41,239 nt of DNA, from positions 1 through 41,239 of the IMG/VR virus record IMGVR_UViG_3300021963_000253, one strand, 5' to 3'. The stretch comes from a virus. Positions 1 through 41,239 of this stretch are shown here, piece by piece; within the stretch, counting starts at the first letter, position 1; each line of letters begins with the position of its first letter. A program made the position numbers and the translations under genes. Below the pieces are notes generated by a model. It made no database searches and was not told the origin of the DNA. It worked only from the letters and a program-made list of their open reading frames with translations.

Positions 1-35
1 TTTATCAAACAGTTACAAACCAAGAAGCAGAATAA

Positions 36-65
36 TTGTACATTAATAATTAATTATGGTATACT
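36..65 (+). promoter_or_regulatory. Sigma70-like promoter, copy 1 of a four-copy motif
   Basis: TTGTAC at 36-41, exactly 18 bp, then TATACT at 60-65 preceded by TATGG. The same box, spacing and following TTAAT recur at 5663, 7099 and 8401. The expected start of transcription (about 7 bp after the -10) falls on the ATG of the gene at 72, so this message would be nearly leaderless. Confidence 0.6.
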
Positions 66-71
66 GCCAAT

Positions 72-1208
72 ATGAAAACTAAAAAACCAACCAAAGAATG
101 GCAAGAAAAAGCTCTAGCTAAAGGCAGAGGTGACGGTGCTCCTGTGGTAACACAAGATAACTATAAGATATCTCTCATGTCTGCGCTTGGGTATTATAAT
201 ATCAATAGTGATAATAGTATAAGAGCAAATGCTTTTAGAGACTTTATTCGTAAAGAGTATGTTGAATACTTTGATCCATTAGAGTATAAAGACGTGGATA
301 TTAAAGATTTGTACAAAGTACTTAAAGATAAAGTGCCTGACTATGAACTATTATCCTTAGGATCATTAGCTTTAATACTTAAGAATGGCGGTTATCTATC
401 GCCTATTGATATAGATAACATGCTTCGTAAAGCAGTTGATATCTATCATCAATATAATACCTCAGAAGTGGTTGAAGACAAACCTAAAGCTGTAGTCATC
501 TCTATTGAGAAGCGAGTCATAGAAGCAGCACGTACCGCATCTGAAGACATCGACTATGCTATAGATAAGTTTATGCATTCAAAAGTATGGGACTTTAATA
601 CTAAAGCACATCTATTATCTAATAATATATCAGGTATGGTGGCGAAAAAGATTGGTGATTACTATAAGCTTAACGTCGATGAGATCGATGAAGCTATGGC
701 TGGTATTGATGAGCAACTTACTGAAGGCTATTCATTCCTTACTAAGACGGAACTTAAGAAGTTTAGAGCTGCTATCCAATCTATCGTAGATGACTGCGCA
801 CAACACCAAGTTACAGTTAAGAAGCCGAGAGCTGTTAAGGTTAAATCTCCGGCTTTAGTGGTTAAGAAACTTAAGTATATGTTTAAGCATGATCTATTAA
901 ATCTTAAATCTATTAATCCAGCAGACATCGTTGGTGCTAAAGAATTGTGGATCTATAATATAAAGTATAGAAAGCTTGTAGCTTATGTAGCTGACGACTC
1001 TGATAGCTTAACCGTCAAAGGTACTACAATCATCAACTATAGTATCGCTAAATCTTGGGCATGGACTCTTAGGAATCCTGAGAAGTTCTTTAAAGATACA
1101 CAGATAGGTAAGCGCCCATTAAATGCTGCAGCAAAAGCTTTGACTACAAAGCCTGTAGCTCCAAATGGTCGTATCAATGAAGAAACAATTTTATTAGGTG
1201 CATTTTAA
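72..1208 (+). CDS. Conserved phage protein of unknown function (378 aa)
   Basis: I do not recognise a named family; similar basic, helix-rich proteins occur next to the RNase H gene in marine T4-like phages as hypothetical proteins. The sequence is lysine-rich, has no membrane segment or signal peptide, and no catalytic motif stands out. A basic stretch with several KK pairs lies around residues 249-270. The stop overlaps the ATG of the RNase H gene (TAATG), which implies translational coupling and a role in the replication block. The start at 72 has no clear Shine-Dalgarno and lies directly behind a promoter core. Confidence 0.8.
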   Translation: MKTKKPTKEWQEKALAKGRGDGAPVVTQDNYKISLMSALGYYNINSDNSIRANAFRDFIRKEYVEYFDPLEYKDVDIKDLYKVLKDKVPDYELLSLGSLALILKNGGYLSPIDIDNMLRKAVDIYHQYNTSEVVEDKPKAVVISIEKRVIEAARTASEDIDYAIDKFMHSKVWDFNTKAHLLSNNISGMVAKKIGDYYKLNVDEIDEAMAGIDEQLTEGYSFLTKTELKKFRAAIQSIVDDCAQHQVTVKKPRAVKVKSPALVVKKLKYMFKHDLLNLKSINPADIVGAKELWIYNIKYRKLVAYVADDSDSLTVKGTTIINYSIAKSWAWTLRNPEKFFKDTQIGKRPLNAAAKALTTKPVAPNGRINEETILLGAF

Positions 1209-2101
1209 TGATCATATTAGATTATAGCCAGATCGCATTAAGTAACATCTTACCTTTTCAGAAGGATATAAAGAATCAAACTCCTGAAGAGATTAAGAAC
1301 TTAATTCGTCATACGACATTAGCAACCATCAAATCTTATAAGAAGAAGTATAAAGAGTATGGTGAGGTCGTCATAGCATGCGATGGACCATCATATTGGC
1401 GTAAGACTGTATTCCCACATTATAAAGCACATCGTAAAGCTAATCGCGATAAGTCAGACCTTGATTGGAAGTTTATATTCGAGACTCTTTCTGAATTAAG
1501 ACAAGATTTAATCGACTATTTCCCATATAAAGTACTTATTAATGAAGGTGCTGAGGCTGATGACATCATCGCGGTGCTTACAGAGTTTACACAAGAAAAC
1601 TTATTACAACAAAATGGTCTATTCCCTGAACCTCAAAAGGTATTAATAGTATCATCTGATAAAGACTTCATCCAACTACAGCGCAATAAGAACGTACGTC
1701 AGTGGTCACCTATGCAACGTAAGTTTGTAGAAGGCACCAATAAAGAAGTTCAAGAGTATACTATCCAACATATAGTTAAAGGTGATAGCGGTGATGGTAT
1801 ACCAAACATCTTATCAAGAGACGATGTGTTTGTATCTGGAGATCGTCAGAAACCTTTTAGTTCTAAGCGTCTATCTGAATTCTTTGAGAAAGGTATCGAG
1901 GCTTGTAAGAACGATGAAGAGAAAAGAAACTATCAACGTAATCAACAATTAGTTAACTTTGACTTTATACCCGAACCATTAGCTAAAATTATCATATATA
2001 CTTATGAGAATACTAAGCCTAAGGGCGATAAGAATTCTGTTATGGAATACTTAATTAAAAACCAATGTCGATTATTACTCGACGAAATTGAGGACTTTTA
2101 A
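1208..2101 (+). CDS. rnh: T4-type RNase H (5'-3' exonuclease, FEN-1 family)
   Basis: Removes RNA primers and adjacent DNA from lagging-strand fragments. The 297-aa length is close to the 305 aa of T4 RNase H. Visible metal-binding acids of the 5'-nuclease family are D5, D59 (ACDGP), the cluster E113/E116/D118/D119 (EGAEADD), D151 and D153 (SSDKD), and the helix-hairpin-helix-like loop GDSGDGIPN with D193 and D196. The basic arch region YKAHRKANR follows D59. Translation is probably coupled to the upstream gene through the TAATG overlap. In T4, rnh heads the rnh-dsbA-33-59-32 cluster; here the same order holds but with a long insertion after the next gene. Confidence 0.93.
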   Translation: MIILDYSQIALSNILPFQKDIKNQTPEEIKNLIRHTTLATIKSYKKKYKEYGEVVIACDGPSYWRKTVFPHYKAHRKANRDKSDLDWKFIFETLSELRQDLIDYFPYKVLINEGAEADDIIAVLTEFTQENLLQQNGLFPEPQKVLIVSSDKDFIQLQRNKNVRQWSPMQRKFVEGTNKEVQEYTIQHIVKGDSGDGIPNILSRDDVFVSGDRQKPFSSKRLSEFFEKGIEACKNDEEKRNYQRNQQLVNFDFIPEPLAKIIIYTYENTKPKGDKNSVMEYLIKNQCRLLLDEIEDF

Positions 2102-2102
2102 A

Positions 2103-2522
2103 ATGGCAACAACATTTTTACCAGAGATACTTGAAGAGATCAATACAGATCCCAAGTTATTATCAACAAAGTATAAAAGCAATGCAGCACTTAGGATAGT
2201 ATTTGAATATGCTTTTATGCCTGAGAAGAAGTTCCTTCTACCTGAAGATGAACCTCCTTATAGACAAGACGCGGCACCCATTGGTATGAGTCCAGCTATC
2301 CTTACGCAAGAGCTTAGACGCTTCTATGTATTCCTTAGAAAAGACTTAAAGCCTATCAAACGCGAAGCTCTATTCATATCATTATTGGAATCTGTACATC
2401 CGTCTGAGGCTAAATTAATCATAGCTATCAAGGATCAGAAACTTCCTAAGCTATATAAAAAGATCACCCGTAAACTTGTAGAGGAAGCCGGGTTCATCGC
2501 ACCAGAAGTGCCCAAAGCATAA
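2103..2522 (+). CDS. Conserved T4-like phage protein, probably DUF6433 (139 aa)
   Basis: Small conserved protein found beside rnh in marine T4-like phages; function unknown. A TTG six codons upstream (2088) is in frame, but GAGG at 2090-2093 makes a good ribosome-binding site for the ATG at 2103, so I start there. The sequence is helical with a conserved-looking central part (LTQELRRFYVFLRKDLKPIKREALFIS...), no cysteines, no membrane segment. The family name is from memory and should be checked. It may occupy the slot of T4 dsbA by position, but no similarity to DsbA is evident. Confidence 0.8.
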   Translation: MATTFLPEILEEINTDPKLLSTKYKSNAALRIVFEYAFMPEKKFLLPEDEPPYRQDAAPIGMSPAILTQELRRFYVFLRKDLKPIKREALFISLLESVHPSEAKLIIAIKDQKLPKLYKKITRKLVEEAGFIAPEVPKA

Positions 2523-2527
2523 ATTTG

Positions 2528-2535
2528 CATAAATA
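2528..2535 (+). promoter_or_regulatory. Candidate T4-type late promoter (CATAAATA)
   Basis: CATAAATA matches the T4 late consensus TATAAATA in 7 of 8 positions and lies in the gap before the metallopeptidase gene. Transcription would start near 2541, giving a leader of at least 65 nt that contains a weak CAGAC/GTCTG hairpin (2553-2571). Confidence 0.45.
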
Positions 2536-2606
2536 GATAGTAAGCTATATATCAGACAGTTCATGAGTCTGGGTGTGTTTTAAATTGTCTTTATAATCAA
2601 TAAGTT

Positions 2607-3176
2607 ATGTTAGCATGTACTTTAATAAAAGGATGTGGTAGTATATTAGGTATGATAAGACAAATATTACTTTATAAGTCCGACAAGATCTCGGTTTACT
2701 GCACCCCTGCAGTAGAGAGATTATCGACTCGTAGGTTAACAACATATGTCAAGCAATGTATAGCAGCCGAAAAGACTTTAATCAAAGACATATCAAAAAA
2801 ATACCCTAAGAAAGCTAAACACACAAAGTATACTTTCTTATTTAAAAACTTTAAGTCCGAAGAGATGTTAGGTAACTGTGATCAAGAATATGATGACGAC
2901 ATCCTTATTGAACTTAATGCAAAGAATACTTCCAGCTTATGTAAGACGATAGCTCATGAGCTTGTCCATGCCAGGCAATTCATATCTGGCCAGTTGAAGT
3001 ACAACGTTAAGATTAAATACTTGACGTATGAGGACGACAAACATAGATACATCTATCGCAAACAACCGTGGGAAATTGAAGCCTACGCACTACAAGACAA
3101 AGGTGCAATCAAAATGAAAAGGTGGCTATTAGATCATGTACATTTTAACCCGAAACTCTCAACTCCAGAACTATAA
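2607..3176 (+). CDS. HExxH zinc metallopeptidase-like protein
   Basis: The 189-aa protein carries an HExxH zinc-peptidase motif, HELVH at residues 117-121, followed by a further conserved-looking glutamate in WEIEAY (E156/E158), as in gluzincins where a downstream Glu is the third ligand. The HELVHARQ helix and the later WEIEAYA motif are shared by many phage and bacterial SprT/ImmA-like hypothetical peptidases. No signal peptide is convincing. The start is uncertain: ATG 2607 has no good Shine-Dalgarno, and ATG 2652 (MIRQILLYKS) is preceded by TTAGG. The substrate is unknown. It is the first gene of the accessory stretch between rnh and gene 33. Confidence 0.75.
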   Translation: MLACTLIKGCGSILGMIRQILLYKSDKISVYCTPAVERLSTRRLTTYVKQCIAAEKTLIKDISKKYPKKAKHTKYTFLFKNFKSEEMLGNCDQEYDDDILIELNAKNTSSLCKTIAHELVHARQFISGQLKYNVKIKYLTYEDDKHRYIYRKQPWEIEAYALQDKGAIKMKRWLLDHVHFNPKLSTPEL

Positions 3177-3306
3177 AGCAAAAGTTATAGAATTTGAACC
3201 TTTACCTGATTGGAAATTCAAGGTAAAGTATTATGATGATGAAGGATTTTTATGGACTGAAACAGTAGACCATACAAAACTTGAACTTGAAAAGGAAAAA
3301 TTATGA
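3136..3306 (+). CDS. Small overlapping ORF of unknown function (56 aa)
   Basis: A short ORF, beginning MYILTRNSQ and ending KLELEKEKL, starts inside the 3' end of the metallopeptidase gene and ends in an ATGA overlap with the next gene. Its sequence is soluble, with aromatic and charged residues (EPLPDWKFKVKYYDDEG) that look like a small beta-rich protein rather than noise. It fills most of the otherwise empty 125-bp gap. An AAAAGG purine run lies about 14 nt before the ATG, rather far for a strong site. No homologue recognised. Confidence 0.5.
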   Translation: MYILTRNSQLQNYKAKVIEFEPLPDWKFKVKYYDDEGFLWTETVDHTKLELEKEKL

Positions 3307-3497
3307 ACTATAAAGTATTATTTGAATCAATCAAATCAATCGGAATTTATTTAGGCAGTATAACACTATTTGTATTTTTCTTATGCTTCATAGCATATGC
3401 AACAAGTACTAATATAGCTATGGGATTAGTCGTATTCTTGACTGCATTTGCATTAGTCTATTTAGAATACAAAGATCGTATCAATAAGATTAAATAA
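3303..3497 (+). CDS. Small two-helix membrane protein
   Basis: The 64-aa protein has two hydrophobic segments, roughly residues 13-32 and 37-54, and short charged ends (final EYKDRINKIK). A GAAAAGGAAAAA purine run directly before the ATG serves as ribosome-binding site. It sits one base before a signal-peptide protein and near the lysis genes, so a holin-like or membrane-modifying role is possible, but size and topology are all that support it. Confidence 0.65.
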   Translation: MNYKVLFESIKSIGIYLGSITLFVFFLCFIAYATSTNIAMGLVVFLTAFALVYLEYKDRINKIK

Positions 3498-3498
3498 T

Positions 3499-4020
3499 AT
3501 GAATAAACTATTATTATCTTTGTTATTACTATCCACTTCTGTATTTGCAGTGGATAGTAATGATTATATGGATCCGTATCAATTTACTGTTATGGGCCCA
3601 CTACAATATAAAGACACATATTCAATATTAATTAATGGAAATTTTGATAAAAATAGTTATGATAAAATTAAAAATGCTTTAGATAAAACTGAAAATAAAC
3701 CTACTTTCATCTATGCAGAATCATTTGGTGGATATGCAGATGATATTATTAGAACTGCTGAGATAATACATAAACATGGAAATGTCACATGGGTTGTTAG
3801 AGAAGGTTCATTCTGTATGAGCGCTTGTGCTATGGTAGCATTAGGTTCTAAAAAAATTGAAGGCATATTGCATTTTCATGCAATAACTTATTCAGACACT
3901 AATCAAATTAATATACAACTAACTAATAGAGTTATTTCTATATTAAAATCTTATAATAAAGATGTAGATTTAGTTAAAGCTACAAATTCTAAAAAAATAA
4001 GTTTCGTCAAATTTTCATGA
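3499..4020 (+). CDS. Secreted ClpP/crotonase-fold serine hydrolase-like protein
   Basis: Residues 1-17 form a clear signal peptide (MNKLLLSLLLLSTSVFA) with a VFA cleavage site, so the 173-aa product should be exported. The mature part resembles periplasmic ClpP-fold proteins of the COG3904 type: ESFGGYADD at 74-82 (oxyanion-loop position) and GSFCMSACAMVALGS, with S108 as candidate nucleophile between C106 and C110, followed by H125/H127. Export of such a protein by a lytic phage is unusual; it might act on envelope proteins. The gene is more AT-rich than its neighbours and ends in an ATGA overlap with the next gene. Activity is inferred. Confidence 0.65.
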   Translation: MNKLLLSLLLLSTSVFAVDSNDYMDPYQFTVMGPLQYKDTYSILINGNFDKNSYDKIKNALDKTENKPTFIYAESFGGYADDIIRTAEIIHKHGNVTWVVREGSFCMSACAMVALGSKKIEGILHFHAITYSDTNQINIQLTNRVISILKSYNKDVDLVKATNSKKISFVKFS

Positions 4021-4586
4021 ACATATTCTATTTAGATAAAAATCCTACAATAGCCGCACAATATCATGTAGATAAACACTGTGTCAAGATGATATTAGAA
4101 TCTTGTCAACTATTATCTACTGCACATCGTATATTAGACGGAGATCAAACTATGGGTAAGACAGCTACAGGTCGCAATGTAAAACGTTGGGTATTATCTG
4201 ACGATCGTAACGAAGTATTGTATAGTGCTACACATGTCAATCATCCATCTGCGGTATGGTGTAGACAAACGCATAAGAACTATCGTTGGTTGCACAACTT
4301 ACTATGTGAACTATCTGCTGAATACACTTATCGTTATGAAAAGATCCATAGGTGTCAAGAAATTGGTTTAATAGATGCGTTAAGTTTATTACCTAAGAAT
4401 ATACCAATCGGTGAATTTACGGATCCGACTCCTGCCATGCCAGATCAATACAAAGTATTTGGTGATGGGGTACAGTCATATCGTAACTATTATAACGGCG
4501 AGAAGCAAAGAATGTTCTCTTGGAAGAAAAGGTCAGTCCCTGGGTTTATAAATAAAACATCAGGAGAACATTATGCCACTATATGA
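4017..4586 (+). CDS. Conserved phage protein of unknown function (189 aa)
   Basis: Starts at an ATGA overlap with the preceding gene. The N-terminus (MNIFYLDKNPTIAAQYHVDK) and the later motifs NHPSAVWCRQTHKNYRW and PDQYK...YRNYY are typical of a family seen widely in marine T4-like phages, but I know no assigned function. Several histidines and cysteines (H18, C22, H75, C82) might bind a metal. No signal peptide or membrane segment. The 3' end contains a late promoter core for the following gene. Confidence 0.8.
   Translation: MNIFYLDKNPTIAAQYHVDKHCVKMILESCQLLSTAHRILDGDQTMGKTATGRNVKRWVLSDDRNEVLYSATHVNHPSAVWCRQTHKNYRWLHNLLCELSAEYTYRYEKIHRCQEIGLIDALSLLPKNIPIGEFTDPTPAMPDQYKVFGDGVQSYRNYYNGEKQRMFSWKKRSVPGFINKTSGEHYATI
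4547..4554 (+). promoter_or_regulatory. T4-type late promoter (TATAAATA)
   Basis: Perfect TATAAATA inside the 3' end of the preceding gene. Transcription starting about 6 bp downstream (near 4560) would give a ~13-nt leader containing CAGGAG before the ATG at 4573, a sensible late promoter for the 4573 gene, the holin-like peptide and the endolysin. Confidence 0.65.
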
Positions 4587-4818
4587 TTTTAGAAACAAAG
4601 ACACTGGTGAGGTGTTTGAGAAGTTCATGAGTATCTCTGCTAAGGAAGAGTATCTCAAAGAGAATCCTAATATCGAATCAATGTTGGGTATGAATGCTCT
4701 TATCGACCCAGTCCGATTAGGTGTTCGAAAAGCTGACAATGGATTTAAAGAAGTATTACAACGGATCCATGAGAAAACACCAGGCAGTCAGCTAAATAAA
4801 ACCAGTAAATATATTTAA
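4573..4818 (+). CDS. Small conserved phage protein resembling FmdB-type N-terminus (81 aa)
   Basis: Begins MPLYDFRNKDTGEVFEKFM, the pattern of FmdB-like small proteins, but lacks the CxxC zinc-ribbon cysteines; the protein has no cysteine at all. Its C-terminal half (KADNGFKEVLQRIHEKTPGSQLN) matches a form common in T4-like marine phages. Function unknown. CAGGAG upstream gives a good ribosome-binding site, and it overlaps the previous gene by 14 bp. Confidence 0.75.
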   Translation: MPLYDFRNKDTGEVFEKFMSISAKEEYLKENPNIESMLGMNALIDPVRLGVRKADNGFKEVLQRIHEKTPGSQLNKTSKYI

Positions 4819-4857
4819 TATGGGCCTTGCTGAACCCCATAGCAATATAAGTTCAGC
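4819..4857 (+). promoter_or_regulatory. Overlapping alternative hairpins upstream of holin-like peptide
   Basis: TATGGG (4819-4824) can pair with CCCATA (4836-4841). Alternatively GCTGAAC (4829-4835) can pair with GTTCAGC (4851-4857). The second stem uses bases in the loop of the first and the two are mutually exclusive if the first is closed. They precede the AAAGGAGA site of the 4878 gene and could time lysis-gene translation or end transcription of the 4573 gene. No T-run follows, so an intrinsic terminator is unlikely. Confidence 0.35.
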
Positions 4858-4877
4858 TGTTAATAAAGGAGAAACAC

Positions 4878-5021
4878 ATGTTAACAAACATTATCGTATT
4901 TTTAGTTGGTGCTCATTTGGGTGCAAAATACCCACAAAAAGCAACACTAATCGTTGACACAGCTGTATCTTTTGCAAAAGCAGTATGGGCAAAAGTAGCA
5001 GGATTAGTGGCTAAAAAATAA
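4878..5021 (+). CDS. Holin-like 47-aa membrane peptide next to endolysin
   Basis: The ORF encodes a 47-residue peptide with one N-terminal hydrophobic helix (MLTNIIVFLVGAHLGAKYPQ) and a second amphipathic, alanine/valine/lysine-rich segment ending in VAKK. A very strong AAAGGAGA (4865-4872) precedes the ATG, and its TAA overlaps the ATG of the GH19 endolysin (TAATG). A small membrane peptide coupled to an endolysin lacking a signal peptide suggests a holin or pinholin, or a regulator of one. I cannot place it in a named holin family. Confidence 0.6.
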   Translation: MLTNIIVFLVGAHLGAKYPQKATLIVDTAVSFAKAVWAKVAGLVAKK

Positions 5022-5662
5022 TGGCATTCGAATTCGATTTTACTGAGCAAAAACTAGGCAAGATCCTCACGCGTAATAAGAACGTTCACGTGTGGTATGA
5101 AGCGATGGCTATACAGTTACCTCAATTTGAAGTAACTACTGCAAAACGCGTTGCCGCTTTTGTAGCTCAGTGTGCTCATGAATCTGCGGACTTCACGACT
5201 CTACAAGAAAACTTAAACTACTCTGCTGACGCATTGAACAAACTATTTGGTAAGTACTTTGCTGCAGCTGGTAGAGATGCTGCTCCATATCATCGTAAAC
5301 CTGAAATGATCGCTAATGTAATATATGCGAATCGTATGGGTAACGGAGATACTGCAAGCGGTGAAGGTTATAAGTTCAGAGGACGCGGTCCAATTCAACT
5401 AACAGGTAAGGCTAACTATCAAGCGTTTGCTACAGACTTCTTTGAAGATCCTGAAACCGTGATAAATGATCCTGACCTCGTGACAGATGATGTACCAACT
5501 TCCTTATATTCAGCTCTTTGGTTTTGGAATAAAAACAAAATCAATAGGTTTGCTGATACAGGTGACATCAAAGGAATGACTAAGGTTATCAATGGTGGAT
5601 ATATTGGTTTAGAAGACCGTATCAAACATTATAACCATGCAATCGAAGTCCTCGAAGCTTAA
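5021..5662 (+). CDS. GH19 chitinase-like endolysin
   Basis: Peptidoglycan-cleaving endolysin of glycoside hydrolase family 19 (213 aa). Evidence is the family motif CAHESADF with catalytic glutamate E54, the second acidic residue E63 in LQENLNYSADAL, and FRGRGPIQLTGKANY in the middle, which is characteristic of GH19 lysozymes/chitinases. The C-terminal VINGGYIGLEDR matches the NGG...R motif of the family. No signal peptide is present, so release through a holin is expected; the 47-aa membrane peptide immediately upstream, overlapping by one base, is the candidate. Confidence 0.9.
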   Translation: MAFEFDFTEQKLGKILTRNKNVHVWYEAMAIQLPQFEVTTAKRVAAFVAQCAHESADFTTLQENLNYSADALNKLFGKYFAAAGRDAAPYHRKPEMIANVIYANRMGNGDTASGEGYKFRGRGPIQLTGKANYQAFATDFFEDPETVINDPDLVTDDVPTSLYSALWFWNKNKINRFADTGDIKGMTKVINGGYIGLEDRIKHYNHAIEVLEA

Positions 5663-5692
5663 TTGTACTTTAATTAAGTTCTGATGTATAAT
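5663..5692 (+). promoter_or_regulatory. Sigma70-like promoter, copy 2 of the four-copy motif
   Basis: TTGTAC (5663-5668), 18 bp, TATAAT (5687-5692), with TTTAATTAA after the -35 box as in copy 3. The ATG at 5684 lies inside the spacer, upstream of the -10, so transcripts from here (start near 5699) cannot carry that start codon and more likely serve the genes from 6204 onward. Confidence 0.55.
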
Positions 5693-6220
5693 AAGAAAGT
5701 AGCGGTACTATGTAATGGTCCCAGTCGGTCAGCCTACGATCCCAATAAAGAATATGCATACCGCATAGGTTGCAATATCCCATGGGCTAAGGTTGACTGC
5801 ACTGTGATATTAGACCCACAGATGGTTAAAGTATTAGTCAAAGATATATCACTCATAGACTGTAGTGTATACTTTAGCGAATCTGCATGGGAGTATGTTG
5901 AAGAAGTAGGAGCTTCGTCGTTGTTTAAGTGTTTAGGTATCATACAAAAGACTCGTAAGGGTTTATCAAGCGGAAACTTAGCATGTATGAAAGCTATTGA
6001 ACTTGGATACAAAGACATAGATATATACGGAGCTGATGCTATGACTACAAATGATATACGTAGTAATAATGTCAGTAAGAGTTATACAAGAAACTTCTTA
6101 GACTCAGATAGCATGAACATGTCTCCGGATTGGAGAACGAATTGGAATAAGATGATTAAGAATCATCCAGATGTGAAGTTTAATTTCATTGAAAGGAATG
6201 GAAATGTTAAAGAATTATAA
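5684..6220 (+). CDS. Rossmann-like phage protein, DUF115/glycosyltransferase-related (178 aa)
   Basis: The N-terminus KKVAVLCNGPSR is a first beta strand and a GPS loop typical of DUF115/MptE-like and sialyltransferase-like Rossmann proteins. SSGNLACMKAIELGYKDIDIYGADAM at 105-130 is the matching C-terminal strand-helix-strand with a conserved-looking G and D. These motifs occur in phage and bacterial proteins annotated as predicted sugar-phosphate or glycan transferases. The substrate is unknown. No clear Shine-Dalgarno precedes the ATG and a promoter core overlaps it, so translation may depend on readthrough mRNA from the endolysin gene. Confidence 0.65.
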   Translation: MYNKKVAVLCNGPSRSAYDPNKEYAYRIGCNIPWAKVDCTVILDPQMVKVLVKDISLIDCSVYFSESAWEYVEEVGASSLFKCLGIIQKTRKGLSSGNLACMKAIELGYKDIDIYGADAMTTNDIRSNNVSKSYTRNFLDSDSMNMSPDWRTNWNKMIKNHPDVKFNFIERNGNVKEL

Positions 6221-6458
6221 AAATCAATTAATAGCGATGGCAGTAATATTTGGGTTAATCGGATATGCTATACATGTAGTTGCAGCTGAACCAGTTAAAA
6301 CAAAACCAGTTGTAGTTACTGCAAAGAAAGAAGTTGCAAAACCTACAGATAAGAAAGCCGCAAAGCCTGCTAAAGAAGTGAAACCTGCAGCAGAGCCTAA
6401 GAAAGATCCTAATCGTAAAAAACCTACGCTTAAGAAGAAGTACGCAGATAAAAAATAA
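6204..6458 (+). CDS. Membrane-anchored Lys/Pro/Ala-rich protein, TonB- or spanin-like architecture
   Basis: An 84-aa product with one N-terminal hydrophobic helix (about residues 9-27, LIAMAVIFGLIGYAIHVVAA) followed by a periplasm-length tail made of KPAK/EVKP/KKP units. This resembles the proline/lysine spacer of TonB and of some inner-membrane spanins, but no partner lipoprotein is visible nearby. AAGGAA at 6192-6197 favours the ATG at 6204 over in-frame TTG 6189 or ATG 6198. It overlaps the preceding gene by 17 bp, and the next gene begins at the base after its stop. Confidence 0.7.
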   Translation: MLKNYKNQLIAMAVIFGLIGYAIHVVAAEPVKTKPVVVTAKKEVAKPTDKKAAKPAKEVKPAAEPKKDPNRKKPTLKKKYADKK

Positions 6459-7109
6459 TTGAAGAACTTTATACATCATGATTTTCCAGTCCTTGAAAGA
6501 TTAGATCTATCAGAAGGACGAGTCTATAAGACACCTTCTGGTAAGAACTATCCTTCGGTTACTCAAGTAACAGGACACCTGACCAAACAAGCTATCATTG
6601 CATGGCGTAAGAGAGTTGGTGAGGAAGAAGCAAACAAGATATCTACAGCTGCATCAGGTAGAGGTACAAGGATCCACTCATTATGTGAATCGTTCCTCTT
6701 AGGTGAAGCAGTCGAGGTTGATATGTTTGACACAGAGATGTGGAATAGCATGAAGCCGATTGTAGATAAGATAGATAATATACATGCTTTAGAGAGCAAG
6801 CTATATTCCGATAAACTAGAGTTAGCCGGAACTGTTGATTGTATTGGTGAGTTTGATGGAGTCCTATCAGTAATCGATTTTAAGACTTCTAAAAGATCCA
6901 AGGATATAAATAATATACAACATTATTTTTTACAAGCAACTGCATATTCGGTTATGTTTGAGGAACTTACAGGTATCGTAGTTCCGAACTTAACAATACT
7001 AATAGGAGTAGACCATGACAAACCACAAATCTTCCAAGGGAAGCGTAACAGCTTCATTCTTAATCTAGTTGATCTTCGTCAACAATTTAAAAAATTAAAT
7101 TTACTTTAA
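6459..7109 (+). CDS. PD-(D/E)XK exonuclease (Cas4/RecB/MGME1-like)
   Basis: A 216-aa nuclease of the PD-(D/E)XK superfamily. RGTRIHSLCESFL (74-86) is the conserved N-terminal helix motif. LAGTVDCIGEFDGVLSVIDFKTSKR (127-151) contains the metal-binding D132 and the D-x-K pair D145/K147, and QATAYSVMFEEL is the QxxxY motif of the RecB/Cas4 branch. It would process DNA ends during recombination or host DNA breakdown. There is no usable ATG before residue ~100, so it must start at TTG 6459, the base after the upstream stop; coupling would explain the weak start. Confidence 0.85.
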   Translation: MKNFIHHDFPVLERLDLSEGRVYKTPSGKNYPSVTQVTGHLTKQAIIAWRKRVGEEEANKISTAASGRGTRIHSLCESFLLGEAVEVDMFDTEMWNSMKPIVDKIDNIHALESKLYSDKLELAGTVDCIGEFDGVLSVIDFKTSKRSKDINNIQHYFLQATAYSVMFEELTGIVVPNLTILIGVDHDKPQIFQGKRNSFILNLVDLRQQFKKLNLL

Positions 7110-7128
7110 TTAACAACTAAAGTATAAT
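7099..7128 (+). promoter_or_regulatory. Sigma70-like promoter, copy 3 of the four-copy motif
   Basis: ATTTAC (7099-7104), 18 bp starting TTTAATTAA, TATAAT (7123-7128). Transcription from about 7135 gives a 44-nt leader with AAGGAGA before the ATG at 7179. This is the most conventional promoter-gene arrangement of the four copies, although its -35 box is the least perfect. Confidence 0.6.
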
Positions 7129-7178
7129 ACTACTAAGCGCATAAAAAGCTAAGTACTAATCGCAAGGAGAATATCCCC

Positions 7179-7709
7179 ATGAGAAAAACTTTCGCCGCAA
7201 TATTGGCTATATGTTATCTGTGCAGTTTTAACATTGCACATACTCAACAATTACATGAAAAGATAGAACCACCTAAAAAATTAACAAAGGTGGAGAAACA
7301 ACAAGTAGAGTGTCTAGCGCAAAATATATACTATGAAGCTGGATATGAATCAACAAAAGGTCAGATTGCAGTAGCAATGGTGACACTGAATAGAGTATAT
7401 TCTGGAGCATATCCTAAATCTATATGTGGTACCATGACCCAAAAGACAGAAGAGACATGCCAGTTTAGTTGGTACTGCGATGATTATAAACGAATCAAAG
7501 CAGAAGCATATAGATATACAAAGCATGAGAAAGAAGCGTTTGCAAACTCAAGAGCTATAGCTTTATATGTTTACACAAACTATAAAAAGATAGAAGACGT
7601 TACACAAGGAGCTTTATTCTTCCATACTAAACAAGTTTCACCAGGATGGCAGAATGTAAGAGTAACAACAGTAATTGGGAACCATATATTTTATAAAAGA
7701 AAGGTCTAA
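7179..7709 (+). CDS. Secreted SleB-like cell wall hydrolase (Hydrolase_2 family)
   Basis: Residues 1-22 are a signal peptide (hydrophobic AAILAICYLCSF then AHT). The mature region contains CLAQNIYYEAGYESTKGQIAVAMVTLNRV with the family glutamate in YYEAGYE, then CGTMTQKTEETCQFSWYCD, both hallmarks of SleB/CwlJ-type hydrolases (Hydrolase_2), and ends with the expected GALFFHT...IGNHIFYK. It would cut peptidoglycan from the periplasmic side without needing a holin. AAGGAGA at 7164-7170 sets the start. Together with the GH19 enzyme it gives the phage two separate lysis hydrolases. Confidence 0.88.
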   Translation: MRKTFAAILAICYLCSFNIAHTQQLHEKIEPPKKLTKVEKQQVECLAQNIYYEAGYESTKGQIAVAMVTLNRVYSGAYPKSICGTMTQKTEETCQFSWYCDDYKRIKAEAYRYTKHEKEAFANSRAIALYVYTNYKKIEDVTQGALFFHTKQVSPGWQNVRVTTVIGNHIFYKRKV

Positions 7710-7711
7710 TC

Positions 7712-8398
7712 GTGACTACAAGTGCAAGTGAAAATATCCCTAATATATTTGGTGGACTACTTAATAATGTCCATATCAATACGATTGAGTCTGCATATAG
7801 GACACATGAGGTATTCTTAGATTCAGAGATCGAAGAGCCTAGTAAGTATAGAGAACTAATCTCAGTGCTTATTAATGCTAGTCCTAATGATAAGATCCAC
7901 TTATACATCAATTCAAATGGTGGCCACCTCGATACGGCTGGAGCCATCATCTCAGGTATCCTATCTTCACAAGCAGAGGTGACAGCATTCCTTATGGGTG
8001 CTACACACTCTGCAGCATCACTCATAGCTATGTATTGTCATGCTGTCCATGTGTATGATACAGCCTACATGATGATCCATACTGCGTCATTTGGCTCGTC
8101 AGGTAATACACCAACAGTCAAGGCGCACACAGATTTTACCATCAAGCAGTGTGAAAAGCTTATGCTTGATGCATACGAAGGGTTCTTGACAAAAACTGAG
8201 ATGGACAAGGTATTAAATGGTCTTGAACTATGGTTCAATGCAGAAGAGATCAAGCCTAGACTTAAGAAGCGGTTTGAAGCTGTGCAATTACAAGATAAGA
8301 AAGTCGCTGAGAAGGCGAACGAAATCGTTGAAACAAAGCCAAAGCCCGCTAAGAAGACTAAGATCAAAGTTAAAGTAGAAGATGGTGCTATCGATTAG
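7712..8398 (+). CDS. ClpP-like cytoplasmic protease
   Basis: A 228-aa protein of the ClpP/SppA fold. IHLYINSNGGHLDTAGAI (62-79) matches the ClpP substrate-strand and oxyanion region. MGATHSAASLIA places S100 at the ClpP nucleophile position, and MMIHTASFGSSG places H123 at the catalytic histidine with ClpP-like spacing. The C-terminal 40 residues are a Lys/Pro-rich tail absent from bacterial ClpP. It starts at GTG 7712 with AAAGGT 7 nt upstream, two bases after the SleB gene. Unlike the 3499 product it has no signal peptide. Target unknown; phage scaffold or host protein turnover are possibilities. Confidence 0.82.
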   Translation: MTTSASENIPNIFGGLLNNVHINTIESAYRTHEVFLDSEIEEPSKYRELISVLINASPNDKIHLYINSNGGHLDTAGAIISGILSSQAEVTAFLMGATHSAASLIAMYCHAVHVYDTAYMMIHTASFGSSGNTPTVKAHTDFTIKQCEKLMLDAYEGFLTKTEMDKVLNGLELWFNAEEIKPRLKKRFEAVQLQDKKVAEKANEIVETKPKPAKKTKIKVKVEDGAID

Positions 8399-8400
8399 TT

Positions 8401-8430
8401 GTGTACATTAATTCATTGGTATGGTATAAT
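8401..8430 (+). promoter_or_regulatory. Sigma70-like promoter, copy 4 of the four-copy motif
   Basis: GTGTAC (8401-8406), 18 bp starting ATTAAT, and TATAAT (8425-8430) preceded by TATGG as in copy 1. Transcription from about 8437 leads with AAGGAAA into the ATG at 8455. It would drive the 8455-33-59-32 genes and argues against the longer reading frame that opens at 8401. Confidence 0.65.
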
Positions 8431-8454
8431 ATAATTTTAATCAAGGAAAGTGAA

Positions 8455-8715
8455 ATGAACGTGGCTCAACATATAAATCATAGTTACACTACAGGCAATA
8501 AAACAGAACTTGTAAGAGTAAAAGGCGAATTAGAAAAGAGCCTAAAAGAACTTGATGCATTCTTTGAGGAATACCTTGAAGTGTTTGATGACCAGCTTAA
8601 TGCTACTACAGATAAGACAGCTCCAGTATGGAAAGCTTATAATGATAAGTATAAAGCATATGAGAACATCAAGCATAATCTTAAGATGTCTGACTATTAC
8701 TTAGGCATGTTATAA
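8455..8715 (+). CDS. Small coiled-coil phage protein (86 aa)
   Basis: The reading frame is open from 8401, but a promoter occupies 8401-8430 and AAGGAAA at 8444-8450 points to the ATG at 8455. The product (MNVAQHINHSYTTGNKTE...) is mostly helical and charged, with heptad-like spacing in VKGELEKSLKELDAFFEEYLEVF. No named family recognised. Its stop overlaps the gene 33 start (TAATG), suggesting co-translation with the late-transcription factor; by position it replaces T4 dsbA, but there is no visible similarity. Confidence 0.7.
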   Translation: MNVAQHINHSYTTGNKTELVRVKGELEKSLKELDAFFEEYLEVFDDQLNATTDKTAPVWKAYNDKYKAYENIKHNLKMSDYYLGML

Positions 8716-8942
8716 TGGAAGGTAAGATATTTAAGACTACAAATGAGTTTGCCTTATACATTGAAGAGGTTGTCGTTGATAAACGAATCTCACACATGGA
8801 TGCAGTCTTATTATATTGTGAAAAGAACTTTATAGATCCTGAAGACATCAGTAAACTAATCAATAAGAACTTAAAGCAAAAAATTGAGATGAATATGATC
8901 GAAGCTAACTATCTACCCAAGAAAGGAACGCTTGATATATGA
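8715..8942 (+). CDS. 33: Late promoter transcription accessory protein gp33
   Basis: In T4, gp33 binds host RNA polymerase and links it to the sliding clamp to activate late promoters. The 75-aa product shows the marine T4-like gp33 pattern YIEEVVVDKRISHMDAVLLYCEKNFIDPEDISKLINKNLKQKI. It is shorter than T4 gp33 (112 aa), as in other marine relatives. The gene order 33-59-32 is that of T4. Both ends overlap neighbours (TAATG upstream, ATGA downstream). Its presence fits the many NATAAATA late promoters in the window. The identification rests on motif and position. Confidence 0.8.
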   Translation: MEGKIFKTTNEFALYIEEVVVDKRISHMDAVLLYCEKNFIDPEDISKLINKNLKQKIEMNMIEANYLPKKGTLDI

Positions 8943-9544
8943 CGGGATTTAAGGCGTTTAGATATTACTTAGCGCTTAAACTGCATTTCAATAATGATAA
9001 GTACAACGTATTTGAAAACAAAGGCAACATCAAGTACTCATATGAAAACTTTAATTCCCGAAATGATAGGCATATATTTGAGAAGCTAGCTAGGAAGTTT
9101 GATACAGACAAGGACTTAATCCAATTCCTTGCGGCAAACTTTGCATATGGTCATGACAACATGATATTTGCCATAGAAGAAGCTAATGAGTATTACCTCG
9201 AATGGCAAAAGAGAAAGCAAAGTATTAGTCGTATATTTAAGGATGATCTTAATACTATTGAACTAGAGTCTCAGAAGAATGCACTATCCCTCGACCAAAT
9301 AATTAATTTTACTTTAAATGAATATCCGAGTATAATTAAACTATACTTAGGAAAAAAGATAGCCATTGAGTCCATATCTATACTTAATGACTTGTTAGAC
9401 TTTATACCTAAGTGGAAGCAGAACCCATCAGGTATGCTTATACTAGAGTCTGATATAAGAAGGATAGAAAAGCTTAAAGGTTTTGTTAAGTATGAACAAG
9501 AAAAAATTAAACCAATTTTTAACGAATTTATTACAATCTTTTGA
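8939..9544 (+). CDS. 59: gp59, loader of replicative helicase gp41
   Basis: gp59 loads the gp41 helicase onto gp32-coated fork DNA. The start MTGFKAFRYYLALKLHF and the motifs RNDRHIFEKLARKFDTDKDLIQFLAANFAYG and the C-terminal IPKWKQNPSGMLILESDIRRIEKLKGF are characteristic. Length 201 aa against 217 in T4. It is followed by the gene for its partner gp32, as in T4. Confidence 0.92.
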   Translation: MTGFKAFRYYLALKLHFNNDKYNVFENKGNIKYSYENFNSRNDRHIFEKLARKFDTDKDLIQFLAANFAYGHDNMIFAIEEANEYYLEWQKRKQSISRIFKDDLNTIELESQKNALSLDQIINFTLNEYPSIIKLYLGKKIAIESISILNDLLDFIPKWKQNPSGMLILESDIRRIEKLKGFVKYEQEKIKPIFNEFITIF

Positions 9545-9553
9545 TGTGGATTG

Positions 9554-9561
9554 TATAAATA
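9554..9561 (+). promoter_or_regulatory. T4-type late promoter (TATAAATA) before gene 32
   Basis: Perfect TATAAATA in the 75-bp gap before gene 32. Transcription near 9567 would leave a ~52-nt leader. T4 gene 32 is likewise transcribed at several stages, including late. Confidence 0.6.
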
Positions 9562-9566
9562 AATAT

Positions 9567-9612
9567 GAGTAGAAGTTATACTCTATACACATTAATATTA
9601 AAAATATAAGGA
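9567..9612 (+). promoter_or_regulatory. Gene 32 leader: hairpin plus unstructured AU-rich stretch
   Basis: GAGTA (9567-9571) pairs with TACTC (9579-9583) at the predicted 5' end of the late transcript. It is followed by about 25 nt of almost pure A/U and the AAGGAA ribosome-binding site. T4 gp32 represses its own mRNA by nucleating at a 5' structure and spreading over an unstructured AU-rich leader; this leader has the same general plan, though I found no clear pseudoknot. Confidence 0.35.
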
Positions 9613-9619
9613 AAATACG

Positions 9620-10543
9620 ATGGACATTAATACACTCCGCGCTTCGCGCAATCAAGACTTCGGTGCAATCGCATCAGCATTCGAAAAAGTCGCAAACCCA
9701 CAACAATCAAACTCATATGAAGATGATCGTTTCTGGAAGATGGAACGAGATAAAGCTGGTAATGCTACAGCAGTCATTCGCTTCTTACCACGCGTAGAAG
9801 GTGATGAACTTCCATGGGTAAAGATCTTCTCTCATGGCTTTAAAGGACCAACAGGTAAATGGTACATTGAGAACTCACTTACAACACTAGGTCAAAATGA
9901 CCCAGTCGGTGAACTCAATACAAAACTATGGAACTCTGGTTCAGATGCTAATAAAGAGATCGCGCGTCTACAAAAACGTAGATTGCACTTCATCTCTAAT
10001 GTCTTAATTGTATCAGATCCTAAACACCCAGAAAATGAAGGCAAAGTAATGCTATTCAAGTATGGTAAGAAGATCTTTGATATGATCATGAATAAGGCTC
10101 GCCCCACATTTGAAGATGAGAAACCAGTTAATGTATTTGACTTATGGGAAGGTGCAAACTTCAAGATCCGTATGCGTACGGTAGAAGGTTATCCTAACTA
10201 TGACCAATCAGCATTTGCTGAATCAACTCCAGTTGCTCCAAGCGATGAAGCTATCGTAACTATTGCTAACAAGCAAGTTAAACTTGGTGAGTTCCTTGAA
10301 GCTAAAAACTTTAAGAGCTATGAAGAACTTAAGACTAAGTTGGATTCAGTATTAAGTGGTGATGGACAAGTACCTACAGCTGAACAGCTCACTAACGAGC
10401 CACTTCCAGTTGCAGCTCCACCATCATTCACATCGGCTCCATCTCCAACTTATGCTGCAGCTCCAGCTGCTAAAGCGCCAGAGATCAATGAAGATGATGA
10501 CGACGTTATGTCATTCTTTCAAAAGATAGCTGACGAAGCGTAA
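9620..10543 (+). CDS. 32: gp32 single-stranded DNA-binding protein, cysteine-free
   Basis: Coats single-stranded DNA in replication, recombination and repair. The N-terminal (LRASRNQDF) basic region, the core SHGFKGPTGKWYIENSLTTLGQNDPV, FISNVLIVSDPKHPENEGKV and the acidic tail EINEDDDDVMSFFQKIADEA follow the gp32 plan; 307 aa against 301 in T4. In T4 the core binds zinc through one histidine and three cysteines in the region after HGFK; here the histidine (H72) remains but there is no cysteine anywhere in the protein. A Pro/Ala/Ser linker (residues ~255-290) joins core and tail. Confidence 0.93.
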   Translation: MDINTLRASRNQDFGAIASAFEKVANPQQSNSYEDDRFWKMERDKAGNATAVIRFLPRVEGDELPWVKIFSHGFKGPTGKWYIENSLTTLGQNDPVGELNTKLWNSGSDANKEIARLQKRRLHFISNVLIVSDPKHPENEGKVMLFKYGKKIFDMIMNKARPTFEDEKPVNVFDLWEGANFKIRMRTVEGYPNYDQSAFAESTPVAPSDEAIVTIANKQVKLGEFLEAKNFKSYEELKTKLDSVLSGDGQVPTAEQLTNEPLPVAAPPSFTSAPSPTYAAAPAAKAPEINEDDDDVMSFFQKIADEA

Positions 10544-10608
10544 TCCTAAGGTTTGGGGAGTACCTTTAAAAACCCTATTTTACACACAACACACAAAGGA
10601 GAAATAAA

Positions 10609-10851
10609 ATGGCTAATAAAACACCATTTGAAATTAGATTAGAAGTACTTAAGATGGCGCAAGATCTTTTTATGAGCAATTGGTATGCTAATAAAGATAA
10701 GGCTCAAACAGAGTATGAGACTAAGTTTCAAATAGCTGAGAGGAATGGTCAGGTATTTAGTGAAAAACTTGATGTACCTGATTTTCCAAACGAAGATGAT
10801 ATCATAGCTAAAGCTGAAAAGCTGAACGCGTTTATAAGTAATACCAAGTAA
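10609..10851 (+). CDS. Small conserved phage protein (80 aa)
   Basis: A charged, helical protein (MANKTPFEIRLEVLKMAQDLFMSNWYANKDK...) of a type found downstream of gene 32 in marine T4-like phages. Function unknown. AAAGGAG at 10596-10602 gives a good ribosome-binding site. It is the last plus-strand gene before the bidirectional terminator. The 65 bp between gene 32 and this gene hold only a weak AAGGT/ACCTT hairpin. Confidence 0.75.
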   Translation: MANKTPFEIRLEVLKMAQDLFMSNWYANKDKAQTEYETKFQIAERNGQVFSEKLDVPDFPNEDDIIAKAEKLNAFISNTK

Positions 10852-10854
10852 AAC

Positions 10855-10878
10855 AAAAGGGGCGAAAGCCCCTTTTTT
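10855..10878. terminator. Bidirectional intrinsic terminator with GAAA tetraloop
   Basis: GGGGC (10859-10863), GAAA loop, GCCCC (10868-10872), preceded by AAAA and followed by TTTTTT. Both strands therefore show a stable hairpin followed by a U-run. It lies between convergent genes and includes the stop codon of the minus-strand gene. Confidence 0.93.
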
Positions 10879-12805
10879 ATGTTGCAAATCTGGAGTTATA
10901 GTATTTTCTTATTGAATGGTCTTGATCCCTGACTGGGACATTTACTGCAGTATTCTGTGTTTGTTTACTTACGGTAGTAGGTGCATTAACTATAGTGTTA
11001 GATGGCTGTGAATTAGTTGGAGTCTTAGCTATAGCATTTTCTGAAGATTGGGCTGCGACTTGATTGGCATTTTGACGATCAGCTGCAATCCTCATCTTAG
11101 CTTTATCTATTGCAATATCTTTAGATGATTGTGAACCGCTTTTTGGCTTATAATATTTAGATTTCATAGCTTGTGTATCAGTTATTGCTCCTTCTTCATC
11201 ATCAATCATATCGCCATACTTGACTGCGTCTATTTCTTCTTGGGTTACTTTGCCTTCAATAGTCTTATCACCACTACCAGTTAAACTTTTATATGTCTTA
11301 GAACCCCATTCACCGATACCTTTACCGACTTTACTACCTGCAAGACCACCTATTGCACCACCAATAACCGTACCTACACCTGGCATGATCATAGTACCAA
11401 GAGCGGCTCCACCTAGTGCACCACCTAAACCTCCAGCAGCCCCTGTAACTGCACCAGTCTTTTTGATGTCAGCTTCATCTTGCGTAATCTCTCCACGGGC
11501 TTCTGCTTCATCAGCGTCTTTATAATCAGAATATCCTTCATAAGCAGCTATACCTCCAGCTAATACTCCTCCACCGATCTTAAGCATCTTTGAATTCTTA
11601 GCTGCAAAAGCACCAAGTTTACCAAATTTTCCTACACCCTTTGCAGCTCCTTTAAGTGCAGCTCCTTTAAGTGCAGCTCCGCGACCAACAGCTTTACCTT
11701 TTCCACCTAAAAGATTTGAAGCAGCATCTGCAACACCGCTTAACGCCCCGCCGCCTTCTGCAGCTTTCATATTAGTAATCGCTGCTAACAGATCTGCATC
11801 AGCTTTTGTTTTACGTTCATTCTCAATTTTGGTGATATTGATTAGTTCTTCTGTAGGCCTAGATATGCTCTGTATAGCTTCTAGTTGAGATGATTCTTCT
11901 TCTGATACGTTTAGGTCATCAGGACCAGCAAATTGAATAGCGCCCTTCTTTTCACCTTGCATAGTTGGGTCTACATCAATTAATGCTTGTCCAGCTTCTG
12001 CAAGCTTCTTATTCTGTATTTTTCCTCCAGTGGTTCTATTAAATTCTTCATCCGATATACCAGCTTCTCTAAATTTATTTCTATTATATACTTCATCCTG
12101 TAGGTTAGCTTTTGCGGCTTGTACTTTTATACCGCGTTTTTCATAGTACTTCTCAACATTCCTTTGAGAAGCTTTTTTATTAATACTATCATCAGCATTT
12201 TTTACAGCAAATGGTTTGAGGTTTTCCATCCCAGCATTTGCTTCTGTCATGCGAGTAGCAGTCTGTTTAATCTCTTCACGTTTAGCCATGGCATTATCGA
12301 AGCCAGGTAATCCACGTAGACCAAGAGTTCCCATTATACCACGCACAGAACCAAATTTATATTTTAATGATTCTCTATCCCACTTATCACCGCCACGACC
12401 CATTATCTTTTCTTTAAATTGCTGTCCTATACCTCTATAGTCAAGCTTCTGCTTACCAGCAATCTCTTCAGCTCTATTAGCTTTTACTTTATTTTTACCT
12501 AATACAGAATCAGATATAGTCTTTGTTAACTTCTCTATGTTTGTAGTTAACTTCTTATTAGACTCTAATAGATGTTGTCCGCTCTTTCTTTCTTCTTGTT
12601 TAGATTGAATTTCCTTAGAATCTTTAACGACTGGTTCAGCAAGAGTCTTAGCACTTATGTTATCAGCAGATATGCTTTTTGCAGATAGATTGTTAGTACG
12701 TAACTGTTGTACGACTTGTTGAAAAGCTTTAGGGTTCATAGTAGTACCCATACTTTTTTGAAAGTCTTGCTCTGTCTTAAAGCTTAATCCAGGATCTTTT
12801 GCCAT
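10877..12805 (-). CDS. Probable tail tape-measure or internal virion protein (642 aa)
   Basis: I do not recognise a strict family. Position and composition suggest the tape measure (role of T4 gp29, 590 aa). It directly follows the gp26 gene and its -1 frame extension, the usual place of tape-measure genes after tail chaperones. The N-terminal ~350 residues are charged and helical. Residues ~390-540 form a glycine-zipper membrane-like region (GGGVLAGGIAAYEGY, GAAGGLGGALGGAALG, GVGTVIGGAIGGLAG), as found in tape measures and ejected proteins. A short AALKG tandem repeat precedes it. The C-terminus is Ser/Asn/Gln-rich. Start ATG 12805 overlaps the upstream stop (TAATG). Confidence 0.6.
   Translation of the reverse strand: MAKDPGLSFKTEQDFQKSMGTTMNPKAFQQVVQQLRTNNLSAKSISADNISAKTLAEPVVKDSKEIQSKQEERKSGQHLLESNKKLTTNIEKLTKTISDSVLGKNKVKANRAEEIAGKQKLDYRGIGQQFKEKIMGRGGDKWDRESLKYKFGSVRGIMGTLGLRGLPGFDNAMAKREEIKQTATRMTEANAGMENLKPFAVKNADDSINKKASQRNVEKYYEKRGIKVQAAKANLQDEVYNRNKFREAGISDEEFNRTTGGKIQNKKLAEAGQALIDVDPTMQGEKKGAIQFAGPDDLNVSEEESSQLEAIQSISRPTEELINITKIENERKTKADADLLAAITNMKAAEGGGALSGVADAASNLLGGKGKAVGRGAALKGAALKGAAKGVGKFGKLGAFAAKNSKMLKIGGGVLAGGIAAYEGYSDYKDADEAEARGEITQDEADIKKTGAVTGAAGGLGGALGGAALGTMIMPGVGTVIGGAIGGLAGSKVGKGIGEWGSKTYKSLTGSGDKTIEGKVTQEEIDAVKYGDMIDDEEGAITDTQAMKSKYYKPKSGSQSSKDIAIDKAKMRIAADRQNANQVAAQSSENAIAKTPTNSQPSNTIVNAPTTVSKQTQNTAVNVPVRDQDHSIRKYYNSRFAT
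11643..11680 (-). repeat. 15-bp tandem repeat, about 2.5 copies
   Basis: GCAGCTCCTTTAAGT is repeated exactly at 11643-11657 and 11658-11672, with a further 8 bp after it. It encodes AALKG repeats in the tape-measure candidate and preserves frame, so copy changes would alter length by 5 residues. Confidence 0.9.
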
Positions 12806-12984
12806 TACCTACTTTCCAGTTTTTGTTTTTCTTCTTCTAAATGCTTAACTAACATAGCTACATAAATTTCACGTTCAAATGGGAACATCTCTTCAATCTC
12901 AGTCAACGAATACTTATGGTATTGCATGAGAGCGAAGTTCATCTTATAATAGTTGGCTAAGCTCTCGTGACTGAGATTAATTAA
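12805..12984 (-). CDS. -1 frame extension of gp26 (candidate frameshifted tail-assembly chaperone domain)
   Basis: The minus strand has a 59-codon open stretch in the -1 frame relative to gp26, running from the T8 run to TAA at 12807-12805. Its end is NYYKMNFALMQYHKY, then SLTEIEEMFPFEREIYVAML and VKHLEEEKQKLESR. The helical PFER-x-(I/L)Y...LEEE pattern resembles the small C-terminal domains added by frameshifting in other phage tail chaperones. The only internal ATGs (12942, 12927) have no Shine-Dalgarno, so expression as a separate protein is unlikely. A -1 slip would give a gp26 fusion of 296 aa. The stop overlaps the ATG of the tape-measure candidate. Confidence 0.75.
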   Translation of the reverse strand, partial: LINLSHESLANYYKMNFALMQYHKYSLTEIEEMFPFEREIYVAMLVKHLEEEKQKLESR

Positions 12985-12990
12985 AAAAAA
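12895..12990 (-). promoter_or_regulatory. Candidate programmed -1 ribosomal frameshift signal
   Basis: On the minus strand, eight T (12990-12983) give the heptamer T TTT TTT in phase with gp26, directly before its TAA. After a 5-nt spacer, AATCTCAGTCA (12978-12968) pairs perfectly with TGACTGAGATT (12905-12895), 11 bp plus an outer U-G. The enclosed loop holds two more stems: GAGAGC (12966-12961) with GCTCTC (12933-12928), and AATAC (12923-12919) with GTATT (12913-12909). Slippery site, spacer length and branched stem match known -1 frameshift signals. Confidence 0.8.
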
Positions 12991-13694
12991 CTTGCCAGAC
13001 CCTCCATCATCTTAACATGATGCTTATTACATACAGGACAATCATATTCAACTGTCTGCTGCAGCTTAGGCATAGTTAAGAAGAAGTTTTCAATCTTCTT
13101 AAATTGCTCTTGAGTTAAATTCTCAAGGAAGTCAATGACTTCTTGTTTAGTTTGATCTTTAGTATTAAATACTTCTTCTGTTGTATAGACTGATTCCATA
13201 CAATCAGCTACTACGTCAAATATACTATTAACATCACCCTCTTTTATCTTTTCTAACTTATCTAAAGTAGAAAGGGTTGGATTATTCATGACGATACCTA
13301 CATCATCAAATAAAGATATCTTATTATCATGTCCTTCTGGGAACTCAACTGCAAACTTAGAGATATCAAGGTTAACTTGAGCTTTAGCTTTATCATCATC
13401 ACATGTATCACATAAGAATAATAACTCTACTATCTCACCTACAGACTTTGCTCGTATCTGTGTAAACAAATACTCATAGTCAAACGTAGCTAACTTATCA
13501 ACATCAACATTATCTACTATACAGTTTTCAATAATAGACTTAAGTGTGTTTATCATGACCTTAGGGTCTTCTGACTGTTGTGCTAGTAATAAAGACTTCT
13601 CTTCTTTAACTAGGAACGGTCTAAACTTTACTTCCTTCTTACTTGAAGGGATCGTCACGTTATATAATGGTGCATTCATCTTTGGTAATGCCAT
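12981..13694 (-). CDS. 26: Baseplate hub / tail assembly protein gp26 (T4_baseplate family)
   Basis: Member of the T4 gp26 family (237 aa; 208 in T4), needed for baseplate hub and tail formation. Recognised from the start MALPKMNAPLYNVTIPSSKK, the internal LLFLCDTCD and the C-terminal CPVCNKHHVKMMEGLASFF. Two CxxC pairs (C95/C98, C219/C222) and nearby histidines could bind zinc. AAAGGAG inside the end of gene 16 serves as ribosome-binding site. The last codons AGT TTT TTT TAA are a slippery site leading into an open -1 frame, so two products (237 and 296 aa) are likely. Functionally this resembles tape-measure chaperone pairs. Confidence 0.88.
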   Translation of the reverse strand: MALPKMNAPLYNVTIPSSKKEVKFRPFLVKEEKSLLLAQQSEDPKVMINTLKSIIENCIVDNVDVDKLATFDYEYLFTQIRAKSVGEIVELLFLCDTCDDDKAKAQVNLDISKFAVEFPEGHDNKISLFDDVGIVMNNPTLSTLDKLEKIKEGDVNSIFDVVADCMESVYTTEEVFNTKDQTKQEVIDFLENLTQEQFKKIENFFLTMPKLQQTVEYDCPVCNKHHVKMMEGLASFF

Positions 13695-13695
13695 A

Positions 13696-14130
13696 CTATT
13701 CTCCTTTATTCATATCTTTAATCATCTTGCTCAATTCACTTGTAGATCCCACAAATATTGCGTTATTATTAGTGACTTGTTTATTTGGTTGGCCTTCAGC
13801 GTTAGCTTTAGGAGTATCCAACTTCTGTTTACGTTCACTCAATGCTAGTAGCTGTTCATTAGTGTCTGCTAGTTGTTTCATTAAGTTACCTACTACTTCA
13901 AATGCTCTCGGATGCTCAGATTGTTTGGCTATCTCTAGCGCATGATACAATGCATCCTGTCCTTGATTCAATAGTTTGTGTAGATTATTTCTAGCAGAAT
14001 CATAGTCATAGTTGACGTTCTCTTCTACCTTATTAGAAGCTGGGACAATCTCTTGTCCCGTGCTTGCAACTTCACCCTGTTTAAGAGGTTCTACATCAAA
14101 TATCTTTGATAAATTTTCATCAGACTTCAT
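13696..14130 (-). CDS. 16: Terminase small subunit gp16
   Basis: Small terminase, which regulates the large subunit gp17 during DNA packaging. The 144-aa protein (164 in T4) shares the layout of T4 gp16: acidic N-terminus, central coiled-coil ring region (YDYDSARNNLHKLLNQGQDALYHALEIAKQSEHPRAFEVVGNLMKQLADTN), and C-terminal NNAIFVGSTSELSKMI matching T4 NATVFMGSPTELMDE. Preceded by AAAGG 7 nt before the ATG. The large subunit is not in this window. Having gene 16 between a membrane protein and gene 26 is unlike T4, where it precedes 17. Confidence 0.88.
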   Translation of the reverse strand: MKSDENLSKIFDVEPLKQGEVASTGQEIVPASNKVEENVNYDYDSARNNLHKLLNQGQDALYHALEIAKQSEHPRAFEVVGNLMKQLADTNEQLLALSERKQKLDTPKANAEGQPNKQVTNNNAIFVGSTSELSKMIKDMNKGE

Positions 14131-14144
14131 AATATACCTTTATG

Positions 14145-14654
14145 TTACATAATCTTACGTGTTGGTGTTGCTCTACCTGCAGGAGCAGCTGGTGTTTCTG
14201 GTTCACTATAATCCTCTACACTTGGTGGTGCAGGAGGTGTTGGCTCTGATCTAGATGCTCTAGGCGGCATTGGCATAGGCATCATTGGTGGCGCCTGTGG
14301 CGCCTCAGACTTTTTTGAAGCTGAGTATGCATTAGCACCAAAGAAAGCTGCTACCAAAGCTGAGATAGCAACAAAATATGTAGGAGCAATATTTCCTATG
14401 ATCGTCGCTGCATCATCTACGTCTAACCATGAAGCGATAACGATAGTTACTGGATAGAGTAACATACCCCATAGAGCGAACCATGTCATCTTACGCATAG
14501 CATCTCGTTGAGCGTCTTGATCTTCAAGCTCTCTGCGTTTAAACTCTAGATACATGGCTAACTCTTGGCTACTTACGTAACCGTCGCCATTTGTATCTGC
14601 TTCTTGTAAATGTTGGTAAGCGTTATCACTTACACCTCTTTTAATTTCTGACAT
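14145..14654 (-). CDS. EF-hand protein with two membrane helices and proline-rich tail
   Basis: A 169-aa protein with a canonical EF-hand loop at residues 20-31 (DTNGDGYVSSQE; ligands D20, N22, D24, Y26 backbone, S28, E31). Two membrane helices follow, about 56-77 (MTWFALWGMLLYPVTIVIASW) and 87-110, then a Pro/Met-rich tail (PPMMPMPMPP). I know no assigned function; similar predicted membrane proteins occur in the late operons of marine T4-like phages. Two helices plus soluble tails fit a holin-like or membrane-active virion protein; calcium could gate it. AAGGA precedes the ATG. Lies in a late operon between gp54 and gp16. Confidence 0.75.
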   Translation of the reverse strand: MSEIKRGVSDNAYQHLQEADTNGDGYVSSQELAMYLEFKRRELEDQDAQRDAMRKMTWFALWGMLLYPVTIVIASWLDVDDAATIIGNIAPTYFVAISALVAAFFGANAYSASKKSEAPQAPPMMPMPMPPRASRSEPTPPAPPSVEDYSEPETPAAPAGRATPTRKIM

Positions 14655-14664
14655 CTTATTTTCC

Positions 14665-15408
14665 TTATGTTCTTATGCTTCCTTGACCAACCGAAGCGGT
14701 TTCTGCTGAGAATAATGAAGCCCTACCTTGCTCAAATGAGTTATATCCGGTTTGATATTGATTAAAATTTGTATAGTAAGTATCAGGTATTTCTGCCGTA
14801 TCACCTAAATATTCATTAAGAGAATCTTGTGAATTAGAGAATGCTCCACCAGAACCGAGGTTGCCTCCATAAGTATTAGTAGTAGCGCTAGATATCCAAT
14901 ACTTATAGTTCATAGCAACAACCATCTTCATCACTTCTTTATTTCCGTAATCCATTTGCACTGGATTTATAGCTTTAGGATAACACTGATATAATGTAAC
15001 TTGATAGCGACTCTTATCTGCAACATCAAATACATCTATTACAATATCTGTGGTATAATCTCTATAATAACTAAACGTTCTTGTCACTGGATCTTGTATT
15101 GCACCCATCCAATTATCAAATAATAATTTGACTGACATGGAATTGTCGACATAGAAACCCATATTGATTGTATCAAATAATTTATTGTGTGGCATCTCTC
15201 GAGATTCGCCAAAAGTTTTCGCCGCAGTAGTTTCTAGTGTAATACCTGGTAAATTTACATTATCACAATACAGTAGAACTTTTCTTAGATCTCTTGTATA
15301 TTTGCCTTCAACTATAGCATTAGGTATTGTGAACATGACAGCGAACCTGGAAGTTCGCATTAATCCCTCTCCAGCTACAGTTGCAATGAATTCGTTTAAT
15401 GTTGCCAT
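14665..15408 (-). CDS. 54: Baseplate tail-tube initiator gp54 (tail-tube fold)
   Basis: gp54 sits on the gp48 cap and seeds tail-tube polymerisation. The start MATLNEFIATVAGEGLMRTSRFAVMF and the core NLPGITLETTAAKTFGE...PHNKLFDTINMGFYVD, LLFDNWMGAIQDPVTR and YKYWIS follow the gp54/gp19 tube fold; the WMGAIQDPVT motif is close to T4 gp54. I start at ATG 15408, behind AGGA at 5 nt spacing, rather than at 15492, which would overlap the upstream gene by 82 bp. 247 aa against 320 in T4. A divergent gp19-like tube protein is the alternative. Confidence 0.7.
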   Translation of the reverse strand: MATLNEFIATVAGEGLMRTSRFAVMFTIPNAIVEGKYTRDLRKVLLYCDNVNLPGITLETTAAKTFGESREMPHNKLFDTINMGFYVDNSMSVKLLFDNWMGAIQDPVTRTFSYYRDYTTDIVIDVFDVADKSRYQVTLYQCYPKAINPVQMDYGNKEVMKMVVAMNYKYWISSATTNTYGGNLGSGGAFSNSQDSLNEYLGDTAEIPDTYYTNFNQYQTGYNSFEQGRASLFSAETASVGQGSIRT

Positions 15409-15410
15409 TA

Positions 15411-15992
15411 TTATCCTATCGAGTCTTTCCAGACTTTTACTTTTTGTGCTCCTACAAATTGTTCTACTGGCAATAGCATAGCCGTAGTCCAATCTGGAGC
15501 ATCTATCTTCCTAAATGTAGATCTAACATGATCATTTAAGTAGTGTTTAACACACGGTTGTGCCCATTTAAACTTAGACACCCCACCTATAAGTTTCCAA
15601 GAGAGTTTAAGACGTGTATTTTCAGTCAAGGTCGAATCTGTAGCAAAATCCATTAATCTTTGCAATAACATAACTCGCATTTGATATGGGATGTAATGCA
15701 TATTTAATCCCATAAACCCTCCAGCAACCCTCTTGAATGGGAATACCAATGGAAACTTATCGTAGTATGGTAAGGTATCTTTATGCTTAGGATCATAAAA
15801 GAACATGTACAAACTACCTGGAACTACTTGAGCTTTTACTTGTTTTGGATTTGAATTCATTACCTTTTCACGGGTAATATTCTGTCTACCAAGTAAGATA
15901 GCCTGTTGTTGAAACCATGCCCTTGATCTAAACGCTGCTTGCTTTAGTTCATATGGATTCTGTTTAAATACGTCTTTTAATTTCTGAGCCAT
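15411..15992 (-). CDS. Conserved T4-like structural protein, possible DNA end protector gp2
   Basis: A 193-aa basic protein with PGSLYMFFYDPKHKDTLPYYDKFPLVFPF, GGFMGLNMHYIPYQMRVMLL and the ending DWTTAMLLPVEQFVGAQKVKVWKDS, a pattern strongly conserved in marine T4-like phages. Such proteins are often labelled DNA end protector (gp2), and the adjacency to gene 4 agrees with the T4 order 2-4, but I cannot confirm similarity to T4 gp2 itself. A late promoter core ends 4 nt before the ATG; TAGGA lies just upstream of that core. Confidence 0.65.
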   Translation of the reverse strand: MAQKLKDVFKQNPYELKQAAFRSRAWFQQQAILLGRQNITREKVMNSNPKQVKAQVVPGSLYMFFYDPKHKDTLPYYDKFPLVFPFKRVAGGFMGLNMHYIPYQMRVMLLQRLMDFATDSTLTENTRLKLSWKLIGGVSKFKWAQPCVKHYLNDHVRSTFRKIDAPDWTTAMLLPVEQFVGAQKVKVWKDSIG

Positions 15993-15996
15993 GTAC

Positions 15997-16004
15997 TATT
16001 TATA
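15997..16004 (-). promoter_or_regulatory. T4-type late promoter (TATAAATA, minus strand)
   Basis: Perfect TATAAATA reading leftward, ending 4 nt before the ATG at 15992. With T4 geometry, transcription would begin within the start codon. Confidence 0.6.
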
Positions 16005-16006
16005 TC

Positions 16007-16444
16007 CTAATTCAAGCCTAATTCATTTTCTGTAATGATAACAAACTCATATCCTCTGTCTTTACAATATTCTGTAGCTGCTTTCCACTTAGCCTGATTC
16101 TTAATAAAAGACAATGATTCTGTAATATAGTGTTTAGTCCTACGACCTGGATACTCTGGTGGTTGGGTTTGTTTAGCAGGTTTAACCTCAACTAAATATG
16201 TCTTTGTCTGGTTATCTCGGGTCTTGACACGAATCTTAAAGTCTATGAAGTATCTATGCAGTCTGTTATCCGTAGGACATCTATATGGGACCACAGTCTC
16301 CTCAGAACACCATTTTAATATAGATGGGTTCTTATCACACCATGAGGCAAAGCGGGTCTCCCAACTGGATCTCATGATTATGTTGGTAGGATCCCCCTCA
16401 TACTTCTCGGGGAACATTGGTTTATATTTGCGTTTATGAAACAT
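16007..16444 (-). CDS. 4: Head completion protein gp4 (nuclease-like)
   Basis: gp4 finishes DNA-filled heads before tail joining. The 145-aa protein (150 in T4) starts MFHKRKYKPMFPEKYEGDPTNIIMRSSWE, matching T4 gp4 from its KYKP...PTNII motif. Residues resembling a PD-(D/E)XK nuclease site are the Glu of RSSWE, the Asp of RYFIDF and E/K of VEVKP. A longer frame opens at TTG 16483, but homology begins at 16444. AGGA lies upstream with AATAAATA between it and the ATG. Confidence 0.88.
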   Translation of the reverse strand: MFHKRKYKPMFPEKYEGDPTNIIMRSSWETRFASWCDKNPSILKWCSEETVVPYRCPTDNRLHRYFIDFKIRVKTRDNQTKTYLVEVKPAKQTQPPEYPGRRTKHYITESLSFIKNQAKWKAATEYCKDRGYEFVIITENELGLN

Positions 16445-16449
16445 ATGTC

Positions 16450-16457
16450 TATTTATT
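16450..16457 (-). promoter_or_regulatory. Candidate late promoter (AATAAATA, minus strand)
   Basis: One mismatch from TATAAATA; ends 5 nt before the gene 4 ATG at 16444, and diverges from the plus-strand late promoter 14 bp away. Confidence 0.45.
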
Positions 16458-16470
16458 GTCCTGTGGGTGA

Positions 16471-16478
16471 TATAAATA
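16471..16478 (+). promoter_or_regulatory. T4-type late promoter (TATAAATA) for the hub operon
   Basis: Perfect TATAAATA; start of transcription near 16484 gives a ~20-nt leader with TTAGGAA before ATG 16504. Likely heads the 48-53-27-5 operon, in which genes overlap by 1-8 bases. Confidence 0.7.
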
Positions 16479-16503
16479 ATCAATAAACGTTTAGGAATGC
16501 ACC

Positions 16504-17697
16504 ATGCCAGAATTAAAATTATTTGGAAGAAACTTCGGCGATCCCGTTAAGAATATTAAAGAGACCGCGGCTCAAGTAGGTGACTATTCCGGAAGCACTC
16601 TCTATAAAGGTAGAGGTGGGCCAGTTGAGTTTGACGCCGATAAGTATAAGATATCACAACATTCATATCCTTCAGATTTAATGGGTCCAGTAGGAGAGTA
16701 TGGTGGTAACTATGTCATATTCTATATCAATGTAGCAGTTGATTCTAAACTTCTTAAAGATCCAAGTACACAAACTGTAGAAGATAATACTCCAAGAGAT
16801 AATGGTGATTTAACAGCTTTATCTAATAAGTATGGTACTGGTGTAGCTGGGGCAATTGCTGCTCCGGCCGGTGTAGCACTTGGAGGATTAATACTTGGCG
16901 GAGGTGCTACAACAACTACCACTCTTAATGGATATACATCCACTGGGATATCTAAAGCTGCATATGGCACCGCTGGTGTAGCTGCTGTAGGAGCTGGAGC
17001 TTTAAAAACTGTTGCATCGACATTTTCTGGAGCAAAGAAAAGATTAGCAACAGCTATAGCGCTGCACACTCCAAACAATATGTCTACTACATATAGTGTT
17101 AACTATGACGAAGAAGATATGGACGTCTATGCCATGGGCCTTGCCGCGGCTGGTGGTACTGCAGCTCTTGCAGAAGCAGGAAAACAAAAAGGTGGCAGTA
17201 ATGTGGCTGGAGACGGGGCAATTAATTCTATAACAGCTGCAGTATTATCACAAGGTCTTAAATTGCCTGGTACCGGAGGAATCTCTAAGATTACTGGTCT
17301 TGCGCCTAATCCTAGAAAAGAACAAGTATTTAAACATGTTAACTTTAGAAATTTTACGTTTGATTATCAATTCTATCCAAGGGACGCTAAAGAAGCAGAG
17401 AACGTATTAAACATCATATATGAATTCAAATATCATATGCATCCAGAGTTTAAAGATGCGAATAACTTCTTATACATATATCCATCAGAGTTTGATATAT
17501 TCTATTATAATAATGGTCAAGAGAACATGAATGTAAACAGGCACACATCGTGTGTACTCACAGACATGGTAGTTAACTATTCTCCAAATGGACAGTTTAC
17601 TGCATTTGCAAATGGCATGCCAACACAAATTAATGTAACATTAACCTTTAAAGAGCTTGCTACTCTTACTAAAGAAAAAATACAGGATAGACTATAA
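16504..17697 (+). CDS. 48: Baseplate tail-tube cap gp48
   Basis: Caps the baseplate and carries gp54 and the tail tube. The 397-aa protein (364 in T4) has the N-terminal FGDPVKNIKETAAQVGDYSGSTLYKGR and PSDL...YVIFYINV, a middle Gly/Ala/Thr-rich stretch (about 120-250), and the diagnostic C-terminal part FTFDYQFYPRDAKEAENVLN, IIYEFKYHMHPE and YPSEFDIFYY. Stop TAATG overlaps gene 53. The divergent position opposite gp4, with gp54 on the other strand, differs from T4 where 48 and 54 are adjacent. Confidence 0.9.
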   Translation: MPELKLFGRNFGDPVKNIKETAAQVGDYSGSTLYKGRGGPVEFDADKYKISQHSYPSDLMGPVGEYGGNYVIFYINVAVDSKLLKDPSTQTVEDNTPRDNGDLTALSNKYGTGVAGAIAAPAGVALGGLILGGGATTTTTLNGYTSTGISKAAYGTAGVAAVGAGALKTVASTFSGAKKRLATAIALHTPNNMSTTYSVNYDEEDMDVYAMGLAAAGGTAALAEAGKQKGGSNVAGDGAINSITAAVLSQGLKLPGTGGISKITGLAPNPRKEQVFKHVNFRNFTFDYQFYPRDAKEAENVLNIIYEFKYHMHPEFKDANNFLYIYPSEFDIFYYNNGQENMNVNRHTSCVLTDMVVNYSPNGQFTAFANGMPTQINVTLTFKELATLTKEKIQDRL

Positions 17698-18191
17698 TGT
17701 ACTTCGAAAACTTCCCTACATTTTTGTATGATTTTAAGATCAATGGTAAGATTGAATATAAGTTAGTTAAAGATATCTCGCAAAACGTTCGCATTCGTAA
17801 AGAGATATTATCTAGCGTAACTTTATATGATGAGTATGATATACGAGACGGTGAAACACCAGAGATCATATCAGAAAAAGTATATGGTACTTCTTTGTAT
17901 CATTGGGTAGTCATGTTGTGTAATGAGAAGTATAACTATATAGATGATTTTCCATTACCAAGTTATGAACTAGAAAAACATATAACCAATAAGTATGGAG
18001 TTGGTAATGAGTATGACATTCATCATTATGTAAATGCAAATGGATTCATAGTAGATTCTAGTCAAGCAGGAGCTACATCAGTGTCCAATTATGATTATGA
18101 AATATCTGTAAATGAATCAAAGCGTAGGATCAAACTAATCTCTCCATCATTACTAAATACTATCCTCAAAAACTTTAAAGATATTATATAA
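17697..18191 (+). CDS. 53: Baseplate wedge subunit gp53
   Basis: Wedge protein that binds completed wedges to the hub. Recognised from MYFENFPTFLYDF, VRIRKEILSSVTLYDEYDIRDGETPEIISEKVYGTSLYHWVVMLCNE; this contains a LysM-like segment (DGETPEIISEKVYG) as known for gp53. 164 aa against 196 in T4. Overlaps both neighbours by one base. Confidence 0.92.
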   Translation: MYFENFPTFLYDFKINGKIEYKLVKDISQNVRIRKEILSSVTLYDEYDIRDGETPEIISEKVYGTSLYHWVVMLCNEKYNYIDDFPLPSYELEKHITNKYGVGNEYDIHHYVNANGFIVDSSQAGATSVSNYDYEISVNESKRRIKLISPSLLNTILKNFKDII

Positions 18192-19483
18192 TGCCAGCTT
18201 ATAATGAAGCCATACGTTTCGCAGGAGACGTCTCGTTCGATGAAATTAGTATCATATCATCAAATGGATTTGGTCAAGATGTAACCAATCAAGTAGTAGC
18301 TCTCGAACTATATGAAGATCTATGGTCTCCATTCATGTCAGGAGTCTTAGCATTAAAAGATTCATTGGACCTTACAAACTTATTTCCTTTTGTGGGTGAA
18401 GAGTTTGTTAACATCAAGATACACACCCCATCGTTTGAAGGCAAAGACAAAACGATAAATGATCAATTCTATATCTATAAGATGACAAATAGAATAGCCA
18501 AGGGTGATAGAAATGCTATATACGAATTACATTTCATATCGCGAGAAGCTATCGTAGACCTTAATAAAGCCACAAGTAAAGCTTATACTGGAAAGTGCTC
18601 AGACATAGCAAGAGCTATTATTACTGGCACTGACGGATTAGAATCTAAGAAGGCTACTATCATTGAAGAAACACCTAATGGCGTTAAGTTTGTAGCAAAT
18701 TATTGGCCACCAGTAAAGAGTCTTAATTATACAGCAGAGACTGCTTCAAATAGAGATGGATCTGCTAACTATCTATTCTTTGAAAATAGATTAGGTCTTA
18801 ATTTTGTATCATTAGACTACTTATACAAAGGTGATCTAGTACAAGAATTTGTACAAGATAATTACATGAGAGATTTTACTGCAGATGGTAGAACATACAG
18901 AAATGTTGAGAAAGAATACCAACGAATCATAGATATAACCATACCTGAAGTATTTGATTATATGGATAAAGTTAGGTCTGGCATGTATGCAAATAAGATG
19001 ACAAACTACGACTTAGTCACTAAGAAGTACGTAGTTAAGACGTTTGATATGCTAGAGGACTTTGCTAAAAACTCCCATTTAAATGAATTTGCATCTGCAT
19101 CAAATAAGTCAATAAGAAGATTTAATGCTATGGGATTTATTTATCCTAAGTACCATGCAAATTTTAATAATTTTGGTGATGTCACCAATTCTAAGACTAT
19201 TCAAAAACGCATGTCGCAATTAAGACAAGCAGAAGCAACTAAGATACAGATAGTAGTTCCTGGTCGTACAGACTATACTGTTGGGCAAAAGGTACGGGTC
19301 AAACTTAATAAGTTTAACCCTATAGAAGGCACAAATTCACCAGAAGATACGGTAGATAATATGTTTTCAGGTAATTACTTAATATCTGGTATCAATCATT
19401 TTATTAATAGAGAGAAGCATCAGTGTCATATGGAATTAATGAAGGATTCATTTATAGTAGATTTAGATAAAGGTGGCAAGTAA
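18191..19483 (+). CDS. 27: Baseplate central hub protein gp27-like
   Basis: Forms the trimeric hub ring that holds the gp5 spike. Evidence is the order of genes and the motifs NQVVALELYEDLWSPFMSGVLALKDS, FPFVGEEFVNIKI, FYIYKMTNRIAKGDRNAIYELHFIS and the late VPGRTDYTVGQKVRVKLNKF of the second beta-barrel. 430 aa against 391 in T4. The product of the next full-length gene, gp5, is its expected partner, but a short NUMOD3 gene lies between them. Confidence 0.85.
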   Translation: MPAYNEAIRFAGDVSFDEISIISSNGFGQDVTNQVVALELYEDLWSPFMSGVLALKDSLDLTNLFPFVGEEFVNIKIHTPSFEGKDKTINDQFYIYKMTNRIAKGDRNAIYELHFISREAIVDLNKATSKAYTGKCSDIARAIITGTDGLESKKATIIEETPNGVKFVANYWPPVKSLNYTAETASNRDGSANYLFFENRLGLNFVSLDYLYKGDLVQEFVQDNYMRDFTADGRTYRNVEKEYQRIIDITIPEVFDYMDKVRSGMYANKMTNYDLVTKKYVVKTFDMLEDFAKNSHLNEFASASNKSIRRFNAMGFIYPKYHANFNNFGDVTNSKTIQKRMSQLRQAEATKIQIVVPGRTDYTVGQKVRVKLNKFNPIEGTNSPEDTVDNMFSGNYLISGINHFINREKHQCHMELMKDSFIVDLDKGGK

Positions 19484-19965
19484 TGCATAATTTAGAATTT
19501 AAAGAAATATTTGGGTCATTAAAAACATTTATTTTAGATGAGTCTGAATTAGAGCCATTAGAAAAAACTAATCAAAGTGGAGTATTTAATTCATTTTATG
19601 GAAAAAAACATACAGAAGAAACTAAGAAAAAGTGGTCTATTAAAAGAAAAGGTACAATAATCATATATGATAAATCAGGAAAAAACAATCCTAATTATGG
19701 AAAATATGGAAAAGATAGTCCTAATTACGGTAAAAAACGAAGTGTTGAATTTAAATTAGCACAATCTAAACAGTTTAGTGGTAAAAATAATCCTATGTTT
19801 GGTATAGAAAGAGAAAAACATCCTAGTTCAAAATTTACAGATATTGAACTAAAACAAATTTATGAATTATTTAAAAATGGCATGACTAGAACAGAAATAT
19901 TTAATTTTTATAATGGAAAATATTCATCTAGCACTATAAAAAGGGCTATAAGAAATCATGACTAA
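19483..19965 (+). CDS. NUMOD3-type homing-endonuclease DNA-binding protein lacking a nuclease domain
   Basis: A 160-aa, AT-rich, lysine/asparagine-rich gene between two hub genes. It contains repeated NUMOD3-like units: NSFYGKKHTEETKKKW (36-51), GKNNPNYGKYGKDSPNYGKK (66-85) and SGKNNPMFGIEREKHPSSKF (99-118). A helix-turn-helix-like C-terminus follows (TDIELKQIYELFKNGMTRTE, then SSSTIKRAI). In phages these modules form the DNA-binding tail of GIY-YIG or HNH homing endonucleases, but no catalytic domain precedes them; the 33 N-terminal residues carry no GIY, YIG or HNH motif. Overlaps gene 27 by one base and gene 5 by eight. Confidence 0.8.
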   Translation: MHNLEFKEIFGSLKTFILDESELEPLEKTNQSGVFNSFYGKKHTEETKKKWSIKRKGTIIIYDKSGKNNPNYGKYGKDSPNYGKKRSVEFKLAQSKQFSGKNNPMFGIEREKHPSSKFTDIELKQIYELFKNGMTRTEIFNFYNGKYSSSTIKRAIRNHD

Positions 19966-22378
19966 ATTATACACAGGTTGTTGTGAGAATAGACAAGATC
20001 CATTAAAACTTGGTAGATGCCAGGTTCGTGTGGTAGGTCTACACAATAGTGATAAGACTCAGTTAAAGACCGAGGACTTACCATGGGCATATCCTATGCA
20101 GCCACTTACCTCTGCTGGAATTTCAGGTATAGGTCATACTCCGTTAGGTCCAGTTGAAGGTTCATGGGTCGTTGTCATGTTCAGAGACGATGATGAACAA
20201 CAGCCTATCATCTTAGGTACAATCGGCGGTATACCACAAGCACAAGGTACCATAGATCAAGATAATGATCAGCTGATCCTCAAAGAAGATGGTATGCTCG
20301 CGGGTTCAGATGGTCAAACTACTACAGATGCTAATGGTGATACTACAACTAATACTTCCTCAACACCAGCAGAAGAAGATGTTGGGTTAAATCTTGCTAG
20401 TAAATATACCCCATCTTCAGATGCTATAAACTTAATCAAACAATATGAAGGATTAAGATTAAATGCATATCAAGACTCTGTTGGTATATGGACTATAGGA
20501 TATGGTACTACAACTATTAATGGGGCTGCAGTATATGAAGGCCAAACTATTACTCAGGCACAAGCTGATGAGTATTTGTTAACTCATATACAAAATAATG
20601 TATCTCCTATAATAAACACAAAAGTCAAAGCTCCCATCACACAATCGATGTATGATGCATTATGTTGTTTTACATATAACCTAGGTTCTGGTAATTTAAG
20701 TAAGTCTACACTATTAAAAGAACTAAACACTACAAAGTATCTAGACACCGCAACATCATTCTTAGACTATAATAAAGCCGGTGGAGTAGTATTAGCTGGA
20801 CTTACTAAACGTAGGTCTGCAGAAAAAGATCTATTCTTAAAAGATGGTATACCTAGTATTTCAGGAGATCTAACTCCAGTACAAGGAGTCAATGCTCCTG
20901 TTGATTCGTCTAATACTAGTACAGGACTTAATAACGGTGGTGCTGCTGTAGTACTAGGATTTAAAGATCCTAAAGGTAAGTATCCATTATATCTAAATGA
21001 ACCAGACACAAACAAGTTAGCTAGACACGAAGACATCAAGAAGACCATAGTCTATAAGAAAGAATTAGCAAGAGAGAAAGCTGTGTTAACTGCAGGTGGT
21101 AAAACATGGGACCAAGCACACATACCTTACAACGCTTCATATCCATATAATCATGTATTCATGACAGAGTCTGGTCATATCATGGAATTTGATGATACAC
21201 AATACTCTGAACGGGTGCACATATATCATAAGTCTGGTACATTCACTGAAATTGATGCTAACGGTACTCAAGTAAACAGAATAGTTGGAGATAACTATGA
21301 GATACTTGAAAGAAACGGTCATGTATACATCAAAGGTACTATGGACGTCACTATAGACGGTGACCATAATGTTAAAGTTAATAATGCTATGAACCTTGAA
21401 GTAGTTGGTAATGTTAACATGAAAGTTACTGGAAACATGAATGTTGATGTAGCAGGCACATACAACTTAAAAGCTTCAGGTATTAACTTAGAAACACATA
21501 CTGGTCCAATGAATATAAAATCGGCCAATAGTGTTAATGTACAATCTTCTGCCGCACAAAGCTTTAAAGCTGGAGCGACATTTAATGTTGATGCTGTGCG
21601 CGTAGACATGAATAGTGGAACTGCTGGAGATGCATCTGGTTCTGGATTAGATACACTTTCTGTGGCTACTCCAGAATTGCCAGAGTTTACAGACTTAGTA
21701 GTGATAACGCGTGGAGCAGAGGCCGCTGCACATTATGAGACTCCAGAAGAAGGTGATGCTACTGCTTATACTGCTAAACAAATTAGTGATGGTACATTAA
21801 GAGCTGACGAGAAAGATTTTGGTACAGCACAAGGATCAGCGACAGCAAGTCCTAATAACGTAATACCATTACCACAAAGCTGTAACTTAATTAATGGTAT
21901 GAATAAATTTACTGCAGACTTACAGCTATCAACACACTTTACTCTTGGCGCATTGACTAAGAACGGCACACGTATGCCAGTTAATCAACAAGGTTTAACT
22001 GCACAAGAGATCGTGTGTAACCTTAAAGGTCTTGCTGAGAATTGTTTAGAGCCTATTATCGGATTATATCCAAGTATGATCATTACTTCAGGATTTAGAA
22101 GACCTAACGATGTGGCTGCATCTAGCAAGACATCACAACATTACCTAGGTCAAGCTGCAGACATTGTAATCCCAGGATTTAGCAGACAGAAACATTATGA
22201 TGCAATCCAAACTATACAACAATTAATACCGTATGATCAGTTAATATTAGAATATTCTGGAGCTAATACTGTATGGATCCATGTGTCATTTAAGTATACA
22301 GCTAATAGACAGATGGCGTTTACGATGAGAGATCATAGTAAAGTTGGTGGTACCGGGCAGTTTACGCTGATAGCATAA
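19958..22378 (+). CDS. 5: Baseplate spike gp5 with lysozyme and C-terminal M15 peptidase domains
   Basis: Central spike that pierces the outer membrane and cuts peptidoglycan. Order of domains in 806 aa (T4: 575): OB-fold 1-95 (LGRCQVRVVGLHN, PVEGSWVVVMFRDDDEQQPIILG); GH24 lysozyme ~145-300 with E164, D173 and T179, the exact E-9-D-6-T spacing of T4 lysozyme; linker; beta-helix spike ~390-540 (VDIT/VKVNN/MNLEVVG-type repeats); and a C-terminal domain ~650-806 with SQHYLGQAADI (H728, D735) and WIHVSF (H775), preceded by SGFRRP: a Peptidase_M15_3-like zinc peptidase. T4 gp5 has no such peptidase. Confidence 0.92.
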   Translation: MTKLYTGCCENRQDPLKLGRCQVRVVGLHNSDKTQLKTEDLPWAYPMQPLTSAGISGIGHTPLGPVEGSWVVVMFRDDDEQQPIILGTIGGIPQAQGTIDQDNDQLILKEDGMLAGSDGQTTTDANGDTTTNTSSTPAEEDVGLNLASKYTPSSDAINLIKQYEGLRLNAYQDSVGIWTIGYGTTTINGAAVYEGQTITQAQADEYLLTHIQNNVSPIINTKVKAPITQSMYDALCCFTYNLGSGNLSKSTLLKELNTTKYLDTATSFLDYNKAGGVVLAGLTKRRSAEKDLFLKDGIPSISGDLTPVQGVNAPVDSSNTSTGLNNGGAAVVLGFKDPKGKYPLYLNEPDTNKLARHEDIKKTIVYKKELAREKAVLTAGGKTWDQAHIPYNASYPYNHVFMTESGHIMEFDDTQYSERVHIYHKSGTFTEIDANGTQVNRIVGDNYEILERNGHVYIKGTMDVTIDGDHNVKVNNAMNLEVVGNVNMKVTGNMNVDVAGTYNLKASGINLETHTGPMNIKSANSVNVQSSAAQSFKAGATFNVDAVRVDMNSGTAGDASGSGLDTLSVATPELPEFTDLVVITRGAEAAAHYETPEEGDATAYTAKQISDGTLRADEKDFGTAQGSATASPNNVIPLPQSCNLINGMNKFTADLQLSTHFTLGALTKNGTRMPVNQQGLTAQEIVCNLKGLAENCLEPIIGLYPSMIITSGFRRPNDVAASSKTSQHYLGQAADIVIPGFSRQKHYDAIQTIQQLIPYDQLILEYSGANTVWIHVSFKYTANRQMAFTMRDHSKVGGTGQFTLIA

Positions 22379-22947
22379 TGCCATTCATACCAGAATTATC
22401 AACATTAAATACATTAAATGAACTTAAAAATTTAAGTCATACTATAACATATGTAGAAATTACTGGAGCAACTGGAATTGGTGGAGGCACTAGTACCTCT
22501 TATCCAGTTACGATAACTACTACTATGCCTAATAGTACTATAAACATATTAGGGAACACTATAAGCGGGTACTATAGTGATTCTTTTGATAATGAGATCT
22601 ACTATAGGACTGTTGATGATCAGTTTGTGATGGTAGATAAATGGCAAGATATAGCTTATGCTATTGCTGGTGAGAGTCTATCTGAACTATATCATTATAA
22701 AGCAGATACTAGATCTAGAATAGTTTATAGCTATACTGCTACAGCGAATGGAAACACTAAAGTTTATACTATCAATGTAGATAATGATTGGACTCCTGGG
22801 CGTAACCAATTGATTAAATATACTGATTTAACTTCATACCAACAAAATATCTTAGTTGAATGGATAAATATTAATACTGATAAATTACCGTGGGTAAACC
22901 AAGTAGTAGCAGTAATAGACTGGGAAAATAGTAACCTTTACTTATGA
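22378..22947 (+). CDS. Virion-associated protein of unknown function (189 aa)
   Basis: Starts in a TAATG overlap with gene 5 and ends overlapping the next gene by four bases. Threonine/tyrosine-rich with beta character (TSTSYPVTITTTMPNSTINI) and a C-terminal part rich in aromatic residues (KYTDLTSYQQNILVEWIN). No recognised family. Its place in the operon between the spike and fibres suggests a baseplate or fibre-attachment protein. Confidence 0.75.
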   Translation: MPFIPELSTLNTLNELKNLSHTITYVEITGATGIGGGTSTSYPVTITTTMPNSTINILGNTISGYYSDSFDNEIYYRTVDDQFVMVDKWQDIAYAIAGESLSELYHYKADTRSRIVYSYTATANGNTKVYTINVDNDWTPGRNQLIKYTDLTSYQQNILVEWININTDKLPWVNQVVAVIDWENSNLYL

Positions 22948-23615
22948 CAATAATCATACCAAATACCTTTGCTGACAAGACTGGAGTAGTTCGACTCGAG
23001 GATCTTGACGAGAATTTTACGCAGATAGCTGGCCAAGTAACTACTATTGAAAATACAGTAAACAATATTGAAGATCCTGTGGCGATGGGCCTGGTATTCG
23101 GGCCAGATCCAATACTTGGAATAGAACCTGGAAGTGTAGTTCAAGTGGTTCAAACTGTATTTAATACAACATGGGGCACAGCACCAGCTAATGGTACTAC
23201 ATTTTATCCAGTAACAGGGTTTACTGCAACTATAACACCAAAGTATTCTACTAGTAAGATATTGGTCATGCTTAATATGCATTGTAGTTCAGGTTATTGG
23301 GAAGTTCAAGGAAGGTTAACAAGAAACGCCGCAGATATAACTGAATCATGGGGAGCTGCCAGAGGTTTAAGAACTCGTTGTTCATTTGCAGTTCATACAT
23401 ATAGTGGTAGTACATCTGGATATAACTGGTTACCTGCAGCATATCAATTTTTAGATAGCCCAGCTACTACATCTGCAACAACATATGGAGTTTCTCTAAG
23501 TGGATATTCTACGTATGCTATTGGAGTTAATTATAACGTGTACACTGATAATAATGACGCAGATTATTATGGTCAACCAATTTCTACTATTACATTAATG
23601 GAGATAGCCCAATGA
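22944..23615 (+). CDS. Short tail-fibre-like protein (223 aa)
   Basis: N-terminus VRLEDLDENFTQIAGQVTTIENTVNNI is a typical phage fibre attachment/coiled-coil start. The C-terminal ~150 residues (TFYPVTGFTATITPKYSTSKILVMLN, ending ISTITLMEIAQ) form the beta-rich domain that ends many marine phage fibre proteins, with the STITLMEI signature. Probable receptor-binding or side-fibre protein. Followed by a small gene of the kind that often accompanies fibres. Confidence 0.75.
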   Translation: MTIIIPNTFADKTGVVRLEDLDENFTQIAGQVTTIENTVNNIEDPVAMGLVFGPDPILGIEPGSVVQVVQTVFNTTWGTAPANGTTFYPVTGFTATITPKYSTSKILVMLNMHCSSGYWEVQGRLTRNAADITESWGAARGLRTRCSFAVHTYSGSTSGYNWLPAAYQFLDSPATTSATTYGVSLSGYSTYAIGVNYNVYTDNNDADYYGQPISTITLMEIAQ

Positions 23616-23908
23616 GTATAACTCAAGCATTAATTAATCTTAGACCGGGTTCTAGTTGGGAACTAAATGGTGATACATATGAAGGCATAGTTTGGAGAGA
23701 AGAAAACACTACAACTATTCCATCTAAAGAAGAGATTCAAGTTGAAATATTAAGATTACAAAATGAATATATTAATAATGAATACCAAAGATTAAGACAA
23801 AGAGAATATCCATCATTCGCAGACCAATTTGATCTATTATACCATGGCGGGTATGATGCATGGAAAGCCGTTATAGATGATGTCAAAAATAAATACCCCA
23901 AACCCTAG
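23612..23908 (+). CDS. Small tail-fibre-associated protein (XkdW-like, 98 aa)
   Basis: The C-terminal motif NEYQRLRQREYPSFADQFDLLYHGGYDAWKAVIDDVKNKYPKP is the pattern of small proteins encoded next to phage tail fibres (XkdW-like), which are thought to be fibre chaperones or minor tail parts. ATGA overlap with the fibre gene upstream supports a joint role. Assignment is by motif recall. Confidence 0.65.
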   Translation: MSITQALINLRPGSSWELNGDTYEGIVWREENTTTIPSKEEIQVEILRLQNEYINNEYQRLRQREYPSFADQFDLLYHGGYDAWKAVIDDVKNKYPKP

Positions 23909-23911
23909 GCG

Positions 23912-23919
23912 CATAAATA
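23912..23919 (+). promoter_or_regulatory. Candidate late promoter (CATAAATA)
   Basis: CATAAATA ends 4 nt before the ATG of the collagen-like fibre gene, with AGG just upstream of it; same arrangement as at 27413 and, on the minus strand, 15997. Confidence 0.5.
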
Positions 23920-23923
23920 AACT

Positions 23924-25408
23924 ATGGCACTATTATCCAAAAATAAAAATTTAACTACGTCTTATCAGACTTTATATACTGGCACTGTTGGTAATCAGAC
24001 AGCTGTGCATAGTTTATCATTTACAAATAATACCGCGGCGCAAGTTACTTTTGATCTACAGTTTTATTCAACGGCTGACAATGTTACGTATCAATTAGCC
24101 ACCACCCAGCCAATTGGAGCATATAAGACTTATACTTGGCCTAAGCCAATTAATATGGCTGCAGGTGATTATATCCAAGCTAAGGCATCTTCAAACAGTG
24201 CTGTAGTTACAAATACTTCATACTATGAGAGTACGACTGTAATAACCGGATTTACTATAAGGGGAACTTGGAGTTCTGTTACATCATATTCAATAAATGA
24301 TGTCGTATTAGGTTCTGATGGAAGTTCATATGCAGCAGTCCAAGCAAGCACAAATAAAAACCCACTTACAGAAACTCTTTATTGGGTAAAATTTTTAGAA
24401 GTAGGTGCAAGTGGTGCTACAGGATTCCAAGGTGCTTCAGGTGCCACAGGATTCCAAGGTGCATCAGGTGTAGGAGCAACTGGTATCCAAGGAGCAAGTG
24501 GTGCTACAGGATTCCAAGGTGCAACAGGTGTAGGATTAACAGGTGCAACTGGTGTCCAAGGTGATATCGGTTTAACAGGTGCAACAGGTTCTCAAGGCGC
24601 AAGTGGTATTGGCGCAACAGGTGTTGATGGTCCTACAGGAGCAACAGGTTCTCAAGGTGCAACTGGTATCCAAGGTCCAACTGGAGGAGCATCAGGTCCA
24701 ACAGGAGACATTGGATCCAGTGGAGCCACTGGTCAAACAGGTTCACAAGGTGCAAGCGGTGCTGCAGGAACACCGGGAGCATCCGGAGTCGGAGCTACAG
24801 GTCCTGCAGGTGAAATATCTCCATGGACAGTAGTCACAGCAGCCACAGGAATATTAAACAAAGAGCAGATGATAGTAAACACATCGTCTGGATCATTTTC
24901 TATATCACTACCACCTTCACCATCATTAGGTCATACTGTAGTATTCCAAGATGGAGGTGATTGGTATTTTAACAACTTAACTATATTACCAAATGGTTCT
25001 ACGATTGAAGGACAATCTGGAAATTTAATATTAGACGTTGCCAATGTATTAGTTTATTTAATCTATGATGGTACAACATGGCAAGTAGTATCTACACTTG
25101 GGCCAATGGGAGCTAGTGGTGCCACAGGTGCTCAAGGCCCAACTGGTGGAGCATCTGGTCCGCAAGGTCCTCAAGGTGCAAGTGGTGTTACAGGTTTACA
25201 AGGTGCAACAGGAGATGGCGCTACAGGTCCTCAAGGTGCATCAGGAGTTGCTGGAGCATCAGGTGCAGGTGTTGTTACCAGTAACTGGACAATATCTGAA
25301 GATGGTTCAGGTAACTTAATATTTAATTATGGTGGTACAGCACAGGCAAGTATAAGTCCTTCAGGTACTGTATCTGCGATAGTATTCAATTCTGGTTCTA
25401 CATCATAA
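23924..25408 (+). CDS. Collagen-like tail fibre with carbohydrate-binding-like module (494 aa)
   Basis: Domains in order: N-terminal beta domain (~1-108); a module [20 protein letters not shown] followed by [14 protein letters not shown] and LYWVKF (~115-158) resembling chitin-binding type 3/CBM5-12 domains; Gly-X-Y repeats built from GATG, GASG and FQGAS units (~160-300); a globular beta domain ([20 protein letters not shown]...); a second shorter Gly-X-Y stretch (~393-445); and a final fibre tip ([20 protein letters not shown]). Collagen-like phage fibres form trimers. It probably contributes to adsorption. Repeats are near-identical in DNA and shared with the next gene. Confidence 0.85.
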
Positions 25409-25673
25409 CTTATGGAATTACATAACAATGGCAATTAATTTAAGTACATTATCAGGAAGTTCATTAGCTGGCCAAATAGGAGCTACTGGTACTCAAGGAG
25501 CTACTGGTACTCAAGGAGCTTCTGGCGTAGGAGCTACAGGATCACAAGGTGTTCAAGGTGCATCAGGCGCAACAGGAATTCAAGGAGCTAGTGGTACTGT
25601 AGGTATTAGTGGTGCAACAGGAACTCAAGGAGCATCTGGTTCTACAGGTCTAGCTGGTGCTACTGGTGCTGGT
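24403..25673 (+). repeat. Degenerate collagen-like DNA repeats spanning two fibre genes
   Basis: Units such as GGTGCTACAGGATTCCAAGG recur at several places in 24403-24820, again in 25110-25270 and, as related forms, in 25482-25673 of the next gene. They encode Gly-X-Y triplets and offer short homologies for recombination within and between the fibres. Confidence 0.85.
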
Positions 25674-25823
25674 ATCATAAACGCATATTGGTCAGTAGTT
25701 GGAGCTAGTGGAGCAACAGGAGCTTTATACTTTGTGCATAATGGTGTAAACAAAGCTGTGTTAGATTCTGCAGGAAACTTTAGTGTTGTTGGTGATGTCA
25801 TAGCATTTGAGACTATTACTTAA
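25428..25823 (+). CDS. Short collagen-like fibre protein (131 aa)
   Basis: Short N-terminus ([17 protein letters not shown]), then Gly-X-Y repeats [20 protein letters not shown] to about residue 84, then a tip domain ([20 protein letters not shown] followed by [20 protein letters not shown]). The tip resembles the end of the 494-aa fibre (LIFNYGG...), so the gene looks like a shortened duplicate that kept collagen stem and tip. Probably a minor fibre or a partner in a mixed trimer. Confidence 0.75.
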
Positions 25824-25825
25824 TC

Positions 25826-26908
25826 ATGGCTTTACCATCTAGCGGTAGAATTAAACTAAGTGATGTTAATACTGAATTAGGATTATCATCTACTACGCGT
25901 ATAACTTTAGGTCAATCTACTGTTAGGACTTTGACTGGAGTTTCTTCTGGTAGGATTAGGTTAGCTGCAGATGGATATGGTAAGGCTAATACAGTTGCAT
26001 TGAGCTATGTATTTTCTAGTAATACTACACAAACTACAATTAATCCAGCTGCTGTAACTGGATATATAGCTGGAAAGACAGACTTAACCATAACAGTTAA
26101 TAGTGGAGTGTATGTTTATTCTACAGATACATCAGTTGCTGGACTAACTATATCAGGATTCTCGGCTGGTGATACCATAGCTTTAGTTAATAATGGTTAT
26201 ATCATGGGAATGGGTGGGTATGGTGGTGATTATCCTTTAAATCTAGCTTCGGTTACATCAGGTGCTGGTGGCAGTGGAGGACCAGCTCTTAGTATAAACT
26301 ATAATATTGCACTAACAAATAATAGTTATATTGCTGGCGGTGGAGGTGGTGGCGGATCTGGAAATGCTGGTGGCGGCGGTGGAGCAGGTGGAGGACCTAC
26401 TCGATCTAGATCTAATGTAAATAGTTATGCAATAGTTGTTGGAGGAGATCCAGGAGTTGTTGGTAATCAAGGTTCATCAGCAGGTGCAGCTGGTGGAGGA
26501 CCAGGAAATCGTTTTAATAGAATGGTAGGTGCTGGAGCTAGCGGAGGTAGAATTTTACCAGGCACAGGGGGTCTTGGTGGTACTGCCGATTTTAGTGCTT
26601 CAGCTGCTGCAGGTAAAGCTGGTGGTGCTGGTGGTGGAGGCGGTGGATTTTTATACACAGGTGATCTAGTTGGAGATGAGAGGATTGCCGGTGGTGCAGG
26701 TGGTTCTGCCAATAATGTTGGTGGTGCTCCTAGTCTTGTATCTGGAACTGGAACTACAGGCGCTGGTGGAGGTGGTGGCTGGGGAGCAGCAGGTGCAGCT
26801 AATAGAACAGGCACATATGCAGGTGGTGCAGGTGGTAAAGGTATAGCACTCAATGGATATTCAGTAACATATGTGACAAATGGTACAATTTATGGAGCAG
26901 TTAGTTAG
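25826..26908 (+). CDS. Glycine-rich receptor-binding tip protein (360 aa)
   Basis: N-terminal ~55 residues (MALPSSGRIKLSDVNTELGL, ending RIRLAADGYGK) are a recurrent attachment segment in T4-like marine fibres. The C-terminal two thirds hold runs of glycine (GGGGGGGSGNAGGGGGAGGG, GGAGGGGGGF, GAGGGGGWGAAG) separated by short variable stretches. This is the composition of gp38-type adhesins with a polyglycine-II sandwich, in which the loops between glycine runs contact the receptor. It follows the collagen fibres by two bases, so it is the likely tip adhesin; homology to gp38 itself cannot be shown from composition. Confidence 0.72.
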   Translation: MALPSSGRIKLSDVNTELGLSSTTRITLGQSTVRTLTGVSSGRIRLAADGYGKANTVALSYVFSSNTTQTTINPAAVTGYIAGKTDLTITVNSGVYVYSTDTSVAGLTISGFSAGDTIALVNNGYIMGMGGYGGDYPLNLASVTSGAGGSGGPALSINYNIALTNNSYIAGGGGGGGSGNAGGGGGAGGGPTRSRSNVNSYAIVVGGDPGVVGNQGSSAGAAGGGPGNRFNRMVGAGASGGRILPGTGGLGGTADFSASAAAGKAGGAGGGGGGFLYTGDLVGDERIAGGAGGSANNVGGAPSLVSGTGTTGAGGGGGWGAAGAANRTGTYAGGAGGKGIALNGYSVTYVTNGTIYGAVS

Positions 26909-26916
26909 GAGATAAT

Positions 26917-27123
26917 ATGGCAAGAAAATGGGCAGTACATAATCAAAAAACAGGATTACAAGAAGAGCTTGATTCATTCGAAGCAATCAAGACTCGTAGG
27001 TTAGAGATCATAGAAGAATCTCATCTATTTGATATAACGGTTTTAGTACAAAACGAAGATGGAACTTGGACTCAAACATTAGCTGACGCTAATGGAGATC
27101 CAATTATTCCTACAATTGAATAA
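26917..27123 (+). CDS. Small protein of unknown function (68 aa)
   Basis: A soluble, acidic protein (MARKWAVHNQKTGLQEELDS...) with a beta hairpin-like end (LVQNEDGTWTQTLADANGDP). TAGGAG upstream gives a good start, and the stop overlaps the PAAR gene (TAATG). No family recognised; perhaps a small fibre or tip accessory. Confidence 0.65.
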   Translation: MARKWAVHNQKTGLQEELDSFEAIKTRRLEIIEESHLFDITVLVQNEDGTWTQTLADANGDPIIPTIE

Positions 27124-27407
27124 TGCCAGCAGCTACTAGATTAGGAGATGTTTGTACAGGGCATGGATGCTTTCCTCCAAGAGTTAATGACGAAGCATCC
27201 GATAATGTATTCATCAATGGTATAGGTGCTCATAGAGAAGGCGACCATTGGGTAACTCATTGTTGTGGACCCTCATGTCATGATGGAGTAGCCGCAGAAG
27301 GATCTTCAACAGTATTCATCAATGGTAAAGCAGCTGTTAGGATAGGTGATATGATTTCATGTGGATCAGCCTCAGCTCAAGGCTCTCCAAGTGTATTCTT
27401 TGGATAA
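27123..27407 (+). CDS. PAAR-repeat spike-tip protein (gp5.4-like)
   Basis: A 94-aa PAAR protein that sharpens the gp5 spike tip. Motifs: PAATRLGDVCTGHGCFPPR at the start, repeated VFING...A.R.GD units (28-41 and 64-76), and conserved His/Cys (C11, H14, C16, H42, H46, C47/C48, C52, H53, C80) fit to bind the tip metal. T4 uses gp5.4 for this role. Confidence 0.92.
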   Translation: MPAATRLGDVCTGHGCFPPRVNDEASDNVFINGIGAHREGDHWVTHCCGPSCHDGVAAEGSSTVFINGKAAVRIGDMISCGSASAQGSPSVFFG

Positions 27408-27412
27408 AGGCA

Positions 27413-27420
27413 TATAAATA
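27413..27420 (+). promoter_or_regulatory. T4-type late promoter (TATAAATA) at gene 25
   Basis: Perfect TATAAATA ending 4 nt before the gene 25 ATG; AAAGG lies immediately upstream of the core. It could give a leaderless gene 25 message or serve the wedge genes downstream. Confidence 0.6.
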
Positions 27421-27424
27421 AGAC

Positions 27425-27817
27425 ATGGCGCGAAATACCAGGACATTCTCTGATCTAGACCTTAACTTTACAGCTCACCCTGTAACTAAGGATATCGTAC
27501 GTAAGTTTGATGAGGAAGCTATCAAAGGCTCAGTAAAAAACCTTGTCTTAACACAGAACTATGAGAGGCCATTCCATTCAGAGATAGGTTCACAAATTAG
27601 AGGGTTGTTGTTTGAGCCAGCCACCCCAATGTTAAACGTCATGCTCAAGAGAGCTATAATTGACACCATAGTCAACTTTGAACCTAGAGTTAGACTTAAT
27701 GAGGTATTAGTTACCATCTCTCCAGATAACAATGAAGTGTACGTATCAGTATACTTTACTATCATAAACACTACTAAGCCATTGCAGGTGGACTTAGTAC
27801 TAACGAGAACTCGATAA
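27425..27817 (+). CDS. 25: Baseplate wedge subunit gp25
   Basis: gp25 joins wedge to sheath. The 130-aa length (132 in T4) and motifs FSDLDLNFTAHPVTKDIVRK, SVKNLVLTQNYERPFHSEIGSQIRGLLFEP and the EPR core segment (FEPRVRLNEV), conserved in gp25 of all contractile tails, make this certain. Stop overlaps gene 6 (TAATG). Confidence 0.95.
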   Translation: MARNTRTFSDLDLNFTAHPVTKDIVRKFDEEAIKGSVKNLVLTQNYERPFHSEIGSQIRGLLFEPATPMLNVMLKRAIIDTIVNFEPRVRLNEVLVTISPDNNEVYVSVYFTIINTTKPLQVDLVLTRTR

Positions 27818-29664
27818 TGTCAACAGCTAATAAAATCATTAATACTACGGAGTTAGATTTTGATACAATTAAGTCAAACTTAAAAACATTCTTACAAGGT
27901 CAAGCAGCTTTCGCTGATTACGACTTTGAGGGTGCCGGCCTTTCGGTCCTTATTGACTTACTTGCATACAATACCCATTACAACGCTCTATATACAAACT
28001 TAGCTGTCAATGAATCCTTCTTGGATTCTGCCAGCAAACGATCAAGCGTCGTTTCAAGAGCTAAAGAAATTGGGTATGTGCCTTACTCTTCCTCTGCTGC
28101 CACTGCTACTGTTAATATAGTTGTGTCATCTACGACTTCTACTCCAGCAACTTTGACATTGCCGGCTTATAGTTCTTTTAGTACGAGTATTGATGGTGAA
28201 CAATATACATTCTATACTACAGAAAGCATAGTAGCTACACTAGTAGGATCTACGTATACATTCACAAATGTCAATATTAAAGAAGGCACACCATTAACAT
28301 TTAAGTATACTGTAGCTGATGGAACCCAATATATCATCCCAAATCAAAACGTAGATATGTCTACATTATCTGTCCGTATACAGGATAACTCTACATCGTC
28401 TAATTTTGCTACATGGGTCAATCAAGAATTAATCATAAACTTAGACTCAGAATCTAAGGTATACTTCATCAAAGAGATCGAAGGCCAATTTAATGAATTA
28501 GAATTTGGCAATGGCGTTATAGGTAAAGCTCTATCAAACGGAAATGTCGTTAACCTTACGTACTTAGTAACTAATGAAGATGCTGGTAATGGAGCTAGGG
28601 TATTCGCATACACTGGTTCAACATTATTAGGAGGTTCAGTGGTAATCTCTACAGTTACTCCAGCGGTAGGAGGAGCTGTTGCCGAGACGATCGATTCTAT
28701 TAGATACAATTCTCCTAGAGCATATTCAGCACAAAATAGAGCTGTGACTGTAGAAGACTATAGGACTATGGTATTTAGACTCTATCCAGAAGCGCAAACA
28801 ATTAATGTATGGGGTGGTGAAGACAATGATCCTCCAGTTTATGGCAAAGTATTCTTATCAATAAAGCCTACTACGACAGATATATTAACTCAAAATCAAA
28901 AAGATTATATTAAAGATTCTATCTTAAAACAAAAGAACGTAGTGTCTATAACTCCTGAGATAGTAGACCCAGAATATATTAATATAAAAATAGAATCATC
29001 GGTTTACTATAATCCTAGATTAACTGTTAAGTCTGAGAATACACTTAAATCATTAGTCGTTCAAACTATCAAAGATTATAATACAAATAATCTTAATTCA
29101 TTTACTGGAGTATTTAGGCACTCAAACCTTAGTTCATTGATAGATAGTACTGAAGACTCTATCGTTAGTAATATTACTACTTTAAAACTACATCGAGAAG
29201 TAGATGTACAATATAATACTAATGCTAACTATACAATTAATCTAGCAAATCCAATCTATGGATCTGGAGTTCCAGAACAATCCATCTTATCTACCGGATT
29301 CTATATAGCTGGTAATGATAATATCGTGTATATAGAAGATCTTCCTATTGATTCAAATACCGGCCAATTGCGTTTATGGTATTATAACGGAGGTATCAAG
29401 ACTTATTTTAGAACATTCGGTTCAGTGGACTATCCTAATGGTATCATTAGACTAACAGAACTTGAAATCGTTGGAATCGATTTAGTAGATAGTCCAATAC
29501 TAGAATTAATGATTAAGCCACAATCAAATGATGTTGTTTCTATTAGAAACCAACTCGCCACTATCCCAGATAATAATATTACAGTCAATGTAGTATTAGA
29601 TAAAGTTTCTGTAGGTGATCCTGGAGGTGGAACTAACTACATCTTCACATCAAGTAGAAATTAA
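27817..29664 (+). CDS. 6: Baseplate wedge subunit gp6 (J-like)
   Basis: Forms the inner wedge ring. The start NTTELDFDTIKSNLKTFLQGQAAFADYDFEGAGLSVLIDLLAYNTHYNALYTN and RNRA-type motif YSAQNRAVTVEDYRTMVFRLYPEAQTINVWGGEDNDPPVYGKVFLSIKP are typical of gp6/Baseplate_J proteins. 615 aa against 660 in T4. Overlaps both neighbours. Confidence 0.94.
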   Translation: MSTANKIINTTELDFDTIKSNLKTFLQGQAAFADYDFEGAGLSVLIDLLAYNTHYNALYTNLAVNESFLDSASKRSSVVSRAKEIGYVPYSSSAATATVNIVVSSTTSTPATLTLPAYSSFSTSIDGEQYTFYTTESIVATLVGSTYTFTNVNIKEGTPLTFKYTVADGTQYIIPNQNVDMSTLSVRIQDNSTSSNFATWVNQELIINLDSESKVYFIKEIEGQFNELEFGNGVIGKALSNGNVVNLTYLVTNEDAGNGARVFAYTGSTLLGGSVVISTVTPAVGGAVAETIDSIRYNSPRAYSAQNRAVTVEDYRTMVFRLYPEAQTINVWGGEDNDPPVYGKVFLSIKPTTTDILTQNQKDYIKDSILKQKNVVSITPEIVDPEYINIKIESSVYYNPRLTVKSENTLKSLVVQTIKDYNTNNLNSFTGVFRHSNLSSLIDSTEDSIVSNITTLKLHREVDVQYNTNANYTINLANPIYGSGVPEQSILSTGFYIAGNDNIVYIEDLPIDSNTGQLRLWYYNGGIKTYFRTFGSVDYPNGIIRLTELEIVGIDLVDSPILELMIKPQSNDVVSIRNQLATIPDNNITVNVVLDKVSVGDPGGGTNYIFTSSRN

Positions 29665-31496
29665 TGTTGGTTAATTTAAAGAACGTAGTATCTAAGCAGA
29701 TACCTGAATTTATCAGGTCTGACTATCCCCTTTTTGTTGAGTTTATAGAAGCCTACTATGAATATCTAAATACTAAATCTTTTACTAGTGGATCACAGAC
29801 ATATCTAGGTGGGAACCAACAAAGAAACCTTGAACAACTACGGGACCTAGACGGCACGTTAGATGAGTTCATCCAATATTTTAAGAATGAGCTAGATGTA
29901 TTCGGTGACAACTATGAATTCATCGACCGTGCTTTCTTCCTAAGAAAAGCTAAACAAATATTCACGGCAAAGGGTACAGAAGCATCTTATAAGTTCTTAT
30001 TTAAGATATTATATAATAAAGATGCTGAGATTACTTATCCATGGGATCAAGTATTAAAAGCTTCTGATGGTAAATGGCAACAAGAGATGTCTATATTTGT
30101 AGACATCGCAACAGGTAATGCCTTTAATCTAGTTGGTAATAGGATCAATTTAAATGGCACAAACCTTGCTATCAAAGTATTCGTTACTCGAGTAGAACTC
30201 TATAGTGGAACCATTTATCAGCTTTTTATTGATAAGAGTTACTATGGCACCATCCAAACCGGCTATACTATTAATGATAGTGGAGTTACAGGCACTATTA
30301 TACCTACTACAGTAAAGTATGAGATACTTAATCGAGGTATAGGATTTAAAGTTGGAACATTCTTTGAGACCACTACTATCTCTGATGGTAAGACTATCAC
30401 TCAAAAATTAAAAGTTACTAGTGTTGATGCCAGTGGTGGTATCACTGGGTTAACTACTATCCAGTTTGGTGCAGGATATGCGCTTGACTTCTATTCTACT
30501 AAGAACAACACTGATACAATATCAGATTCTTCTTTAACTATAGATAAAAATAGTACTAGACAGTTTTCTATCCCAAATGATACATTAATCGATAAGTATG
30601 TAGATTATGGTTACCTAATATCACCTATATATTCTGATTTAGATTATTCTGATAATACATATGCTGGGGTACTACTCAATCAATGGTATCAACAGACAGA
30701 TGCTGGATTAAATGAAGTAACTAACTTTGCCATCATTAAGTTTACCATAGGAGCTGTAGCAAAGTACCAAGGACAATTTATTAATAATGACGGGTTCTTA
30801 GATGACGAGATCTATATTCAGGATAGCAGATATTATCAAAAATATTCATACGTGGTCACCATCAATGAGAGTTTAACTAAATATAAATCTCTAATTAAAT
30901 CGTATATACATCCTGCCGGTACAGCTTTATTCTCTAATTATCAGATTCAGAATACATTTGCACCTACTGTTGGAGCAACATTTGAATTAATTGAATCAAC
31001 CTCTGGAGCTTCTGTAACTAACATAAATAGATCTATTAGGGATATGTTTGTGTATCCTGCTGATGCTGGTGGTGTAATTAGGATGGATGCTTATGACTTA
31101 GATTACTCTATTGCTGATCAATTCTATAATCCTCCAAGAGCATATAGATTCTTTGGAGATGCAAGAAACGTATTAAGCACAACTGTTACTGTAGATGATT
31201 CCGGATCTGCTGCAGTTTCAATGATATTTAATGCTGCTACCGCTGTTGATGATGCCCTTGAAACTATTACGTATGTAAATCATGGATTTGCTACTCAAGA
31301 TGCTGTAGTATATAGAACAAATGGTGGAACAGTAGTTGGTGGATTATCTGACCTAAATACGTATTATGTATATAAAGTAGATAATGATACTATTAAATTA
31401 GCAACTTCAGCATCAAATGCATTAGGCGCATTAACAATTAATTTAACAGACGGTGTAGGTGCTAATCATACACTAACAAAAACAGAGAATTTTTAA
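29664..31496 (+). CDS. Baseplate wedge protein, gp7-like (610 aa), with C-terminal inserted module
   Basis: The N-terminus (VSKQIPEFIRSDYPLFVEFIEAYYEYL...) and FYLRKAKQIFTAKGT-like segment (FFLRKAKQIFTAKGTEASYKFLFKILYNKDAEITYPW) are conserved in the protein that follows gp6 in marine T4-like phages, where it takes the gp7 role; T4 gp7 is much longer (1032 aa). From residue ~520 to the end lies a module (TAVDDALETITYVNHGFATQDAVVY...IKLATSASNALG...) also found in the next two genes. The body ends near SAAVSM, so this copy is a terminal addition. Confidence 0.72.
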   Translation: MLVNLKNVVSKQIPEFIRSDYPLFVEFIEAYYEYLNTKSFTSGSQTYLGGNQQRNLEQLRDLDGTLDEFIQYFKNELDVFGDNYEFIDRAFFLRKAKQIFTAKGTEASYKFLFKILYNKDAEITYPWDQVLKASDGKWQQEMSIFVDIATGNAFNLVGNRINLNGTNLAIKVFVTRVELYSGTIYQLFIDKSYYGTIQTGYTINDSGVTGTIIPTTVKYEILNRGIGFKVGTFFETTTISDGKTITQKLKVTSVDASGGITGLTTIQFGAGYALDFYSTKNNTDTISDSSLTIDKNSTRQFSIPNDTLIDKYVDYGYLISPIYSDLDYSDNTYAGVLLNQWYQQTDAGLNEVTNFAIIKFTIGAVAKYQGQFINNDGFLDDEIYIQDSRYYQKYSYVVTINESLTKYKSLIKSYIHPAGTALFSNYQIQNTFAPTVGATFELIESTSGASVTNINRSIRDMFVYPADAGGVIRMDAYDLDYSIADQFYNPPRAYRFFGDARNVLSTTVTVDDSGSAAVSMIFNAATAVDDALETITYVNHGFATQDAVVYRTNGGTVVGGLSDLNTYYVYKVDNDTIKLATSASNALGALTINLTDGVGANHTLTKTENF

Positions 31497-34200
31497 GGAG
31501 TAGTATATGTTACATTCAAGCGTAAAACTTACAGGTAAGCTAGTCATCCAGAAATTTGATGACTCTAATAAACTTGTATATGAGACAGAGGTAAAAAACT
31601 TAGTAGTAACTTCAGGTAAACAATTCATTGCATCTAGAATAGTAGAAAGCTCTGCCGCAGTCATGGGTTTTATGGCTATCGGGGACGATGCTTCAGTTGC
31701 ATCTACAACACAAACTACATTAGTTAATGAATTAGCACGTGTAGCTGTAGATTCAGCAACAGCCTCTGGTGTAAATTCAACATTTGTTGCTACATTCCCT
31801 GCTGGTACAGGTACAGGTAATATAGTTGAGGCTTCTATCACTAATACTTCTGGTGCTTCTGTTATATCATTTGACGGAGACACTGCTGTTGATGATGGCG
31901 GTGATACTATCACTTACGTTGCTCATGGATTCGTTACTGGAGACTTAGTTACTTACACTGACGGTGGTAACACAGCGATAACTAACTTAACTGATGGCGC
32001 GCAATACTACGTCATTAAAAGTACAAATGATGTAATTAAACTTGCCACATCTTCAGCTAATGCAAGTGCTGGAACTGCAATAAATATTACAGGAACATCA
32101 GGCGCTGGACATAAACTCTCAAAGGGTACTATGTTATGCAGAACAACATTCCCTATAATCGCTAAGTCATCATCTGAAACTTTAGCTATTTCATGGGTAA
32201 TTACTGTAGGATAATAAAATATGGCAACATCGTACGAAATATTCACGTCTAGATTTAAAAAGACGATCATTGATTCAGTATATCAAGAGATCGTCTCTAA
32301 GACTGCTACGTACTATCATTGGTTTGGTAAAGAAAACTTATGGACAGACTTCTTAAGTCCATTCATCCCATCAGGTACTAGTGACACTCCTGGAGCTCCA
32401 TCTTATAATTTTAGGTATGAGTTACATGTTAGACGCGACATATTGACTGCTAAAAAGATTAAACCAGCCGATGTATCCTATGTTATAAGACGAATAGATT
32501 GGGAACCTGACACCGTGTATGACATGTATGATGATGCGCTTGAATCATCAACTGGTATAGGTTATGGTCCAGCACCATCTGGTGCTACTAAACTAGAAGA
32601 CGCTAACTTCTATGTATTAACATCTCAATATAATGTGTATAAGTGTATATGGAATAATAGCGCTGCAGTATCTACAGTTATGCCGACAGGTACTACACAT
32701 CAGATCTTTACTACAGCTGATGGATATAGATGGAAGTTTATGTATTCTCTTCCTATATCATTAAGAAATAAATTCTTATCTACGGCTTATATGCCAGTGA
32801 CTACAGCTCTTAAAGCTCCATATTATTCTGGCGGATCTATTACATCCATCAATATTGATGCTGGAGGTATAGGTTATAATGCAGCAACTACTACAGCTAC
32901 TATCAGTAGCTCAACAGGTTATAAAGAAGAAAATCCTTATATCATTAATTCTATAACTATAACTGATGCAGGTGATTCATATTCTACGACTCCTACTATT
33001 ACTATAGATGAACCATATTTTGCTAATGCTTGGGTATCTAGTGCGAGTATTATAGTTGGATCTTATATCAAACATTTTAACTCAGCTACTCAACATACTA
33101 ATTATTATTATATTCTTTCTGGTACATTATTAGGCACTTCTGGTCCAACACATACTACGGGTACTGTGACTAATGGAAGCGCACAATTAAAATATGTAGG
33201 CACAAGAGCTGAAGCTTCTTGTGTATTAACTGGTACAGCAATATCTACTGTAACGTTAGACACTGCAGGTTACGGATATACTAGTACTCCATTAGTGACT
33301 ACATCTGCAGCGATAATTAAAGATGCTGATTATTCTATAAATAGCGCGTTTAGTACTTCAGACATCATAAAATCTGGATTAAGATACTACACAGTGACTA
33401 CTGGTGGTACTACTGGAACTACTGCTCCTACACATACTTCTGGTGCTGTATCAAATGGAACTGCAGTATTAACATATTTAGGTAGAGATGCAAATCTAAC
33501 AGCAGATACAACAAAAACAGAAGCTGAGATAACATTAGAAATTAGTCCAGGAACTGATGCTGTATTTAGAGTAGATGTGACATCAGCTGGAACTAAATAT
33601 AGTGAAGTTCCTACAATAACATTTACAGATCCAGCAACTCTGGGAGGTGTTACCGCAACTGGTACAGTAACAATTGCTTCTGGTGCAGTATCATACGTTA
33701 CTATAAATGATCCTGGTAATGGATACCTTACAACACCTACATGTACGATAACAGCTCCAAAGATTACATTTAATGGTGCTACTGCGGTCGATGATACTGC
33801 AGAAACTATTGCATATAATACTCATAAATTTGTTACAGGTGACTCTGTAACTTATAGTAATGGTGGCGGAACATCTATCACTGGTTTAACTTCTGGTGCT
33901 ACTACAGCAGGTTCATTTGTGACTGCCGGAAGATATATCATTCGGACTTTAACTGGTACTACGCAAGCAGAATGGAATACCGCTGCTGGTACTAGTGGAT
34001 TGACTTATGCTGTAGGCGATATATTCACAGCCGCTGCAGCTGGTGCAGGTACAGGTACAGCTCAAAGAGTTTACTATATTATTCGTACAGATGCAAATAC
34101 ATTCAAGCTTGCTACCACATCAGCTAATGCGTCAGCCGGTACAGCTATCAATTTAACAGACGGTGTGGGTGCTGCACATACATTAACACTTACAAATGGT
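31221..34200 (+). repeat. Three dispersed copies of an ~85-residue structural module
   Basis: Copies at 31221-31493, 31864-32130 and 33763-34200 encode the same pattern: F(N/D)G-x-TAVDD...TI-x-Y-x-x-H-x-F-x-T-x-D-x-V-x-Y...GG...YY...IKLATS-x-x-NA...G-x-x-H-x-L. Copies 1 and 3 are nearly identical in DNA over their ends (AATTTAACAGACGGTGT both). Copy 3 carries an extra 168 bp (33901-34068). Confidence 0.85.
31507..32214 (+). CDS. Baseplate-region structural protein with inserted module (235 aa)
   Basis: The N-terminal part (LTGKLVIQKFDDSNKLVYETEVKNLVVTSGKQFIASR...MGFMAIGDD) and the end (GTMLCRTTFPIIAKSSSETLAISWVITVG) belong to one small virion protein type seen in marine myoviruses. Between NTSGAS (~118) and GTMLC (~208) sits a copy of the module shared with its two neighbours, splitting the host domain. 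AAGGAG lies before the ATG. Exact role unknown; the place between gp7-like and gp8-like proteins suggests the wedge. Confidence 0.7.
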   Translation: MLHSSVKLTGKLVIQKFDDSNKLVYETEVKNLVVTSGKQFIASRIVESSAAVMGFMAIGDDASVASTTQTTLVNELARVAVDSATASGVNSTFVATFPAGTGTGNIVEASITNTSGASVISFDGDTAVDDGGDTITYVAHGFVTGDLVTYTDGGNTAITNLTDGAQYYVIKSTNDVIKLATSSANASAGTAINITGTSGAGHKLSKGTMLCRTTFPIIAKSSSETLAISWVITVG

Positions 34201-35175
34201 GCCGCATTAGGTACTGTATACTTAGGTACCGGTGGAGAAGTAGTTGGTTATACTATAACAAATCCTGGTATAGGTTACACCACAGCCGACATCACTATAA
34301 CTGATAGCTCTGGATCTGGATCTGGTGCTGCATTATCAGTAGACTTTGATATTGGTAACGTTAATACTTTACAATCAAACGTAGAGCTGTTAGCAGTACC
34401 TGGATCTATAGAAGCTGTTGTAGTTGAAGACGGAGGTACTGGATATGGTGCCGCTACAGTAGAAATTTTAGGAGATGGCCAAGGTGCAACAGCTACAGCT
34501 ACAGTTACAGGTGGTAAAGTAACAGCGGTCAACATTGTGAATCCTGGTTCTGGATATACGTGGACAGACGTAGTTGTCACTGGCGGTGTTGGCACAGGCT
34601 CACTAGTAAGAGCTATCATGTCACCACTGGGCGGACATGGATTTAATGCAGTTGAGGAACTATTTGCAAGATCACTACAGTTTTATACTGCAATTTCTAG
34701 AGACTTGAACCAAGGTATAGAAATCACCAACGATTATCGTAAAGCTGGTCTCATTAGAAACCTTAAAAAATATGGTACTAATCAAAGGTTTACTGATGAG
34801 ATAGGTTCTGGATGCGTATTAATTACTGGCCAATTTGATAAATTAAAACTATATCAAGATATGCTATTACTTAAAAAAGAAACTTCAGGAGTAAACTATA
34901 AAAAGTATCGTATAGTTGACTTTAATGATACTCAGATCTTATTATCAGTATTCAATAACTTTAGCATTAACGTAGGTGATATTATTGTAACTGATCCTAC
35001 AAATGGCGGCCTTATTTCTAGCCCAGAACTGCCAGTATCAACTATCACCGTAGAAAGCGTTTCAGAAAGAACTATTGATCAATTCTCCGGAGACTTTGTA
35101 TTCTTTAGTGTTAGAGAACCATATGCTCCATCAGATGATCAAATTATTACCATAAGAACAACTTTAGCCTTATAA
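32221..35175 (+). CDS. 8: Baseplate wedge gp8-like protein greatly enlarged by insertions (984 aa)
   Basis: gp8 family ends frame the protein: N-terminal ~1-210 (YHWFGKENLWTDFLSPFIPS, VSYVIRRIDWEPDTVYDMYDD, FYVLTSQYNVYKCIWNN, DGYRWKFMYSLP) and C-terminal ~800-984 (LFARSLQFYTAISRDLNQGI...). T4 gp8 has only 334 aa. The extra ~590 residues consist of about eight GxGY-type beta repeats (for example GGIGYNAATTTATI, GYGYTSTPLVTT, GNGYLTTPTCTI, GIGYTTADITIT, GSGYTWTDVVVT), plus one copy of the module shared with the two upstream genes, itself interrupted by a 56-residue insert. The inserts probably decorate the baseplate surface. Confidence 0.8.
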   Translation: MATSYEIFTSRFKKTIIDSVYQEIVSKTATYYHWFGKENLWTDFLSPFIPSGTSDTPGAPSYNFRYELHVRRDILTAKKIKPADVSYVIRRIDWEPDTVYDMYDDALESSTGIGYGPAPSGATKLEDANFYVLTSQYNVYKCIWNNSAAVSTVMPTGTTHQIFTTADGYRWKFMYSLPISLRNKFLSTAYMPVTTALKAPYYSGGSITSINIDAGGIGYNAATTTATISSSTGYKEENPYIINSITITDAGDSYSTTPTITIDEPYFANAWVSSASIIVGSYIKHFNSATQHTNYYYILSGTLLGTSGPTHTTGTVTNGSAQLKYVGTRAEASCVLTGTAISTVTLDTAGYGYTSTPLVTTSAAIIKDADYSINSAFSTSDIIKSGLRYYTVTTGGTTGTTAPTHTSGAVSNGTAVLTYLGRDANLTADTTKTEAEITLEISPGTDAVFRVDVTSAGTKYSEVPTITFTDPATLGGVTATGTVTIASGAVSYVTINDPGNGYLTTPTCTITAPKITFNGATAVDDTAETIAYNTHKFVTGDSVTYSNGGGTSITGLTSGATTAGSFVTAGRYIIRTLTGTTQAEWNTAAGTSGLTYAVGDIFTAAAAGAGTGTAQRVYYIIRTDANTFKLATTSANASAGTAINLTDGVGAAHTLTLTNGAALGTVYLGTGGEVVGYTITNPGIGYTTADITITDSSGSGSGAALSVDFDIGNVNTLQSNVELLAVPGSIEAVVVEDGGTGYGAATVEILGDGQGATATATVTGGKVTAVNIVNPGSGYTWTDVVVTGGVGTGSLVRAIMSPLGGHGFNAVEELFARSLQFYTAISRDLNQGIEITNDYRKAGLIRNLKKYGTNQRFTDEIGSGCVLITGQFDKLKLYQDMLLLKKETSGVNYKKYRIVDFNDTQILLSVFNNFSINVGDIIVTDPTNGGLISSPELPVSTITVESVSERTIDQFSGDFVFFSVREPYAPSDDQIITIRTTLAL

Positions 35176-35178
35176 ATA
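35171..35178 (+). promoter_or_regulatory. T4-type late promoter (TATAAATA)
   Basis: Perfect TATAAATA overlapping the stop codon of the gp8-like gene; transcription near 35184 gives a ~22-nt leader containing AAAGAG before ATG 35206. Confidence 0.7.
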
Positions 35179-35205
35179 TATAAAACATTGAAAGAGTAAC
35201 CAGAT

Positions 35206-38200
35206 ATGTCACTTAATTTTAATATCAATCCATACTATGACGACTTTGATGAGACCAAAAACTATCATCGAATCCTTTTTAGACCAGGATATGCCGTCCA
35301 AGCTAGAGAATTAACTCAGCTCCAAACACAACTTCAAGACCAAATTAATAAGTTTGGTAAGCACGTATTTGTTAATGGATCTGTAATACTAGATGGGGGT
35401 CGATCATTTGAGAATGATATCCTTTCTATTAAGTTAGACTCATCATTTTCTGGAGCTAGTGTAGATTATACCAAATTTATAGATACAATTATTACTGGTG
35501 CAACATCGGGAACAAAAGCAGTTGTTAAATTAGCTGTAGCAGCTACAACTACAGATGCGATTACTCTATTGGTTAAAGTTACATCTGGTTCAGCATTTAC
35601 TGCCTCAGAAACTATTACTACTAATTCTGTTATAGCCTATTCTGCTAAAATACAAACTACTGATCCATTCAATGACGCAATTATATTTTCAGTTGATAGC
35701 GGTATATATTTTGTTGATGGAAAATTTGTATACGTTGAAGCACAAAAAATCGCAGTAGATAAGTACACAAATACATCATCAAAGAATATAGGTTTCTTAG
35801 TAACAGAGAGTGAAGTAGATTCAGATGCTGATGTCACATTATTAGATGGTGCACAAGGCACTTCAAACTATGCAGCGCCTGGTGCTAATAGATATGGTGT
35901 TACATTAACATTAAGAGCAAATGATTTAGGTACTGAATTAGATAATTTCGTTGAGATTGCTAGAGTCGTAGACGGAGATCTTGTACTTAATAGAGATAAG
36001 ACTATCTATTCAGAGATTGGTAAAGAACTTGCTCGTCGCACATTTGATGAATCAGGCGATTATACAGTTAAAAAATGGCCTATACAAATATTAGATCATC
36101 AAGTTTCAGGAGCTACTGGCCCAGATCCAACTAAGTTTACTGTCGCATTAGATCCAGGTAAGGGTTATGTTAAAGGGTATGAGTATGAAACTATCAATCA
36201 AGAGTTCTTAACATTAGATAGAGCTCGAGATACTGCTACCGCTACAGGTGTTAACGTCAGCCTTAACTATGGTAATTACTTACATGTTACTAGCGTATTT
36301 GGTGTATTCACAACAAACGCGGCATCAAACCCATATACTAGTGTAGAATTGCATAACGTAGTTAGAGGTTCAGTTACAAACTCAAGTACAAGAATTGGTA
36401 CAGCAAAAGTTAGGTTCATGAGATGGAACTCTGGTACTGAAGCTAAGATAGATGATGTATACAGAATGTACCTTTTTAATATCTCAATGAGTGGTAGCTT
36501 TAAAGACATAGAGTCTATTGTATATACTTCAGGCTCAGGTTCATATGTCACAGCTGGGGCAAATATAGATGTATTAAATAAAATTGGTGGATCTGGAAGC
36601 GGAGATGTATTCTTATCAGGTCAAGACGTTCCAGGTTTAGTATTCCCACTTTCTAATCAATATATCGATTCTATAAGTTCTGTAGAATACAGGATTCAAA
36701 AAACATTAGAATTAACATTCACGGCTGGAATTGCTTTTTCCACATTAAGCTCCAATGAACAATGGGTAGGCGCATCTACTGTTAGTGCTGATGACAAGAA
36801 TACTCATTATCATATAGTATTCAATACTGTAACAGCAGCGGGTGGCACAGGAATGGCTGCAGGTTCTATCTTAGATATGACATCTGGAACAAGGTCAATA
36901 ACTATCAGTGGTACAGCTAATGTAAATCATCAAATTACTGTTGATTTAAAAGATGCTTCATTTGCGGGTACAGCAACACTTATTGCAAGTATTGATTTAA
37001 GTGCGCAATCTTCTTCTACTAGAACTAAGACATTATCTGGTTATTCTATTAAGATATTAGGCACTGGTTCTGGTGGTGGTTTAAATGTAACAGCAGGCGG
37101 AAAAGATTCATTAGGTATATCAGATATCTATGATGTTGCTGCAATATATAATACTGGTACAACTAATCCAACTGCAGTTACAATCAATTCAACTACTGGC
37201 GTTCTTACATGGGGAGCTGTATCTCGTACAGACGTCACTGCAAACTATAGTATCGACGATGGTCAACGTGCAGAGTTTTATGATCATGGTAATATCGTAC
37301 TTACTGGAACTGCTCCAACTTCTTCACATTATCTATTAGTAGTATACAGAAGCTTCTCTCATACTGGATCTGGATTCTTATCAAGAGATTCTTATTCTAT
37401 TGATTATGAAGATATTCCAGTATTTACAGATCCATCCACTGGTATAGTAACAGAATTAAGAGATGCTATAGACTTTAGACCTAGACGCGATAATGGTGCG
37501 ACTACACTATCAAATGGTCAAATCCCTGATCCTATCGCAACTATGGAAGCAACATATGATTATTACTTAGGTAGATTTGATAAGATTATAGCTACATCAG
37601 ATAAACAATTTGTTGTTAAAGAGGGAGTTCCTGCAGTATACCCATTAGTTCCAGCAGATGAGACAAATGGTATGACACTGTATATCTTAGCTATACCTCC
37701 ATACACAGCATATGTTGAAGATGTTCAAATCAAATACATCGACAATAAACGCTATACGATGAGAGACATCGGTCGTTTAGAAAAACGTATTACCAATCTC
37801 GAGTATTACACACAGCTTTCTTTATTAGAAAAACAGGCTAAAGATACTTCAATCCCAGATTCTACTAATCAAGAGAAGTTTAAAAATGGTTTTGCTGTAG
37901 ATCCATTTACGTCACAAGACATATTCTATAACTCTGCTGCAGCATGGTCTGAAAGACGATGGGGATGGTGGAATTCGTGGTTTAATGGATCAAGTACATG
38001 GTCAGCAGGCGCAACTAATTATAATGAAAACTCATTAGCTCAAGCAGCTAACGTAGACTTCAATGCAGCTATCGATCCAGTTAATCAAGAACTACGAGCA
38101 CCATTTACTGTGACATTTAATGAATTTGAAACTGATACTTTAACAACTACTGAAAAGGGTGGAGACTTGGTAACATTAGAATATACTGAGTCAACAGCTA

Positions 38201-40386
38201 TCAGTCAACTAGTTGCTACAACTTATATTAATATCAATCCATTTAATGTAATTAGATTCAATGGTTCTATTGTGCTTGAACCAGCATTTGATCAGTGGGT
38301 AGATACACAATATTTACCAGCTGTTAATAAGATAGTTGATGTTCAAGTACCAGATGCTGCTGATGCGGTAATTCAAAATATTAGTGGTAGCGGTAACAGA
38401 GTATCTATTACTAGTTCAACTACTACTATTCAATCAAACATTATTAGCCAAAATACTTCTTCATTAGGAACTAATGTAGTTGATGTTCAATACATCCCAT
38501 TTATTAGAGCTAATACTATCAGAGGTACAGCTAAAACATTTAAACCTAATGCAAGATTATACCCATTTGTTGAGAATACCGGTGTTACTGCCTATTGTCG
38601 TCCATTGACTCTGATAGAAGTACAAAATCACACTGGAACTTTATTTGATCCTACACAAGGTATATACGAATCACTATCAATTAGATCTACAAGCTCTATA
38701 GGTACAGAAACTGGTACAGCTAAGACCGCTATCTATACTCAACCATTAACTGCAGATAGTACTAAGAGATATCTAACGGTGTTTGATGAGACAGGTACTA
38801 TATCAGTTGGACAATACGTTGTGTCATTAAATCCAGATAGTAGTGTTAAAGGCTATGCAGTTATCACTGCTAAGACTACCTATACTTTAGGTAATTCATT
38901 AATACCTGATGAGTACGGTAATATTGGCTTTGAATTCCAATTACCAGCTAATACATTTAAGACGGGTGAACGAACACTTAGATTGATTGATAATTCAACT
39001 AATGATACTGAAGCTCAAGAGTCTATCGGCGAAGCTAAATATACTGCAATCGGTATGTTACAAACTAAACAAGAAACATTATTAACTACACGTGCTGTAC
39101 AAAATCAGCGCGTAACAGTACAAACTGGTAGTAGATATTGGCACGACCCATTAGCAGAATCATTCTTAGTTGATGAAATTGCATATCCACAAGGCATGTA
39201 CGTATCATCGGTAGATATCTGGTTTAGAACCAAATCTTCTAATGTACCAGTTACTTTAGAGATTAGACGTACCGTGAATGGTTATCCAGAATCTACAAGA
39301 TCAATACCATTTGCAGAATCTATATTACATCCAGAAGAAATAAGTATTTCAACTAATGGTACTACAGCTACTACATTTAATTTTACAAATCCAATTCACT
39401 TAAGTCCTGGAGAGTATGCTTTGGTATTAACAGCAAACTCGCAAGACTATCAAGTATTCATTTGTGAAGTTGGACAAACTGAATTAAATGGTACGCAAAA
39501 AGTTAACAAACAACCATACATTGGTTCATTGTTTAAATCTCAAAATGCATCTACATGGGAAGCAAACCAAAACCAAGACTTGAAGTTCTTGATTAGAAGA
39601 GCATCTTTTGCATCTTCAGGTACTGCAGAGTTTAATATCATTGATCCAGGTTCAGTAGTTAGCTATCAAACATTATTTGTTAAGACTTCTAATATATTGC
39701 CAACAGGTACTAATATTAATTGGGCAGCAAAGGCGTGGTATGGATCAAGTTCATTTGATACAAATTGGATCCCTATTAACATTAATCAAGATATTAATTA
39801 TGACGAACTTAGACAAATTGCTGCAGCTGCAAGTACCGGTACAGGTGCTCCTAGTTTAAGATTACAAGCTACACTGACTACAGATAATACTGCTATATCT
39901 CCAGCAATTGATGTATCAGCCATGGCGGCAGTTACTGCTTTAAATAGTATTAATAATGATATCACTAATGAAGCTGGTTCAAAATCTGGTGGAAACGCTA
40001 CTGCTAAGTATATCAGTAAACCAATTAGTTTAGCCGACGGGTTTGATGCTTCTAACATGTGTGTCACCGTAGATATTAATATGCCATCAGGAACTAATGT
40101 TTATGTGTACTATAAGACACTGCCTACAGAGAAACAAACTCCTATCGATGATGAAAGTTGGGTAGTCATGACTCAAGAAAAAGCTGTGACGGCATCAACA
40201 TCAGCATTTGACTTTAAAGAATATAGGTTCTTCCCGTCTGGAGCGTTTGATGCTTATGGTGTCCCGCAAGATGGTCCTATTACTACTAGATTTAATGCAT
40301 TCCAAATTAAGATAGTCATGGTATCTTCTAGTCAAGCAGCTACACCCAGATTACGCGATCTTAGAATTATAGCACTGGATAGCTAA
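35206..40386 (+). CDS. Giant DUF4815 structural protein (1726 aa)
   Basis: N-terminus LNFNINPYYDDFDETKNYHRILFRPGYAVQARELTQLQTQLQDQINKFGKHVFVNGSVI is the DUF4815 signature, common in marine T4-like phages as a large baseplate-periphery or fibre-network protein, possibly filling the gp10/gp12/gp34 roles. The middle contains NGxTLYILAIPPYTAYVEDVQIKYIDNKRYTMRDIGRLEKRI with a short coiled coil (LEKRITNLEYYTQLSLLEKQ). Later parts are beta-rich: SFLVDEIAYPQGMYVSSVDIWFRTK and a C-terminal GTNVYVYYKTLP...FNAFQIKIVM fibronectin/discoidin-like domain. No cleavage or membrane signals. Two bases separate it from the next gene... (one base after the stop, then ATG). Confidence 0.82.
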   Translation: MSLNFNINPYYDDFDETKNYHRILFRPGYAVQARELTQLQTQLQDQINKFGKHVFVNGSVILDGGRSFENDILSIKLDSSFSGASVDYTKFIDTIITGATSGTKAVVKLAVAATTTDAITLLVKVTSGSAFTASETITTNSVIAYSAKIQTTDPFNDAIIFSVDSGIYFVDGKFVYVEAQKIAVDKYTNTSSKNIGFLVTESEVDSDADVTLLDGAQGTSNYAAPGANRYGVTLTLRANDLGTELDNFVEIARVVDGDLVLNRDKTIYSEIGKELARRTFDESGDYTVKKWPIQILDHQVSGATGPDPTKFTVALDPGKGYVKGYEYETINQEFLTLDRARDTATATGVNVSLNYGNYLHVTSVFGVFTTNAASNPYTSVELHNVVRGSVTNSSTRIGTAKVRFMRWNSGTEAKIDDVYRMYLFNISMSGSFKDIESIVYTSGSGSYVTAGANIDVLNKIGGSGSGDVFLSGQDVPGLVFPLSNQYIDSISSVEYRIQKTLELTFTAGIAFSTLSSNEQWVGASTVSADDKNTHYHIVFNTVTAAGGTGMAAGSILDMTSGTRSITISGTANVNHQITVDLKDASFAGTATLIASIDLSAQSSSTRTKTLSGYSIKILGTGSGGGLNVTAGGKDSLGISDIYDVAAIYNTGTTNPTAVTINSTTGVLTWGAVSRTDVTANYSIDDGQRAEFYDHGNIVLTGTAPTSSHYLLVVYRSFSHTGSGFLSRDSYSIDYEDIPVFTDPSTGIVTELRDAIDFRPRRDNGATTLSNGQIPDPIATMEATYDYYLGRFDKIIATSDKQFVVKEGVPAVYPLVPADETNGMTLYILAIPPYTAYVEDVQIKYIDNKRYTMRDIGRLEKRITNLEYYTQLSLLEKQAKDTSIPDSTNQEKFKNGFAVDPFTSQDIFYNSAAAWSERRWGWWNSWFNGSSTWSAGATNYNENSLAQAANVDFNAAIDPVNQELRAPFTVTFNEFETDTLTTTEKGGDLVTLEYTESTAISQLVATTYININPFNVIRFNGSIVLEPAFDQWVDTQYLPAVNKIVDVQVPDAADAVIQNISGSGNRVSITSSTTTIQSNIISQNTSSLGTNVVDVQYIPFIRANTIRGTAKTFKPNARLYPFVENTGVTAYCRPLTLIEVQNHTGTLFDPTQGIYESLSIRSTSSIGTETGTAKTAIYTQPLTADSTKRYLTVFDETGTISVGQYVVSLNPDSSVKGYAVITAKTTYTLGNSLIPDEYGNIGFEFQLPANTFKTGERTLRLIDNSTNDTEAQESIGEAKYTAIGMLQTKQETLLTTRAVQNQRVTVQTGSRYWHDPLAESFLVDEIAYPQGMYVSSVDIWFRTKSSNVPVTLEIRRTVNGYPESTRSIPFAESILHPEEISISTNGTTATTFNFTNPIHLSPGEYALVLTANSQDYQVFICEVGQTELNGTQKVNKQPYIGSLFKSQNASTWEANQNQDLKFLIRRASFASSGTAEFNIIDPGSVVSYQTLFVKTSNILPTGTNINWAAKAWYGSSSFDTNWIPININQDINYDELRQIAAAASTGTGAPSLRLQATLTTDNTAISPAIDVSAMAAVTALNSINNDITNEAGSKSGGNATAKYISKPISLADGFDASNMCVTVDINMPSGTNVYVYYKTLPTEKQTPIDDESWVVMTQEKAVTASTSAFDFKEYRFFPSGAFDAYGVPQDGPITTRFNAFQIKIVMVSSSQAATPRLRDLRIIALDS

Positions 40387-40387
40387 T

Positions 40388-40594
40388 ATGAAGATTAAAG
40401 TAGAAAATGAATCTTTAGTTAGAGATACTACAACTAATGCTATATTAGAAGTAGATACGACTAAGTTAAATAAGTATAGAGCTATTAGGCAAAGTATTAA
40501 AGATAGAGAACATAAGATAGATTATTTAGCTGAAAGAATAAACAAATTAGAATCAATTATAGAACGGATGAACAATGGCGACAATATTACTTAG
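40388..40594 (+). CDS. Small coiled-coil protein (68 aa)
   Basis: The second half (IRQSIKDREHKIDYLAERINKLESIIERM) has clear heptads and should form a coiled coil. Similar small proteins follow DUF4815 genes in related phages; function unknown, perhaps an assembly chaperone or fibre trimerisation aid. Overlaps the next fibre gene by 20 bp in another frame. Confidence 0.72.
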   Translation: MKIKVENESLVRDTTTNAILEVDTTKLNKYRAIRQSIKDREHKIDYLAERINKLESIIERMNNGDNIT

Positions 40595-41239
40595 ACTAGG
40601 TGCAACAGGCGCAACGGGAGTTAAAAATTCTCCTCTAACTAATGCAGAAATAGATACTAATTTTAGTAATCTTAATACTGACATAGGCACTAGATTATTA
40701 TCTAGTGATTATACTGCAGCTGATGTTTTAACAAAGATTAAGACTGTAGACGGTACAGGTTCAGGACTAGACGCAGACCTATTAGATGGTCTAAATGCGG
40801 TATCAGGTGCTACTGGCGCCAGCGTAGTAGCGCGAGATGCTTCTGGTAACTTTGCAGCTAATACTATTACTGCAACATTTGCTGGTAATGTAACTGGCAA
40901 CGTAATTGGTAACATCACAGGTATTGTTACTGGAGCATCAGGGTCTTCATTAACTGGCAACGTAATTGGTAACATCACAGGTATTGTTACTGGAGCATCA
41001 GGGTCTTCATTAACTGGTAATGTAACGGGTAATACTACAGGAAATCATAATGGTGCAGTAGGTAATGCCACTCCAAGTACTGGAGCTTTTACTACACTAA
41101 GTGCATCTGGAACACTATCAGCAGGTGGCGCAGTAACTTTAGGCGGCACAGTAAGTGTAAATGGTTCTAATGGTGATTCTGGTCAATACTTAAAATCTAG
41201 AGGTTCTAGCGATAATCCAATCTGGGATACAGTATCAGT
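40575..41239 (+). CDS. Tail-fibre protein, 3' end cut by the window
   Basis: An open frame from ATG 40575 runs to the window end (221 codons visible). It begins MATILLRLGATGATGVKNSP, then LTNAEIDTNFSNLNTDIGTRL, the standard fibre-attachment pattern, followed by LLDGLNAVSGATGASVVARDASGNFAANTITATF and a series of GNVTGN/GNITGIVTG/SLTGN repeats typical of the repetitive beta-helical shaft of phage fibres. A 60-bp unit is duplicated exactly. It continues with TTLSASGTLSAGGAVTLGGT, a domain before many fibre tips. No independent ribosome-binding site is strong; coupling to the 40388 gene is likely. Confidence 0.82.
   Translation, partial: MATILLRLGATGATGVKNSPLTNAEIDTNFSNLNTDIGTRLLSSDYTAADVLTKIKTVDGTGSGLDADLLDGLNAVSGATGASVVARDASGNFAANTITATFAGNVTGNVIGNITGIVTGASGSSLTGNVIGNITGIVTGASGSSLTGNVTGNTTGNHNGAVGNATPSTGAFTTLSASGTLSAGGAVTLGGTVSVNGSNGDSGQYLKSRGSSDNPIWDTVS
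40891..41010 (+). repeat. Perfect 60-bp tandem duplication in fibre shaft
   Basis: Bases 40891-40950 are repeated without change at 40951-41010, encoding 20 residues (GNVIGNITGIVTGASGSSLT type) twice in frame. Synonymous sites are identical, pointing to a very recent duplication. Confidence 0.95.

Follow-up and report, generated by a model that had tools for sequence, protein, structure and literature searches.

The tail lysozyme of T4 is the textbook wall-opening route for contractile phages. In T4 gp5 the catalytic triad is E184/D193/T199, and the lysozymes are held against the beta-helix until the helix dissociates (PMC3004832). Spikes of type VI secretion systems can also carry enzymes. 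The metallopeptidase of VgrG2b is a C-terminal extension with homologues on PAAR proteins (PMC6899460), and M15 effectors are listed in Neisseria T6SS loci (PMC10210955). According to a survey, the PAAR proteins of jumbo phages are unfused and lack effector domains (PMC7824862). A search of the open-access literature gave no account of a single phage spike bearing both a lysozyme and an M15 domain.

The window analysed here is a stretch of 41,239 nucleotides, positions 1 to 41,239 of the virus record IMGVR_UViG_3300021963_000253. A preliminary description had placed a gp5 spike with both a lysozyme and an M15 peptidase at positions 19958-22378. Translation of this ORF (+ strand) gave one open frame, stop-free, of 806 residues, and all of the coordinates, the frame and the six residues named earlier (E164, D173, T179, H728, D735 and H775) were found where they had been placed. 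The whole ORF matches phrog_430, 'baseplate hub subunit and tail lysozyme', at E 2e-96 in PHROGs, and T4 gp5 in the PDB at E 6e-40. By these matches the ORF is classified as the T4 gp5-type central spike of a T4-like phage, with the domain order OB, GH24, beta-helix and M15.

The N-terminal OB domain occupies residues 1-97 (19958..20248, +), with Gp5_OB (PF06714) matching residues 30-96 at E 2.3e-24 (86.7 bits against a cut-off of 25). A GH24 lysozyme domain follows at residues 161-289 (20438..20824, +), between the OB domain and the helix as in T4 gp5. Phage_lysozyme (PF00959) matches it at E 1.6e-39 with 135.6 bits, and at 1.3e-42 in a six-frame search. The predicted catalytic residues E164 (20447..20449, +), D173 (20474..20476, +) and T179 (20492..20494, +) are equivalent to T4 gp5 E184, D193 and T199 (PMC3004832). 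They are spaced 9 and then 6 residues apart, identical to T4, which bears out the T4 lysozyme spacing that had been noticed in the sequence. The neck and triple-stranded beta-helix extend over about residues 386-556 (21113..21625, +). Gp5_trimer_C scored 20.9 bits on residues 409-503, below its cut-off of 30.9, and the assignment also draws on spike structures. In the PDB search T4 gp5 (1pdl) aligned over residues 390-469 and 427-512, and 6p20, from the phiKZ/PVC chimera spike structures, aligned over 444-550 (E 1.7e-5). Between the helix and the C-terminal domain lies a linker of about 85 residues (about residues 557-640; 21626..21877, +), delimited by AlphaFold2 models and alignment. It contains a conserved stretch, YETPEEGD, around residues 593-600. 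Nearly all of residues 561-599 have pLDDT < 50, so the first 40 post-helix residues are predicted to be disordered; the mean pLDDT of the full-length monomer model was 68.5. An assembly fusion or sequencing artefact was considered as a source of the ORF and rejected, as dozens of independent contigs have the identical architecture.

The C-terminal domain, about residues 641-806 (21878..22375, +), is a predicted M15-fold zinc peptidase. Peptidase_M15_3 (PF08291) matches residues 702-747 with 17.3 bits, below its cut-off of 23.2. The M15 assignment is made despite this score because close homologues pass the cut-off (L036 with 25.5, L041 with 25.2 and L389 with 39.7 bits), the endolysin family phrog_894 matches residues 654-789 (E 2e-18), the structural model is confident and resembles 1lbu, and a His-Asp-Glu-His set is invariant. 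The zinc-site pattern SxHxxGxAxD ... WxH is present, with putative ligands H728 (22139..22141, +), D735 (22160..22162, +) and H775 (22280..22282, +). H728 and D735 are invariant in 54/54 full-length gp5 proteins, and E765 (22250..22252, +) and H775 in the 53/53 that reach that far. All four are also invariant across a joint alignment of gp5-borne and PAAR-borne copies. E765, which is as invariant as the ligands, did not figure among the residues listed in the preliminary description.

Residues 561-806 (246 residues) were modelled with AlphaFold2 from an alignment of 32 sequences. The core was confident, pLDDT being >= 90 for 148/246 residues. The best solved match in VIA-align was the zinc DD-peptidase of Streptomyces albus G, 1lbu (M15A), with Z 11.1 over 131 residues and an rmsd of 2.8. 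Hedgehog proteins came next near Z 6, followed by ChiX, Ply500, LysB4 and VanY/LdcB types. Foldseek likewise placed 1lbu first, at only E 3e-3. Among BFVD viral models the top matches were other gp5 OB proteins and 'Peptidase M15A, C-terminal' proteins of uncultured phages, indicating that such proteins are already in the databases at the level of annotation. Together, alignment and model indicate an M15 fold for the C-terminal domain, all three zinc ligands being present and E765 invariant; the zinc site of M15 type that had been read after the beta-helix is upheld, as are the fold and its ligands. A chance motif was considered and rejected on the grounds of conservation, fold and homologues.

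In VanX-type M15 enzymes the position at -3 from the third zinc ligand is acidic ([DE]xxH). Here that position, residue 772, is V, so the domain is not filed in M15B/C (VanX/VanY and Ply500 types). The invariant acid E765 is on the preceding strand. The full-length AlphaFold2 model places E765 and H775 on opposite strands of a single hairpin (761-767 and 771-777), which makes E765 a reasonable candidate for the general base, and we propose it as such. The bond cut may be DD, LD or L-Ala-D-Glu; the sequence does not discriminate among them.

Hedgehog proteins have the same fold and zinc site, yet signal and do not digest. They were the first match in a profile search of PDB sequences, in which H728/D735/E765/H775 align with the His/Asp/Glu/His of the hedgehog zinc site, the Glu of Sonic hedgehog pairing with E765. 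One may therefore ask whether the C-terminal domain is a binding or structural module, for tip docking or for wall or receptor binding, with zinc but no peptidase activity. The missing VanX-type acid is in keeping with this, and one lineage, that of L386 and L390, retains the domain despite a K in place of E765. We nevertheless consider such a module unlikely. The best structural match is an active DD-peptidase, at nearly twice the Z score of hedgehog; outside that lineage E765 is as invariant as the three ligands; and relatives are annotated as endolysins. Furthermore, in one relative, L340, the domain is swapped for an unrelated TIGR02594/CHAP-like domain, a replacement easier to reconcile with an enzyme than with a docking module. 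A peptidase is the reading that we retain.

Relatives were examined to determine how general the arrangement is. A search of viral contigs with the C-terminus gave 48 loci, and the best 80 of 392 matches were taken from a profile search. Because these first sets were retrieved through the M15 domain, and some of the patterns searched for included zinc ligands, constancy of M15 in them is partly built in. The comparison was therefore repeated with sets selected by the OB domain or by the neck, and the constancy held. The two later sets overlap, and each was limited to the window's 80 best matches; they describe the wider kin of the window, not all T4-like phages. The N-terminal domain alone selected 34 distinct proteins with complete C-termini, 33 of which have the full H-D-E-H site. 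The 34th is L340, with its TIGR02594/CHAP-like C-terminus in place of M15. In the neck-selected set the M15 domain is present in 51/52 and the full site in 48/52, the exceptions being the near-identical L386 and L390 (Lys at 765), L377, in which the domain is replaced after the Asp, and L401, which is without M15. Among this wider kin the gp5 C-termini show a near-constant M15 domain, and a peptidase beyond the spike, first seen as an oddity, is no peculiarity of this phage. T4 is without a C-terminal M15 domain, and so, judging by gp5 length, are the isolates HTVC008M and D479. Since many T4-like phages are without it, the pattern is specific to a group.

The lysozyme is far less constant, a contrast that the preliminary description had missed. 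GH24 is intact in 14/34 OB-selected proteins and its catalytic lobe is deleted in 5/34. In the M15-fetched set the lobe is deleted in 12/53 proteins placed on a tree, which was built without the columns of the lysozyme slot. The segment with Glu, Asp and Thr is gone from these proteins, and the rest of GH24 is still matched from profile positions 27-49 on (E 1e-13 to 4e-6, Pfam). Lobe loss requires three changes on the tree, all three forced by well-supported branches. This amounts to no fewer than three deletions of the catalytic lobe in the wider set. Rows ending at a contig end were left out of the loss counts. So were L389, L393, L396 and L397 ('-DT', labelled GH24 broken), which are probably alignment artefacts: L389 and L393, the two inspected, have an HEGL glutamate followed by an insertion. 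L033 and L381, with A at T179, and the degenerate L122 were left unclassified.

Other proteins have a different enzyme in the slot. It is GH19 in BUCT-ZZ01, L223, L267, L316, L347, L398 and L340, Phage_lysozyme2 in Cr30, a VgrG3-like muramidase-type domain on a split OB protein in L230 and L246, and a VanY-type or Peptidase_M15_2-type domain in Melnitz and L219. The slot of pf16 has no recognised enzyme. Simple pairwise estimates of dN/dS between the window and L002 and L003 were 0.05 and 0.14 for GH24, and 0.06 and 0.08 for M15, indicating that both enzyme domains are under purifying selection in the lineage of the window. In lobe-deleted proteins the same simple estimates were 0.07-0.47 for the GH24 remnant versus 0.04-0.20 for M15. 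These patterns suggest that the tip peptidase is the near-constant enzyme of this phage group and that the lysozyme slot is an interchangeable accessory, still intact in the window. Clearly, the combination of lysozyme and M15 domain is not unique to the window; alignments and models support it well, as a genuine feature that belongs to a widespread pattern.

Other genes of the phage were compared with those of isolates. The nearest isolates for gp6 are the Kyanoviridae-type Pelagibacter phages Mosig and HTVC008M and the Methylophilales phage Melnitz (41-42%). HTVC008M is nearest for gp32 (51%) and BUCT-ZZ01 for the gp5 OB domain (55%). The nearest isolates are, by these comparisons, T4-like phages. 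A scan of genome contigs listed distant loci (<= 41% identity), mostly in Prevotella/Bacteroidales records.

A peptidase beyond the helix lies where the PAAR tip should attach, and the preliminary description held that the tip must be arranged differently. This is unneeded. The window encodes a normal, unfused PAAR tip protein of 94 aa (27123..27407, +; PF05488, E 9.1e-14), and many relatives with gp5-M15 also have an ordinary PAAR. The stretch of about 40 disordered residues after the helix could serve as a tether. In addition, Milchi, PA5oct, Peetri, Vibrio 1.244.A and contig L204 have this M15 module as a fusion to PAAR, and type VI systems offer parallels. Occurrence on gp5 or on PAAR suggests that the module is a component of the tip region able to ride on either partner, making a peptidase that adjoins the tip an ordinary, mobile arrangement. 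PA5oct (286,783 bp) is an exception to the survey statement on jumbo phages (PMC7824862).

It is also conceivable that the peptidase is cut off, or is used in assembly for self-processing or maturation of virion proteins, so that the infecting spike has the lysozyme only. T4 gp5 is itself processed, between the lysozyme and the helix, a maturation cleavage known for T4 only (PMC3004832), and a disordered post-helix linker would be easily cut. However, the T4 cut falls before the helix, not after it. In other phages the domain is fused to PAAR, the extreme tip of the virion, and the PA5oct PAAR-M15 protein is annotated 'ESI-MS/MS', in a record that does not give the sample measured. M15 relatives act on peptidoglycan peptides. 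Removal or an assembly role is accordingly quite improbable in our estimation, and we favour a peptidase that stays on the infecting spike.

Use of gp5 as an exit enzyme is more doubtful still. Other phages have free-standing homologues of the M15 domain that carry the annotation endolysin, which might point to a second duty in lysis. The window, however, has a separate GH19/chitinase-like endolysin (5021..5662, +; phrog_181, E 1e-67), which is likely the lysis enzyme by this match, and the M15 domain is fixed to a trimeric component of the tail. There is next to no chance, in our judgment, that gp5 doubles in lysis. With a separate endolysin, lysis has no need of gp5; this and the location of gp5 in the tail argue for a role in entry, where it most likely acts.

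We conclude that the gp5 spike is probably armed with two peptidoglycan hydrolases for entry, GH24 in mid-spike and M15 near the tip. A GH24 muramidase and an M15-type zinc site on one spike make it plausible that both glycan and peptide links are cut on entry, as had been supposed; of that proposal the presence of both domains stands, and their activities are predicted. We infer catalysis, substrate and the geometry of the tip. Entry may proceed as follows. Tail contraction would drive the PAAR-capped tip through the outer membrane, with three peptidase domains tethered beside it. The peptidases would be the first enzymes in the periplasm and, at the point of contact between tip and wall, could cleave stem peptides or cross-links. 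Three lysozymes further back, once free of the helix as in T4, would then cut glycan strands. The tube would pass last, after both kinds of cut.

A second, chemically different enzyme thus appears to sit at the spike tip in nearly all relatives sampled by their N-terminus, and the lysozyme is swapped or broken. We therefore wondered whether, in this group, the tip peptidase and not the 'tail lysozyme' is the essential wall-opener on entry, with a lysozyme that can be swapped, and is disabled in several lineages, and a peptidase that moves between gp5 and PAAR. This proposal is offered tentatively, as a serious possibility rather than a conclusion. Such a role reversal, with a constant tip peptidase and a disposable lysozyme, is of more interest than the double enzyme itself. 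Which cut admits the tube is now testable with cultured phages, Cr30 and BUCT-ZZ01, which have both kinds of enzyme, versus pf16, which has the peptidase only.

Compared with known systems, the window is closest in plan to T4. T4 gp5 (1k28, 1pdl) shares the succession of OB domain, GH24, neck and beta-helix as well as the E-D-T triad, and its PAAR and hub proteins are each separate, as they are here. T4 gp5 ends at the helix, whereas gp5 of the window continues with the linker and the M15-fold domain. Caulobacter Cr30, Synechococcus BUCT-ZZ01, Pseudomonas pf16 and Methylophilales Melnitz carry a window-type M15 domain on the gp5 helix. Their slots hold Phage_lysozyme2, GH19, nothing and, in Melnitz, a VanY-type M15 on a separate OB protein, respectively; none of the four combines GH24 with M15, but the window does. 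Milchi, PA5oct, vB_PpuM-Peetri (the Pseudomonas phages) and Vibrio phage 1.244.A have an M15 module that is 36-42% identical, with the same invariant residues. They carry it on the PAAR tip protein and the window on gp5, and in both cases it would be delivered at the spike tip. The closest structure, 1lbu of Streptomyces albus G, is 14% identical and belongs to a free enzyme without a phage spike.

VgrG2b of P. aeruginosa resembles the window in being a spike with a C-terminal zinc metallopeptidase for the periplasm; unlike the window protein, it belongs to an HEXXH family, has gp27 and gp5 fused, and is an antibacterial toxin with an immunity protein (PMC6899460). In the window a separate hub/tail protein (18191..19483, +; phrog_350 tail protein, E 1e-79) lies upstream of gp5 in the place of T4 gp27, and from this position it would be the gp27 counterpart. 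The hub has its own ORF, in a cluster of phage tail genes, which sets gp5 apart from the fused chains of VgrG type. The type VI logic of 'evolved' delivery, with an effector on VgrG or PAAR, appears to be used by phages as well, contrary to the survey statement (PMC7824862). By analogy, the spike of the window may work like an evolved VgrG without being one.

Between the OB domain and the helix, the lysozyme slot of gp5, the T4-like central spike protein, varies among the viral contigs that carry its relatives. In L006, L011, L024, L036, L041, L044 and their kin, the slot holds GH24 remnants that lack the segment with the catalytic Glu, Asp and Thr. These lobe-deleted remnants have stayed open and partly conserved, as if they were still useful as a spacer or an inactive domain. 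In two contigs the slot is occupied by a VgrG3-like C-terminal domain of T6SS (PF21277; L230:1191-2333, E 3e-48, and L246:1035-2114, E 3e-53). It is possible that phage and T6SS arsenals have exchanged parts.

The C-terminal M15 domain is altered or replaced in a few relatives. In the close gp5 relative L340:4300-7110 it is replaced by a TIGR02594/CHAP-like domain, and the slot is filled by GH19. A near-identical pair of M15 domains (L386 and L390) retains the H, D and H zinc ligands and has Lys at the position of E765, the proposed general base; these two may be naturally occurring inactive forms of the tip domain. The M15 domain of L377:3489-6446 stops after the Asp ligand and is followed by approximately 180 unrelated residues, a break that may have originated by recombination, frameshift or an assembly join.

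Helix and M15 are joined by a linker with a short, strongly conserved stretch, YETPEEGD followed by ...Y..KQI..G (window 21734-21757, residues 593-600). The linker around YETPEEGD is predicted to be disordered despite this strong conservation. This conserved stretch may be a docking motif.

Immediately 5' of gp5 in the window lies an ORF matching homing endonuclease/NUMOD3 (19483-19965; PF07460, E 1e-12), which overlaps the gp5 start by 8 bases. Two collagen-like tail fibre ORFs (23924-25823; PF01391) are located between the gp5 and PAAR genes. A further ORF (7712-8398; phrog_1827) is ClpP-like or head-maturation-protease-like.

In L205 and L207-L211 the M15 module is found on another protein of about 380-450 aa, in which no OB, helix or PAAR match was observed. 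These proteins appear to be a third kind of M15 carrier. Elsewhere gp5 is encoded by two genes, the first for OB and enzyme and the second for helix and M15 (L214-L222, L230, L235, L246, L247, L249 and L053). The split point is near the post-translational protease cut of T4 gp5.
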